A stretch of 52,863 bases of DNA from Acidobacteriota bacterium (GTDB lineage Bacteria; Acidobacteriota; Thermoanaerobaculia; UBA5066), in contig JAKOVQ010000006.1 in NCBI GenBank assembly GCA_029781975.1, positions 1-52,863 on the forward strand, written 5' to 3'. Of the stretch, positions 1-52,863 are shown in pieces. Under the pieces are notes generated by a model that searched no databases, was not told the origin of the DNA, and saw only the letters and a list, made by a program, of their open reading frames with translations. A program made the translations under genes and the position numbers. Within the stretch, counting starts at the first letter, position 1. Each line of letters opens with the position of its first letter.

Positions 1-128
1 TTCCAGTACCAGAGCCGGGACTCCGGCATCCCCGCCTCCCGCGCGAACGCCGCCGCCGACTTCCCGCTCGCCTTCCACCGCGACAACACCTTCGCCATCT
101 CCCGACGCTTCGCCTCGCGCTTTCCCAT
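1..128 (-). CDS. IS66-type TnpA-like transposon accessory protein, partial
   Basis: The reading frame starts at ATG 128-126 and runs leftward off the window edge, so only the first 42 residues are visible. They read as a basic start followed by a helix-turn-helix pattern (SRWKASGKSAAAFAREAG, then MPESRLWYW). This pattern, a Trp, then SG.S...F....G, then a Trp-containing recognition helix, is typical of the small IS66-family TnpA/accessory proteins that bind the element's ends. The rest of the element (tnpB, tnpC, inverted repeats) would lie outside the window. It sits 30 bp from a low-G+C gene pair and a broken subtilase, which fits a mobile or recently rearranged edge. A stand-alone HTH protein of the same fold is the alternative. 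Confidence 0.6.
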   Translation of the reverse strand, partial: MGKREAKRREMAKVLSRWKASGKSAAAFAREAGMPESRLWYW

Positions 129-158
129 CGGTGCCTCCGCGCTACGAAGACTCGGCGA

Positions 159-641
159 TTACATCGAGCCCGAGAAGAACGCGGTTCGTCGGACGCTTAC
201 GACGGATGTACACCCGGCGGCCGCGCAAGCGCAGGTTTGCTCGACCCGGCTAACGGTTGCGTGAATCAGCACCTCGGGCGTGGTCTCGACCACGGTCATT
301 GCGAGATTCGAGCTGGAGTTTGTTGGCGAGAAGCAGTTCCAACTCATCCTCTCGCCGCGTTGGAGGTCCCGTCGGAGGAGGCAATCTGGGTCGGTCACCA
401 CGGCATCGCCATAGGCTCCGACGAACTGGAACGGGCGCGCATTAGAACTGGTGTTGATGGCCAAGATATCGCTCCCCCACCAGAATCTGGCCGCACCCCC
501 GTCCGGCGTGCCTGGGGTCTGAACAGCAGACCGGGCGATGACCCAGGGCACGTAGTATCGGACGGTGGGAGTCTGCGCCGAGCCAATCCGGGACATCAGG
601 CACGATCCGGCGACCCAAACAGCGAGACTACTGATGCGCAT
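159..641 (-). CDS. Secreted hypothetical protein (160 aa)
   Basis: I do not recognise the family. The protein opens with a plausible signal peptide (hydrophobic residues about 4-20, cleavage near IGSAQ) followed by a mature domain of about 137 residues. That domain is rich in Thr, Ser and aromatic residues and has a Cys cluster CACAAAGC near the C-terminus, so it is likely exported and possibly disulfide-bonded. The ATG at 641-639 overlaps the end of the subtilase frame by 14 nt, so the two are probably cotranscribed and translationally coupled. Like the subtilase catalytic part, its base composition is clearly lower in G+C than the rest of the window (34 of 60 bases G or C at 301-360 by hand count), a sign of separate ancestry. 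Confidence 0.6.
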   Translation of the reverse strand: MRISSLAVWVAGSCLMSRIGSAQTPTVRYYVPWVIARSAVQTPGTPDGGAARFWWGSDILAINTSSNARPFQFVGAYGDAVVTDPDCLLRRDLQRGERMSWNCFSPTNSSSNLAMTVVETTPEVLIHATVSRVEQTCACAAAGCTSVVSVRRTAFFSGSM

Positions 642-2325
642 TTTCCACCGCCAACGCGAAGTCCTGGCGAAACTGAGAATTGCTCGTCGGATCCATACCG
701 TCTCCCGTCAAGCTAAAGGCGGTGACCCTGACGGTTATCTGCGTGGCGCCAGCCGGAATATCACTTGCCTTGATATCAATCTTCTCGACGTTGTTCTTCC
801 GTTCGTACGTCGCCGGCCAGGGATTCCGAAGGGCGTAGCCGTCCCGAGCGCAGGAATCGATGCTCGTGTAGTAGTTGTTGCCTTGCCAGAAGTACCCCTG
901 CCCTCCGGCGCTCAGGTCGATCCGCAGGTCGAGGTCGTTGACGAGGTTCGTTTCGGTCTTTACCGGGGTCTCGCTGGCCCTGTCCGTCCAAACGAGAGCG
1001 ACGGAAACGGGCCGGCTCACGTCTGCAATCGTGAGAACTTTCGACCACGAGGCTCCGTTGCTCGACAACACCCAGCCCTGGTCGAAGAAGTAGTAGTTCG
1101 ACGCCGGCCGGAAGAGCCGATCGAGGGATACTCCGCCCCACCCCTGGTACTTGTCCGGAGCCGGTCGCATGTCGCCACAGTCTGAGCAGGACGTGCACGT
1201 CGGGCAACCTACCGCGCACGGTGCGAGGTTTCGCGCCGTTGCGACTAGGGTCGCCTTTACGAGAGCGGGCGATGGCACGCCCCCGACGATTGGAGAGAGC
1301 CACGCGCGGACCAGTGCCGCCGCTCCGCTCACCACTGGTGCCGCAAAGCTCGTTCCAAAGTGCCAAAGGTACTGACCCGAGTTGTCGAGGTTCGCATTGC
1401 AGGGGGCGGTCCCACAGTTGGTTGGGTCGTAGCTTGCCGAGCGGCGACCATATGATCTCGTTCCAGGCGCCACGAGATCAGGCTTCAGCCGCTGGTACGG
1501 AAACCCAGTCCGGCTGAAGCCTGTAATCTGCCTCGGGTTATTGGCGTTGTCGGGGTTGTTGTCTAAGCATCCAGAGGTGAAGCTCTCCTGGTTGTAAGAT
1601 TCCATCGCTCCCACGGTAATTCCGTTCTTGGCTACCCCGGGGCTAAGTACTCGCCGGTCCGTTTGTCCCGGGAGTAGGTTCCCGGCAGAGATTATGTGCA
1701 GGGCCGGGCGGGCGGGGCCAAAGACAATGTTTGGAACGTAGTCGGGATAGCCGGTGCCAAAGTCGAATTGAGCAGCCACCAATGATCGACTGGTCTTGTC
1801 AATGATTTTCGAGCTTTCGTCGTAGTCGAAGATCGTGTAGTTGTTCCAACTGTGGTTGAAGAGCGTCGCTCCTGGAGGCGACGGAGAGCCGGGTTGCGCG
1901 TCGGGTAGGGGGGACGATGCGCTCAACTCTACCAGGCCGTAGCGAAGCGATCTTTCCGAGACTCCTTGAGGCGATTCCCGCGGCAGGTCGCTCCGCCATT
2001 GCTCTTGATTGCACAGACGGTATATCTTGCAGACAGCCACCGACACACCTTGTGCGACCCCCTGCGTGAACGCGTAGCCGCCCACATCTCGGCCTGAGCT
2101 CGCGCCGCCTGAGAACCCCGCTGCAATTGAGGTCGTCATCGTGCCATGGTAGCGAAAATCGTCCGCTCTCAAGTCTGCATTTGTGAAGCCGTTGGTCAGG
2201 TCGGCCGTAAACGAAAGGCGACACCCGGCGGCAGGGTATCCGGGCGGCCGCAGGTACGGCGGACAGTATGCGGACCCGTTCTGCTGCAATCCCCCGTCGA
2301 CCCCGGTGTCGAGGAACCCGATCAC
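628..2325 (-). CDS. S8 subtilase (KP-43-like), catalytic and C-terminal part, downstream of an in-frame TAG
   Basis: This is the second part of a secreted subtilisin-family serine protease; the same frame continues upstream across a TAG at 2328-2326. Within this part the triad is complete: Asp in FLDTGVDGG (residue 6), His in YHGTMTTSIAAG (residue 60) and Ser in GTSFAAPVVSG (residue 326), with the oxyanion Asn in ISAGN (216). After about residue 420 there is a beta-rich domain with the NLVNDLDLRID motif, as in the C-terminal barrel of KP-43-type subtilases. A GTG follows the stop directly but has no Shine-Dalgarno, and a protein starting there would lack signal and propeptide. The whole is probably a pseudogene, a sequencing error, or a product of rare readthrough. 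Confidence 0.8.
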   Translation of the reverse strand: MIGFLDTGVDGGLQQNGSAYCPPYLRPPGYPAAGCRLSFTADLTNGFTNADLRADDFRYHGTMTTSIAAGFSGGASSGRDVGGYAFTQGVAQGVSVAVCKIYRLCNQEQWRSDLPRESPQGVSERSLRYGLVELSASSPLPDAQPGSPSPPGATLFNHSWNNYTIFDYDESSKIIDKTSRSLVAAQFDFGTGYPDYVPNIVFGPARPALHIISAGNLLPGQTDRRVLSPGVAKNGITVGAMESYNQESFTSGCLDNNPDNANNPRQITGFSRTGFPYQRLKPDLVAPGTRSYGRRSASYDPTNCGTAPCNANLDNSGQYLWHFGTSFAAPVVSGAAALVRAWLSPIVGGVPSPALVKATLVATARNLAPCAVGCPTCTSCSDCGDMRPAPDKYQGWGGVSLDRLFRPASNYYFFDQGWVLSSNGASWSKVLTIADVSRPVSVALVWTDRASETPVKTETNLVNDLDLRIDLSAGGQGYFWQGNNYYTSIDSCARDGYALRNPWPATYERKNNVEKIDIKASDIPAGATQITVRVTAFSLTGDGMDPTSNSQFRQDFALAVENAHQ

Positions 2326-2328
2326 CTA
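2326..2328 (-). other. In-frame amber codon interrupting the subtilase gene
   Basis: TAG separates two halves of a protein that is otherwise continuous in one frame across 628-3282. No frameshift is needed to rejoin them. With it read as an amino acid the protein would be 884 residues with triad Asp325, His379 and Ser645. Confidence 0.85.
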
Positions 2329-3282
2329 GTTCGACAGGTTGATCCCGGCGGAGGCGACGGATTGAAGGTATCCGTCCCAGAAGCGCGGACTTCCGTTGTT
2401 CGAGCCTAGGCTCATGGGCCAGGAGGATCCGGGCGTCTGCCACTGGCCCGCGACGATGCGGTTCGATCGCTCGTCCGACGGAGCGCCTGGAATCGTGTCA
2501 CGCCGCACGCTGACGACTTCCGGGAAGTCGGCCAGGTTGATCCCTTCCTGTCGGGTGAGCTCGGCGGAGAGTGTGGTCGTCGTGCCCGTGCTCCCGACGG
2601 TCGGCACGTCTCGACCTGCCGTCGACCGCAGGATGTCCGCGACGAACGCCTGCTCGGCGGCGACGACGGTGACCGTGGTGGGCGCCGGCCCGTCGTCGTC
2701 CCCCTCGCTCCGCGTGTCGAGGTTGAACCGCTTCACCCCGGCGGGGACCTCGACGACGTCGCGGACGAAGGGGAGGGTCCGCACGAGAGACTCGAATGTC
2801 TCCCTTGATCCGAACGTCAGGTAACCCTGGGTCGGAATCGGCTCGAGACACTTGACCCCGCGGGCCTCCAGGGCCTTGATCCAGGCCGGCTCGACCGGGG
2901 CCTTGAAGACGACATACGCCTGGGCCGCCGAGGTCGCACTCACGGTTTCCGCGCCGAGCGCGAAGTCGGCATCGAACGCGCGGCGGTCGCCGTCCCATGT
3001 GGCGCGCTGCAGGAAGAGCTTGTTGGCGTCAGGAAGGGCCTCGAGCGTGATGGTGCCGGCCCTCTCCAGCTTCGCCAGGACGTCCCGGTGAGCAGGAGTC
3101 GCAGGAAGGACCGTGCAGTAGCCGTCGTTGCAGAACGACTCACCGACGGCCGCGGTCCCGAGCGCCGCAGCCGGACGGACCTTCGCATCCCGGGCTCGGA
3201 CGACGAGCGTCTCCGCGGGCGCCGCTGTCGATTCAAGTGCCGCGGCAATCACCACGGCTGTCATCGTGACATGACATCTCAT
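2326..3282 (-). CDS. S8 subtilase, signal peptide and pro-region part, ending at in-frame TAG
   Basis: This is the N-terminal 318 residues of the subtilase. ATG 3282-3280 is preceded by a clear Shine-Dalgarno (GGAGG, five nt upstream), so this is the true start. A signal peptide (about residues 1-24, ending APAET) leads into a pro-region with two repeated segments resembling inhibitor-like propeptides, then a spacer rich in Thr and Asp. The frame stops with TAG at 2328-2326, immediately before the catalytic Asp region (VIGFLDTGVD resumes in the same frame). CAG (Gln) or TGG (Trp) to TAG would each be a one-base change. This half has higher G+C (43 of 60 at 2401-2460) than the catalytic half (25 of 60 at 1801-1860). 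Confidence 0.75.
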   Translation of the reverse strand: MRCHVTMTAVVIAAALESTAAPAETLVVRARDAKVRPAAALGTAAVGESFCNDGYCTVLPATPAHRDVLAKLERAGTITLEALPDANKLFLQRATWDGDRRAFDADFALGAETVSATSAAQAYVVFKAPVEPAWIKALEARGVKCLEPIPTQGYLTFGSRETFESLVRTLPFVRDVVEVPAGVKRFNLDTRSEGDDDGPAPTTVTVVAAEQAFVADILRSTAGRDVPTVGSTGTTTTLSAELTRQEGINLADFPEVVSVRRDTIPGAPSDERSNRIVAGQWQTPGSSWPMSLGSNNGSPRFWDGYLQSVASAGINLSN

Positions 3283-3535
3283 CTGACCTCCAGTTCCGAA
3301 GGGTTGTGGACCGAAAGGAGAAGCGAGTTGAACCGCATGGATGAAACCCTGTCGCAGAGACGGGCGGAGGTGGTCTCGGCCGCGAGTCCTGGGGGGTCGC
3401 GCAGGCGCGGCTGATGGATGGGGGGTGGCTCCTCACACCCTGAAGTGGCCTCGACGGGCTCTTTTTCAGACACCCCCCGCTCACTCTTCTTTCGAGCGAC
3501 AGGTAGCCGCCGCATGACGTAGAACCGGAAGGACG
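3283..3535. other. Divergent intergenic region
   Basis: 253 bp separates the leftward subtilase and the rightward secreted protein, so it must hold both promoters. Shine-Dalgarno sequences are visible at both ends (GGAGG before 3282, GGAAGGA before 3536). I see no convincing promoter pair or RNA gene; a T5 run at 3461-3465 and weak inverted repeats are the only other structure. Confidence 0.4.
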
Positions 3536-5089
3536 ATGAGATCAGCCTTCGGGCCGGGGTTCGCCTCCCCTCGCGCGCTCGTCGCGCTCGTCGCGCTCGC
3601 CTTCGTCGCGCTCGTGGCTTCCCCCCTCGCGGCTCGCTCGGAGCCTCCCGTCGTTCGCCCCCTCGAGCTCCGCCTCGCGCCGCCCCGCGACCCGACGGGG
3701 CGCCCGTGGACGATCGAGGTCCGGGACGCCGAGGGACTGGCGCCCGGCGCGCTCCTGGCGTCGGCCGAGTCGCGGCTCGACGGCAGCTGGCTCCACGCCG
3801 CCGTCCCGGCGGGGCGTCCGTTCCGCGTTCGCGCCCGGACCTCCGCCGGAGAGGTCTGGTGGGTCTCTCCCTCCCGAATCGTCCTCGCCGAGGAGACCGG
3901 GCCCATCGAGCTCGACCTCGGGATGCTCCGCGTCCACGGCGTCGCGCTCCTCGGGCGGCGCCCCCTCCACGCGGGGCTCCTCTTCCGGGATGAGGAGGGC
4001 GAGGTGGCGGTTCGACTCCGGAGCAACGCCGACGGCCTCTTCGAGGGAGCGCTGCCGCGGCCCGGGCGGTACGCCGTCCGGGTCACGTGCGACCGCCCGG
4101 CGCTCGACCGCCTGGCCGACGTGGAGGTACCCGACCCCCGTGCTCCCGGCGTGCCGCCGGAGCCGTTCGTGGAGGCGCGGTTTCGCGACCCGGCGCTCCA
4201 GGTGGAGGTGGTCGACGAGAAGGGGGAGCCGATCGCGAGGGGAATCCTGAACGAGCACCTTCGCGGCGGCGGCAACGCCGTCCGACACGACATCGTCGAC
4301 GGTGAGGTGCGAATCGAGGGACTTCCGCCCGGCAAGACCGGCCTCATCGCTTCCGCACCGCGCTGCCTGAGCCTCCTCTACTCGGCCGACGTTCCTCCCG
4401 ACGACGACCCCGAGTTCGTCCGGATGGTCTGCGAGCGGCAGATGGGCATCGTCGGGCGGGTCACGACCTCGGCCGGGAGCCCCGTCCCGGCGCTCCTCGT
4501 TCCGGGAAGCCGGGTCCGGCCGATCCGGCGGCGGGACTGGCGCGGGTTGACCTACCTTCGCGCGCCGCGCGAGCCCCGGAGGCCCGCGAGCGCCGGATGG
4601 TTCACCGCGCTCGTCCCCGCGAGCATGGAGATCGGGTGCCTTCTCGTTCCGCCCCGCGAGCTCCCAGGCTTCCTCGGGCCGTTCACCATCGACGCGAACC
4701 GCGAGACCGCCGTGACGATCCCGGCGACCGGCGGCTGGCTCGTCCTCGACGTCCCCGAGCGGGAGAGCGGCCTCTTCGCGATCCTCTATCGCGACGGCTG
4801 CGGAACGCGCGCCGACGAGCTCCTCCGGGGCGACCGGATCCCGATCAGGGGCGGGATGCGGATCGAGGCGGGGGTCTGGACAACGGGGACCTACGGCCTC
4901 TGCACCCTGACGCGCAAGGAGCTCGACTCGCCGCAGGGGAAGGACCCGCCGCCCGCGGCGTGCGTCACAGGCGAGCTGCCGGCCGGCGGCTCGCTCGTCC
5001 TCGTGGCGCCGGAGCGCGAAGATGCCGGCGACCCGAGCTCGACGATCCGGGGCGGCCGGCCTCGCCTCAGCTCGGACGGCGCCGAATGA
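3536..5089 (+). CDS. Secreted carboxypeptidase-regulatory-like protein (517 aa)
   Basis: The start at ATG 3536 has a good Shine-Dalgarno (GGAAGGA, 5 nt away). Residues about 13-33 form a strongly hydrophobic signal peptide (ALVALVALAFVALVA) encoded by near-perfect GCGCTCGTC repeats, with cleavage near AARSE. The rest is a series of beta-sandwich-like segments with recurring patterns such as SNADGLFEGALPRPGRYAVRV and VVDEKGEPIARG, which are typical of the CarboxypepD_reg/prealbumin-like fold found in many exported proteins of this type. No enzymatic motif is evident. The role is probably structural or adhesive in the periplasm or on the surface. Its 3' end overlaps the convergent nucleotidyltransferase gene by 23 bp. 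Confidence 0.7.
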   Translation: MRSAFGPGFASPRALVALVALAFVALVASPLAARSEPPVVRPLELRLAPPRDPTGRPWTIEVRDAEGLAPGALLASAESRLDGSWLHAAVPAGRPFRVRARTSAGEVWWVSPSRIVLAEETGPIELDLGMLRVHGVALLGRRPLHAGLLFRDEEGEVAVRLRSNADGLFEGALPRPGRYAVRVTCDRPALDRLADVEVPDPRAPGVPPEPFVEARFRDPALQVEVVDEKGEPIARGILNEHLRGGGNAVRHDIVDGEVRIEGLPPGKTGLIASAPRCLSLLYSADVPPDDDPEFVRMVCERQMGIVGRVTTSAGSPVPALLVPGSRVRPIRRRDWRGLTYLRAPREPRRPASAGWFTALVPASMEIGCLLVPPRELPGFLGPFTIDANRETAVTIPATGGWLVLDVPERESGLFAILYRDGCGTRADELLRGDRIPIRGGMRIEAGVWTTGTYGLCTLTRKELDSPQGKDPPPAACVTGELPAGGSLVLVAPEREDAGDPSSTIRGGRPRLSSDGAE

Positions 5090-5543
5090 CCGCCTCGAGG
5101 AGCGGGACGATCGCCCGGTCCTTGGGACGAGGGCTCGCCCGCTTGATCTCGAGGATCGTCTCGATCGAGAGGAGCCGGACGGCAGCGTCCCCGACCCGGC
5201 TCTCGACGGTGCTCGGCAGGAGGTCGTCGTAGCCTCGCCCTCCTTCGATCCGGCCGAGGACGTCGAGGCGCCCGTGGAGGGTCGTCAGGACGTGGTGGCC
5301 TTCGCCCAGGAGGAGATCTTCCCGCGGGGCGATCGGGGGCGAGCCCGGGTCGCGGACGTAGACGGCGCCGATCCCGGAGAGGACCCCGAGGAGGCGGCGG
5401 ACGTTCTCGACGGAGCGCTCGTGGACGACGTCGACGTCGAACGTCACGAACGGGGCCCCCTGGGCGACGGCGGCGAGGCCTCCGACCACGACGAACCTCA
5501 CCTCGCCGTCCGTCAGCGCCTGGAGGAGGCGTGCCGCGCTCAA
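5067..5543 (-). CDS. Nucleotidyltransferase-fold protein (158 aa)
   Basis: The sequence RFVVVGGLAAVAQGAP followed by the acidic pair in FDVDVV, and a third acidic residue in GRLDVLG, matches the minimal nucleotidyltransferase (AbiEii/MNT-like) fold. The GG...G..A loop binds the nucleotide and the Asp residues hold metal. The C-terminal helix (SIETILEIKRASPRPKDRA) is also typical of that family. I place the start at TTG 5543-5541, which overlaps the TGA of the upstream small gene (TTGA); there is no ATG or GTG nearby in frame. Coupling to the small gene resembles two-gene nucleotidyltransferase modules, some of which are toxin-antitoxin systems. The substrate is unknown. Confidence 0.7.
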   Translation of the reverse strand: MSAARLLQALTDGEVRFVVVGGLAAVAQGAPFVTFDVDVVHERSVENVRRLLGVLSGIGAVYVRDPGSPPIAPREDLLLGEGHHVLTTLHGRLDVLGRIEGGRGYDDLLPSTVESRVGDAAVRLLSIETILEIKRASPRPKDRAIVPLLEAVIRRRPS

Positions 5544-5761
5544 CGCCTCCCGGCCTCTCCCGGACCCGGGGACAGGAGGCCGGACCGGAGCGTCTCGACG
5601 AGCCCCAGGGCGTCCTCGAGCCAGGAGAGACGCTCTGCCGGCGTCATCGCAAGCATCGCGTCGACGAGGGAGAGGTCGACCCCGTTCTCGTCGAACGGGC
5701 TCCCGGCTCCCGCGTAGACGGGAGTCCCGTCGGGAAGCTCGTGGCGCTCGGGGAGGCTCAT
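5540..5761 (-). CDS. Small protein partnered with nucleotidyltransferase (73 aa)
   Basis: A 73-residue soluble protein starting MSLPERHELPDGTPVYAGAG, with a helical C-terminal half (LVDAMLAMTPAERLSWLEDA). The TPAERL helix and its position directly upstream of a nucleotidyltransferase gene recur in many genomes, in my general knowledge, but I cannot name the family. ATG 5761 has no strong Shine-Dalgarno; a further upstream Met at 5866 would add 35 unconserved-looking residues and is less likely. The stop overlaps the next start (TTGA), so the two are translationally coupled. It may be the partner or neutralising subunit of the nucleotidyltransferase; this is inference. Confidence 0.55.
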   Translation of the reverse strand: MSLPERHELPDGTPVYAGAGSPFDENGVDLSLVDAMLAMTPAERLSWLEDALGLVETLRSGLLSPGPGEAGRR

Positions 5762-5932
5762 CGCGAAAGCACCCACGAGGAGCGTAGCACCCGGGCGGCC
5801 CTGATCGTCGTCGACGCCAGCGTCCTCGCCTCCTTCCGGATCCCGATCCGATCGCAGCGTCTTCAAGAGGTCTCTCGGGTCGCCACGGGACTCGAGGAGG
5901 CGGCCCGGGGGAGGGCGTAGCGCGGGTCGCGG

Positions 5933-7524
5933 CTACCGCCTCCTGAGCTCGTCGCTCCAGAGGAGGACCCGCGCGAATTCCACCCCGTTCAGCTCTCCCC
6001 GGGAGAGCTTCCCGGAGAAGAACGCCAGCCCGTCGGCGTCCGGCTCCCTCCCGAGGAGGCGCCGGTAGCCCTGCTCGACCAGCTCCTCCGTTGGCAGCCC
6101 CGCGGTCTCCACGACGAAGCGCCGGGCGACGGCGCGCTCTCCCGGGAACGACTCGCCGCAGGCGAGGGGACGCGACGGGTCGCCTCCGAGCGCCCGGACC
6201 GTCCCGGGCTCCGGCGGCGGCGGGACAGGCACGGGGTCGGGCGCCGTGAGCAGCTCGCGCAGGATCCGTCTTCTCTCGTACCGGCCCGCGCGGAGCCGAC
6301 CCAGGTCGTGCTCGCGTCCGGCCGGATCGGGGGCGCGTCCCAGGACGCGCGAGAACGCGTCCTCCAGGAAGCGGTCGACCGTCGGGTCCGCCCCCCCCCC
6401 CCGCGTTCGAGCTCGTCCACGAGGTCGTGGAGCGGCCGATCCGTCGCGTCCCCCGCCGTCTCCCTCCGGTACCACGGGACCCCGGAGTCGATGGGGCGAA
6501 GCAGGTTCCGGAAGGTGGCGCCGGCGACGAGGGTGTCGACGAGGGCGCCGCGGGTCTCCAGGTGCGCGTCCAGGAGCCGCACGTCCTGCCTGAGCTGCCA
6601 CTCCTCGGGCTCGGATCCGAGGAGCGCCAGGTGGAGCCGGCGGACGAACTCCTCGTTCGCGACGCCTTCCCAGCGGCTCTCGAGGTCCTCGAGGGCCGAG
6701 CGGAGGCTCGCGGCCCCGGAGACCACCTTCCCGGCTCGCAGGGGCGCGTCGGGGAAGCCGAGGTCGGAGAGGAGCCGCTCGAGGAGCGTCGCATCCCAGG
6801 CACGCGGCAGGAGGCGGACGGCGGCCCCGCTCCCGGCGCGTGCCGCGGTGACGCTGTGGTAGTGCGTCTCCTCTCCCCACTCCTCGACCATTTTGAGACC
6901 GGCGCGCCGGACGATCTCCCGGACCTCCTCCGGGCGCAGCTTGACCCCGTCGTACGTCTCGGGTCCCTCGCGCTCCAGGCGCCAGCGGCCGTCCACCTGG
7001 AAGCGGACGAGGCCGCCGGGCCTGAGGACGCGCGCGGCCTCCTTCACGTAGGTCTCGATCGGCCCCTTCTCGGGGATGTGCTGGAAGACGATCCAGGAGA
7101 AGACGAGATCGAGCGACGACGCGGCGAAGCCGCGGAGCGTCCCGTCCGTCACCGAGAACCGGAGGTTGGGGCAGTCGGCGCAGGCCGCACGGGCCTGCTC
7201 GACCATCGCCGGCGAGATGTCGACGCCGTGCGCCGCCGCGACCCGCTGCGCCAGCGGCCGGAGGAGCCGTCCGACGCCGCAGCCGATCTCGAGGACGCGG
7301 GCGGCGGGGTCGAGGACGATCCCGTCGAGGACCGCTCCCTCGAGCTCGGCGGCTCCCGACGCTCGAAACGTCTCCTCGGATGCCGCGGCGCCTGTCGCGA
7401 TGAAGAACCGGGCGTCCTCCCGCGCCCTCGCGTCCCAGTCGTTGCGCATCCGGTCGGCGACCGGGGGGGGCGCCGGAGCGGCGGGGCGGGCCTTTCGGGG
7501 AAAGAGCCGATTCCAGAAGTGCAT
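5933..7524 (-). CDS. SAM methyltransferase with C-terminal DUF4214 repeats, frameshifted at a G12 tract
   Basis: ATG 7524 has GAGGAG upstream. Residues 77-87 (VLEIGCGVGRL) form SAM-binding motif I, followed by HGVDISPAM (acidic motif II) and a class I methyltransferase fold to about residue 210. Next come segments typical of DUF4214: FVRRLHLALLGSEPEEWQLR, then after the frameshift FLEDAFSRVLGRAPDPAGRE and LVEQGYRRLLGREPDADGLA. The start frame runs on to 5989 as arginine/serine-rich nonsense after the run of 12 G (6402-6391). Adding one G, or removing two, restores a continuous 530-residue protein ending at 5933. DUF4214 often occurs in glycan-linked or surface proteins, so the target may be an envelope glycan (inference). 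Confidence 0.7.
6391..6402 (-). repeat. G12 homopolymer inside coding region
   Basis: Twelve consecutive C on the plus strand (G on the coding strand) encode Gly375-Gly378 of the methyltransferase-DUF4214 protein. The good coding frame changes exactly here. Such tracts slip easily in replication and sequencing, so it is either a phase-variable switch or an assembly error. Confidence 0.85.
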
Positions 7525-7589
7525 CCGTCAGCTCCTCGTCCACGTCGTGTCGACGTCGTGCAGGGCCGCCCCGTCGGATCGCCCGCCTC

Positions 7590-9443
7590 TCATTCGGGCA
7601 CGTACTCCTTCGCCCACCCCCGCACCTCGCGTCCCGCGAGGACGTGGAAGCGGCGGAGGCGCTGGAGGCGGAGCGAGGAGAGGCTCCCGATCGGGAGGAA
7701 GACGATCCGCTTGCCGAGGCGCGAGGCGAAGCGCTTGAGGGCCGCCCGCGGCGGTTTCTTCGCGGCGTAGACGACGCGCGGCTCGCGGGCGTAGTCGAGG
7801 GCGGCGAGGAGGAGGACCTCCGGCGCGCGGAACGGCCCCTGGTAGTCGGGGTCGGTCCAGACGTCGTACAGGCGCCCCGGCGGGATCGTCATCAGGAATC
7901 CGCCGTAGGTGCAGGAGGAGATGCCGGGGCCGACGAGCTTCTCGCCGAGCGGCGTGGCGTAGAAGGCCATGTCCGACTCCTGGCCGTGCTCCCCCATCCA
8001 GGTCGTCTTCCAGGGATAGCCCTCCTCGTCCTCGTCGAAGATGACGACGACCGAGCCGGCTCCCCCCTTCAGGCGCGCCTCCTCGTAGACCCAGAGGCGT
8101 CCCTCGTGGAGGCGCCGGAGCGTCTCCTTGACGTCGACGCCGTCGAGGAGGCTCGTCGTCATCGGCTGGACGCGGCGGGTCTCGTCGGTGAGGAGACGCA
8201 GCGCCCGTGCGCGGAGGCGGTTGCCAAACCGCTCCACCGCGACGTCCTCCGGCGGGTAGCTGCAGATCCCCTGGTCGAACTTCAGCCTGCGCCAGTCCCC
8301 CTTCCGCTGCTCCTTCGGGCGCTTGCGGACGGGGAGGCGGGAGAGGCGCCGCTCCTTGCCGGGGAAGCGGCGGCGGAAGCGGACGCGGCGCCCCTCGAGG
8401 AGGAGGTCCTCGCCCGAGAGCTTGATCTCGGGGAGGGAATGGGTCCCGTCGGGCCAGGGCCACGCCGCCCCGAGGTCCCAGACGTGCCAGGCGAAGTCGT
8501 CGTCCACGGTGCCGCGCGCGGCGACGACCAGCTCGTAGAAGCCCGGCGTCAGGACCCCCTGGACGAGCGAGAGGCGGCGCGAGAACTGGGCGAGCGCGCG
8601 GAACGCGGTGGGCGGCACCCCCTCCCCCTGGTCGACGCGGTAGCGCTCGGCCGCCGCGAGGAGGAGGCGGTCGATCGACGCGAGGGTGTCGACCTCCGCG
8701 TCGAAGGCGAAGGCGCGCCCGACGGTCCGCGCCCGCTCGTAGTCGGCCGAGACCCACGGCAGCTCGCTCATCACCTCGCCGGTCGACTCGGGGGAGAGGG
8801 CCGCGAGGCGCGCCTCGTCGCGGTGGAGCCGGTCGAGCGGCTCGGCGAGCGGCCCGTCGAGGGCGCCGAGGAGGCCGCGGACGTGCGCGGCGCCGCCGAT
8901 CCAGAGGACGGTCTCCCCTTCCGCCGTCAGCTGGTTCAGGCGCCACGCCATCGCCCGCTCGCGGGCGACGTCGCGCGGGTCCGCGGACGGCGGCCGGCTC
9001 TCGAGGAAGGGGCGGAGGTAGGCCGCAGGGCCGATCCGCGTGAGGGCGTACGGGTCGGGCGCGCGGTCGCGGTGGAGCGGGTACGAGCCGTCGTCGCGGT
9101 CGACCAGGGCGAGGCGGCAGCCGTTCTCGAGCGCGAGCCGGGTCCCCTCCACCATCGCCTCGTGCGGCTCGACGAGGAGGTAGACGGTCTCCTCCCCCTC
9201 GGGGTAGAGGAGGACGGTGAGGAGCGGGAGGCGGAGGACGGCGCGGCGGAACGGCTCCTCGATCGACCGCGGGAGCTCGATCGCCACGGCGGTCGGCCGG
9301 TGGGCGAAGAAGGCGCGCCTCACGAGGAGAGCGAACTCGACCGCCTGGTGGAGGGTGGGGAGGAGGAGGAGCCGCTCGCCGGCGCGGATGACGCCGGTCT
9401 CGGGGTCGGGCGGAGGGAAGAGGGAGGCGGAGGGCGTCGACAC
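7590..9443 (-). CDS. TraB/ChaN-like N-terminal domain protein next to MoxR (617 aa)
   Basis: I do not recognise the full-length family. The first 200 residues resemble the TraB/TIKI/ChaN superfamily: LLLLPTLHQAVEF near the start, an acidic ELPRS after a VAIEL strand, and later GETVLWIGGAAHVRGLLG, which matches the GxxH motif late in that fold. Residues about 370-400 are very basic (RFRRRFPGKERRLSRLPVRK). The C-terminal part (QGICSYPPEDVAVERFGNRL onward) appears conserved in style but has no motif I can name. There are no signal peptide or membrane helices. GTG 9443 is the first plausible start. It lies 71 nt downstream of the MoxR gene on the same strand, so the two probably form an operon and may work as a chaperone-substrate pair. 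Confidence 0.6.
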   Translation of the reverse strand: MSTPSASLFPPPDPETGVIRAGERLLLLPTLHQAVEFALLVRRAFFAHRPTAVAIELPRSIEEPFRRAVLRLPLLTVLLYPEGEETVYLLVEPHEAMVEGTRLALENGCRLALVDRDDGSYPLHRDRAPDPYALTRIGPAAYLRPFLESRPPSADPRDVARERAMAWRLNQLTAEGETVLWIGGAAHVRGLLGALDGPLAEPLDRLHRDEARLAALSPESTGEVMSELPWVSADYERARTVGRAFAFDAEVDTLASIDRLLLAAAERYRVDQGEGVPPTAFRALAQFSRRLSLVQGVLTPGFYELVVAARGTVDDDFAWHVWDLGAAWPWPDGTHSLPEIKLSGEDLLLEGRRVRFRRRFPGKERRLSRLPVRKRPKEQRKGDWRRLKFDQGICSYPPEDVAVERFGNRLRARALRLLTDETRRVQPMTTSLLDGVDVKETLRRLHEGRLWVYEEARLKGGAGSVVVIFDEDEEGYPWKTTWMGEHGQESDMAFYATPLGEKLVGPGISSCTYGGFLMTIPPGRLYDVWTDPDYQGPFRAPEVLLLAALDYAREPRVVYAAKKPPRAALKRFASRLGKRIVFLPIGSLSSLRLQRLRRFHVLAGREVRGWAKEYVPE

Positions 9444-9514
9444 GGGCCGCGCTCAGGCCGGGCCGGTCCGCCGCGGCGTTCCCCCCGCGGGTGGAGACAC
9501 CGGCCGCCTCTCCC

Positions 9515-10390
9515 CTAGATTCCCCGCGGGCCCCGCGGGCGGGTGGCCGCCTCGTCGGCGACGTAGCGGAGGGCGTCGTCGCCGAGGACGGCCCGGACGG
9601 ACTCCAGGAGCCGCGCCCCGGGCTTTCCCCCGTCGCCCCCCGAGCGGGCGCCCCAGGCGAGCCGCTTCAGGGCGTAGCGCGCCACGTTGATGCCGTCCCT
9701 CACGCTGTACGGCTCGTCCGCCTCGTGGGCGCGGCGGAGGAACGCCGTCACCCAGCGGACGAGCTCCTCGGGGGCGAAGGGGAGGTTCCCCGCGAGGATC
9801 GCCCGCTCCTCCTCCTCCTCGGGGAAGTCGACGAGGATCGTCGGCGTCAGGCGCGAGTGGATGTAGTCGGGGAGCTCGAAGGTGGAGGCGTCGTCGTTCA
9901 TGGTGGTGACGAAGCGGAATTCGGGGTGCGCCTTCACCTTCACGCCGGCGACGATCGACTCCACCGTCCGCCGCACGTCGAGGAGCGGGGCGAGCGACGC
10001 CCACGACTTCTCGCTCATCCGGTTCCCCTCGTCGAGGACGGCGACGCCCCCCTTCACCATGGCGCTGACGACCCCCGAGGCCACGTAGCGGATCCGCCCC
10101 TGCTCGGCGATGACGGGGGTGATGAGGAGGTCCTCGGGGCGGGTGTCGACCGTCGCCTGGAAGACGTAGACCGGCCGCCCGAGCCGCTTCGCGGCCGCGT
10201 AGGCGAGCGTCGTCTTGCCGACGCCCGGCTTGCCGACGAGGCGCGGGTGGAGCGGCTGGTCGGCCGGGTCGACCACCAGCCACGCGGCGAGGAGCTGGTC
10301 GAGGAGCTCCTCGCGCCCCGTCCACTCCAGCGGGAACTCGTCGGGGTGGGCGAGCGCGACCTCGACGCCCTCGATCTTCACGGTCTCCAT
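9515..10390 (-). CDS. MoxR-family AAA+ ATPase (291 aa)
   Basis: Walker A GKPGVGKT (residues 53-60), Walker B GVAVLDEGNR (115-124) and a sensor-1 region FRFVTTMND (158-166) identify a MoxR-type AAA+ ATPase. These proteins usually act as chaperones that remodel or activate partner proteins, often with a von Willebrand A protein. No VWA gene is adjacent here; the downstream neighbour is instead the TraB/ChaN-like protein. The start ATG 10390 lacks a Shine-Dalgarno and has TACAAT seven nt upstream, as expected for a leaderless transcript. The length is normal for the family's ATPase core. Confidence 0.85.
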   Translation of the reverse strand: METVKIEGVEVALAHPDEFPLEWTGREELLDQLLAAWLVVDPADQPLHPRLVGKPGVGKTTLAYAAAKRLGRPVYVFQATVDTRPEDLLITPVIAEQGRIRYVASGVVSAMVKGGVAVLDEGNRMSEKSWASLAPLLDVRRTVESIVAGVKVKAHPEFRFVTTMNDDASTFELPDYIHSRLTPTILVDFPEEEEERAILAGNLPFAPEELVRWVTAFLRRAHEADEPYSVRDGINVARYALKRLAWGARSGGDGGKPGARLLESVRAVLGDDALRYVADEAATRPRGPRGI

Positions 10391-10397
10391 CGCCCGG

Positions 10398-10403
10398 ATT
10401 GTA
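10398..10403 (-). promoter_or_regulatory. Candidate -10 element (TACAAT) for leaderless moxR transcript
   Basis: TACAAT on the minus strand ends seven nt before ATG 10390. Normal sigma-70 spacing would put +1 at or next to the A of the start codon. No clear -35 is visible. Confidence 0.55.
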
Positions 10404-10431
10404 GGCGCGCCCGTTCCCCTCCCTCCGGCGC

Positions 10432-10437
10432 TACGCT
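10432..10437 (+). promoter_or_regulatory. Candidate -10 element (TACGCT) for leaderless acylase transcript
   Basis: TACGCT ends seven nt before ATG 10445, with no Shine-Dalgarno in between. It is divergent from the moxR element 28 bp away. Confidence 0.5.
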
Positions 10438-10444
10438 TGGCGGG

Positions 10445-12817
10445 ATGCGCCGCCCCGTCCGCCTCCTCGCGGTCCCGCTCGTCCTCGTCCTCCTGGTCGC
10501 CGCTCTCGGCGAGGGGCTCGTCCTCTGGAACCTCCCGTCGCGCGGCGCCTCCCGGCTCCCCGGCCTCTCCGCCCCGGTGAAGGCGACGTTCGACGAGAGG
10601 GGCGTCGCGACGGTCGAGGCCGCGAGCGCCGAGGACGCCATCCGCGCGCAGGGCTTCCTGACGGCGCGCGAGCGGATGTTCCAGCTGGAGCTCCTCCGGC
10701 GGACGGCGCGGGGAGAGCTCGCCGAGCTCTTCGGGCCGGCCGCCCTCCCGCTCGACCGGAGGCACCGGACCTACGGCTTCGGCCGGGTGGCCGACGCGGC
10801 GGTCCCGCTCCTCCCAGCGCGCGAGCGGGCCGACCTCGAGGCCCTCTCCGCCGGGATCAACGCCTTCCTCCTCGAGAGGCGCGGCCGGCTCGGCCTGGAG
10901 TTCACCCTCCTCCGGACCGCTCCCGAGCCGTGGCGCCCGGGCGACTCCCTCGCCGTCCTCCTCCTGATGTACGAGCAGCTGACGTCGACGTGGGAGAGCG
11001 AGCGGGACGCCGCGCGGCTGGCCGGGCTCCCGGAGAGCCTCCGCGCCTTCCTCCTCCCGCGCGCGACGCGCGACGACGTGACGCTCGTCCCCGACTCCGG
11101 GCCGCCGCCCGTCCCCGCGCTTCCCGACCTCGCGGGGTGGCGGCCGTCGCCGGCCGGGCCGTGGCGACGGGGGAAGGCGGAAGCGGGCGCGAGCCTCGTC
11201 CCCTGGACGGACGACGCCCCGCGCGTTGCGAGCACCAGCGGCTCCGACAGCGACGACGGCGACGACGATCGTTCCGAGGTCCTCGGGTCGAACGCGTTCG
11301 CCGTCGCGGGGGCGCTCTCGGCGAGCGGCAAGCCGCTCCTGGCGAGCGACCCGCACCTCGGCCTCGAGATGCCGGGGATCTGGCTCCCGATGCGGTTCCG
11401 GGTCGCCGGGCGGCTGGCGGAGGGGGTCACGCTCCCGGGGATCCCGGCCCTCGTCATCGGACGGACGGAGGAGCTCGCCTGGGGGCTGACGAACCTGATG
11501 GCCGACGTCCAGGACCTCTACGCCGAGACCTTCCGCGACGGCAAGGTCGTCCGCGGCGGCGCCCTCGAGGAGGTCGGGACGCGCGTCGAGGCGATCCCGG
11601 TCCGCGGGCGTGCGCCGTTCCGGCTCACGGTCCGGACGACCTCGCGCGGCCCCCTCGTCGACGGGAACCTCGCCCTCGCCTGGACGGCCCTCGACCCGCG
11701 GAACCTCCGCCTCCCCACCGGAGACCTCCTCCGGGCCCGCAGCGCCGACGCCGCCCTCGCCGTCTTCGACGAGTTCACCGGCCCGCCCCAGAACGTCGTC
11801 TGGGCGTCCGCATCGGGCTCGATCGGGTGGCGGCCCGCGGGGCTCCTCCCGGTCCGCCGCCCCGGCACCGACGGGAGCGTCCCCTACGACGGGTCCGACC
11901 CGGCGAACGGCTGGAGCGGGCTCGTCCCGTCCTCCGAGCTCCCGCGCGTGGTCGACCCCCCGTCGGGGATCGTCGTCACCGCGAACCAGCGGGTCTTCGG
12001 GACGTCGTACCCGCGCGTCGTCGCTACCGACTGGGGGAGCCCGACGCGCGCCCGGCGGATCCGCGACCTCCTCGAGGCGGCACGGCGGGCGGAAAGGAAG
12101 CTCGGGCGGGACGACCTGGAGGCGATCCAGCTCGACGTCGTCTCCGAGCCGCTCCGCCTCTTCGCCCTCCCCTTCCGGCCGTTCCTGCCGGCCGACGTGG
12201 CGTCGGCCCTCGCCGCGTGGGACGGCGGCGCCGACGCGGCGAGCTCCTCGTTCCTCGTCGCCCGGACGCTCCGGAAGAACCTCCGGAAGGCCGCGGCGGA
12301 GGCCTGGGGGGTCGTCCCTCCGCGGCACCTCCTCGACGAGGAGAGCTGGAACGACCTCGTGGCCGCCGACGGCGCGGCGTGGGAGAGGGCCGGGCTCGGG
12401 CGGAAGGACGAGCTCCTCGCGCGCGTGGCGCGGACGACGATCGAGGAGCTCTCCGTCCGCTGGGGCCGCGACCGCTCCCGCTGGCGCTGGGGCGCGGCGA
12501 ACCGGCTCGCGGTCCGTCACCCCCTCGGGAGGGTCCGGGGGCTCGGCTGGCTCTTCGACCCGCCGACGCCCGAGCAGTCCGGCGCGCCGCAGGTGGTCCG
12601 CGCGTCGTCGCCGTCGTACGGCCAGTCGATGCGTCTCGTCGTCGACTGGGGGAAGCCCGCGGCGGCGACGCTCGTCGTCCCCTTCGGGGTCTCGGGCCAC
12701 GTCGGGTCGCGGAACCGGCTCGACCAGCTCCCGTTCTGGCTCGCGGGCGATCCGTCCGGGAAGGCCACCTCCCTCTCGCGTCCCGCGAGGGGAGACGTCG
12801 TCACGCTGGCTCCCTGA
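10445..12817 (+). CDS. Penicillin acylase family Ntn-hydrolase (790 aa)
   Basis: Exported N-terminal-nucleophile amidohydrolase of the penicillin G/AHL acylase family. Residues 5-27 form a signal or anchor sequence. The alpha-chain region has the conserved AQGFLTARERMFQLELLRR motif, and the linker is unusually acidic (SDSDDGDDD). The autocleavage site falls at GSNAFAV with Ser282 as the expected nucleophile and first residue of the beta chain, followed by LLASDPHLGLEMPG. VTANQRVFG supplies the expected catalytic Asn region. Length is typical. The natural substrate could be an acyl-homoserine lactone, a beta-lactam or another N-acyl amide; the sequence does not decide. The gene appears monocistronic, with a GC hairpin just beyond its stop. 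Confidence 0.85.
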   Translation: MRRPVRLLAVPLVLVLLVAALGEGLVLWNLPSRGASRLPGLSAPVKATFDERGVATVEAASAEDAIRAQGFLTARERMFQLELLRRTARGELAELFGPAALPLDRRHRTYGFGRVADAAVPLLPARERADLEALSAGINAFLLERRGRLGLEFTLLRTAPEPWRPGDSLAVLLLMYEQLTSTWESERDAARLAGLPESLRAFLLPRATRDDVTLVPDSGPPPVPALPDLAGWRPSPAGPWRRGKAEAGASLVPWTDDAPRVASTSGSDSDDGDDDRSEVLGSNAFAVAGALSASGKPLLASDPHLGLEMPGIWLPMRFRVAGRLAEGVTLPGIPALVIGRTEELAWGLTNLMADVQDLYAETFRDGKVVRGGALEEVGTRVEAIPVRGRAPFRLTVRTTSRGPLVDGNLALAWTALDPRNLRLPTGDLLRARSADAALAVFDEFTGPPQNVVWASASGSIGWRPAGLLPVRRPGTDGSVPYDGSDPANGWSGLVPSSELPRVVDPPSGIVVTANQRVFGTSYPRVVATDWGSPTRARRIRDLLEAARRAERKLGRDDLEAIQLDVVSEPLRLFALPFRPFLPADVASALAAWDGGADAASSSFLVARTLRKNLRKAAAEAWGVVPPRHLLDEESWNDLVAADGAAWERAGLGRKDELLARVARTTIEELSVRWGRDRSRWRWGAANRLAVRHPLGRVRGLGWLFDPPTPEQSGAPQVVRASSPSYGQSMRLVVDWGKPAAATLVVPFGVSGHVGSRNRLDQLPFWLAGDPSGKATSLSRPARGDVVTLAP

Positions 12818-12820
12818 CGG

Positions 12821-12837
12821 GCCTCGTCGCGCGAGGC
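12821..12837. terminator. Candidate GC hairpin between convergent genes
   Basis: GCCTCG (12821-12826) and CGAGGC (12832-12837) form a perfect 6-bp stem with a TCGCG loop, placed between the convergent stops at 12817 and 12845. No U-tract follows on either strand, so termination by this hairpin alone is uncertain. Confidence 0.35.
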
Positions 12838-12844
12838 GCCGGCC

Positions 12845-13174
12845 TCAGCCGAGGAACGCCGCGAGAGCCTGCGGCTGGAACCCGACGAGGAGGCGGCGCC
12901 CCGACCTCAGGATCGGCGCGCGGAACCCGCCGGTCGGCCCCCGGAGTTCGTCGGGGGTCGCGTCGCGGGCAGCGAGCGTACGGGAGCTCTTCCCCTTCGC
13001 GACGACCACCTCGTCGACGGAGGCGAGGAGCGTCCGGACCTCCTCCTCGGTCAGCGGCGCCGACCGGGCCTGGCGCGTCTCGACGACCTCGGTCTTCTCG
13101 CTCTGCAGCACCTCACGGGTGCGCTGGCAGCTGGTTCAGCCCTTCCGTTCGTAGAAGAGGTCGATGGTGGCCAT
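12845..13174 (-). CDS. ArsC-family selenoprotein with in-frame UGA (UxxC active site)
   Basis: Small thioredoxin-fold redox protein of the ArsC/Spx-like family, 109 residues. ATG 13174 has an excellent Shine-Dalgarno (GGGAGGAG, 6 nt away). The frame reads MATIDLFYERKG, then TGA (13138-13136), then TSCQRTREVLQ and on without interruption to 12845. Read as selenocysteine, the TGA gives U13-T-S-C16, exactly where this fold has its CxxC redox motif. Downstream motifs agree with the family: VVVAKGK, then the GPTGGFRAPILR segment holding the cis-Pro, and LLVGF. A hairpin follows the UGA with the loop 18 nt away. It lies 29 nt after the M20 peptidase gene, last in the operon. Translation from an ATG after the TGA would lose the redox motif. 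Confidence 0.85.
13103..13138 (-). promoter_or_regulatory. Candidate bacterial SECIS hairpin
   Basis: Immediately after UGA 13138-13136 the mRNA can pair GCACC (13122-13118) with GGUGC (13112-13108) around a CGUGA loop. The stem is extended by CA/UG and CUG/CAG with two small 5'-side bulges. The loop begins 18 nt after the UGA and has G in its second position, within the published consensus for bacterial SECIS elements (loop 16-37 nt downstream, G in the first two loop positions). Confidence 0.7.
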
Positions 13175-13203
13175 CCGGCTCTCCTCCCGTGCGGGGCGCG
13201 CCG

Positions 13204-14619
13204 TCACGGCGCCGTGGCGAACTCGCGGACGATCGCCTTCATCCGCTCGACGCCGTCGACGAAGTAGACGACGTTGATCCGCTCGTTGACGTTGTGGATC
13301 TTCCAGGCGTCGGTGAAGTTCACGTTGAAGGTCGAGAGGCCGTAGCAGCGGTAGCCGCGCGCCCTGAGGACCTGGCAGTTCGTGTACGCGCCCGTCAGGA
13401 CGTAGATCCCCACCTCGGCCCCCTCCGGGTCGAGCCCCAGGACGGTGGCGACGGCGTCCCAGGCCCTTCCCGTCCGCGGTGTCGCCACGCTGTCGGACGT
13501 GAGGTACCGGAGCCGGAGCGTCACGTGGCGGGCGGCCGCCCACTGCTGCATCTCCCTCCAGCGGGGCGCGACGGGGCTGCCGGGAAGGAGCGTCGCGACG
13601 ACCTCCATCCGGTCGCCGTCGGGGCTCTTCTGGACGTCTCCCGTGTAGTACATGTCGCGCAGGAGCGCGCGGTAGACCTCCGGGATCCCCTCGTTGAAAC
13701 GACCCGCGGCTATGGCCTTCCTCGCGTCGATCATCTGCCGCCCCCAGACGTCCGACCGGGAGGGGCCGATGAACGCCAGGAAGTCCTCGATCTCGGGCGT
13801 CACGTGGTACGGGTAGCCCGGCATCCGCTCCTCGAGCGACCTGGCGAACGCCTTCAGGTCGGCGGGCTTGCCGTAGCCGTACGCGGAGACGATCCCCTTC
13901 TGCAGGACCTCGACGCCGAACCGGGCGATGTGGTCGGTCACCACCTCGTTCACGCCCCCCTCGTTGAAGACGTCGGTGACCCCGGCGAGGAGATCCGGGC
14001 GATGCTGGAGGATCCAGCCGATCCCGATCGACGGGTCGAACGTCTCCTCCCCCGTCTCGGCCACGAAGACCACGTCGTGGGCGGGGACGATCCCGTCCCT
14101 CTTCAGCTGGGCCATCGCGAGGAAGTGGGCGATGCCGAGGTCCTTCATGTCGAGGGCGCCGCGGCCGACGAGGTAGAAATAGGACTCGCCCGTCCCCATC
14201 TCCGCCGCGAAGGGAGGCTTCTGCCACTTGGCCACGTCGCCGGGAGAGACCACGTCCATGTGGTGGAGGAGGAGGAGCGCTCCCTCCCGGCTCCGGCCGG
14301 CGAGCCGGGCGACGACGATGCGCCGCTCCGGGTCGTCGCCGACGACCTCGTACGGGATCCCCTCGCAGCCGAGGAGGCGGGTCCAGAACGCCACCGCTTC
14401 CGTCGTCCGGCCCGGGGGGTTCGTGGTATCGATCCTGAGGTACTCGCGAAGGAGGCCCACCGCCTCCGTCTCGAGAGCCGCCTTGACGTCGAGGTCCCGG
14501 ACCTGGACGGCGCCCCTGAAGCGGACGACGAGCCGGGGGGCCGCGACGAGGGCGGCCGCGATCAACGTCGCGCCTCCGTAGAGGGCGAGGCGGCGCCTCG
14601 TGTTCCGGGAGAGGCTCAC
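13204..14619 (-). CDS. M20-family metallopeptidase (471 aa)
   Basis: Zinc-dependent exopeptidase or amidohydrolase of the M20/ArgE/carboxypeptidase G2 type. An N-terminal hydrophobic segment (residues 11-32) suggests export or membrane anchoring. Metal and catalytic residues are visible: LLLHHMDVVSPGD (His120, Asp122), GRGALDMKD (bridging Asp157), ETGEET (catalytic Glu191, metal Glu192) and a late His in WKIHNVNER. The GTG start (14619-14617) overlaps the TGA of the upstream membrane protein gene as GTGA, so it is translationally coupled. Periplasmic peptide or acyl-amino-acid hydrolysis is likely; the substrate is not evident. Confidence 0.85.
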   Translation of the reverse strand: MSLSRNTRRRLALYGGATLIAAALVAAPRLVVRFRGAVQVRDLDVKAALETEAVGLLREYLRIDTTNPPGRTTEAVAFWTRLLGCEGIPYEVVGDDPERRIVVARLAGRSREGALLLLHHMDVVSPGDVAKWQKPPFAAEMGTGESYFYLVGRGALDMKDLGIAHFLAMAQLKRDGIVPAHDVVFVAETGEETFDPSIGIGWILQHRPDLLAGVTDVFNEGGVNEVVTDHIARFGVEVLQKGIVSAYGYGKPADLKAFARSLEERMPGYPYHVTPEIEDFLAFIGPSRSDVWGRQMIDARKAIAAGRFNEGIPEVYRALLRDMYYTGDVQKSPDGDRMEVVATLLPGSPVAPRWREMQQWAAARHVTLRLRYLTSDSVATPRTGRAWDAVATVLGLDPEGAEVGIYVLTGAYTNCQVLRARGYRCYGLSTFNVNFTDAWKIHNVNERINVVYFVDGVERMKAIVREFATAP

Positions 14620-16766
14620 GGGCGGTCCGGTCCAGAGTCCGCGGGTCGGGACGGCTTCTTCGGGGAGAGGGCGAGCCAGGCGAGGAGAGCGAGGGCCATC
14701 CCGCCGACTATAAACGCCCCAAGCATGGCGCGCCGTTCCGGACGGAGGGTCACGCGGTGCCGCCCCTCCGGCACGTCGAGGGCCGCGAATCCGAGCGACG
14801 CGTCCAGGACCGCGGCGGGCCGACCGTCCATCCGGGCCTCGGCCGTCGCCTGCCTCGGCCGACAGACGAGAAGAGTCCCACCGCCCGGCGGGGCCTCGAC
14901 CTCCAGCGTCAGCCCGTCGGCCGCGTCCCGCACGGCGACGAGGGAGCCGCGGGGGCGGTGCTCCTCGCTCGGACGGGACGCGGCCGGGTCGAGAAGGTAC
15001 GCCGTGTCGAGGTCCGGCCCTTCGCGAAGCATCGCCCCGAAGAGCCGGCGCCCGTCCGCGTCGCGCACCACCCGCGTAACGAAGCGGAACGGACCGACGG
15101 GCGGGTCGAGCCGTTCGAGGACCGGCTCCGAGAGGCCGGGCCGGGCGCGGACGCCCACCATCGCGGAGGCCCCGGCGGCGCGGGCGATCCGCGCGAGCGA
15201 CGGCGACCCGCTCGGGGCCGCCTCCCGGTAGAGGCGGGACCACTCGAAGAGCTGGACCGGAAGCGAGAGGTCGTAGTCCGGGGCGAAGAGGGAGCCGACG
15301 CCGAAGAGCGTGGGGTACTGGGGGATCGCGAAGCGGGCGTCGGCACCCTCCTGCGACATGGGGTCACGGGTCCCGGCGACGAAGAGGTGCGGCAGGTACG
15401 AGGCCAGGTTGACGACCCGCGGGGCCACGCCTTCCCTCGGCGCGCTCACGAGAGGGGCGAGGACGGGAGGCGGGGCGTCGACGATCGACGACGGAGCGAT
15501 CCAGAGGAGCTCCCGTGCCGGCGCCTCGCGGTCGGCCGCCACCGCGATCGCGAGCGCGGCGAGGGCCCACCCCCGCCGTCCCGCCGCGAGACGTCTCTCG
15601 ACGGCCCCGAGTCCGAGCGCCGCGAGCCAGCAGGCGCCGAAGGTGGCGAGGGCCAGGTGCTTCTCGGGGTAGCGGACCGACGAGAGGAACGGGACGACGC
15701 GGCAGACCGCTCCCCAGACGGGGGTCGCCGGACCGAGGGCGAGGAGGACGCCGAGGGTCGTGAGGCCGACCGCCCGGAACCGGGCGCCGCCCCTCGAGAA
15801 GAGGCCGGCGAGGGCGAGGAGGAGAGCGACCCGCCCGGGGGTGATCGTCGGGAAGTACGGGTACTCGTCGACGCCGGGCGCGGTCGCCACGCGGCTCCAG
15901 TCCGCGACGAGCCCGTCCGCGAGGAGCTCCTTCAGGCGGACGGGGGCGAGGGACCCGATCTCGGCCACCCGCTCGCCGAACCCTCCCCCGGGGCCACGGA
16001 CGCTCTCGACGCCGGCGGACGCGTAGGAGACGACGGTCGGGGCGGAGAGAGCGGCGGCGAGCGCGGCCGCCGCGATCCAGGCGGGGAGCCACCGGCGGAC
16101 CGCGGTCTCGCCCCCTTCGGCTCCCGTCTCTCCGCCGATCGCTCCCGGAGCGAGGGCCATGCCGACGAAGAGCCCGTAGTGGACGTACTCCGGGATCGCG
16201 GCGACGACGATCAGGCCGGCCGCGGCGGCCGCGGCGGCGACCGTCCTCCGCCCCGGCCTCCGGCGGGCGGAGACCAGGGCGGCGGCCAGCCACGGGAGGA
16301 CTGCGTGGGCGGACGACGTCGGAAGGAACGGCAGCACCGACGTCGTGACGCCGGAGAGGGCGTAGGCGAGCCCGGCCGTGGCAGCGGCCCCGCGGGAGAC
16401 GCCCCACTGCCGAGAGAAGACGGCGAAGCCCCAGAGCGCCGTCAGGAGGCGGAGGAGCATCCACCCCTTCGCCGCCGCCGCCAGGGGGAGGAGGAGGAAG
16501 AGGACGTTGCCCGGGTCGAAAGCCGCGACGGCCGGGGCGGCGAGGAGCGGCATCCCCCCCCACCGGTACCGGTCGACCCAGGGGACCTCCCCCGCGCGCA
16601 CCGCCTCGGCGAGCGCGGCCTTGGCCGGGTAGAAGTGGAAGAGGAGGTCGCGCCCCGCGGGGACGCCGGGACCGAGAAGGGCCCGGTGGACCAGGAGGAG
16701 GAGGAGCGCCGCCCCCGCGAGCGGCGCCGCGCGGCGCAGGCCCGACGCCGGGACCTCCGTGCTCAC
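14616..16766 (-). CDS. YfhO-like polytopic membrane protein (716 aa)
   Basis: About a dozen hydrophobic helices with a GT-C-like layout. The first periplasmic loop carries RDLLFHFYPAKAALAEAVR and DRYRWGGMPLLAAP, followed by AFDPGNVLFLLLPL, and a later loop has VRYPEKHLALATFG. These recur in YfhO/DUF-type putative glycosyltransferases that use polyprenyl-linked sugars. A soluble beta-rich region (about residues 470-680) precedes a last C-terminal helix. The GTG start (16766-16764) overlaps the preceding TGA (GTGA). It is closely related in layout to the next upstream gene and to the gene at 26551. Its role is probably transfer of a sugar to an envelope glycan or protein; the acceptor is unknown. 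Confidence 0.7.
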   Translation of the reverse strand: MSTEVPASGLRRAAPLAGAALLLLLVHRALLGPGVPAGRDLLFHFYPAKAALAEAVRAGEVPWVDRYRWGGMPLLAAPAVAAFDPGNVLFLLLPLAAAAKGWMLLRLLTALWGFAVFSRQWGVSRGAAATAGLAYALSGVTTSVLPFLPTSSAHAVLPWLAAALVSARRRPGRRTVAAAAAAAGLIVVAAIPEYVHYGLFVGMALAPGAIGGETGAEGGETAVRRWLPAWIAAAALAAALSAPTVVSYASAGVESVRGPGGGFGERVAEIGSLAPVRLKELLADGLVADWSRVATAPGVDEYPYFPTITPGRVALLLALAGLFSRGGARFRAVGLTTLGVLLALGPATPVWGAVCRVVPFLSSVRYPEKHLALATFGACWLAALGLGAVERRLAAGRRGWALAALAIAVAADREAPARELLWIAPSSIVDAPPPVLAPLVSAPREGVAPRVVNLASYLPHLFVAGTRDPMSQEGADARFAIPQYPTLFGVGSLFAPDYDLSLPVQLFEWSRLYREAAPSGSPSLARIARAAGASAMVGVRARPGLSEPVLERLDPPVGPFRFVTRVVRDADGRRLFGAMLREGPDLDTAYLLDPAASRPSEEHRPRGSLVAVRDAADGLTLEVEAPPGGGTLLVCRPRQATAEARMDGRPAAVLDASLGFAALDVPEGRHRVTLRPERRAMLGAFIVGGMALALLAWLALSPKKPSRPADSGPDRP

Positions 16767-19135
16767 GAGCCGGCTCCCGCGGCAGGGGCGGTCGGCCGCG
16801 GGAGGCGCCCGCGTCGCCCGGAGCGGAGAGCGGGAGCTGCGAGGATGGCGAGGACGGCGACGGCGAGGAGCGAGAGGCCCGCTCCCGCGGCGAGGAGCGG
16901 GTTCCGGTAGGCCAGCTCCACCTTGGACTCCCCCGCGGGGACGACGATCGCGGTCAGGTGCCCGTCCGCTCGCCGCGTCGGGACTTCCTTCGACCCGACC
17001 CGGGCGCGCCAGGTCGGGTCGTAGCTCCGCGTCAGGACGAGGAGCCCGCCCGGCTCGCCGGCCGTGACGTGCAGGCTCAGCCGCGACGACGTGCGCGCGG
17101 TGACCCGGACCGTCCCGGTGCCGAACGACCTCCAGCCGGGCGGGTCGTCTCCCTCGACGACCGCAGCCTCGAGCGGGTCGGCCCCCGCGGGGAGCGGTCC
17201 TCCGGCCCCGCGGGCGACGACGAGCGCCCTCGGGACGAGAGAGGCCTCGGGCCGCGCACCGGCGATCGCCACGAGCCGGTCGGGCCCGCGGCGCCAGACG
17301 TCCCGCGTCGCAGGCACCTCGGCCTCCGACGAGGTCCTCGCCAGCGTCACGCCGGCCGCGCGCAGGAGGGCGACCTTCTCCTCGCCCCAGGGCTCGCCGG
17401 CGAGCCGGCGCGCGAACGCGACCGCCTGTCGCGCGGTCATCCGGTCGACGTCGTTCTCCCCCGCGTAGCGGATCCCGAAGACGGTCCCGGTCAGGGGGCG
17501 GAGCGGGTCGAATCCGTCCCGCTCCGCGGCCCGCCTCACCGCCACGGCGCGCGCGTCGGCCCCGTCGTCGTAGAAGCGGCCGGCGCCGGCGGCCGCGACG
17601 GCGCGCTCCACCTCCTCGGTCGCCTTCGAGAACCGGTCCGCGGGCCCTGCCGGGCAGCTCCCCTCGACCCGGCGCGCCCCGTCGAGGAGGAAGAGCGCGG
17701 CGACGACCGCCGCCGCCCCGCGCGGCGCGACGCCGCCCCGCGCGGCGACCCGGACGAGGAGCGCGAGGAGGGCGCACGCGGCGCCGCCGGCCAGGAGGAG
17801 AGGGAAGACGAGGCGCGAGACGACGCTCGCGGGAGCGGGCCCCGCGCCGAGCCGGAGGCTCCAGAGCGCGTCGTGGAACGGGCCGGGGAGGAGGCGGGCG
17901 GCCGCGGCCCCGACGAGGAGGGCGAGGGCGAGGAGGCCTGCGGTCCGTCGCAGGAGCCGCCGCGCCGGGCCGTCCCCCTCCTCCCGCCATGCGAGGTCGG
18001 CGCCGACGGCCGCGGCCGCGGCGAGGGCGAAGGTCGACAGGAGCCACGCCTTCTCGGGGTAGCGCGCGAACGAGAGCGACCCGGCCACCGCGGCGAAGCC
18101 CGGCAGGTACCGTCCGGACGCCGCGAGGGCGCCGAAGGCCGCGAGGGCGAGGGCGCCCCGCCCGCGCCGGTCCCGGGCCGCGGCCGCCGCGAAGGCGAGC
18201 GGGAGGAGGCCGAGCGCGAGGTCGTAGAAGTAGGGGTTCCCGGCGTCGAACGTCGCGGCGCCCCAGTACTCCTCGGGCCGCTCGGCGAACGGGTCGCCCG
18301 AGAGCCGCGGCTCGAGGAGCGTGAGGAGACGGGAGGGGCGCACCGACCAGAAGAGGGCTCCCTCCTCGGCGCGCATCTCGCCGCCCCGGGCGGACCGCGC
18401 GAGCTCGCCCGCCGCCGGGAGGAGCTGGACGGCGGCGAGCGCGACGGCGAGGAGCGCCGCCACGGCCCCGGCCCCGAGGAGCGTCGCGGCGGGATGCGAT
18501 CCCCCCGCCCGCCAGGCGGCGAACGTTCGGACGAGGAGGACGCCGGCGCACGCGAGCCCGCCGAGCAGCGTGATCACCGGCTCGCCTCCCAGCGCCGAGA
18601 GCCCGAGACACGCCGCCGCGAGGGCCACGTCGCGCCTCCGCGCCCGGGACGGCGCGGCCGGGTCGAGCGTGGCGAGGACGGCGACCGCCAGAGGGAGGGG
18701 CGCGGCCGAGGCGAGGGTCGTGAAGAGGAGCGGGAGCGTCTGGAAGACGCCCGAGAAGAGGAGGACGGCGGTCCCCGCGGCCGCCGCGCCCCGCGAGAGG
18801 CCGAGCCGGCGGAGGGCCGCGAGGAAGAGGAGGAGCGCCGCGCCGACCGAGAGGAGCATCAGCCCCGTCGTCCCGACGAGGGGAACGAGCGGGGTCAGCG
18901 GCCAGAAGACGGCCGCGTTCGGGTCCGCGGCGAGGGCGCGGCCGTTCGAGGCGCGGTCGGTCCAGAGCGGGAGCTCCCCGCCCGCGAGGAGGCGCGCCAC
19001 CTCGAGGCGGAGCGGGACGAAGAAGGTCCCGGCGTCGCGGAACGAGACGGAGCCGCCGAGGACGTACTCGTGGAAGCGGGCGGCGGCGAGCGCCAGGACG
19101 GCCGCGGGCGCGGCCCAGGCCCGCTCGCGGCTCAC
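16763..19135 (-). CDS. YfhO-like polytopic membrane protein (790 aa)
   Basis: Second of two adjacent YfhO-like proteins. It starts with a helix and a periplasmic loop with [20 protein letters not shown] and [20 protein letters not shown], the same pattern (acidic loop, then WT.....G..L...P) seen in the other YfhO-like proteins. [17 protein letters not shown] corresponds to the RYPEK motif of its neighbour. Multiple membrane helices are followed by a periplasmic domain including [15 protein letters not shown] and a final helix near the C-terminus. GTG 19135 overlaps the preceding gene's TGA. Side-by-side paralogues suggest two successive sugar or phospholipid-linked transfer steps, or a heteromer; this is inference. 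Confidence 0.7.
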
Positions 19136-20535
19136 GTCCTCTTGGCGAGGAGGAGGAGCGACATCCCGAAGGACGGGTCGGCCTTCTCCTCCAGCCGGAG
19201 GAGGGGGAGCAGGAGCTTGAACGCCGCGAGCTGCCCCTTCGGGAGGACCTTCCGCTTCAGGACGCGCGAGTTGAGCCACCAGCCGAGGACGCCCGGCCGG
19301 TTCAGGTAGCGGACGGAGTCGACGGCGAACCCGGACGAGGCGACGAGCGAGCGGAGCTCCTCGCGGTCGTAGCGCCGGTAGTGCCGGAGATAGACGTCGA
19401 GGCTGCCGTAGAGCGCCTTCATGGCCGGGACGACGAGGACGAGGCGCCCGCCGGGCGGGAGGACGCGCGCGAAGTCGGCGAGCGTCCCGCGGTCGTCCTC
19501 GATGTGCTCGAGGACGTTCAGGCAGACGATCGTGTCGACGCGCTCGGCCGCGAGGTCGGCGCGGTCCCCGTCCGACAGGGGGAATCGGAACGAGGCGACC
19601 CGGACGTTGCTCCGCGTCCCGAAGCGGGCCTTCAGCTCGCGGACGTAGTGGCTCTCGATGTCGGAGGCCACCACCCGCTCCCGCTCGACGAAGAACCGGG
19701 TCTGGTTGCCGACGCCGGACCCCACCTCGAGGATGCGCGACCCGAGGAAGGCGTCGAAGCGGTCGTGGAGCCAGGCGTTGTACGGGGCGAGCCTCGCCAT
19801 CCGGCGCAGCGTGATGGCCCCGACGTCCCCCTCCGGCGCCTCCCACCGCGCGAAGCGGAGGATCGTCCAGACGGCCTGGAAGGCGTCCTTCAGGCCGATC
19901 TTCTTCCCCTCCTCGTAGGTCCGGCCGTGGTACGAGATCGGCACCTCGAAGATCCGGGCCCTCATCCGGGAGACCTTGCAGGTGATCTCGGGCTCGATCC
20001 CGAACCTCTTGGACTGCAGGTCCAGGCGGTCGACGACCTCGCGGGTCATCACCTTGTAGCAGGTCTCCATGTCGGTCAGGTTCAGGTTGGTGAAGGCGTT
20101 CGAGAGGAGCGTCAGGAACCGGTTGCCGACGGTGTGCCAGAAGTAGAGGACCCGGTGGCCGGCGGTGGAGCCGAGGAACCGCGAGCCGTAGACCACGTCG
20201 GCCTCCCCCTCGAGGATCGGCCGGAGGAGCATCGGGTACTCCCGCGGGTCGTACTCGAGGTCGGCGTCCTGGATGACGACGAGGTCGCCCGTGGAGGAGC
20301 GCATCCCCGTCCAGACGGCCGCCCCCTTCCCCATGTTGCGCGGCTGGAGGACGACCCGGATCCCGTCCCGGCCGTCCATCTCCCGGAGGATGTCCCGCGT
20401 CCCGTCCTTCGAGCCGTCGTCGACGATGACGAGCTCCTTCTCGACCCCCGGGATCTCGACCGCAAGGACGCGCGAGACGATCTCCTGGATGGTCTTCCGC
20501 TCGTTGTAGGCGGGCATCACGATGGAGAGCTTCAT
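19132..20535 (-). CDS. GT2 glycosyltransferase fused to a SAM methyltransferase (467 aa)
   Basis: Residues 1-230 are a family 2 glycosyltransferase of the dolichol/polyprenyl-phosphate mannose synthase type: SIVMPAYNE, then [22 protein letters not shown] (DxD) and a late acceptor region. Residues about 255-467 are a class I methyltransferase with [12 protein letters not shown] (motif I), VVASDIES (motif II) and [12 protein letters not shown] (motif IV). Each domain is of normal length, so this is a real fusion without a stop between. It could make a polyprenyl-phosphate sugar donor for the membrane glycosyltransferases beside it and methylate that or a related sugar. It follows the GT39-like gene after 19 nt; GAGAGGAG lies 13 nt before the ATG. 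Confidence 0.85.
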
Positions 20536-20554
20536 GGGGGCCGGTCGGCTCCTC

Positions 20555-22264
20555 TCAGGGGAGGCGGTACAGGAGGATCGAGTATCCCACGCGCCCCTCG
20601 GGGATCCCCCGGCTCCGGATCGCCTCGTTCAGGCGGGCGTAGCCGGCGGCGCGGGCCGGCTCGTGCATCACGGTCGCCACGAGCTCGGGGCCGACGGCCA
20701 TCAGGAACGACGAGACGGCGTAGAGCCCCGGCTTCGGCTCGTCGACCGCGGCGTCGAAGACGTGGGCCCTCGGGAGGTAGTAGGGAGGCCAGCCCCCTCC
20801 GAAGTAGACGACGTTCGTCCCGTCGGCCTCCCCGCGCCTCTCGAGGACGAGCTTCAGGCGGAGGAGGTCCTGCCCCCAGTCGAGGTTCGAGTCGTTGAGC
20901 CAGCGCGAGCCGCGCGACGGGCCCCCGGCCGCCGCGTTGAAGAACGAGAGCTCGTGCGGGTGGACGGCGAGCGTCTCGCCCGCCTGCAGGAGGGCCAGCG
21001 CGCCGAGCAGGGCGGCCGCCCGCCGCGCAGGGAACGCCCGGACGACGACGAGGCAGGCCCCGACCGCCAGGAACGGGTAGACGGGGAGGACGTGCCGGAC
21101 GCCGATGTTGTAGCTCGTCGAGAGGGTCGTGAGGAAGAGGACCGCGACCGGCACCGCCAGCGCGAGCGCCCCGAACCCGGCCCGCGTCCGCACCCTCCGC
21201 CAGAGGAGCGAGGCGGCGACGAGGAGCGCGAGGAAGCCGAGCGAGCTCTTCACCAGGAACGCCACGAGGAAGTAGCCGGGGAACCCCTCGACCGACGTCC
21301 GGCCCATCAGGTAGTTGACGCCCCCGCCGTGCTCGTTCTGGAGGGCGATCCCCTCGATCCCCGCGACGTAGTGGCCAAGGGGAGGGAAGAGCCGGGTGAG
21401 CGAGACGGTCCGCGCGATGGCGGCCGGGGCTGCCTGGCGCCCCCGGAGGAAGAGGGTGACGGCCTCCTCCGCCTGGGCGGCGGTCATCGACCTCATCGCG
21501 ACCGCGTAGACGGAGAGGAGCGTCGCCGCCGCCACGGCGCCCGCCAGCGCCACGCCCGCGAGCGGGAGGAGGCGGGCGCGGCCTTTCGGGGCCCGCTCGT
21601 AGAGGAGGCGGGCGAGGGCGAGGAGGAGGAGGACCGGGACGAGGAAGACCGCGGAGAACTTGAACGCCAGGGAGAGGCCGAGCACGACGCCGGCGGCGGC
21701 CCAGAGGGCGAGGGAGCTCCTTTCGAGGGCGGCGAGGGCCACGCCGACCGTGACGAGGAACCCGAGCGCCGCGGCGAGGTCGGTGTGGATCACGCCGGCG
21801 TGCGCCACCAGGTTCGGCTCGAACGCCAGGAAGGCGGCCGCCGCCACGGCCGCCACCGGCCCTCCGCGGCGCCCCGCGATCCACGCGGCCGACGCGACCA
21901 GGAGCGCCAGGAGGACGAGGAACGGAGCGCGTCCCGCGGCCATCAGCCGTTCCGGCCGGACCGCGTTGAAGTAGACGTAGTGGACGGGGAGCTCGGCCGT
22001 CCTCGTGTCGAAGGGGAGCGGGATGAGGGGCGCCCGCGCGCCGCCGAGGAGGAGGCCCGTCCCCGCGAGGAGCTTGGCCAGGGGCGGGTGCTCGAGGTTC
22101 GCGAAGTAGGTCCCCGAGAGGACGTACTCCCCCGCGGCGAGCGCGTGGAAGGGCTCGTCCATCGTCGGGCTGTCGAGGCGTGTGTGGTCGTGGACCAGCG
22201 CGGCCGAGGCGAGGACGAGGAGAGCCACGGCCGCGCCGGCCCCCCACGCGGAGCGCCGGCTCAC
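20555..22264 (-). CDS. GT39-like membrane glycosyltransferase (569 aa)
   Basis: Polytopic protein of the ArnT/PMT-like GT-C superfamily. The first periplasmic loop has [16 protein letters not shown] with the conserved acidic pair, followed by [15 protein letters not shown], the typical HPPL motif. Later loops contain [14 protein letters not shown] and [17 protein letters not shown], both characteristic of this group. About ten or more membrane helices are visible. It is the first gene of the leftward operon 22264 to 12845; the GTG has no Shine-Dalgarno and TACACT lies eight nt upstream. It probably takes sugar from a polyprenyl-phosphate donor made by the downstream GT2 fusion. The acceptor is unknown. 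Confidence 0.8.
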
Positions 22265-22272
22265 GGCCGGGG

Positions 22273-22278
22273 AGTGTA
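22273..22278 (-). promoter_or_regulatory. Candidate -10 element (TACACT) for the GT39 operon
   Basis: TACACT on the minus strand ends eight nt before GTG 22264, again without a Shine-Dalgarno. It is divergent from the element at 22366. Confidence 0.5.
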
Positions 22279-22365
22279 GCGGCTGCGTCGTCCCGCCGTG
22301 GGGCCGCCGGCCGCCCGGAGGCTCCCGCGGCCTCGGCCGCCCTCCGGAGCCGCGTCCGCCGAGAC

Positions 22366-22371
22366 TAGACT
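22366..22371 (+). promoter_or_regulatory. Candidate -10 element (TAGACT) for the STT3-like gene
   Basis: TAGACT ends seven nt before ATG 22379, consistent with a leaderless transcript. No clear -35 is visible. Confidence 0.5.
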
Positions 22372-22378
22372 CCGCCCG

Positions 22379-24367
22379 ATGCCGAGACGCCTCAGCGACG
22401 CCCTCCTCGTGGGCGGCTTCGTCCTCGTCGCGCTGGCCGTCAGGCTCCTCTCCGTCCCCGAGGCGACCCGCGACGGGTGGCGCCTCCTCTCGCCCGACTG
22501 CTACGGCCACCTCCGGAGGTCGTGGGAGACCGCCCGGGCGTTCCCCCTCGTCCCCGTCCGGGACCCCTGGCTGAACCACCCCGATGGCGGAGTCTGGATC
22601 TGGCCTCCGCTCTTCGACCTCGTGGTGGGCGGGACCGCGCGGCTCCTCTACGGCCCCTCGGTGACGATCGACCAGACGGCGCGGCCTGCGGCCGTCATCC
22701 CCCCGCTCCTCGGTGCGCTGCAGGTCCTCCCCCTCTGGGCCCTGGCCCGCCGCGCCCTCTCGCGCCGCCGCGCCCGGGTCGCCGTCGCGGCCTACGCCCT
22801 CGTCCCGTCGGCGGCGATCTGGAGCCAGTTCGGCCACGCCGACCAGCACGTCGCCGAGGTCCTCGCCCTCCTGCTCCTCCTCGCCGCCTGCGCCAGGGCG
22901 GCCGAGGCCGCCCTGGCGCCGCGCGGCCGGCTCGTCGCGGCGGCCGTCGCCGGCCTCGCCCTCGCGCTCCTCCTCCTGACGTGGCAGGGGGCCGTCTTCG
23001 CGGCCGGCCTCGTCTTCGCGTGGGCCGCCTTCGCCCTCGGGAGCGCCGCCCCCGTCCTGGCGGCGACCGCCACCGCGGCCCTCGCGGCGGCGACGGCCTT
23101 CTTCGTCCGAGGCCAGCCGATGCCGTTCACCTTCGTCTCCTTCGGCTGGTTCCAGCCCGCCCTCCTGGCGGCGGGCACCCTCGCCCTCGCGCTCTTCGCG
23201 GCGGCGAGGGCGCGGGAGCGCCGGACGAGGGCCGGCCTCCTCACCCTGGCCGCGGTCCTCGCGTTCGCCGTCGTCCCGGTTACCGGCCGGATCGCGGGGG
23301 CGGTCCTCCGCGGAGGGGGCTACGTCTTCACGCACCAGGCGGGGACGGTGGGGGAGGAGGTCGTAGACGGGGGCCTCCTCTTCTACTCGAAGGACCTCCT
23401 CGCCGTCATCGCCGAGGCGCGGCCGCTCCTCGGCCCGCCCTGGGGGGCGCGGCTCGTCCAGGCCGTCCAGGAGCTCTCTCCGGGTCTCCTCCTCCTGCCG
23501 GTGGCCGCCGTCCTCTGGGCCCGATCGAGGGCCCGGCGGGGCCAGCGGCGCCTCCTCGCCCTCTTCGGCGCGGCGCTCCTCCTGATGACCCTCTCCCAGG
23601 TCCGGAACGTCTACTACCTCTCCGTCTTCTGCGCCCTCGCCCTCGCCGAAGGGATGGCGCGCCTGAAGCCGCGCGCCCTCCGGGGCGCGGCGGCGCGCCC
23701 GCTCGTCGCCGCCGCGCTGGTGGCCTCCTGCGGCCTCCCGCAGTACGCCCGGATCACCTCCTACGCGGGCTCTCCCGGGAGCGACCTCCTCGAGACGCTC
23801 GCGCGGCTGCGCGAACTCGACCCGCCGCCTCCCGGCCCCTATCGCCCCGGCGAGGTGGAGGGGGTGATGGCGCCCTGGTCGGCCGGCCACTTCGTCTCGG
23901 CGGTGGCCGGGCGCCCCGCCGCCGCCGACCCGAACGGCTACGGGTGGCGCCGCCAGTGCCGCTTTTACACGACCCCGGACGACCGGGAGGCGGAGGCGAT
24001 CCTCCGCCAGGCCCGCTGCGCCTACGTCCTGACGACCGACCTCCGCCCGGTCCTCGCTTCGTACGCGGCGGCGGCGGGCCGGCCTGGCATCCCGCTCGCG
24101 GAGACGCTCGCGGTCCGGCTCCAGGAGACGCGCGGCCCCCGTCCCGTCCCGTTCCTCGAGGAGGTCCTCGATTCCCGCACGGGGTACCGCGGGCCGGACG
24201 GGAGGGTCCTCCCCCGGTTCCGGATCTTCCGCGTCGTCAGAACGGCCACGGGGGCGGGGGAAGCGTCCGCTCCCGCTCCCGCCTCAGGAGGAGTTGCGGC
24301 GGCGGCGCCATCCCAGCGGGCAGCGAGCGCTCCAGCGCCCCCGGACGGTCGAAGTAGACGTCCGTGA
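22379..24367 (+). CDS. STT3/AglB-like oligosaccharyltransferase-family protein (662 aa)
   Basis: Polytopic membrane protein resembling the GT66 (STT3/PglB/AglB) catalytic subunit. Asp40 in LLSPDCYGHLRR sits in the first external loop, and FGHADQHVAEV has Asp155 and His157 in the spacing of the DxH metal ligands of archaeal AglB. The later periplasmic region has MAPWSAGHFVSAVAGRPAAA in place of WWDYGH...RP. The protein should therefore transfer a glycan from a lipid carrier, but the changed WWD motif leaves the acceptor open. ATG 22379 is chosen because TAGACT lies seven nt before it; the frame is open further upstream. The Ala/Pro-rich tail (about 45 residues) overlaps the convergent gene at 24237 by 131 bp, which is unusual. 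Confidence 0.75.
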   Translation: MPRRLSDALLVGGFVLVALAVRLLSVPEATRDGWRLLSPDCYGHLRRSWETARAFPLVPVRDPWLNHPDGGVWIWPPLFDLVVGGTARLLYGPSVTIDQTARPAAVIPPLLGALQVLPLWALARRALSRRRARVAVAAYALVPSAAIWSQFGHADQHVAEVLALLLLLAACARAAEAALAPRGRLVAAAVAGLALALLLLTWQGAVFAAGLVFAWAAFALGSAAPVLAATATAALAAATAFFVRGQPMPFTFVSFGWFQPALLAAGTLALALFAAARARERRTRAGLLTLAAVLAFAVVPVTGRIAGAVLRGGGYVFTHQAGTVGEEVVDGGLLFYSKDLLAVIAEARPLLGPPWGARLVQAVQELSPGLLLLPVAAVLWARSRARRGQRRLLALFGAALLLMTLSQVRNVYYLSVFCALALAEGMARLKPRALRGAAARPLVAAALVASCGLPQYARITSYAGSPGSDLLETLARLRELDPPPPGPYRPGEVEGVMAPWSAGHFVSAVAGRPAAADPNGYGWRRQCRFYTTPDDREAEAILRQARCAYVLTTDLRPVLASYAAAAGRPGIPLAETLAVRLQETRGPRPVPFLEEVLDSRTGYRGPDGRVLPRFRIFRVVRTATGAGEASAPAPASGGVAAAAPSQRAASAPAPPDGRSRRP

Positions 24368-25790
24368 CGTAGCCCCGCTGGACGAGGAGAGGCGGGGAGA
24401 GCGGAAAGAGCCGCAACCAGGCGAGGCCGACGGCGAGAGCGAGCGCGACGCCGCCCGCGAACGGCAGCCGCCCTCGTGCGGGGAGGGCGACGAGCGCCGC
24501 AGCGGCCACGAGGAGGAACGGGACGGCGAGGGCGAGCGGCCGCGCCACGAGGTGGAGGAGGCTCGGGACGACGAGCCCCTGCGACAGGAGCGGCAGGGCG
24601 AAGCTCGCCCAGGGAAGGGGAAAGCCCGGCGGGACGAAGGGGAAGACGAGCGTCGTCACCGCGACCGCGGCGACCGAGAAGCCGAGGAGGAGCGCGGAGA
24701 GCCGCCCCCAGCGGAGGAACGCGAGCGGGAAGGCGAGGAACGGGAGCGCCGGGACGAGGTAGCGCGCGCCAACCGTGAAGCCGCCGTGCCAGTTCGGGTA
24801 GCCGGCGTAGACCGCGAGGAGGGCGAGCGGCGCTGCGACGAGCGCGGCGAGGGCGCGCGGGGCGACGCGCCCCCGCGCGGCGAGGAGCGCGGCGGGGACG
24901 AGGAGGAGGACGGGCGAGAAAACGAGAAGCCCCTTCGACGGGTCGACGAGGAGTCGTGCGAGGTAGCCGGGCTGCGGCAGGCCGACCCCGAAGAGCCCGT
25001 GCGCGGAGAGGCTCCGGAACGCCGCGTCGCGCTCGTGGCCCGACGAGAGCGCGAACGGGCTGCCGAAGCAGGCAGCGTCGTAGGCCCCGAGGAGGAGCGC
25101 GAAGGGGAGCGCCCCGGCCGCGAGAGGGACGAGCCGGCGCCAGCGGCCCCAGAGAGCGGTCAGCGCGAGGACGGCGGCGGGGACCGCGACCGGGTACTCC
25201 GCGACGGTGGCCAGGGCCAGGAGAGCGCCCGCGGCCACGTCGCGGCGGAAGCGCGGCACCCCGCCGTCCGCGGGGAAGAGGGCCGCCCACGCCCCGAAGA
25301 GCGCCGCCGCCGCGAGCGCGTGGGAGAAGAGGAGGAGGCCGTAGGCGAGGAGCGGCGTCCCGAGGAGGAGGGCGGCGAGGGCAGGCGCCCGCCCTTCCTC
25401 CGGCGCCCGGCGGAGGAAGAGGAGCGCCAGGAGGACGACGGGAAGCGTCGACCCGACCAGCCGCATCGCCGTCAGCTGGGGCCGGAGCGTGCCCGGGGAG
25501 GCGGGCCCCCAGGCGGCGCGGGCTGCCAGGTAGCCGGGGAGCGCGACGAGGGCGCCTCCGGGGGCCTTGTTCGAGTAGAGCCGCCCTCCCACCTCCGCGA
25601 CGTCCTCCACCCCTCCGCCGAGGATCGCCGCCGGACGCGTGATCTCGAGCGTCCCTTCCTCCACGGCGGCCGCCGCGAGCGCCCAGCGCGTCGTCTCGTT
25701 CGGCGAGACGAAGTGCGGGAAGACGGGGACGACGAGAAGCGAAAGGAGCGCCCAGAGGGAGAGGACGGCCCCGGCACGGCTCCGCATCAT
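24237..25790 (-). CDS. Polytopic membrane protein, GT-C-like (517 aa)
   Basis: About twelve hydrophobic helices. The first external loop holds HFVSPNETTRWALAAAAVEE and GGRLYSNKAPGGALVALPGY; the SNK.PG...LA.P motif occurs in a group of bacterial membrane proteins of GT-C-like architecture with no proven activity. A later loop has YPNWHGGFTVGARYLVPALP (GARY motif). No donor or acceptor can be named. Two consecutive ATG codons occur (25790 and 25787). The second lies eight nt after TAGACT, matching the leaderless spacing of neighbours, so translation may begin there. The gene runs convergent to the STT3-like gene and divergent from the GT2 gene. Confidence 0.7.
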   Translation of the reverse strand: MMRSRAGAVLSLWALLSLLVVPVFPHFVSPNETTRWALAAAAVEEGTLEITRPAAILGGGVEDVAEVGGRLYSNKAPGGALVALPGYLAARAAWGPASPGTLRPQLTAMRLVGSTLPVVLLALLFLRRAPEEGRAPALAALLLGTPLLAYGLLLFSHALAAAALFGAWAALFPADGGVPRFRRDVAAGALLALATVAEYPVAVPAAVLALTALWGRWRRLVPLAAGALPFALLLGAYDAACFGSPFALSSGHERDAAFRSLSAHGLFGVGLPQPGYLARLLVDPSKGLLVFSPVLLLVPAALLAARGRVAPRALAALVAAPLALLAVYAGYPNWHGGFTVGARYLVPALPFLAFPLAFLRWGRLSALLLGFSVAAVAVTTLVFPFVPPGFPLPWASFALPLLSQGLVVPSLLHLVARPLALAVPFLLVAAAALVALPARGRLPFAGGVALALAVGLAWLRLFPLSPPLLVQRGYVTDVYFDRPGALERSLPAGMAPPPQLLLRRERERTLPPPPWPF

Positions 25791-25795
25791 CGCGG

Positions 25796-25805
25796 AGTCT
25801 AGAAT
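25796..25805. promoter_or_regulatory. Overlapping divergent -10 elements on a TCTAGA palindrome
   Basis: The plus strand reads TAGAAT at 25800-25805, eight nt before ATG 25814. The minus strand reads TAGACT at 25801-25796, eight nt before ATG 25787. The two hexamers share the T-A step of the CTAG core, so RNA polymerase could initiate in only one direction at a time. Confidence 0.6.
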
Positions 25806-25813
25806 GCCCGTTC

Positions 25814-26554
25814 ATGCGCCACGGGAAGAAGGTCGCCGTCGTCATGCCGGCGTACAACGCCGAGAAGACCCTCCGGCGGTCGTACGACGAGATCCCCCAC
25901 GACTGGGTGGACGACGTCATCCTCGTCGACGACGGCTCGAAGGACGGCACCGTGGAGCTGGCCCGATCGATCCCGGGGATCCACGTCGTCGTCCACCCCG
26001 AGAACCGCGGCTACGGCGGGAACCAGAAGACGTGCTACCGGACGGCGCTGGAGCGGGGAGCCGACATCTGCGTGATGGTCCACCCGGACCACCAGTACGA
26101 CGCGAGCGTCCTCCCCGACCTGATCGAGCCGATCGCCCTCGGCAACGCCGACGCGATGTTCGGGAGCCGGATGCTCGGCGGCCGCCCCATGGAGGGGGGG
26201 ATGCCGAGGTGGAAGTACCTCGCGAACGTCTTCCTGACCGCGCTCGAGAACGCCACCTTCTACCTCTACCTGACCGAGTACCACTCGGGGCTGCGCGCCT
26301 ACTCGCGCACCTACCTCGAGTCGGTCAACGTCGAGGCGTTCTCCGACGACTTCGTCTTCGACACCGAGATCATCGCGGCGGGGATCTGGAAGCGGCTCCG
26401 GATCCGCGAGATCCCGATCGTCACGCGCTACTTCCCCGAGGCCTCCCAGATCAACTTCTTCCGCTCCTCCGTCTACGGCCTCTCGATCCTCGCGGTCCTC
26501 GTGAAGTTCAAGCTCCACAAGTGGGGCTACCGGAAGGACCCGATCTTCAAGTGA
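25814..26554 (+). CDS. Family 2 glycosyltransferase (246 aa)
   Basis: Typical polyprenyl-phosphate-sugar synthase-like GT2: VAVVMPAYNAEKTL at the N-terminus, [12 protein letters not shown] (UDP/GDP-binding), MVHPDHQYD in the DxD position (DHQ, an alternative common in this subgroup) and RAYSRTYLE. It has no C-terminal membrane helices, so it is probably cytoplasmic at the membrane face. It leads a rightward operon with the YfhO-like gene, whose GTG overlaps this stop (GTGA). It likely supplies a lipid-linked sugar used by that protein. No Shine-Dalgarno; TAGAAT lies eight nt upstream. Confidence 0.85.
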   Translation: MRHGKKVAVVMPAYNAEKTLRRSYDEIPHDWVDDVILVDDGSKDGTVELARSIPGIHVVVHPENRGYGGNQKTCYRTALERGADICVMVHPDHQYDASVLPDLIEPIALGNADAMFGSRMLGGRPMEGGMPRWKYLANVFLTALENATFYLYLTEYHSGLRAYSRTYLESVNVEAFSDDFVFDTEIIAAGIWKRLRIREIPIVTRYFPEASQINFFRSSVYGLSILAVLVKFKLHKWGYRKDPIFK

Positions 26555-28878
26555 TCGTCCCCGGCGCGGCCGCGGCCCCGGGGACGCCCCCGGCCTCGCG
26601 CGGCCGAGCCGTCCCGGCGGCGATCGTGGGGGCCGTCGCGGCGGCCGTCCTCCTCGTCGTCGCCCTCTCGAACCTCGACCTCCTGACGGGACGGGCGACC
26701 CCGTTCTTCCGCGACCTGGGGACGACCCAGCGGCCCGGCCGGGCCCTCGCGGCCGAGCTGGGGAGCGCGTCGCTGAATCCCCACGCCTCGTTCGGGCAGC
26801 CCTACCACGGCAACCCGAACCTCCTCCTCGCCTACCCCTTCCCGTGCGCGCCGCGCTTCCTCGGCCTCCACCTCCTCCTCCACGTGGCGCTCGGCGCCGC
26901 GGGGCTCTGGCTCTTCCTCAGGCGACAGGTCCGCTCGGAGGAGGCCGCCCTCCTGGGGGCGCTCGCCTTCGGCTTTTCGGGGTACGTCCTCTCGTCGACC
27001 GCGTTCCTCAACGCCACGACGACGATCGCCTGGGTCCCGTGGCTCCTGGCCGCGACCGAGGCCGCGCGACGGGCCGAGGGGCGGCGCCTCCTCCTTCCCG
27101 CCGCGGGGGCGGCGGCAGCGAGCGCTCTCCTCGCCCTCGCCGGGGAGCCGGCGCTCGGCGTCCTCGGCATCGCCTGCGCCGCCGCCGTCGCGGCGACCGG
27201 CCCGGCCGGGACTCGCCTCCGCAGCCTTGCGGTCCTGGCGGGAGGCGGCCTCGTCGGCGCCCTCGCGGTCGCCCCCTGGCTCCTCGAGGTCCTCCGGTCG
27301 ACGGACTTCTCGTCGCGGCGCCTCCGCGGCTTCTCCTGGGGCGAGTTCGCCGCGGTCGGCTTCCACCCGGCGCGGCTCCTCGAGACGCCGTTCCCGTTCC
27401 TCTTCGGCGACCCCTACCGCCTCGTCTCGGGGGGGTTCTGGGGCTTCGCGGTCTCGCAGGGGAACCCGCCGTACCTGGCGTCGCTCTCTTTCGGCGTCCT
27501 CCCGCTCGCCCTCGCCCTCCTCTTCGCCGCCTCGGGACGGCGGCGCGAGGGGGGCGTCTGGATCGGCGTCGGCGCGCTCGGCCTCCTCCTGTCGTTCGCC
27601 CCCTGGCTCCCCGGTGCGCGGGCCGCCTACGAAGCGCTTCCCTTCCTCCACGTCCTCCGCTACCCGGTCAAGGCGCTCTTCCCGGTCACGCTCGCCGTGG
27701 CCGTCCTCGCCGCGCTCGGCGCGGACCGCCTCCTCCTGTCGGAGTCGCTCCCGCGCTACCGCGACCGGGCGTCGTGGCCGGTCCTCGGGGCGGCCGGGCT
27801 TCTCGCCGCCTCCGCGGTCGCCATGCGGCTCTCCCCGGCACTTCCTCGGAGCCTCCTCCTCCGGCTCTGGGACCCGGCGTGGCTCTCGGACCCGGCCGTC
27901 GTCCTGGCGCCGGTCCTGAGGCGGCTCCCCGTGCAGGCGGCGGCGGCAGCGGCGCTTCTCCTGCTGCTCCACGCGCTCCTGCGGCGAGGAGCCGCGGCTC
28001 CCGTCGCGCGCCTCCTCCTCCTCGGCGCGGTCGTCTGCGAAGGCCTCGCCGCGGCCCGGCCCCACCTGCCGCGCGCCCCCTCGGCCTGGTTCGACGAGGC
28101 CCCGCCGATCGTCGAGGCGGCGCGGCGGATCCCGGGGAGGGTCTTCGAACGGGTGGGAAAGGACGTCGACCCGGTCCGCCGCGGCCTCTTCGGCCGCGCC
28201 CCGACCGACGGGCCGGAGGCTCTCGCCCTCGCGGAGGCCCTCCAGGGCTGGGCCCTGGGCGGGGCCGTGCACGGCCTGAGCTACGCATGGGACCAGGACC
28301 CGGACGGGAGCTACACCTACCTCGACCGGCTGGCGCGGGACGTCGTGAACGGCCGGGACTGGCAGGGACGGATGAAGTGGCTTCGCGCCTCCGGCGTCGG
28401 GAGCGTCCTGGCGTCGGACGTCCCGGCGGGGGTCGCCGGCCTCGCGCCCGTCCGGCTCGAGGGGCGGGCGGGGGTCCCGGCCGTCCTCTTCCGGCTGACC
28501 GACCCGCTCCCCGGCGTCCGGCGCGCCTCGCGCGTCTTCGGCTCGGGCTCGGTCACCGAGGCGGTGGCCCGGTTCGAGTCGCCCGGCTTCGACCCGGCGA
28601 CCGACGCCGTCGTCGCTGGCCCGCCGCCGGCCGGGACGGCCTCGGCGACGGTCGACCCCGCGGCCCGCGCCCGCGTCGTGGCGGAGGGCCCCGACGCGCT
28701 CGAGGTCGAGACCGACGGCGGCCTCCCGGGCCTCCTCCAGGTCGACCGCTCCTTCACGCCGTCCGTGACCGCAACGGTGAACGGCGCTCCCGCCCCCGTC
28801 CTCGCCACCCAGGTGAACCTCCTCGGCGTCCCGGTGCCGCCCGGCCCCGCGCGCGTGGCGATCCGGCTCGCGCCGTAG
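26551..28878 (+). CDS. YfhO-like polytopic membrane protein (775 aa)
   Basis: Third YfhO-like protein of the window. After one helix, a periplasmic loop has TPFFRDLGTTQRPGRALAAE and NPHASFGQPYHGNPNLLLAY, followed by many helices; LRYPVKALFPVTLA corresponds to the RYPEK motif of its relatives. A soluble domain (about residues 490-760) contains LLQVDRSFTPSVTATVNGAP, similar to the C-terminal periplasmic domain of the other two. Unlike them, it ends without an obvious last helix. GTG 26551 overlaps the GT2 stop. The pairing suggests that GT2 makes a polyprenyl-phosphate sugar and this protein transfers it outside the membrane (inference). Confidence 0.7.
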   Translation: MIVPGAAAAPGTPPASRGRAVPAAIVGAVAAAVLLVVALSNLDLLTGRATPFFRDLGTTQRPGRALAAELGSASLNPHASFGQPYHGNPNLLLAYPFPCAPRFLGLHLLLHVALGAAGLWLFLRRQVRSEEAALLGALAFGFSGYVLSSTAFLNATTTIAWVPWLLAATEAARRAEGRRLLLPAAGAAAASALLALAGEPALGVLGIACAAAVAATGPAGTRLRSLAVLAGGGLVGALAVAPWLLEVLRSTDFSSRRLRGFSWGEFAAVGFHPARLLETPFPFLFGDPYRLVSGGFWGFAVSQGNPPYLASLSFGVLPLALALLFAASGRRREGGVWIGVGALGLLLSFAPWLPGARAAYEALPFLHVLRYPVKALFPVTLAVAVLAALGADRLLLSESLPRYRDRASWPVLGAAGLLAASAVAMRLSPALPRSLLLRLWDPAWLSDPAVVLAPVLRRLPVQAAAAAALLLLLHALLRRGAAAPVARLLLLGAVVCEGLAAARPHLPRAPSAWFDEAPPIVEAARRIPGRVFERVGKDVDPVRRGLFGRAPTDGPEALALAEALQGWALGGAVHGLSYAWDQDPDGSYTYLDRLARDVVNGRDWQGRMKWLRASGVGSVLASDVPAGVAGLAPVRLEGRAGVPAVLFRLTDPLPGVRRASRVFGSGSVTEAVARFESPGFDPATDAVVAGPPPAGTASATVDPAARARVVAEGPDALEVETDGGLPGLLQVDRSFTPSVTATVNGAPAPVLATQVNLLGVPVPPGPARVAIRLAP

Positions 28879-28893
28879 CCCAGCGGCGGGGCG

Positions 28894-28899
28894 TACGAT
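28894..28899 (+). promoter_or_regulatory. Candidate -10 element (TACGAT)
   Basis: TACGAT lies 11 nt before GTG 28911 in the 32-nt gap after the YfhO-like gene, which could give this gene its own transcript with a leader of about four nt. Confidence 0.35.
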
Positions 28900-28910
28900 C
28901 CCGGGCTGCC

Positions 28911-30491
28911 GTGAGGACCGGCCCGCCGACCGCCCGCCGCGACCCGGAGCCGGAGCCCCGCTCGACCCGGCCGGCGAGGCGGCGGGCGCCCCGTCGGTCG
29001 ACCCTCGCCGCGTCCGCCGCGGCGGCCCTGGCGATCGCCGCCGGAGCGCTCCTCGCGTCGCGCGCACTCCACCCCCGCTCCGAGGGGCTCCCCCTGGCCC
29101 CCGCCGCCCTCCCCGACGGCTCCCTCTGGGTCGACCACCTGACGCGCGACCTCGCCCCGTTCTGGACCCGCCCGGAGGCGCTGGGGACGCCCGTCGGCGC
29201 GTTCCCGACCTTCCGCTGCGACGACGGCACGCTCCCCGACCCCGCCCTCCCCTGCTCCGAGCTGGCGCATTCCGGCACCTGGATCAGCTCGCAGCTGGAG
29301 AAGGAGTTCACCCGGATGCGGTCACGCCAGACCTTCTTCTACGGCGTCGCCTACCACCTGACCGGCGACCCGCGGATGCTCGAGCTCGCCCGGGCAGGGG
29401 TCCGCTGGCTCCGGGCGAACGCGCTGGAGCCGGACGGGAGCGCCGTCTCGTGGTGGAAGGGCGGGCTCCCCGACGCCGCGCCCCTTCGCAGGACCTCCCA
29501 GGACCTCGCCTACGCGAACCTCGGCCTCGCCTTCTGGGCCTACCTGACGCGCGACGCCGACGTCCTCGCCGACGCGGTCCGGCTGAAGGAGTCGATCTTC
29601 CGGACGCACGACGACCCCTCCTTCGGCATGCTCCGCTGGGTGGCGCAGGGACCGGGGGGCGAGGCGAAGCGGCAGGAGCTCGTCGCGCAGCTCGACCAGG
29701 TCAACGCCTACCTCCTCCTCCTGACGCCCCTCGTCCCCGAGCCGGAGGCTTCCGCATGGCGCGTCGACCTCGCCCGCCTCTGCCGGATCCTCGTCGACCG
29801 CTTCTGGAGCGAGGAGAACGGGCTCTTCTGGGGCTCGCTCCAGGACCCGACCGAGCGGGTCCTGGGCTCGGACCACACGGACTTCGGCCACACGGTCAAG
29901 GCGCTCTGGATGATCGAGCGCGCCGGCCGTCTCCTCGGCGACGAGCGCCTCGTCCGCTTCGCCCGCGAGCGGCTGCCACGCCTCCTCGAACGGGCCTACC
30001 TGCCGCGGTACGGCTGCTGGGCCTCCGGCTACCGGCGGGACGGGACGCTCGACACGACGATGACGTGGTGGACCTTCGCCGAGCTCGACCAGGCGACGGG
30101 GACCCTCGCCCTCGGCGACCGCCGGTACACGGGGGTCCTCGAGAGGACCTGGGCCTGCTGGCGTGCCGACTTCGTCGACCGCCAGGCCGGCGAGGTCTGG
30201 GCTTTCGTGAGGCCCGACGACCCCGAGCGCCACGGGGGGAAGCAGAACCAGTGGAAGAACGGCTACCACTCGGCCGAGCACGCCCTCGTCTCGTACCTCG
30301 TCGCCCAGGAGGCGAAGGGGCGGCCGGCGGTCCTCCACTTCGCCTTCCGGAGGACGCCGGGAGGCTCGAGCGGCGATCCTCCGCTCCGCCCCTACTTCTT
30401 CGCGGGCGACGTGGCCGCGGTCACCGAGTCCCCCCTGCCGGGCTTCCCCGACCGCCGCGACGTCGCGGTCAGCTTCCGGAACCTCCGCTGA
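28911..30491 (+). CDS. AGE-like (alpha/alpha)6-barrel protein, membrane-anchored (526 aa)
   Basis: Residues about 30-52 form an uncleaved signal anchor after a basic, Pro/Arg-rich N-terminus. The exported part is helical with paired motifs such as GVAYHLTGDPRMLELARAGV, FGHTVKALWMIERAGRLLGD and NQWKNGYHSAEHALVSYLVA. These resemble the N-acylglucosamine 2-epimerase/glycoside-hydrolase (alpha/alpha)6 barrel, including FGHT and the late KNGYHSAEHA signature with catalytic-type His. It could isomerise or cleave a glycan built by the neighbouring glycosyltransferases; the exact reaction is not decided by sequence. GTG 28911 is the first start after the previous stop. The 3' end overlaps the convergent arnD by 23 bp. 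Confidence 0.7.
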   Translation: MRTGPPTARRDPEPEPRSTRPARRRAPRRSTLAASAAAALAIAAGALLASRALHPRSEGLPLAPAALPDGSLWVDHLTRDLAPFWTRPEALGTPVGAFPTFRCDDGTLPDPALPCSELAHSGTWISSQLEKEFTRMRSRQTFFYGVAYHLTGDPRMLELARAGVRWLRANALEPDGSAVSWWKGGLPDAAPLRRTSQDLAYANLGLAFWAYLTRDADVLADAVRLKESIFRTHDDPSFGMLRWVAQGPGGEAKRQELVAQLDQVNAYLLLLTPLVPEPEASAWRVDLARLCRILVDRFWSEENGLFWGSLQDPTERVLGSDHTDFGHTVKALWMIERAGRLLGDERLVRFARERLPRLLERAYLPRYGCWASGYRRDGTLDTTMTWWTFAELDQATGTLALGDRRYTGVLERTWACWRADFVDRQAGEVWAFVRPDDPERHGGKQNQWKNGYHSAEHALVSYLVAQEAKGRPAVLHFAFRRTPGGSSGDPPLRPYFFAGDVAAVTESPLPGFPDRRDVAVSFRNLR

Positions 30492-31440
30492 CCGGGGCGG
30501 GCACGCCCGCGGCGGCCCCGGTCGTCACGGGGATCGCCCGCCCGCGGACCGTCGTGAAGACGAGGGCCCGCGCCGGCGGCGGCGGCGTCCCCTCGCGGGC
30601 GAGGCGGGCCGCGTCGCCGAGCGTCAGGAGCTCGACCCCGTCCGCCCTCCACGCCGCGAGCTGCCGCGCGAAGAGGCCGGAGAGGGCGCGCCCCCCCTCG
30701 ATCTCGGTGTGGATCGAGTGGACGTGGACGCCGTCCCCCTCGCGGACCGCGGCCCGGAGGTGCTCCACCGTCCCCTCCTTCCGCTCGCCCCCGAACTCGG
30801 GCCAGGCGAGGAGCTCGTCGAGGGTGGGGAGCGTGGACGGGACCTCCAGCGTCGCCGACGGCCTCCCGTCGGAGCGGAGCGGGAAGAACGGCGCGCCGCC
30901 GCGCGTGTCGGAGGAGGCGACGACGCCGCGGGCCTCCTGGGCCTCGACGCTGGCCGGCGTCGCCGTCCAGCCGGGCGCCCCGGAGACCTCGGCCTTCCTC
31001 CCGAAGACCTCCTCGAAGCGCGCGTGCGCGCGCCCGACGACCTCCTCCACCTCGCGGCGCTCCATCCGGGGGAGCCGGTCGTGCCAGTCGACGTGGTCCC
31101 AGGCGTGGACGCCGCACTCGTGCCCCGCCGCCGCGGCGGCGCGCATCGCCGCCACCGCCTCGCGCCGCGTGCCGATGTCGGGGGCGGGGAGGAGGGTCCC
31201 GTACAGCATCGTCCGGATCCCGTACGAGGCGGCCGGGCTCGCCGAGAGGACCTTCTTCACGAACCCCTTCCGGAAGACCCGCTTGATCGCCTTGCCGGTC
31301 GAGTCGGGGCCGAGCGAGAAGAGGAAGGTGGCCCGCGCCTCGTGCGCGGCGAGGAGGTCGAGGAGGCGGGGCACCCCCTCGACCGTCCCGCGCAGCGTGT
31401 CGACGTCGACCTTCAGGACGAGGCGCGGGATGGGCCTCAG
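30469..31440 (-). CDS. arnD: ArnD-like 4-deoxy-4-formamido-L-arabinose-phosphoundecaprenol deformylase
   Basis: Polysaccharide-deacetylase-fold enzyme that removes the formyl group from undecaprenyl-phosphate-Ara4FN in lipid A modification. [20 protein letters not shown] matches the ArnD opening with its metal Asp residues; [24 protein letters not shown] (metal His) and [10 protein letters not shown] are also diagnostic. No ATG, GTG or TTG exists between the previous stop and the catalytic DVD. I therefore propose CTG 31440-31438, which overlaps the upstream TGA as CTGA, 323 residues; ATG 31530 would add 30 residues inside the upstream gene. The tail after about residue 295 ([13 protein letters not shown] onward) is longer than in enterobacterial ArnD. 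Confidence 0.85.
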
Positions 31441-32468
31441 ACCTCCGGGGCCTCGCGCCCCGTCAGGTAGAAGTCGAGCGTCTTGGCGAGCCCCGTCGGG
31501 AAGTCGGTCGTCGGCGTCCAGCCGAGGCACGCCTTCGCCTTCCGGATGGAGGGGACCCGCGTCTCGATGTCCTGGTAGTTCGCCCCGTAGTACTCGGCCG
31601 AGGAGACCTCGACGATCTCGGCCTTCCTCGCCAGCGGCTCGAACCGCGGGTAGCGCGCCACCGCCGCGAGGAGCTCCTGCGCGAGGTCACGGATGGAGAG
31701 GTCGGCCGCGGGGTTGCCGAGGTTGAAGATCTGGCCGTCCGCGCACCCCTTCTCGTTGACGAGGATCTTCATCAGGCCGTCGATCCCGTCCTCGATGAAG
31801 GTGAAGCAGCGGCGCTGGCGGCCGCCGTCGACGAGCTTGATCGGGACGCCGTACAGGATGTTGTGGAGGAACTGCGTCAGGACGCGGCTCGAGCCTTCCT
31901 TCGGCGCGTCGACGTTGTCGAGGTGGGGGCCGTACCAGTTGAACGGCCGGAAGAGGGTGAACCGGAGGCCGTTCGCGTTCCCCATCGCCCAGATGACCCG
32001 GTCGAGCAGCTGCTTGGAGGCCGAGTAGATCCACCGCTCCTTCCGGATCGGGCCGTAGACGAGCGGCGAGGTGTCCTCGTCGAACTCGGCGTCGGGGCAC
32101 ATCCCGTAGACCTCGGAGGTCGACGGGAAGACGACCCGCTTGCCGTACTTGGCGGCCATCTTGACGATCCGGAGGTTCTCCTCGAAGTCGAGCTCGAAGA
32201 CCGAGAGCGGGTTCTTGACGTACGTCGCGGGGGTGGCGATCGCCACGAGCGGGAGGACGACGTCGCACTTCTTGACGTGGTACTCGATCCACTCCTTGTT
32301 GATGGCGATGTCCCCCTCGAGGAAGCGGAACCGCTTCTCGCCGAGGAACTCCGCGATCCGGTCGCTCCCGACGTCGAGGCCGTAGACCTCCCAGTCGGTG
32401 GTCGTCAGGATGCGGCGGGTCAGCGCGTTGCCGATGAAGCCGTTGACACCGAGGACGAGGACCCTCAT
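31437..32468 (-). CDS. UDP-glucuronate decarboxylase (ArnA dehydrogenase half)
   Basis: NAD-dependent short-chain dehydrogenase that oxidatively decarboxylates UDP-glucuronate to UDP-4-keto-arabinose, the first step toward UDP-Ara4[16 protein letters not shown] is the NAD-binding loop, and [47 protein letters not shown] (YxxxK) and [12 protein letters not shown] match the C-terminal half of bifunctional ArnA closely. Here it is a separate 343-residue protein. ATG 32468 follows the formyltransferase stop by 16 nt, with GAAAGGA a few nt upstream of the start. Product goes to ArnB, which is absent from this window. Confidence 0.9.
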
Positions 32469-32484
32469 GGCGTCCTTTCTCCCC

Positions 32485-33402
32485 TCACGCGCCGCGCGAG
32501 AGGACCCAGGCCCGGAATCCGGCGGCGTCCACGTCGCCCTTCCCCTCGACCGAGGCCGAGAGGATCTCGACGGGCTTGTCGTCGCCGCAGTAGACGATGA
32601 TCGATCTCTCCGTCGGCTCCACCTTCCCCGGGAAGGTGTCGTGGCCGCCGTAGGGGGAGAGCCGGGTCTTCCAGACCGTGACCCTCGGGCCGAAGAGGTC
32701 GGTGAAGGCGCCCGGCCAGGGGCGTGTGACGGCGCGGACGAGGTCGTGGATCTCCTTCGCCGAGCGGAACCAGTCGATCGCGCCGTCCTCCGGCCTGCGC
32801 CCGCCGAAGTACGAGCCCTTCGTCAGGTCGAGCGGGGTCCGCGGCGCCGTCCCGGCCTTGAGCCTCGGCCACGCGCGCGCGAGGACCGCCACCGCCGCGT
32901 CGCCGACCCGGCGGGCGACCGTGAGCGCGTCGTCGTCGAGGCCGATCGGGACCGCCTCCTGGTCGACCAGGTCCCCCGCGTCGGGCTTTCCAACCATGTA
33001 GTGGAGCGAGGCGCCCGTCCGCGACGCGCCCTTGAGGATCGCCCAGTTCACGGGCGAGCGGCCGCGGAACTCCGGCAGGAGCGAGCCGTGCATGTTCAGC
33101 GCCCCGCGGCTCGGGATGGAGAGGATCCCGGCCGGGATCATCTTCCGGAAGTAGAACGAGAAGAGGAAGTCGGGGGCGAGGACACGGATGCGCGCCTCGT
33201 CGGCGGGGTCGTCGAGCGACGGGACGACCCGCACCGGGACGCCTCGCTCGGCCGCCAGGTCGGCCACCGAGCCCCACCACCGCTCCTCCCCCGGGGTGTC
33301 GGGGTGGGTGAAGACGAGGCGGACCTCCTCGCCGGCGTCGAGGAGCCACCTCGTGCACCGGTACCCGACGTCGCTATAGGCAGCGATCACGATCCCGCTC
33401 AT
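32485..33402 (-). CDS. UDP-4-amino-4-deoxy-L-arabinose formyltransferase (ArnA N-terminal half)
   Basis: Formyl-tetrahydrofolate-dependent transferase that formylates UDP-Ara4[16 protein letters not shown], then [20 protein letters not shown] (Asn and His of the catalytic N-H-D triad) and [20 protein letters not shown] are characteristic of the ArnA transformylase and methionyl-tRNA formyltransferase fold. The 305-residue length is that of the stand-alone domain. ATG 33402 has AAGGAG seven nt upstream; an in-frame ATG at 33444 lies in the inserted sequence and is less likely. Its first 24 bases are duplicated 89 bp upstream, and the bridge ORF there ends in ATGA over this start. It is split from the decarboxylase half, unlike enterobacterial ArnA. 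Confidence 0.9.
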
Positions 33403-33491
33403 GGCTTGCTCCTTGCCGGGCCGTAGGGGGTCCGGGGGGGACAAGGGAAACGTCCCCCCCGGCGGGCGGCAGCGATCACGATGCCGCTCAT
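33399..33491 (-). CDS. 30-residue bridge ORF between arnC and the formyltransferase gene
   Basis: ATG 33491 overlaps the arnC TGA as ATGA. Translation gives [20 protein letters not shown] and ten more residues, then stops at a TGA that again overlaps the formyltransferase ATG as ATGA. The first eight residues copy the formyltransferase N-terminus; the rest is encoded by the inserted hairpin. It is unlikely to have its own function but would carry ribosomes from arnC to the next gene, preserving coupling across the insert. Confidence 0.35.
   Translation of the reverse strand: MSGIVIAAARRGGRFPCPPRTPYGPARSKP
33432..33462. repeat. Perfect 11-bp stem hairpin inside the arn operon
   Basis: CCGGGGGGGAC (33432-33442) pairs fully with GTCCCCCCCGG (33452-33462) around a nine-base loop. 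In the mRNA this very stable stem lies between arnC and the formyltransferase gene, so it could reduce distal expression, protect the upstream mRNA or act as a processing site. No U-tract follows. Confidence 0.7.
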
Positions 33492-34468
33492 CGGCCTCCT
33501 CCCGCGCCTTCCGTCCCGGCCTCCCCGCCGTGGACGCGGCGGATCAGGTAGCGGGGGCGGCCGCGCACCTGCTGGTAGATCCTCCCGACGTACTCCCCCA
33601 CGATCCCGACGCCCGCCAGGATCACCCCCATGACGAGGAAGGCGAGCGCGAAGAGGGTGAAGACGCCCTGCACCTCCGCCCCGACCAGGATCCGCCGGAC
33701 CAGGAGGAAGACGCCGAACGCCAGGCCGAAGAAGGCCGTCAGGAAGCCCAGGAGCCCGAAGAGCTGGAGCGGGACGACGGAGAAGCCCGTCATCAGGTCG
33801 AAATTGAGCCGGACCAGCTTCAGGAGCGAGTACTTCGACTCCCCCTCGTGCCTCTCCTCGTGCGCGACCTCGATCTCCACGGGCCGCCGGGCGTAGAGCT
33901 GCGCGAGGGCGGGAATGAACGTCGAGACCTCGTCGGACGCGGTCATGACGTCGACCACGTCCCGGTGATAGCCGCGCAGCATGCAGCCGTAGTCGTTCAG
34001 CCTCATCCCGGTGATGACGGACGTGGTCCGGTTCACCAGGCGCGACGCCGCCTTCCGGAAGAAGGTGTCCTGCCGCTTCGCGCGGACCGTCCCCACGACG
34101 TCGTGCCCCGCGTCCATCTGGGCGACGAGCTTCGGGATCTCCTCCGGCGGGTTCTGCAGGTCGGCGTCGAGGGTGATGACGTACTCGCCGTCGGTCTCCG
34201 TGAAGGCGGCCATGATCGCCATGTGCTGGCCGGCGTTCCGGAGGAGCTCCACGACCTTGACGGTCCCGGGGTGCTGCGCGGCAGCCGCGCGGAGCAGCTC
34301 CAGGGAGCGGTCCCGCGAGCCGTCGTCGACGAAGACGACCTCGTACGGCCGCCCCATCGCCTCGAGGGCCGGGAGGAGCCGCGGAAGGAGCGTCGGCAGG
34401 TTCCCCTCCTCGTTGAAGACGGGGATGACGATCGAGACCTTCCGGGCGACCGCGGCCGGACTCCTCAC
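33488..34468 (-). CDS. arnC: ArnC-like undecaprenyl-phosphate 4-deoxy-4-formamido-L-arabinose transferase
   Basis: Membrane GT2 that moves Ara4FN from UDP to undecaprenyl phosphate. VSIVIPVFNEEGNLP, VVFVDDGSRD, ITLDADLQNPPEEIP (DxD), LNDYGCMLRGYHRDVVD and STFIPALAQLYARRPVEIEV closely follow ArnC. Two C-terminal membrane hairpins (about residues 230-295) and the GEYVGRIYQQVRGRPRYLI ending are also typical. It starts at GTG 34468 without a Shine-Dalgarno; TAGAAT lies nine nt upstream, so arnC, the formyltransferase, the decarboxylase and arnD probably have their own promoter besides readthrough from arnT. Confidence 0.9.
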   Translation of the reverse strand: MRSPAAVARKVSIVIPVFNEEGNLPTLLPRLLPALEAMGRPYEVVFVDDGSRDRSLELLRAAAAQHPGTVKVVELLRNAGQHMAIMAAFTETDGEYVITLDADLQNPPEEIPKLVAQMDAGHDVVGTVRAKRQDTFFRKAASRLVNRTTSVITGMRLNDYGCMLRGYHRDVVDVMTASDEVSTFIPALAQLYARRPVEIEVAHEERHEGESKYSLLKLVRLNFDLMTGFSVVPLQLFGLLGFLTAFFGLAFGVFLLVRRILVGAEVQGVFTLFALAFLVMGVILAGVGIVGEYVGRIYQQVRGRPRYLIRRVHGGEAGTEGAGGGR

Positions 34469-34477
34469 AACCTTGCG

Positions 34478-34483
34478 ATTCTA
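34478..34483 (-). promoter_or_regulatory. Candidate -10 element (TAGAAT) for the arnC operon
   Basis: TAGAAT on the minus strand ends nine nt before GTG 34468, downstream of a GC-rich inverted repeat (34517-34534) that follows the arnT stop. No clear -35. Confidence 0.5.
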
Positions 34484-34535
34484 GGAGATACGACGCCCCC
34501 GCGGGACGGTCTCCTCGGGACCCCCCGGGGGGGGT

Positions 34536-36257
34536 TCACCTCCGGTTCGCGAAGAGGAGGTACTTCCCGTTCGGCGTCTGCCCGAGGTAGATCGGCCGGT
34601 TCAGGGGGAGGGTCGGGTTGGTGAAGGAGCCCAGGTGCCCGAAGTGGACGACGGCGAGGACCCGCCCGTCCCCGTTCCAGAGCCGCGCGAACTCCTCCGG
34701 GGTCGGCAGCAGCCCCTTCTTCTGCCCCTCGGGCCGTCCGAAGTCGAGCTCGCTCCAGCCGAGGTCGACGATCGGGGTCAGGCGGCCCAGGTAGGGGGGG
34801 ATCACCTCGAGGTAGGCACCCCGCTGGAAGACGAGGTCGCCCGGGCGCGCCTCCGCGAGGAGCGTCTCGACCAGCGGCCACGGGGTGATCTGCCGCGCGA
34901 CCGTCGGGAGCGCCCAGACCGCCCCGCCGAGGAAGAGGAGCCAGGGGACGGCCACCGTCACGGCGAGCCGCTCGGTGGAGGGGGCCACCGGGCGCGGCCG
35001 GCCGCGGGCGGGCCACGGGAGGTTGAGGAGGAACCCGAGCGCGAGCGCCGCCACGAGCAGGGCAGCCGGCCCTTCGACGCCGAAGCGTTCCGCGTACCGG
35101 CCGCCGTACCCGGCGGCGAGGGCGCCGGCGAGGAGGAGGCCGTAGAACCCCGCGGTGATCCTCCGGTCGACGAGGAACGCCGTGCCCCGGGCCCGGGCCC
35201 TCTCGATGCCGACCGCCAGGAGGACCGCCAGGGCGGGCCAGATCGGGAGGATGTACGGCACCAGCTTCGACCTCGAGACCGTGAAGAAGAGGAAGACGAG
35301 GACGGAGAAGGACCAGAGGTATCCCTCGGTCGCCCGGTCGCGCCACGCGGCCCGGCCGCGGCCGGGATACGAGAGGCCGATCCGCCCGAGGAAGCCCGTC
35401 CAGGGGAGGAGCCCGGCGAGGAGGACGCCGACGAAGTAGAAGCGCGAGCCGCTCCGCCGGTGGCCGGGAGAGAGGAACCGCTTGAAGTGCTCGTTGACGA
35501 AGTAGAAGTCGAGGAAGCCGGGGTTCCGGCGCGCCACCAGGACGTGCCACGGGACGGTCAGGAGGAGGAAGAGGGCGAGCGGGCCCGGGGAGAAGAGGCG
35601 GGGGACGAGCCGGAGGGACCCGGTGGCGAGGGCCCAGACCACGATCGCCCCGCCGGGCAGGACGAGGCCGATCAGCCCCTTCAGCATCACCGCGGCGGCG
35701 CAGGAGAGGTGGAGGCCGTAGAGGGCGAGCCTCGCCCGGGCGCGGTTCCCCGCCCTCTCCGCCTCCTGGAACGCGCAGAACGAGAAGGCCGCCCCGGTCA
35801 GGGCGAGGGAGAGCGGCGGGTCGATGACGTTGACGCGGGCCATCGCGACGACGAGGAGGGACGAGGCCGTCACGAGCGCCGCGAGGATCCCCACCCTCTC
35901 GCCCCAGCGGCGCCGGGCGAAGGCGAGGGTCAGGAGGACCATCCCGAGGGAGGCCGCCTTGATCGGGATGCGGGAGGTCGCCTCGCTCTGGCCGAAGAGC
36001 TCGAACGAGACGGCCACGAGCCAGTAGTGGAGCGGCGGCTTCTCGAAGTAGGGGAAGCCGTCGAGGCGGGGCGTCACCCAGTCGCCGGTCGCGATCATCT
36101 CCCGCGGGATCTCGGCGTAGCGCCCCTCGTCGGGCTCGAAGAGCGCGACCCGGCCCGGCTCCACGACCAGGAGGGCCGAGGCGGCGACGAGGAGGAGGAG
36201 CAGGAGGGCCCGCCCGCGCGGGGCGAGAGGCTCCACCCGCGGCCGCGTGCCGCTCAC
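34536..36257 (-). CDS. arnT: ArnT-like lipid A 4-amino-4-deoxy-L-arabinose transferase
   Basis: GT-C membrane glycosyltransferase that attaches L-Ara4N from undecaprenyl phosphate to lipid A phosphate on the periplasmic side, lowering negative charge and polymyxin binding. The first periplasmic loop FEPDEGRYAEIPREMIATGD and FPYFEKPPLHYWL are the ArnT signature with its acidic residues. FFTVSRSKLVPYILPIWPAL is the conserved later loop. About 12 helices are followed by a C-terminal periplasmic domain. GTG 36257-36255 overlaps the Wzt TGA (GTGA). The neighbours arnC, arnD and split arnA support the assignment over a general GT39. Confidence 0.85.
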   Translation of the reverse strand: MSGTRPRVEPLAPRGRALLLLLLVAASALLVVEPGRVALFEPDEGRYAEIPREMIATGDWVTPRLDGFPYFEKPPLHYWLVAVSFELFGQSEATSRIPIKAASLGMVLLTLAFARRRWGERVGILAALVTASSLLVVAMARVNVIDPPLSLALTGAAFSFCAFQEAERAGNRARARLALYGLHLSCAAAVMLKGLIGLVLPGGAIVVWALATGSLRLVPRLFSPGPLALFLLLTVPWHVLVARRNPGFLDFYFVNEHFKRFLSPGHRRSGSRFYFVGVLLAGLLPWTGFLGRIGLSYPGRGRAAWRDRATEGYLWSFSVLVFLFFTVSRSKLVPYILPIWPALAVLLAVGIERARARGTAFLVDRRITAGFYGLLLAGALAAGYGGRYAERFGVEGPAALLVAALALGFLLNLPWPARGRPRPVAPSTERLAVTVAVPWLLFLGGAVWALPTVARQITPWPLVETLLAEARPGDLVFQRGAYLEVIPPYLGRLTPIVDLGWSELDFGRPEGQKKGLLPTPEEFARLWNGDGRVLAVVHFGHLGSFTNPTLPLNRPIYLGQTPNGKYLLFANRR

Positions 36258-37636
36258 GCGGAGGTCCACGTCACCCCTCCCCCGAACTCCCAGCGCCTCT
36301 CGGGCGACCAGACCCCCGCCTCCGTCCGGGTCGAGTCGACCCGGAAGCGGCAGGCGCCCCGCCAGTAGTCGTACGGCGTCCCGTTCCGCGCGTGGACCGC
36401 CACGTCGACGAGGTAGGTCCCGGGCCCCAGGTCGCAGCGCGGCAGGACGACGCGGACGCGGGCGGGTGCATCGAAGGTCGCCGGGACGAGCCCGTCGATC
36501 TCGGTGTTCGTCCCGTGGACGCAGACGTCCTCGGGGGTGAAGAGGCCGACCCCGAAGACGAAGTCGGAGAGCGCCCGCTGCGGGCTCGCCTCGATCTCCA
36601 CCGTCAGCTCCTCCCCGGTCCGGAACGCGTACCGCTCCGCGCCGTCGGCGCCCCTCAGCCGGCACCCGGTGATGACCGCCGAACGGTCGCCCCAGCGCCT
36701 GGGGCGCTCGCCGGGCTCGGAGGCCGCGCCGGCGGCGACCTCCGCGGCGGGCGGCGCCGTCTCCCTGGCCCCGGAGGACGCGGCGGCGGGAGGGCCGGGC
36801 GACACCGAGGCGCGGAGGCGCTCCTGGTCCGCCTCGTGCTCGCCGAGGAGCCGGGAGCCCTCCCCGGCGGAGACGTCGAGGCGGTAGGCGGCCAGCATCT
36901 CGCGCGGCTCCCCCAGCCCCTTCACCCGCCCCCCCTCGAGGTAGAGCACGCGGTCGCAGAGCTCCTCGACGAGGGCGAGCGAGTGGCTGACGAAGAAGAT
37001 CGTCTTCCCGCGCGCGGAGAACTCCTGGATGGTGTCGAGGCAGCGCCGCGAGAACGCCTCGTCGCCCACCGCGAGGACCTCGTCGACGACGAGGACCTCC
37101 GGGTCGACGTGGACGGCGACCGCGAAGCCGAGCCTGACGTACATCCCCGACGAGTAGGTCTTGACCGGCTCGTCGATGAAGTCCGCGAGCCCCGAGAAGG
37201 CGACGATCTCGGGGAGCTTCCGCTCGATCTGGCGGCGCGTCAGGCCGAGCATGACGCCGTTGATGACGACGTTCTCCCGGCCGGAGATCTCGGGGTGGAA
37301 GCCGGCCCCGAGCTCGATCAGCGCCGAGACCTTCCCGTTCACGTCGAGGCTCCCCGAGGTCGGCTTGAAGAGCCCCGCGACGAGCTTCAGGAGCGTCGAC
37401 TTCCCCGAGCCGTTCGCGCCGATGACGCCGAAGGTCTCGCCGCGCGCGACCCGGAAGGAGACGTCGGTCAGCGCCGGGACCGTCTCGGACGGCGCGAGCG
37501 CCCTCCCCAGCCCGGCCCCGAGGAAGGCCGACTTCAGCGTCCCGAACGCCCGGGTCCGGCCCCAGCGGCGGTAGACCTTCGAGAGGGAGCGCGCCTCGAC
37601 GGCGGCGCCGGAGGCCGGGACGCTCGGGGCGCTCAG
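36254..37636 (-). CDS. wzt: Wzt-like O-antigen ABC transporter ATPase with carbohydrate-binding domain
   Basis: ATPase subunit that powers export of lipid-linked polysaccharide. Walker A GANGSGKST (residues 73-81), signature YSSGMYVRLGF, Walker B VLVVDEVLAVGDEAF and H-loop VSHSLAL are those of the teichoic acid/Wzt subfamily. A low-complexity linker (about 270-320) precedes a C-terminal Wzt_C-type beta-sandwich with FVFGVGLFTPEDVCVHGTNT, which in known systems binds the polymer's terminal modification. The only plausible initiation codon is CTG 37636-37634, overlapping the wzm TGA (CTGA) with GGAGG four nt upstream. The total is 460 residues. Confidence 0.85.
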   Translation of the reverse strand: MSAPSVPASGAAVEARSLSKVYRRWGRTRAFGTLKSAFLGAGLGRALAPSETVPALTDVSFRVARGETFGVIGANGSGKSTLLKLVAGLFKPTSGSLDVNGKVSALIELGAGFHPEISGRENVVINGVMLGLTRRQIERKLPEIVAFSGLADFIDEPVKTYSSGMYVRLGFAVAVHVDPEVLVVDEVLAVGDEAFSRRCLDTIQEFSARGKTIFFVSHSLALVEELCDRVLYLEGGRVKGLGEPREMLAAYRLDVSAGEGSRLLGEHEADQERLRASVSPGPPAAASSGARETAPPAAEVAAGAASEPGERPRRWGDRSAVITGCRLRGADGAERYAFRTGEELTVEIEASPQRALSDFVFGVGLFTPEDVCVHGTNTEIDGLVPATFDAPARVRVVLPRCDLGPGTYLVDVAVHARNGTPYDYWRGACRFRVDSTRTEAGVWSPERRWEFGGGVTWTSA

Positions 37637-38439
37637 ACGGCCTCCGCGTAGGAGTCGCGCAGGCGGTCGAAGAAGAGGTAGCCGAGGGCGAACGCGACGG
37701 CGGAGACGGCGACGAGGACCGCCCACGAGCGCGGGGAGACCCACCGGCCGTAGAAGAGGGCGTCGTGCCACGCGCCGAAGAGGGGGGCGAGGGGGTTGAG
37801 GCCGAGGAGCCTCACCACCGTCGCCGACTTCATCTCGCCGAGCGTGTAGAGGATCGGCGTGGCGAAGAAGCCGATGGCCAGGAGCGTCTGGAGGAGGTCC
37901 TTCACGTCGCGGAAGTGGATCGTGAGGCCCGCGAGGAAGAAGCCGACCCCGAGGAGGAGGACCGCCTCGACGACGACGAGGAGCGGCACCTGCAGGAGCG
38001 GCAGGCCGAGCGTCACCGACCCGCCGAGGACGCCCGTCGCCCCGAGGACGAGGGCGCCGAGGAGGACCGGGAGGGCGAGGAGGAAGTGGACCCCCTGCGC
38101 GAGGACGGCGACCGCGGGGAGGACCTCGGCCGGGAAGACGATCTTCCGGAGGAGGGCGCCGTGGGTCAGGAGGGAGGCGGCGGCGTCGGTGAGGGCCGCC
38201 GAGAGCCAGCTCCAGGGGAGGAGGCCGCAGAAGAGGAAGACCGCGTAGGGGCTCGTCGTGGCCGCGCGGTTCGGGAGGAGGAGCTGGAAGACCAGGGTGT
38301 AGACGGCGAGCATGAGCAGCGGGTTGAGGAGCGACCAGAAGAAGCCGAGGACCGACCCGCGGTAGCGGGCCTTCAGCTCGCGCGAGACGAGGACGCCGAC
38401 GAGGGCGCGGTGGCGGTAGAGGTCGCGGAGGCGCTCCAT
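37633..38439 (-). CDS. wzm: Wzm-like O-antigen ABC transporter permease (268 aa)
   Basis: ABC-2 type permease with about six membrane helices that forms the channel for undecaprenyl-linked polysaccharide with Wzt. ELKARYRGSVLGFFWSLLNP is the diagnostic N-terminal amphipathic segment of this family, and LTIHFRDVKDLLQTLLAIGFF with TPILY is the matching C-terminal region. It opens the leftward operon that continues through wzt, arnT and the arn genes. A candidate TATCAT -10 lies 12 nt before ATG 38439, so the leader would be very short. Its linkage to arn genes suggests that both act on LPS. Confidence 0.9.
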   Translation of the reverse strand: MERLRDLYRHRALVGVLVSRELKARYRGSVLGFFWSLLNPLLMLAVYTLVFQLLLPNRAATTSPYAVFLFCGLLPWSWLSAALTDAAASLLTHGALLRKIVFPAEVLPAVAVLAQGVHFLLALPVLLGALVLGATGVLGGSVTLGLPLLQVPLLVVVEAVLLLGVGFFLAGLTIHFRDVKDLLQTLLAIGFFATPILYTLGEMKSATVVRLLGLNPLAPLFGAWHDALFYGRWVSPRSWAVLVAVSAVAFALGYLFFDRLRDSYAEAV

Positions 38440-38451
38440 CCCGGACAGGGG

Positions 38452-38457
38452 ATGATA
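38452..38457 (-). promoter_or_regulatory. Candidate -10 element (TATCAT) for the wzm operon
   Basis: TATCAT on the minus strand ends 12 nt before ATG 38439. The 32-bp gap to the divergent ATPase gene at 38472 forces both promoters to overlap or lie inside genes. Confidence 0.45.
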
Positions 38458-38471
38458 CGTAGAGAGCGCGC

Positions 38472-39140
38472 ATGGGTGCAGCCGTCAGCGTCCGGGAGGC
38501 GCGAAAAACGTATCCGGGAGGGGTCGAGGCGCTGGCCGGGGTCTCGTTCGACCTCTCCCCCGGGACCTTCGCCGCGCTCCTCGGGCCGTCGGGCTGCGGC
38601 AAGTCGACCCTCCTCCACCTCCTCGGCGCCCTCGAGAAGCCGACGTCGGGGAGCGTCGCCGTCGACGGGCACGACCTCGCGGCGCTCTCCGAGGCGGCGC
38701 GCGACGACTACCGGCTCCGGAGGGCCGCGACGGTCTTCCAGCTCTACAACCTCCTCCCGACGATGACCGCGCTCGAGAACGTCGCCCTCCCGCTCCTCCT
38801 CGACGGCCTCCCCCGGCCCGAGGCCGAGGCCCGCGCCGAGAAGGGCCTCGCCGAGGTGGGGCTCTCGGCCCGCAAGGACGCCTTCCCCTACGAGCTCTCG
38901 GGGGGCCAGATGCAGCGGGTCGCCGTGGCGCGCGCCCTCGCGCCGCGCCCCGCCCTCCTCCTCGCCGACGAGCCGACCGGGAGCCTCGACTCGAGGAGCG
39001 GAGCGCAGGTCCTCGACCTGGTCGGGGAGCTGGTCGCCGCGCGCGGCGTCACCGTCGTCCTGGCGACGCACGACGCCGCGGCGGCGGGGCGCGCGAGCCG
39101 GGTCCTCCGCCTCCTCGACGGGCGCCTCGTCGACGGCTGA
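38472..39140 (+). CDS. LolD/AttE-like ABC transporter ATPase (222 aa)
   Basis: ATPase of the MacB/LolD family, which drives mechanotransmission or lipoprotein and peptide handling rather than transmembrane flux. Walker [10 protein letters not shown] (residues 38-46), Q-loop region [17 protein letters not shown], signature [15 protein letters not shown] and Walker [13 protein letters not shown] are intact. Next gene is its FtsX-type permease, four nt after the stop. With the lipocalin-like protein after that, the set matches the AttEFGH arrangement, but a generic MacB/LolD-like role cannot be excluded. Confidence 0.85.
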
Positions 39141-39144
39141 GCCC

Positions 39145-41727
39145 GTGCGCGGCCTCGGCCCCCTCCTCGCCCCGCTCCTCCTCCGGCCGCTCCGGCGGGA
39201 CCGCCTCCGCTTCGCGCTGACCGTCTCGGGGATCGCGGTCGGCGTCGCGACGGTCGCCGCGATCCGCCTCGCCAACTCCTCGGTCCTCTCCTCCTTCTCG
39301 AGGACGGTCGACCTCGTCGCGGGGAAGGCCTCGCTGACCGTCCTCGCCGACGGACCGGGGATCCCCGAGGGGACGCTCGAGCGGCTCGCGTGGGTCCGCT
39401 CGCAGGGGGTCTCGCTCGTCCCGGCGCTCTCGGTCACGGCCGCCCTCGGGACCCCCGACGGCGAGGTGGTCGAGCTCCTCGGCGTCGACCCGCTCTCGGA
39501 CGGCTCCGCCCGCGACTACCGCTTCGCCTCGGGCCCCCGCGCCCTCGCCGACGCCTTCGCCGTCTTCGAGCCGGGGGCCGTCCTCGTCTCCGAGACGTTC
39601 GCCGCCCGCCACGGCCTCTCGCGCGGGAGCCCCCTCCCCCTCCTCGCGGGCGGCGCGAGGCGGTCGCTCCACGTCGCCGGGATCCTCCGGGCCGAGGGGG
39701 TCGCCCGCGCCGCGTCGGGCTCCCTCCTGGTGGCGGACCTGGCGACGGTGCAGGAGGTGGCCGGGCGCGCCGGGTGGCTCGACCGGATCGACCTGGTCCT
39801 CCCCGACGGCGCGCCCGGCGCCTTCCGCGACCGGCTCGCCGAGGAGGTCCGCGCCTCCCTCCCCCCGACGCTCACCGTCGGCCGCCCCGAGAGGCGGAAC
39901 GAGACGGTGGACCGGATGGTCCGCTCCTTCCGCGTCAACCTGACGGCCCTCGGCCTGATCGCCCTCCTCGTCGGCACCTACTTCGTCTACAACACCGTGT
40001 CGATCTCGGTCCTCAGGCGCCGCGCCGACATCGGGACGGTGCGGGGCCTCGGCGCCTCGGCGCGGGCGGTCTTCGCCGTCTTCCTCCTCGAGGGCGCGGC
40101 CCTCGGGACGCTCGGGAGCCTCCTCGGCGTGGCCCTCGGGACGCTCCTCGCGCGGGGCGCCCTCGCGGCCGTCGGAGGGACGGCCACCGACTTCTACCTC
40201 GCGGCGCCGCCCCCAGCGTTCCGCGCCGACGCGGGCGTCCTCCTCTTCTCGTTCGTCGCGGGCGTCGTCGCGTCGACCCTCTCGGCCCTCGCGCCGGCCG
40301 CCGAGGCGGCGCGCGTCGCCCCGGCCGCCACGATGCGCCACGGCTCGGTCGAGGCCGCGCGCCGCCGGACGACCCGGCCGCTGGCCCTCCTCGGCCTCGT
40401 CCTCCTCGCCCTCGCCGCGGCCGCGACGCGGCCGGGACCCGTCGCGGGGCTCCCGGTCTTCGGGTTCGCGTCCGTCTTCCTCGTGGTCGCGGGTGCGTCG
40501 CTCCTCGCCCCCCTCGCCGTCACGGCCGTCGCGCGGCGCGCGGACCGCCCCGCCCTCGCGCTCCTCGGCGTCGAGGCCCGGATCGCGCGGGCGAACCTGA
40601 CCGGGAGCCTGTCGCGGACCTCGGTCGCGGTGGCCGCCCTCGCGATGGGGGTGGCGATGATGGTCGCCGTGGCCGTCATGGTCGGGTCGTTCCGCGGGAC
40701 CGTCGAGCAGTGGGTCTCGCAGACGCTGAAGGCCGACCTCTTCGCCGCCCCCGAGAGCGGCCGTGCGGGCCGCTCCCTCGGCAGGATCCCGCAGGACGCG
40801 CTCGACCTCCTCGAGCGAATCCCGGGCGTCGCGGAGGTCGACGCCTTCCTCTCCTTCGAGGCGACGCGGGACGGCATCCCCTACACCGTGGGGTGCGGCC
40901 GGCTCGAGGCGATCGCGCGGCGGGGGAACCTCCCGATGGCCGACGGACGCGACCCGCGCGCCGTCGCCGCCGAGGCCCTCGCCCGCGGCGAGGCGCTCGT
41001 CTCCGAGCCGTTCGCGACCCGCTTCGGCCTCGGGAGGGGCGACGTCGTCCGCCTCCCGGCCCCCGGCGGGGAGGTGCCGGTGACGATCGCCGGCGTCTAC
41101 ACCGACTACTCGAACGACCGCGGCACGGTGACGGTCGACCGCGCCCTCTTCCGCCGCCTCTTCGGCCTCGACGGCGCCTCCAGCGCGGCCATCTACCTCT
41201 CGCCCGGGGTCGACCCGGAGGAGGGGCGCCGGCGCGTCCTCGCCGCGCTGCACGGCCGGTTCGCGATCGCGGTCCGGACGAACGCCACCCTCCGCGCCGC
41301 CGCCCTCGCGCTCTTCGACCGGACCTTCGCCATCACCTACGCGCTCGACGCGATCGCGGTGGCGGTCGCCGTCCTCGGCGTCTTCAACACCCTCGTCGCC
41401 CTCGTCCTGGAGAGGCAGCGCGAGATCGGCCTCCTCCGCGTCCTCGGCGCCTCGGCCGCGCGCGTCGAGAGGGCCGTCCGGCTGGAGGCGGCGGCCATCG
41501 CCGCCCTCGGGACGGTCCTCGGGCTCGCCCAGGGGGGCGCGATGGCCTGGGTCCTCGTCCACGTCATCAACGTCCAGTCGTTCGGCTGGACCATCCGGAT
41601 GGAGGTCCCGGGGAGGTTCCTCGCCTTCTCGCTCGCGCTCGTCCTGGCCGCCACGCTCCTCTCCGCCCTCCACCCCGCCCGCCTCGCCGCCGGGACCGAC
41701 CCGGCCGCCGTCCTGAAGGAGGAGTGA
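39145..41727 (+). CDS. Large FtsX-type ABC permease (860 aa)
   Basis: Permease with an N-terminal helix (about residues 20-40), a long periplasmic MacB-like core, three helices (about 265-400), further helices near 410-450, a second core domain after a helix at about 495-515, and three C-terminal helices (about 730-855). It thus has two FtsX modules ([20 protein letters not shown] and [20 protein letters not shown] are the matching loops), about the size of AttF and AttG combined. GTG 39145 follows the ATPase gene by four nt. The partner ATPase and the secreted lipocalin-like protein downstream (TGATG overlap) indicate one envelope complex. Confidence 0.85.
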
Positions 41728-42905
41728 TGGACCCCCGCCGTCCCCGCCGCGCCGCCTTCCTCGCCGCGCTCTCGCTCGCCTCCGCAGGGACCGTCCTCGC
41801 GGCTTTCGCGGCCCGGGCCCTCTCCGCCGGCGCGCCGGGCGCGGAGCGCTTCCGCCCGCTCGACCCGGCGGCGCCGCTCTCCTTCCCGCGAGACCACGGC
41901 TCGCACGACGACGCGCGCGTCGAGTGGTGGTACGTCACCGGGCACCTCGAGGACGGGAGCGGGCGCCGCCTCGGCTACCAGCTCACCTTCTTCCGGACGG
42001 GGATCTCGGACGAGCCGCAGGGGCGGGCGTCCGCCTGGGCCGCGCGCGACCTCTTCCTCGCCCACTTCGCCCGGACCGACGCGGCCGAGGGGCGCTTCCG
42101 GTACGCCGAGAGGGCCCACCGGAGCGGCGTCGGCGCCGCCTGGGCCCGGACCACCCACCTCGACGTCGGGAACGAGGACTGGACCCTCCGCGACGTGGGA
42201 GGGGCGTTCGTCCTCTTCGCCCGCGACCGCGTCGACGGCGAGGAGGAGACCCTCTCCCTCCTCCTCCGGCCGGCGAAGCCGCCGGTCCTCCACGGCGAGA
42301 ACGGCCTCTCGCGCAAGGGGCCCGAGCCCGACGCGGTCAGCCGCTACGTCAGCTTCACGCGGCTCGAGACGACGGGGTTCCTCACGAGGGGGGGCGAGGC
42401 GCGCCCGGTCCGCGGCCTCTCCTGGATGGACCACGAATGGGGCTCCGGGTCGATCGGGCGCGAGACGGCCGGGTGGGACTGGTACTCGGTGCAGCTCGAC
42501 GACGGGCGCGACCTGATGCTCTACCGGATGCGCGGGACGGGGGGAGAGACGACCCGCTTCGCGTCGGGGACTCTGGTCGAGAAGGACGGGAGCTCGCGCG
42601 GCCTCTCTCCGGCCGACTTCTCCGTCGAGGCGACGGGCCGCTGGACCAGCCCGAGGAGCGGCGGCGTCTACCCTTCGCGCTGGCTCCTCCGCGTCCCGGC
42701 CGCCGGCCTCGCGCTCGAGGTGACGCCGCTCCTCGCCGACCAGGAGCTCGTCACCGATCGCTCCACCCGCGTGACCTACTGGGAGGGGGCGTGCGACGTC
42801 CGCCTCGCCGAGGGCTCCGGCGCGCGCGCCGGGAACGCCTACGTGGAGCTGACGGGCTACGCCGGCAAGGGGGCGCTCGGGGCGCTCGGCGAGGGAGGGC
42901 CGTGA
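41727..42905 (+). CDS. Lipocalin-like secreted protein, AttH/CrtC family (392 aa)
   Basis: The ATG overlaps the permease stop (TGATG) with a strong AAGGAGGAG before it. A signal or anchor helix (about residues 8-30) precedes a double beta-barrel with the family hallmarks DDARVEWWYVTGHLEDG, LGYQLTFFRTGI, LSWMDHEWGSGSI and WDWYSVQLDDGRDLMLYRMR. These identify the AttH/carotenoid-hydratase (CrtC) superfamily of exported proteins. In AttEFGH operons this protein is the periplasmic or outer-membrane component. Carotenoid hydration is unlikely here because no carotenoid genes are nearby. Confidence 0.85.
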   Translation: MDPRRPRRAAFLAALSLASAGTVLAAFAARALSAGAPGAERFRPLDPAAPLSFPRDHGSHDDARVEWWYVTGHLEDGSGRRLGYQLTFFRTGISDEPQGRASAWAARDLFLAHFARTDAAEGRFRYAERAHRSGVGAAWARTTHLDVGNEDWTLRDVGGAFVLFARDRVDGEEETLSLLLRPAKPPVLHGENGLSRKGPEPDAVSRYVSFTRLETTGFLTRGGEARPVRGLSWMDHEWGSGSIGRETAGWDWYSVQLDDGRDLMLYRMRGTGGETTRFASGTLVEKDGSSRGLSPADFSVEATGRWTSPRSGGVYPSRWLLRVPAAGLALEVTPLLADQELVTDRSTRVTYWEGACDVRLAEGSGARAGNAYVELTGYAGKGALGALGEGGP

Positions 42906-42922
42906 CGCCGACTGGCCCCGGC

Positions 42923-43018
42923 GGAACGACGGAACGACGGAACGACGCAACGACGCAGCCACGCAGCCACGCAGCCACGCAACCACGCAACCACGCAACG
43001 ACGCAACGACGCAGCGAC
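42923..43018 (+). repeat. Octamer tandem repeat, 12 units
   Basis: Twelve head-to-tail 8-bp units with consensus GCAACGAC and variants GGAACGAC, GCAGCCAC, GCAACCAC and GCAGCGAC fill 42923-43018. Identical variants are grouped in blocks, which indicates slippage or unequal exchange. It lies between the lipocalin-like gene and the TPR gene and is not in an expressed frame. Confidence 0.9.
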
Positions 43019-43067
43019 GGCCCGCACCGGGCCCGCGCGTCGCGGGGACTCGCGCGCCGGGGAAAGC

Positions 43068-43073
43068 TAGACT
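43068..43073 (+). promoter_or_regulatory. Candidate -10 element (TAGACT) for the TPR gene
   Basis: TAGACT ends six nt before GTG 43080, without a Shine-Dalgarno, matching the leaderless pattern elsewhere in the window. Confidence 0.5.
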
Positions 43074-43079
43074 CGCCTC

Positions 43080-43565
43080 GTGACGGACGACGACGCGCGG
43101 CGACGGGCGGTGGCGCTCTGGGAGGAGGGGACCGAGACCCTCCTGGCGGGGGACGTCGAGGGGGCCCTCGAGCTCTTCGAGCGGTCGCTGGCGGAGGCTC
43201 CCACCGCCGAGGGATACACCTTCCGCGGCTGGGCCCTCTCGTTCCAGGGGAGGCTCGAGGAGGCGATCGCCGACTGCCGCCGCGCCATCGCGACCGACCC
43301 GACCTTCGGGAACCCCTACAACGACATCGGCTGCTACCTCCGGGAGCTGGGGCGTCCCGACGAGGCGATGCCGTGGTTCGAGAAGGCGAAGGGGGCCGGG
43401 CGGTACGAGCCGCGCCACTATCCGTACCTGAACCTGGGGCGCCTCTACGCCGAGCGCGGGATGGTGTCGGAGGCGCTCGCCGAGTTCCAGGGGGCGCTCG
43501 CCCTTCACCCGGGCGACCCGGTCGCCACGTCGTTCCTCGAGACCCTCCGGTACTCGGTCAACTGA
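43080..43565 (+). CDS. TPR protein (161 aa)
   Basis: Soluble helical protein made of tetratricopeptide repeats. Units are visible as AVALWEEGTETLLAGDVEGA, YTFRGWALSFQGRLEEAIAD, NPYNDIGCYLRELGRPDEAM and PYLNLGRLYAERGMVSEALA, each with the small/large residue pattern of helices A and B. It has no signal peptide. TPR arrays of this size mediate protein-protein contacts; no partner is evident. It is a monocistronic gene whose stop overlaps that of convergent waaA by 8 bp. Confidence 0.8.
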   Translation: MTDDDARRRAVALWEEGTETLLAGDVEGALELFERSLAEAPTAEGYTFRGWALSFQGRLEEAIADCRRAIATDPTFGNPYNDIGCYLRELGRPDEAMPWFEKAKGAGRYEPRHYPYLNLGRLYAERGMVSEALAEFQGALALHPGDPVATSFLETLRYSVN

Positions 43566-44859
43566 GCCCGGAGGCGATCTCCAGGAGCGCGTCGGCGTGC
43601 CGCGCGGCCGCCCCGCGATGCGCGGCGACCACGCTCCGGGCCGCCTCCCCGCGTCCGCGCCGGAGGAGGGGATCGGCGAGGAGGAGCGACAGCGCCTCGG
43701 CGAGCTCCCGCTCCGGGTCGGCGCCCGCGAGGCGGACGAGCCCCCCCGCCGCCGCCAGCGGCTCGACGAGCGAGCGGACGTTCCGGGTGTACGGCCCGGT
43801 CACGGCGGGGACGCCCCGCGCGGCCGCCTCGAGCGGGCTGTGGCCGCCGCCGGCCACGAGGCTCCCGCCGACGAAGACGACCTCCGCGCGCGCAGAGAGC
43901 GCGGGGACGAGCCCGTACGCGTCGACGACGACGGCCGACGCGTCCGGGGCGCCACGGCCCTCTCCCGCTCCCGGGAGGAGGGCGGCGCGCCATCCCGCGC
44001 GCGCCGCCTCGCGGGCGACGGCCGGGGCGCGCGCCACGTCGCGCGGCGCCACGACGACCCGCAGCTCCGGGTGCGCGCTCCGGAGCCGGCCGGCCGCGCG
44101 GAGGAGCCACCGCTCCTCCGGAGGGTGCGTGCTGACGGCCACGACGAGGGGCCCGGGGCGCGAGAGGAACGGCTCGAAGGCCGGCCCCGGCGACGCGTCG
44201 GCCGGCGGGACGTCCCACTTCAGGTTCCCCGCCACGACCGTCCGGCCGGGAGGGGCGCCGATGGCGACGAACGCCTCCCGCTCCTCCTCGTCCTGGGTCC
44301 CGATCCACGCCGCCGCGTCGAGGACGCGGCGGAAGAGGGGACGGACGAGCCGGTAGCGGGGCCGGTCCTTTTCGTAGAGCCTTCCGCTGGCGACGGCGAG
44401 CGGGATCCGGAGGTCCCGGCAGGCGAGGAAGAGGCCCGGCCAGAGCTCGGTCTCGACCACGGCGACGGCGCGCGGGGCGACCCGGCGGAGCCAGCGCGCC
44501 ATGGCGGCGGGACGGTCCCACGGGAGGTACGCGACCCCTTCGACGACCGGGAAGGCCGCGGCGAGCCGCTCCGCCACCGCGCGGCCCGCGGCGGTCCCCG
44601 TCGTCAGGACGATCGAGCCCCCCCCGCCGCGCGCCGCGAGCTCCGCCACGAGCGCCCCCGCCGCCGACATCTCGCCCGCGGAGACGGCGTGGAGCACCAG
44701 CCGCCCCCCGGGACGCGGAGGGGGCGCCTCGCGGCCGAGGCGCTCGGCCAGCTCGCCCGCGCGGCCGGAGAGGACGGCCCACGGGACGAGGGCGAAGGCC
44801 GCCGCCCCGGCCCCCGCCCGGTACGCGGCGCGAAACGCCCGCTCCGCGGGCCCGCTCAC
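43558..44859 (-). CDS. waaA: 3-deoxy-D-manno-octulosonic-acid transferase (KdtA/WaaA)
   Basis: GT30 enzyme that adds Kdo from CMP-Kdo to lipid IVA on the inner leaflet. VLHAVSAGEMSAAGALVAEL contains the catalytic Glu region, and VAVVETELWPGLF, PLAVASGRLYEK, VVAGNLKWDVPP, VAVSTHPPEERWLL and FVGGSLVAGGGHSPLEAAAR are the classical WaaA blocks. A short hydrophobic stretch near the N-terminus is the usual membrane anchor. I use GTG 44859; the frame is open further upstream but has no better start. It supports a Gram-negative LPS-producing host together with lpxB and lpxD. Confidence 0.9.
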   Translation of the reverse strand: MSGPAERAFRAAYRAGAGAAAFALVPWAVLSGRAGELAERLGREAPPPRPGGRLVLHAVSAGEMSAAGALVAELAARGGGGSIVLTTGTAAGRAVAERLAAAFPVVEGVAYLPWDRPAAMARWLRRVAPRAVAVVETELWPGLFLACRDLRIPLAVASGRLYEKDRPRYRLVRPLFRRVLDAAAWIGTQDEEEREAFVAIGAPPGRTVVAGNLKWDVPPADASPGPAFEPFLSRPGPLVVAVSTHPPEERWLLRAAGRLRSAHPELRVVVAPRDVARAPAVAREAARAGWRAALLPGAGEGRGAPDASAVVVDAYGLVPALSARAEVVFVGGSLVAGGGHSPLEAAARGVPAVTGPYTRNVRSLVEPLAAAGGLVRLAGADPERELAEALSLLLADPLLRRGRGEAARSVVAAHRGAAARHADALLEIASGLS

Positions 44860-44895
44860 CCGCGGCCCCGCGGTCCCCGCGGGCGCCGCCGTTCC

Positions 44896-44925
44896 TTGAC
44901 GCGCGCTTCGGCCTCTCCGTACACT
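44896..44925 (+). promoter_or_regulatory. Sigma-70-type promoter for the IPTL-CTERM gene
   Basis: TTGACG (44896-44901) and TACACT (44920-44925) are separated by 18 bp, the best promoter match in the window. Transcription from about 44932 would give a leader of roughly 80 nt with GGAGGT before ATG 45013, in contrast to the apparently leaderless genes. Confidence 0.7.
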
Positions 44926-45012
44926 CGAGACGGATTCCACCACCACTCGTCCAGGGAGATCCAGAGGCACGCCCCCGGAGCGGGAGACCCGCGCCAGCGG
45001 TCGGAGGTCGAG

Positions 45013-45903
45013 ATGACGTCGAGCATTCGGGTGAAGGTCCTCTGCGCGGTGGCCGCGGCCGCTCTCTCCACGGCGCCGGCGCTCGCCCAGATCGGCCCCT
45101 GGGGCCAGGAGCACCCCGCGTGGGTCGACACCAACGGGAACGGCCGTGTCGACCCCGGCGAGCTCGGCCCCTATCCCGAGCTGATCCTCCCCCAGTCGGG
45201 CCCGGCCTACATCCAGCTCGCCGACAACCCGTGGGCCTGCACCGGCGCGCAGAGCCAGTTCTTCTTCGACCAGCTGATCCCCTCCCCGACGTCGGGCTCG
45301 GCGCACGTCGTGCGGACCGTCGGGTCGGAGATCCGGACCAACGACACGGCCGTCGAGTTCTTCTCGGCCACGGAATTCTCCTGGACCCAGACGCTCAGCT
45401 CGGCTCCGGTCCCCCCGGCCCGGAGGCCGGGCGTCCGCCCGCTGGCGGCGACCTCCGACGGCAGCGGGGCCCTCACCGGACCGCCCGGCGGCCCCTACAC
45501 CGGGTTCACCCTGAACCAGACGGGGGGCTTCAGCGTCGACGTCCCCTTCCAGTACGTCGACGTCACCGGCGACGGCAAAGCGGACTACATCGGCTACCCG
45601 TGGGCCCTCCAGAACAACGGCGTCAAGAAGAACCCGTGCGTCCCGGGGGGGACCGCCGGGCTCGACCCGCAGGTCTACCTGCCGCTCGCCGACAGCAACG
45701 GCGACGGCAAGCCCGACACCGTCCAGGTCGTCCCCCTGGGCGGCCCCGGCGTCACCACCGGCCCGCCCCTCGTCCCCGCCGCCGCGGCGAACGGCTTCGA
45801 GGTCGTCCCGACCCTCTCGTCCTGGGGGATCTTCGCCCTCACCGCCGCGCTGGCGGGATGGGGCTGGCTCCAGCTCCGCGGCCGGCTGACGGCGGGGGTC
45901 TAG
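45013..45903 (+). CDS. Secreted calcium-binding-type protein with IPTL-CTERM sorting signal (296 aa)
   Basis: ATG 45013 has GGAGG upstream. A signal peptide (to about APALAQ, residue 26) is followed by DTNGNGRVDPGEL, an EF-hand-like loop (residues 39-51), and later DVTGDGKADYIG and DSNGDGKPDTVQ, which look like further Ca-binding Asp-rich loops. The C-terminus is VPTLSSWG, a hydrophobic helix and LRGR (from about residue 265), the IPTL-CTERM tripartite signal processed by exosortase-type enzymes (XrtH class) in the inner membrane. It is therefore probably cleaved and attached to or released at the surface. No exosortase gene is in the window. Confidence 0.8.
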   Translation: MTSSIRVKVLCAVAAAALSTAPALAQIGPWGQEHPAWVDTNGNGRVDPGELGPYPELILPQSGPAYIQLADNPWACTGAQSQFFFDQLIPSPTSGSAHVVRTVGSEIRTNDTAVEFFSATEFSWTQTLSSAPVPPARRPGVRPLAATSDGSGALTGPPGGPYTGFTLNQTGGFSVDVPFQYVDVTGDGKADYIGYPWALQNNGVKKNPCVPGGTAGLDPQVYLPLADSNGDGKPDTVQVVPLGGPGVTTGPPLVPAAAANGFEVVPTLSSWGIFALTAALAGWGWLQLRGRLTAGV

Positions 45904-45916
45904 GGCCCCTCCTCCG

Positions 45917-46402
45917 TTGCGCTTCGTCCTCGTCGACCGGTTCCTCGAGCTGGAGCCGGGGAAGCGGGCGCTCGCCTCGCGGGTCTTCCCGCGGGACGAC
46001 GAGCTCTTCGCGGACCACTTCCCCGGCTTCCCCGTCGTCCCCGGCGTCCTCGTCACCGAGGCGATGGGGCAGACGGGAGGGTGGCTCGTCGCGGCGACGT
46101 ACGGCTTCGACCGCTGGCCGCTCCTCGTCCTCGTGGAGGGAGCCAAGTTCCGCCGGCTCGTCCTCCCCGGGGAGGAGCTCCGCCTCGAGGTGACGCTCGC
46201 AGCGTCCCGCGAGAGCTCGTGGCAGGTGCGGGCCGAGGCCCGCGTGGACGGCGAGCGCGCGGCCGAGGCCCGGCTCGTCTACCACGCCTTCGACCCGGTC
46301 GCGGCCGGCATCGCCCCCGAGACCTTCCAGGGGTGGGTCCGGTCGACGTTCGAGGCCATCGGGGGGGCGGCGGCCCTCGCCGCCGGCGGAAGCCGTGCCT
46401 AG
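45917..46402 (+). CDS. FabZ-like 3-hydroxyacyl-ACP dehydratase (161 aa)
   Basis: Hot-dog-fold dehydratase. FADHFPGFPVVPGVLVTEAMGQ has the FabZ active-site His34 and Glu48 in the conserved HFPG.P..PGVL..EA pattern. It would remove water from 3-hydroxyacyl-ACP in a chain-elongation cycle. The start is TTG 45917, 13 nt after the previous stop, with CCTCC-rich rather than purine-rich sequence before it. It begins the tightly overlapped operon with lpxB, lpxD, two ketosynthases and an ACP, so it probably serves a dedicated acyl pathway for lipid A rather than housekeeping synthesis. It could also be the general FabZ, since fabZ often neighbours lpx genes. Confidence 0.8.
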   Translation: MRFVLVDRFLELEPGKRALASRVFPRDDELFADHFPGFPVVPGVLVTEAMGQTGGWLVAATYGFDRWPLLVLVEGAKFRRLVLPGEELRLEVTLAASRESSWQVRAEARVDGERAAEARLVYHAFDPVAAGIAPETFQGWVRSTFEAIGGAAALAAGGSRA

Positions 46403-46625
46403 GGCGCTCGTCCTCCCGGCGGTCCTCCTCTCGGCGTACGTCGTCGGGTGTCTGGGGGTCGGAGCGGTGCTGGCCGAGCCTGTCGAGCTCGACGCGGGCT
46501 TCGTCGCGCGGGCCCTTTCGGCCACGCTCGTCCAGACGGCGGCCCTGGCGCTTCTCGCGCTCCTCGCGCGCCTGCGCGCCCGGACCGGCGTGGCCCGCGC
46601 AGGGGGCGCGGGGGAGAGGGCGTGA
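46395..46625 (+). CDS. Small two-helix membrane protein (76 aa)
   Basis: I do not recognise the family. Two hydrophobic segments (about residues 4-28 and 40-60) flank a short acidic loop (EPVELDAG), with a basic C-terminus. GTG 46395 overlaps the FabZ-like stop by 8 nt, and its TGA overlaps the lpxB start (GTGA), so it is embedded in the operon. It may be an accessory membrane subunit for lipid A or acyl synthesis; that rests on context only. Confidence 0.55.
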   Translation: MPRALVLPAVLLSAYVVGCLGVGAVLAEPVELDAGFVARALSATLVQTAALALLALLARLRARTGVARAGGAGERA

Positions 46626-47836
46626 GGCTCTTCCTCTCGGCGGGCGAGGTCTCGGGCGACGTGGCGGGCGCCCTCCTGGCGCGCGCCCTCAGGCGGCGGC
46701 GCGACCTCGACCTCTTCGGCATCGGCGGCTTCCGGATGGAGGCCGAGGGGGTCCGGATCACCCACCCGACGAACCACCTCGGGACGGTCGGGGTCTCGGA
46801 GTCGTTCCGGGCGATGCCGGGCCTCTCCCGCGTCTTCCTCGGCCTGCGGCGCGAGATCCGCGCGAGCCCGCCGGCGGCCGCGGTCCTCATCGCCAACGAC
46901 GTCTTCCACGTCCTCCTCGGCCGCTGGCTGAGGCGGCACGGGGTGAAGACCGCCTCGTGGTTCCCGCCCCAGGTCTGGATCTGGCGGTCGCTCGCGCGCC
47001 CCTTCTCCCGGAGCTTCGACGCGATCCTGACCGCCTTCCCCGACGAGCAGGCGGTCTACCAGCGGGCATCGGGGCGCGCGGCGTTCGTCGGCCACTACCT
47101 CGCGGACCAGCTGGCGCCCCCGTCTCCCCTCGAGCGCGCCCAGGTCCGCGCGCGGCTCGGGCTCCCTCCGGAGGGGACGGTGGTGGGCCTCCTGCCCGGG
47201 AGCCGCGTCCACGAGGTGCGGCTCCTCGGGCCGCTCCTCGCCGAGACGGCGCGCCTCCTGACGGACCGCGACCCGTCCCTGAGGTTCGTCCTGCCGGTCG
47301 CCGAGCCGCTCTTCTTCGAGCCGCTCGCGGCCGAGATCGCCGCGCGGGGGCTCGGCGGGAAGGTCACCCTCGCGGGGCCGGGCCCGGACGCCCTGAGGGC
47401 CGCGGACCTCGCGGTCCTCGCCTCGGGGACCGCCTCGCTCGAGGCCTCGCTCCTCGGCGTCCCGATGGTCGTCCTCTACCGCGTCTCGGCCCTGACGATC
47501 GGGGTCGTCCGCTCCGCGATCCGCCTCGGCCTGATGGACTCCGAGACGGTCGCGCTGCCGAACCTCGTCCTCGGCCGCCCCGTCGTCCCGGAGCTGATCC
47601 AGAAGCGGCTGACCGCTCCCGCCGCGGCCGACGCGGCGTGGGTCCTCCTCTCCGAGCCCGGACGGCGCGAGGAGACCCGGGCCGCGCTCGCGGAGGTCGC
47701 CGCCGGGGTCCGCGGCTTCGGCGCCGTCGACCGCGCCGCCGAGGCCGTCCTCGCCCTCGCGGACGCCCCGCTTCCCGCCCGCGCCCACGCGGTCGCGCCC
47801 GGCGCCGAGGCGCTCCCGGCGCGCGGGGGGCGCTGA
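46622..47836 (+). CDS. lpxB: Lipid-A-disaccharide synthase
   Basis: GT19 enzyme that joins UDP-2,3-diacylglucosamine and lipid X. LFLSAGEVSGDVAGALLARA is the N-terminal signature, followed by FGIGGFRMEAEG, ASWFPPQVWIWRSL, GLLPGSRVHEVRLLGPLLAE and VLASGTASLEASLLGVPMVV, all conserved in LpxB. The length (404) is normal. GTG 46622 overlaps the previous stop (GTGA) and the stop overlaps lpxD (TGATG). Its linkage to ACP and ketosynthase genes is the notable context. Confidence 0.95.
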   Translation: MRLFLSAGEVSGDVAGALLARALRRRRDLDLFGIGGFRMEAEGVRITHPTNHLGTVGVSESFRAMPGLSRVFLGLRREIRASPPAAAVLIANDVFHVLLGRWLRRHGVKTASWFPPQVWIWRSLARPFSRSFDAILTAFPDEQAVYQRASGRAAFVGHYLADQLAPPSPLERAQVRARLGLPPEGTVVGLLPGSRVHEVRLLGPLLAETARLLTDRDPSLRFVLPVAEPLFFEPLAAEIAARGLGGKVTLAGPGPDALRAADLAVLASGTASLEASLLGVPMVVLYRVSALTIGVVRSAIRLGLMDSETVALPNLVLGRPVVPELIQKRLTAPAAADAAWVLLSEPGRREETRAALAEVAAGVRGFGAVDRAAEAVLALADAPLPARAHAVAPGAEALPARGGR

Positions 47837-48894
47837 TGCCTCTCTCCCTCGGCGAGGTCGCCCGGGCGCTCGGCGGGACCCTCCGGGGCGACCCGGCCCG
47901 GGTCGTCGCCGCCGTCCGGGCCCCCGCGGATGCGGGCCCCGACGAGATCGCCGTCGTGACCGACAGGAAGCTCCTCGCGCGGCTCGCCGAGCTCCGCGCG
48001 GGCGCGCTCGTCGTCCCTCCGGGGACGGACGCCGAGGGGCGCGACGTCGTCGTCGTCGCCGCCCCGCGGCGCGCGCTGGCGACGCTCCTCGCCCTCCTTC
48101 ACCCCGAGCCGCGGCGCGCCCCCGGCGTCGACCCGACCGCGGCCGTCGCGCCCGACGTCCGGCTCGGGCGCGACGTCTTCGTCGGCCCCCACGCCACGAT
48201 CGAGCGGGGCGCCGCCGTCGGCGACCGCTGCCAGCTCCACGCAGGAGTCGTCGTCGGTGAGGGGGTGTCGGTGGGAGACGACACCGTCCTCTTCCCGAAC
48301 GTGGTCCTCTACCCCGGGACGCGCGTCGGGGCCCGCGTCAGGGTGCACGCGGCGAGCGTCGTCGGGAGCGACGGCTTCGGCTACCAACCGGGCGCCTCGG
48401 GACTCCCCGAGAAGGTGCCGCAGGTCGGAGGCGTCTCGATCGAGGACGACGTGGAGATCGGGGCCGGCTGCGCCATCGACCGCGCCACGCTCGGGACGAC
48501 GCGGATCGGGCGCGGGACGAAGATCGACAACCTCGTCCAGGTGGGGCACAACTGCGACGTGGGGCCCGGGTGCATCGTGATCGGCCAGGCAGGCCTCGCG
48601 GGGAGCGTGACGCTCGGGGCCGGGACGACGGTCGCGGGGCAGGCGGGGATCGCGGACCACGTGACGGTGGCCCCGGGGACCGTGGTGGGCGCGCAGGCCG
48701 GCGTCCCGAGCGACCTCGCGCCGGGCGTCTACCTCGGCACCCCCGCCGTCCCCGCGGCCGTGGCGCGGCGGATGTTCCCGCTCCAGGCCCGGCTCCCCGA
48801 GATGAAGCGGACGATCCAGGCGCTCGAGGAGAGGTGCCGCGTCCTCGAGGACGAGGTCCGGCGCCTCTCGACGCGCGGCGACGGCGGGGCGTGA
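47836..48894 (+). CDS. lpxD: UDP-3-O-acylglucosamine N-acyltransferase
   Basis: Adds the N-linked hydroxyacyl chain from acyl-ACP to UDP-3-O-acylglucosamine. An N-terminal substrate-binding domain (residues 1-100) leads into a left-handed beta-helix of hexapeptide repeats (GVDPTAAVAPDVRLGRDVFV onward). The catalytic His lies in VQVGHNCDVG, and SDGFGYQPG is the usual loop. A C-terminal helix (MKRTIQALEERCRVLEDEVR) forms the trimer coil. Length (352) is standard. ATG overlaps the lpxB stop and the TGA overlaps the ketosynthase GTG. Confidence 0.95.
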   Translation: MPLSLGEVARALGGTLRGDPARVVAAVRAPADAGPDEIAVVTDRKLLARLAELRAGALVVPPGTDAEGRDVVVVAAPRRALATLLALLHPEPRRAPGVDPTAAVAPDVRLGRDVFVGPHATIERGAAVGDRCQLHAGVVVGEGVSVGDDTVLFPNVVLYPGTRVGARVRVHAASVVGSDGFGYQPGASGLPEKVPQVGGVSIEDDVEIGAGCAIDRATLGTTRIGRGTKIDNLVQVGHNCDVGPGCIVIGQAGLAGSVTLGAGTTVAGQAGIADHVTVAPGTVVGAQAGVPSDLAPGVYLGTPAVPAAVARRMFPLQARLPEMKRTIQALEERCRVLEDEVRRLSTRGDGGA

Positions 48895-50132
48895 GGCGCG
48901 CCGTCGTCACGGGGCTCGGCGCCGTCACCCCCCTGGGGGCGACCCTCGACGCCACGCGGGACGCGCTCGCGCGGGGGGAGAGCGCCCTCCGCCCCGCCAC
49001 CCTCTTCGACGCGGCGCCGTTCGGAGAGGCGCGGGCGGCCGAGCTCCTCGACCTCGACCCCCGGCGCCACTTCCGGACGCCGAAGGCGGTGAAGCTGACC
49101 GACCGGAGGACCCGCTTCGCGGTCTGCGCCGCGGCGATGGCGCTCGAGGACGCGGGCTATCCCGAGGACGATGGCTCGCGCGAGCGGCTCGGCGTCCTCG
49201 TCGGGACGAGCGGCTCCGACCTCCTCGCGCCCGACCTGGCGCGAGCCGTCGGCCCCGACCCGGAGGCGCGATGCGCCCGCGACGTCCCGGACTTCGCCCG
49301 GAAGGTGCTGGGAGGGCTGAGCCCGCTCTGGCTCCTCGTCGTCCTCCCGAACATGGCGAGCGCCCACGTCGCCATCCAGGTCGGCGCGACCGGGCCCAAC
49401 AGCGCCGTCATGACCGAGCTCCCCGCCGGGCTGTCGGCGATCGCGGAGGCCGCCGACTGGATCGCGCGCGGGGAAGCCGACGCCGTCCTGGCCGGCGGGG
49501 CCGACTGCGGCACCTTCGGCTTCGCCTACGCCGCGTTCGAGCAGGCCGGCCTCTTCCGCGGAGCCCTCCCGGCCGGCGGCACGGGAGGGGACGCCTCGCA
49601 ACCCGGCTTCGTCCCGGGCGAAGGGGCCGCGGTCGTCCTCCTCGAAGAGGAAGGCTCCGCGCGCGCACGGGGGGCCCGGATCCGCGGCGCCGTCCTCGGG
49701 GGCGGGAGCGCGGCCGGGGAGAGGGGGAGCGCCGAGCCGCTGGCCCGGGCCGTCCGCGAGGCGCTGGCGCGAGGCGGCGTCGACGCGGCGGCCGTCGGGA
49801 CCGTCCGCGCGGCGACGATCCTCGCCGAGCCGTTCGCGTCGGCCGAGGAGGAGGCGCTCGGAACGCTCCTCGGCTTCGGGCGCGGCCTCCCGGGCGAGGG
49901 GGGGCAGACCTCGCCCGCCCCGGCGGCGGCGGCCCGCGTATCGTCCGCGACCGGCCGGGCCGGCCACCTCCTCGCGGCCGCGGGGGCGCTGGAGGCCGTC
50001 CTCCTCCTCTCCGACGGACCGGGTCCGGGGGCCCGGACACCCGCGCTGGTCTGCTCCCTGGGATACTCCGGCGCCGCCGCCGCGCTCGTCCTCGCCCCCG
50101 CGGGCTCCGGCGGCGGGGGAGGGACCACGTGA
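48891..50132 (+). CDS. Inactive beta-ketoacyl-ACP synthase homologue (KS-beta/CLF-like, 413 aa)
   Basis: Thiolase-fold ketosynthase (VVTGLGAVTPLGATLDATRD start, PGFVPGEGAAVVLLEEE, GRAGHLLAAAGALEAV). The nucleophile position reads MTELPAG, with Leu177 where active enzymes have Cys. The HGTGT motif is missing (VRAATILAEPFASAEEEA), although the later GH is kept. It therefore cannot condense acyl chains alone. With the intact ketosynthase two genes downstream and the ACP between, it resembles the KS-beta or chain-length-factor partner of type II systems and may set chain length in a heterodimer. The GTG overlaps the lpxD stop and the stop overlaps the ACP start. Confidence 0.8.
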   Translation: MRRAVVTGLGAVTPLGATLDATRDALARGESALRPATLFDAAPFGEARAAELLDLDPRRHFRTPKAVKLTDRRTRFAVCAAAMALEDAGYPEDDGSRERLGVLVGTSGSDLLAPDLARAVGPDPEARCARDVPDFARKVLGGLSPLWLLVVLPNMASAHVAIQVGATGPNSAVMTELPAGLSAIAEAADWIARGEADAVLAGGADCGTFGFAYAAFEQAGLFRGALPAGGTGGDASQPGFVPGEGAAVVLLEEEGSARARGARIRGAVLGGGSAAGERGSAEPLARAVREALARGGVDAAAVGTVRAATILAEPFASAEEEALGTLLGFGRGLPGEGGQTSPAPAAAARVSSATGRAGHLLAAAGALEAVLLLSDGPGPGARTPALVCSLGYSGAAAALVLAPAGSGGGGGTT

Positions 50133-50554
50133 TGGAGGAGCGCCGCGCGCTGGAGGCGAAGGTCGTCGAGATCCTCGCCGACGCCCTCGACCGGAGGCCC
50201 GACGAGATCCGCCTCCACTCCTCGCTCGTCGACGACCTGGGCGCGGAGTCGATCGACTTCCTCGACATCGTCTTCCGGCTGGAGAGCGCGTTCGACGTCA
50301 GGATCCCCGAGGACGAGATCTGGCGCGGCTCCGTCGGCCTCGACCCGGCCGACCCCGAAGCGCTCGAGGCGGGCCTCGCCGGGCTGCGGGAGCGGATGCC
50401 CGACTTCCGCTGGGACCGCTTCCCCGCGCGGCCCGGCAGGCACGACCTTCCGCGCCTGATCACCCCGGAGACGATCGTCGACTACCTCTCCCGGCTCCTC
50501 GCCCGCCCCGCCGGAACGGCCGCGCCCTCCCCGTCCGCTCCGGACGCCGGATGA
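50132..50554 (+). CDS. AcpXL-like specialised acyl carrier protein (140 aa)
   Basis: Carries acyl chains on a phosphopantetheine arm at Ser40 within DDLGAESIDFLDIVFRLE. The DFLDIVF run right after the Ser is the hallmark of AcpXL, the rhizobial ACP for very long 27-hydroxy lipid A chains, rather than of AcpP (which has DSLDTVELVM). The following IPEDEIWRG and a long insert before the last helix (TPETIVDYLSRLL) also follow AcpXL's enlarged form, though the insert here is longer. The Pro/Ala tail is not conserved. ATG overlaps the previous stop (TGATG), and the stop overlaps the next start (ATGA). Confidence 0.8.
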   Translation: MEERRALEAKVVEILADALDRRPDEIRLHSSLVDDLGAESIDFLDIVFRLESAFDVRIPEDEIWRGSVGLDPADPEALEAGLAGLRERMPDFRWDRFPARPGRHDLPRLITPETIVDYLSRLLARPAGTAAPSPSAPDAG

Positions 50555-51840
50555 CGCGCCGGGCGGTCGTCACCGGGATGGGCGTCGTCTCCCCCCTCGG
50601 GAGCGACCTCGACGCCTTCTGGCGAGCCGTCCGCGCCGGGGCCTCCGCCGTCCGCCCGATCACCCGCTTCGACCCGTCGGGCTTCCCCACCCGGATCGCG
50701 GCCGAGGTGCCGGCTCTCGACCTCTCCGACCTCGCGGGATCGCGCGAGGGGTGGGGCGAGCGGGGCGCGATCGCGCGCTACGCGGCCGTCGCCGCCGCGC
50801 GCGCGCTGGCCCACTCCGGCCTTCCCGCCGGCGCGGAGGCGCGCCGGCGGACCGGCGTCGTCCTCGCCGCGGGGCTCGGGACGTACGGCCACCAGGAGGT
50901 CTTCGCCTCGTGCGCGGCCGGCATCGCGGAGAAGGGGGCCGCCTTCGACGGGGCGGCGTTCGCCGCGGCCCTCCGGAGGCTCCAGGAGCCGCGCGCGGCC
51001 GAGCGCCGGAGCCCCGCCGCGACCGCGGCGGCGCTCGCCCGCGACCACCGCCTCGGCGGGCCGGCGATGGCCGTGATGACGGCGTGCGCCGCCGGGACCC
51101 AGGCGATCGGGGACGCCCTCCGGTGGGTCCGGCTCGGACGGGCCGACGCCGTCCTCTGCGTCGCGAGCGACTCGGAGCTCTACCCGATGGGGCTCGCCTC
51201 GTTCTGCCTCCTCGGCGCCCTCTCCACGCGCAACGGCGAGCCGGAGAGGGCGAGCCGGCCGTTCGACGCGGGGCGCGACGGCTTCGTCCTCGGCGAGGGG
51301 GCGGGGGCGCTCGTCCTCGAGGAGGAGGCGTCCGCCCGCGCGCGCGGCGCTACGGTCCACGCGGAGGTCGCCGGCTTCGGCTCGGCCTGCGACGCCTTCC
51401 GCGTCACCGACCCGCACCCCGAGGGGACGGGCGCCCTCCGCGCGATGGAGCGCGCCCTCGCAGACGCCGGCCTCGGCCCCAGGGACGTCGGCTACGTGAA
51501 CGCGCACGGCACGGGGACCCCGGCGAACGACCGGATCGAGGCCCTCGCCCTGCGCCGCCTCTTCGGCGAGCGGACGCGCCGCGTCCCCGTCAGCTCGACG
51601 AAGTCGATGATCGGCCACCTCACCGTCGCCGCGGGGGCGGTGGAGGCGATCGTGACCGCGCTCGCGCTGCGGGACGGCGTCCTCCCCCCCACCCTGAACC
51701 AGGAGGCGCCCGACCCCGAGTGCGACCTCGACACCGTCCCGAACGTGGCGCGGGAGGCGCGCGTCGAGACGGCCCTCTCGAACTCCTTCGCCTTCGGCGG
51801 GCAGACCGCCTGCCTCGTCCTCCGCCGCGCGGCGGCGTGA
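50551..51840 (+). CDS. Beta-ketoacyl-ACP synthase, active KS-alpha (FabF-like, 429 aa)
   Basis: Full catalytic set: Cys179 in VMTACAAGTQAIG, His319 in VNAHGTGTPAND and His356 in TKSMIGHLTVAAGA, with the FabF-type GRDGFVLGEGAGALVLEEE. It condenses malonyl-ACP with acyl-ACP. The insert around residues 115-155 is longer than in plain FabF. ATG overlaps the ACP stop (ATGA). Position beside an inactive homologue, an AcpXL-like ACP and an acyltransferase suggests elongation of a special chain for lipid A, not general fatty acid synthesis. Confidence 0.9.
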   Translation: MTRRAVVTGMGVVSPLGSDLDAFWRAVRAGASAVRPITRFDPSGFPTRIAAEVPALDLSDLAGSREGWGERGAIARYAAVAAARALAHSGLPAGAEARRRTGVVLAAGLGTYGHQEVFASCAAGIAEKGAAFDGAAFAAALRRLQEPRAAERRSPAATAAALARDHRLGGPAMAVMTACAAGTQAIGDALRWVRLGRADAVLCVASDSELYPMGLASFCLLGALSTRNGEPERASRPFDAGRDGFVLGEGAGALVLEEEASARARGATVHAEVAGFGSACDAFRVTDPHPEGTGALRAMERALADAGLGPRDVGYVNAHGTGTPANDRIEALALRRLFGERTRRVPVSSTKSMIGHLTVAAGAVEAIVTALALRDGVLPPTLNQEAPDPECDLDTVPNVAREARVETALSNSFAFGGQTACLVLRRAAA

Positions 51841-52517
51841 CGCCGCCGATGACGCGGACCCTCCTCGCGCCGCTCCTCCTCCTCGCCACGCTCCTCTATC
51901 GCGCGCTCTACGCCACGCTGCGCGTCCGGGCCGTCCTCGCCGACGGCACGGTCCTCTCCCCCTTCCGCTACCCCTTCGGCGCGGAGCTCTTCGCGATGTG
52001 CGAGCGCGACGCCCTCGCGCTCGGCGGGATCCTCCCCGCCGGCCGCTTCACGGTCCTCGTCGCCCCGGGGCGCGACGGCGACCTCGCGACCGCCGCGGCC
52101 CGCACGCTCGGGGCCCGCGCCGTCCGGGGCTCCAGCCGGCGCGGCGGCGCCCGCGCCCTCGGCGAGCTGGTGCGCGGCCTCTCCCGCTCCCCGGACCCCT
52201 GCGCGCTCGTCGTGGACGGGCCGCTGGGCCCGTCGGGAAGGGCCCGCCCCGGGATCCTCCTCCTCGCCGCCAGGACGGGGCGTCCCGTCCGTCCGGTCGG
52301 GGCCGCCGCACGGCGCGCGATGGTCCTCGGGAAGGCCTGGTCGCGGATCTACCTCCCGCTCCCCTTCACGCGCGTCGAGATCGTCTGCGAGGAGACGCTC
52401 GACGTCCCCCGCGGCACCGAGCGCGCCCGCCTCGACGCCCTGGCCGCGCTCCTCTCCGATCGGCTCGCCCGGGCGCGGGAGCGGGCCGTCGCCGCGGCAG
52501 GCGGGGCGCGCGCGTGA
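51837..52517 (+). CDS. DUF374-family acyltransferase, lipid A-type (226 aa)
   Basis: An N-terminal membrane helix is followed by [18 protein letters not shown] and VVDGPLGPSGRARPGILLLA, the two conserved blocks of DUF374, a group related to LpxL/lysophospholipid acyltransferases. The enzyme probably transfers an acyl chain from the ACP to lipid A, in the place LpxXL occupies in rhizobia. Two starts are possible: GTG 51837, overlapping the ketosynthase TGA (GTGA) like most junctions here, or ATG 51849. I chose the GTG on that pattern. The HxxxxD motif of LpxL is not evident, as is usual in DUF374. Confidence 0.75.
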   Translation: MTPPMTRTLLAPLLLLATLLYRALYATLRVRAVLADGTVLSPFRYPFGAELFAMCERDALALGGILPAGRFTVLVAPGRDGDLATAAARTLGARAVRGSSRRGGARALGELVRGLSRSPDPCALVVDGPLGPSGRARPGILLLAARTGRPVRPVGAAARRAMVLGKAWSRIYLPLPFTRVEIVCEETLDVPRGTERARLDALAALLSDRLARARERAVAAAGGARA

Positions 52518-52863
52518 GGCGGGTCCTCGTCCTCTGGGCGGTCCTGACGCCCGCGCTCGTCGTCGCGACGGCGCTGGCGACGGTGGTCGTGAGGCACGCC
52601 GACCTCCGGCTCCCCGCGATCGCGAGCCTCGTCTGGGTCCCCGCGCTGCAGGCGGTCGTCGTCGCGCGGCTGAGCCGCTCCCCGGAGCCCGGCCGTCTCG
52701 CCGCCTCCGTCCGCGACCTTCTCGCCTGCCGCCCGGCCGCGGCCGTCGCGGCCCTGGCGGCGGGCGCGGCGCTCGCGGCCCTCTCCCTCCCCGCGGCGTC
52801 ACCCCACCACGACCCTCGCGCCGCCGCGGCCCCGGCCCGCGCGGCGGCCGTCCTCCACGTCGG
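52514..52863 (+). CDS. Membrane protein, 3' truncated by window edge
   Basis: GTG 52514 overlaps the acyltransferase stop (GTGA). The visible 116 residues hold a basic N-terminus (MRRVLVLW), then hydrophobic segments at about 5-25, 33-50 and 73-93, and an Ala/Pro-rich stretch at the edge. The pattern suits a multi-helix or signal-anchored envelope protein in the same operon. I cannot identify the family from this part. Confidence 0.55.
   Translation, partial: MRRVLVLWAVLTPALVVATALATVVVRHADLRLPAIASLVWVPALQAVVVARLSRSPEPGRLAASVRDLLACRPAAAVAALAAGAALAALSLPAASPHHDPRAAAAPARAAAVLHV

Follow-up and report, generated by a model that had tools for sequence, protein, structure and literature searches.

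The window analyzed here, a whole stretch of 52,863 nucleotides of contig JAKOVQ010000006.1 from an Acidobacteriota bacterium, raises the question whether a reading frame that is interrupted by an in-frame TGA encodes a selenoprotein, and if so, of which kind. The frame (12845..13174, (-) strand) starts with an ATG at 13174-13172, meets the TGA at codon 13 (13136..13138, (-) strand), and continues for 96 codons to a terminal TGA at 12847-12845, so that the full-length product would have 109 residues. The purine-rich, Shine-Dalgarno-like stretch GGGAGGAG (13181..13188, (-) strand) is situated 6 nt upstream of the ATG. The translated frame reads MATIDLFYERKG-U-TSC...AAFLG, and the TGA thus opens a UxxC motif with the residues U-T-S-C. 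The last codon of the motif, TGC (13127..13129, (-) strand), encodes Cys16, the presumed resolving cysteine, which is invariant in alignment A1. This arrangement had been described in the first-pass annotation, and direct reading of the sequence confirmed the start, the TGA, the length of the remaining frame, the motif and all coordinates. The expectation that standard gene callers would report only a protein of 88 residues was also correct, as the longest standard open reading frame at the locus has 88 codons for amino acids and starts with a GTG at 13111.

An NCBIfam profile search, in which the TGA was translated as Cys, assigned the protein to NF041106, "ArsC family (seleno)protein", with 86.2 bits against a curated cut-off of 85. 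The match covered residues 4-102 of the protein and positions 1-105 of the 107 profile positions, and the UGA opened the UxxC motif. A six-frame scan of the same locus yielded 78.4 bits. A six-frame search of 197 related genomes revealed NF041106 matches in 71 of them. All 65 matches with at least 53 bits contained one stop codon apiece, and this was always TGA, while the matches below 53 bits were other Spx/ArsC-type proteins. Of the family members with a TGA among these relatives, about half had 53-84 bits and thus were under the cut-off; they are probably truncated or missed by automatic annotation. When genome contigs were searched with the single protein, one distant relative only was obtained, and a tblastn search of plasmids gave no match.

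The analysis was extended to a draw of 396 genomes from the phylum. Again, every NF041106 match above 53 bits contained one TGA, and the best stop-free matches, with at most 50 bits (e.g., L104-L106), were canonical RP-type proteins with the motif CSTC or CTTC. More distant relatives of the Spx/YffB/ArsC type have Cys at the position of the selenocysteine, and in some cases Sec. Other genomes of the phylum (loci L088, L090, L093 and L111-L117) encode an ArsC/YffB protein of the canonical RRP type, which is distinct from the family, has the motif UTSC or UTTC and contains an in-frame TGA; in several cases a hairpin follows. These Sec forms are a separate set and possibly independent gains. One wider relative (L102) has UxxS instead of UxxC, i.e., Ser replaces Cys16, and therefore the resolving cysteine is not universal.

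The fold of the protein was predicted with AlphaFold from a 44-member alignment (pLDDT 95.1, pTM 0.87), and the model has the thioredoxin fold shared by the Spx/ArsC superfamily. The nearest solved structure was Spx (3IHQ), with Z 10.6, 28% identity and 2.2 A across 88 aligned residues, followed by a Bacteroides fragilis protein related to ArsC and by YffB, and then by arsenate reductases and glutaredoxins. The invariant residues are Y8, R10, U13, C16, G61, G79, G82, R85, A86, P87, V97 and G98. The label "ArsC/Spx-like" of the first-pass annotation can be refined, as the protein belongs to the defined subfamily NF041106 and not to classical ArsC or Spx. The NCBIfam models for Spx and ArsC-related proteins scored far under their cut-offs, and the Pfam ArsC match was weak and also below the cut-off (E 3e-4).

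These results bear on two functional alternatives. As Spx is nearest both in solved fold and in sequence, the protein could be a redox-sensing transcription regulator that binds the C-terminal domain of the RNA polymerase alpha subunit. This is unlikely, because the profile scores were 22-30 bits against cut-offs of 75-152 (e.g., 29.8 bits for TIGR01617 with a cut-off of 75, and 26.3 bits for NF002459 with a cut-off of 123), the C-terminal tail of Spx is absent and its central region incomplete (109 versus about 131 residues), and the alignment places A86 onto Arg92 of Spx, although U13 and C16 fall onto the CxxC motif and R85 onto Arg91. Alternatively, the protein could be an arsenate reductase that works like plasmid-type ArsC, with an arginine triad binding the arsenate that Sec13 would attack. 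The ArsC-family fold, the weak Pfam match and the name "Arsenate reductase-like" in the literature (PMC13188914) are in line with this possibility, but the residue in front of the cis-proline is an invariant alanine (R85-A86-P87), only the equivalents of the Spx-side Arg91 and of Arg/Lys60 have been retained, and no recurrent arsenic gene cluster adjoins the gene in the fetched loci. The alanine occupies the place of Arg94 in E. coli ArsC. An arginine in front of the cis-proline is an arsenate ligand in ArsC, and its absence argues against arsenate reduction by the protein of the window, which is quite improbable.

Next, the TGA itself was considered. An alignment of 66 members was generated from the 65 matches with at least 53 bits and one Polyangiaceae locus. 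The active-site column was TGA in all 66 members, and neither Cys nor another sense codon was found at this column among them. This is the alignment of homologues that had been proposed in the first-pass annotation, which had named a sense codon other than Cys or Sec as an argument against a selenoprotein. The distribution also bears on the view that the UGA at 13138 is a real stop, and that the conserved part is either an independent protein of 88 residues starting from the GTG at 13111 or belongs to a decayed gene. That open reading frame is what a standard gene caller reports, but conservation extends to the 12 residues that precede the UGA, with Tyr8 and Arg10 being invariant, and decay would not keep one and the same stop in place in the whole alignment. 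This view is hardly credible.

A hairpin of the bacterial SECIS type was found downstream of the UGA at 13100..13131 ((-) strand). Its core stem consists of five base pairs (13122-13118 with 13112-13108, GCACC/GGTGC), and the hairpin loop CGTGA (13117-13113) has a G at position 2 and starts 18 nt past the UGA. Reading and folding of the sequence thus bore out the five-base loop, the G and the spacing given in the first-pass annotation. The hairpin had a folding energy of -12.3 to -12.6 kcal/mol when it was folded alone. The published rules for bacterial SECIS elements demand a loop of 3-9 nt, a stem of 4-16 bp, a G at one of the first two places of the loop, a distance of 16-37 nt between the UGA and the loop, and a minimum free energy of -7.5 or lower (PMC13188914). 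The hairpin fits this model with its 5-nt loop CGUGA, the spacing of 18 nt and -12.6 kcal/mol. The gene was recoded synonymously 500 times, and 46% of the recodings passed the rules for loop, spacing and energy, while 3% were equally stable. The hairpin of a single sequence was therefore rejected as a proof.

The comparison of many sequences was more informative. Each of the 52 distinct sequences formed a hairpin of higher stability than its recodings did on average. Synonymous preferences were quantified for the clade of the window (36 sequences). The core stem and the loop are formed by codons +5 to +9, counted from the UGA, and these codons had a synonymous information of 0.47-2.38 bits, whereas nearly all other codons had at most 0.37 bits, the exceptions being Ser+2 (1.40) and Leu+67 (0.72). 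Arg+7 was encoded by CGT or CGG in 34 of 34 sequences, while the usual choice is CGC, and Val+9 was encoded by GTG in 33 of 34 sequences, while the usual choice is GTC. The five core pairs were kept in 34 of 34 sequences of this clade, including a compensatory exchange from CG to GC (L080), and pairing fell to 21-59% when the partner columns were slid by 1-3 positions. Within the clade the stem varies little, and the observed covariation was reached by 11 of 500 shuffles. A second clade has a different hairpin (GCGTCCA-AGTTGA-TGGACGC), whose stem is paired in all 13 distinct sequences and also contains one compensatory exchange, from GC to AT (L029). The clades thus have different loop types, i.e., five nucleotides (CGUGA or CGGGA) in the clade of the window and six nucleotides (AGUUNN) in L026-L052, and the distances to the UGA differ slightly. 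An Rfam scan of the window and of L001 gave no match at the gathering score. Bacterial SECIS elements are diverse, and therefore this result is no argument against such an element. Judging from the sequences, the hairpin is weak evidence in one sequence and strong evidence across the family. With the UGA present in every aligned member and the constraint on synonymous sites focused on the codons of the hairpin, the comparison settles that the arrangement is not a chance feature.

The machinery for selenocysteine incorporation, for which the first-pass annotation had recommended a search and whose absence it had named as a refutation, was present completely. The genome encodes selA (425 bits, E 3e-127), selB (E 2.5e-91, over the cut-off), a tRNA-Sec with a UCA (tca) anticodon, and two selD genes (L010 and L011 on contigs C2 and C15). 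One selD has the Cys form GMGCACK in a long open frame, and the other has the Sec form SACAGUASK with an in-frame TGA. In the latter gene a hairpin loop starts 14 nt past the UGA, which is below the published range of 16-37 nt. selA was found in 177 of the 197 relatives, and its co-occurrence with the family is only weakly informative because it is nearly universal. A selA match was not found in two incomplete genomes, G133 and G144, both of which contain the selenoprotein gene. A general reassignment of UGA to a sense codon, which the one UGA that is read through might suggest, is next to impossible, because UGA is also an ordinary stop in this genome, terminating both the selenoprotein gene and the preceding M20 peptidase gene, and because the Sec machinery with its UCA tRNA-Sec is present.

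Taken together, the frame 13174-12845 almost certainly represents a true selenoprotein gene that belongs to the NF041106 family. From the UGA conservation, the machinery, the hairpin constraint and the predicted fold, all of which were observed, we infer that selenocysteine is incorporated. When the ribosome reaches the UGA at 13138-13136, the downstream mRNA hairpin would hold SelB carrying Sec-tRNA(Sec), so that Sec would be inserted instead of termination, while the UGA that closes the frame acts as an ordinary stop. In the predicted product, a thioredoxin-fold protein, Sec13 would provide the attacking selenol and Cys16 the resolving thiol. The protein is probably a Sec-dependent, glutaredoxin-like thiol oxidoreductase. 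In the manner of a glutaredoxin or thioredoxin, Sec13 may attack a disulfide or a similarly oxidised substrate, and the adduct may be resolved by Cys16 under formation of a Se-S bond, which would then be reduced by a cellular reductant. A Cys form of the family was found in none of the sampled genomes of the phylum, an indication that selenium is not replaceable by sulfur in the reaction of this family. It is tentatively proposed that the family is obligately Sec-dependent and has a substrate of its own, being neither an arsenate reductase nor Spx.

The substrate cannot be read from the genomic context, because neighbouring genes are not common beyond close relatives; clustering of the neighbourhoods over the fetched loci revealed no partner gene with a wider distribution. 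The gene directly upstream encodes the M20-type peptidase (13204..14550, (-) strand, with a tentative start; Pfam Peptidase_M20, E 1e-15). The gap is 29 nt, and the two genes are possibly co-transcribed. In the own family, the peptidase gene precedes the selenoprotein gene in four members; besides the window, its cluster (c7) is directly upstream in L055, L056 and L058. In one genus a sulfatase gene precedes and a gene for a Lon-type AAA protease follows the selenoprotein gene.

The UxxC selenoprotein family is already catalogued, and the gene of the window adds one member to it. NF041106 has been listed as "Arsenate reductase-like protein, UxxC" (PMC13188914), with reference to the Global Ocean Sampling survey, in which the entry reads "Arsenate reductase 2, cd03032, UxxC" (PMC2398784). 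The new aspects are the support for an NF041106 selenoprotein in the lineage of the window, the exclusive use of Sec among the sampled genomes, the synonymous-site evidence for the hairpin together with its two shapes, and the many relatives that remain unflagged under the curated cut-off. A gene that is missed by standard callers is thus real and widespread across the phylum, and a family with Sec and, in the genomes sampled, without a Cys form is a good system for the question of selenium versus sulfur chemistry.

Several known systems can be compared with the selenoprotein. With Spx (1Z3E, 3IHQ, 6GHB) it has the fold, the position of the CxxC motif and the R-x-P region in common, but it differs by Sec in place of Cys10, by the alanine in place of Arg92, and by the shorter central region and the missing C-terminal tail. 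With the glutaredoxin-linked ArsC arsenate reductases it shares the fold family and the position of the catalytic residue, but these enzymes have an arginine before the cis-proline, where the selenoprotein has Ala. Arsenate reductase 2 (cd03032, PMC2398784) is likewise listed as an ArsC-like selenoprotein with UxxC. The correspondence to NF041106 itself comprises a whole-length match over the cut-off, the UxxC motif and the TGA at the identical place, whereas the clade of the window genome stands apart by scores near or under the cut-off.
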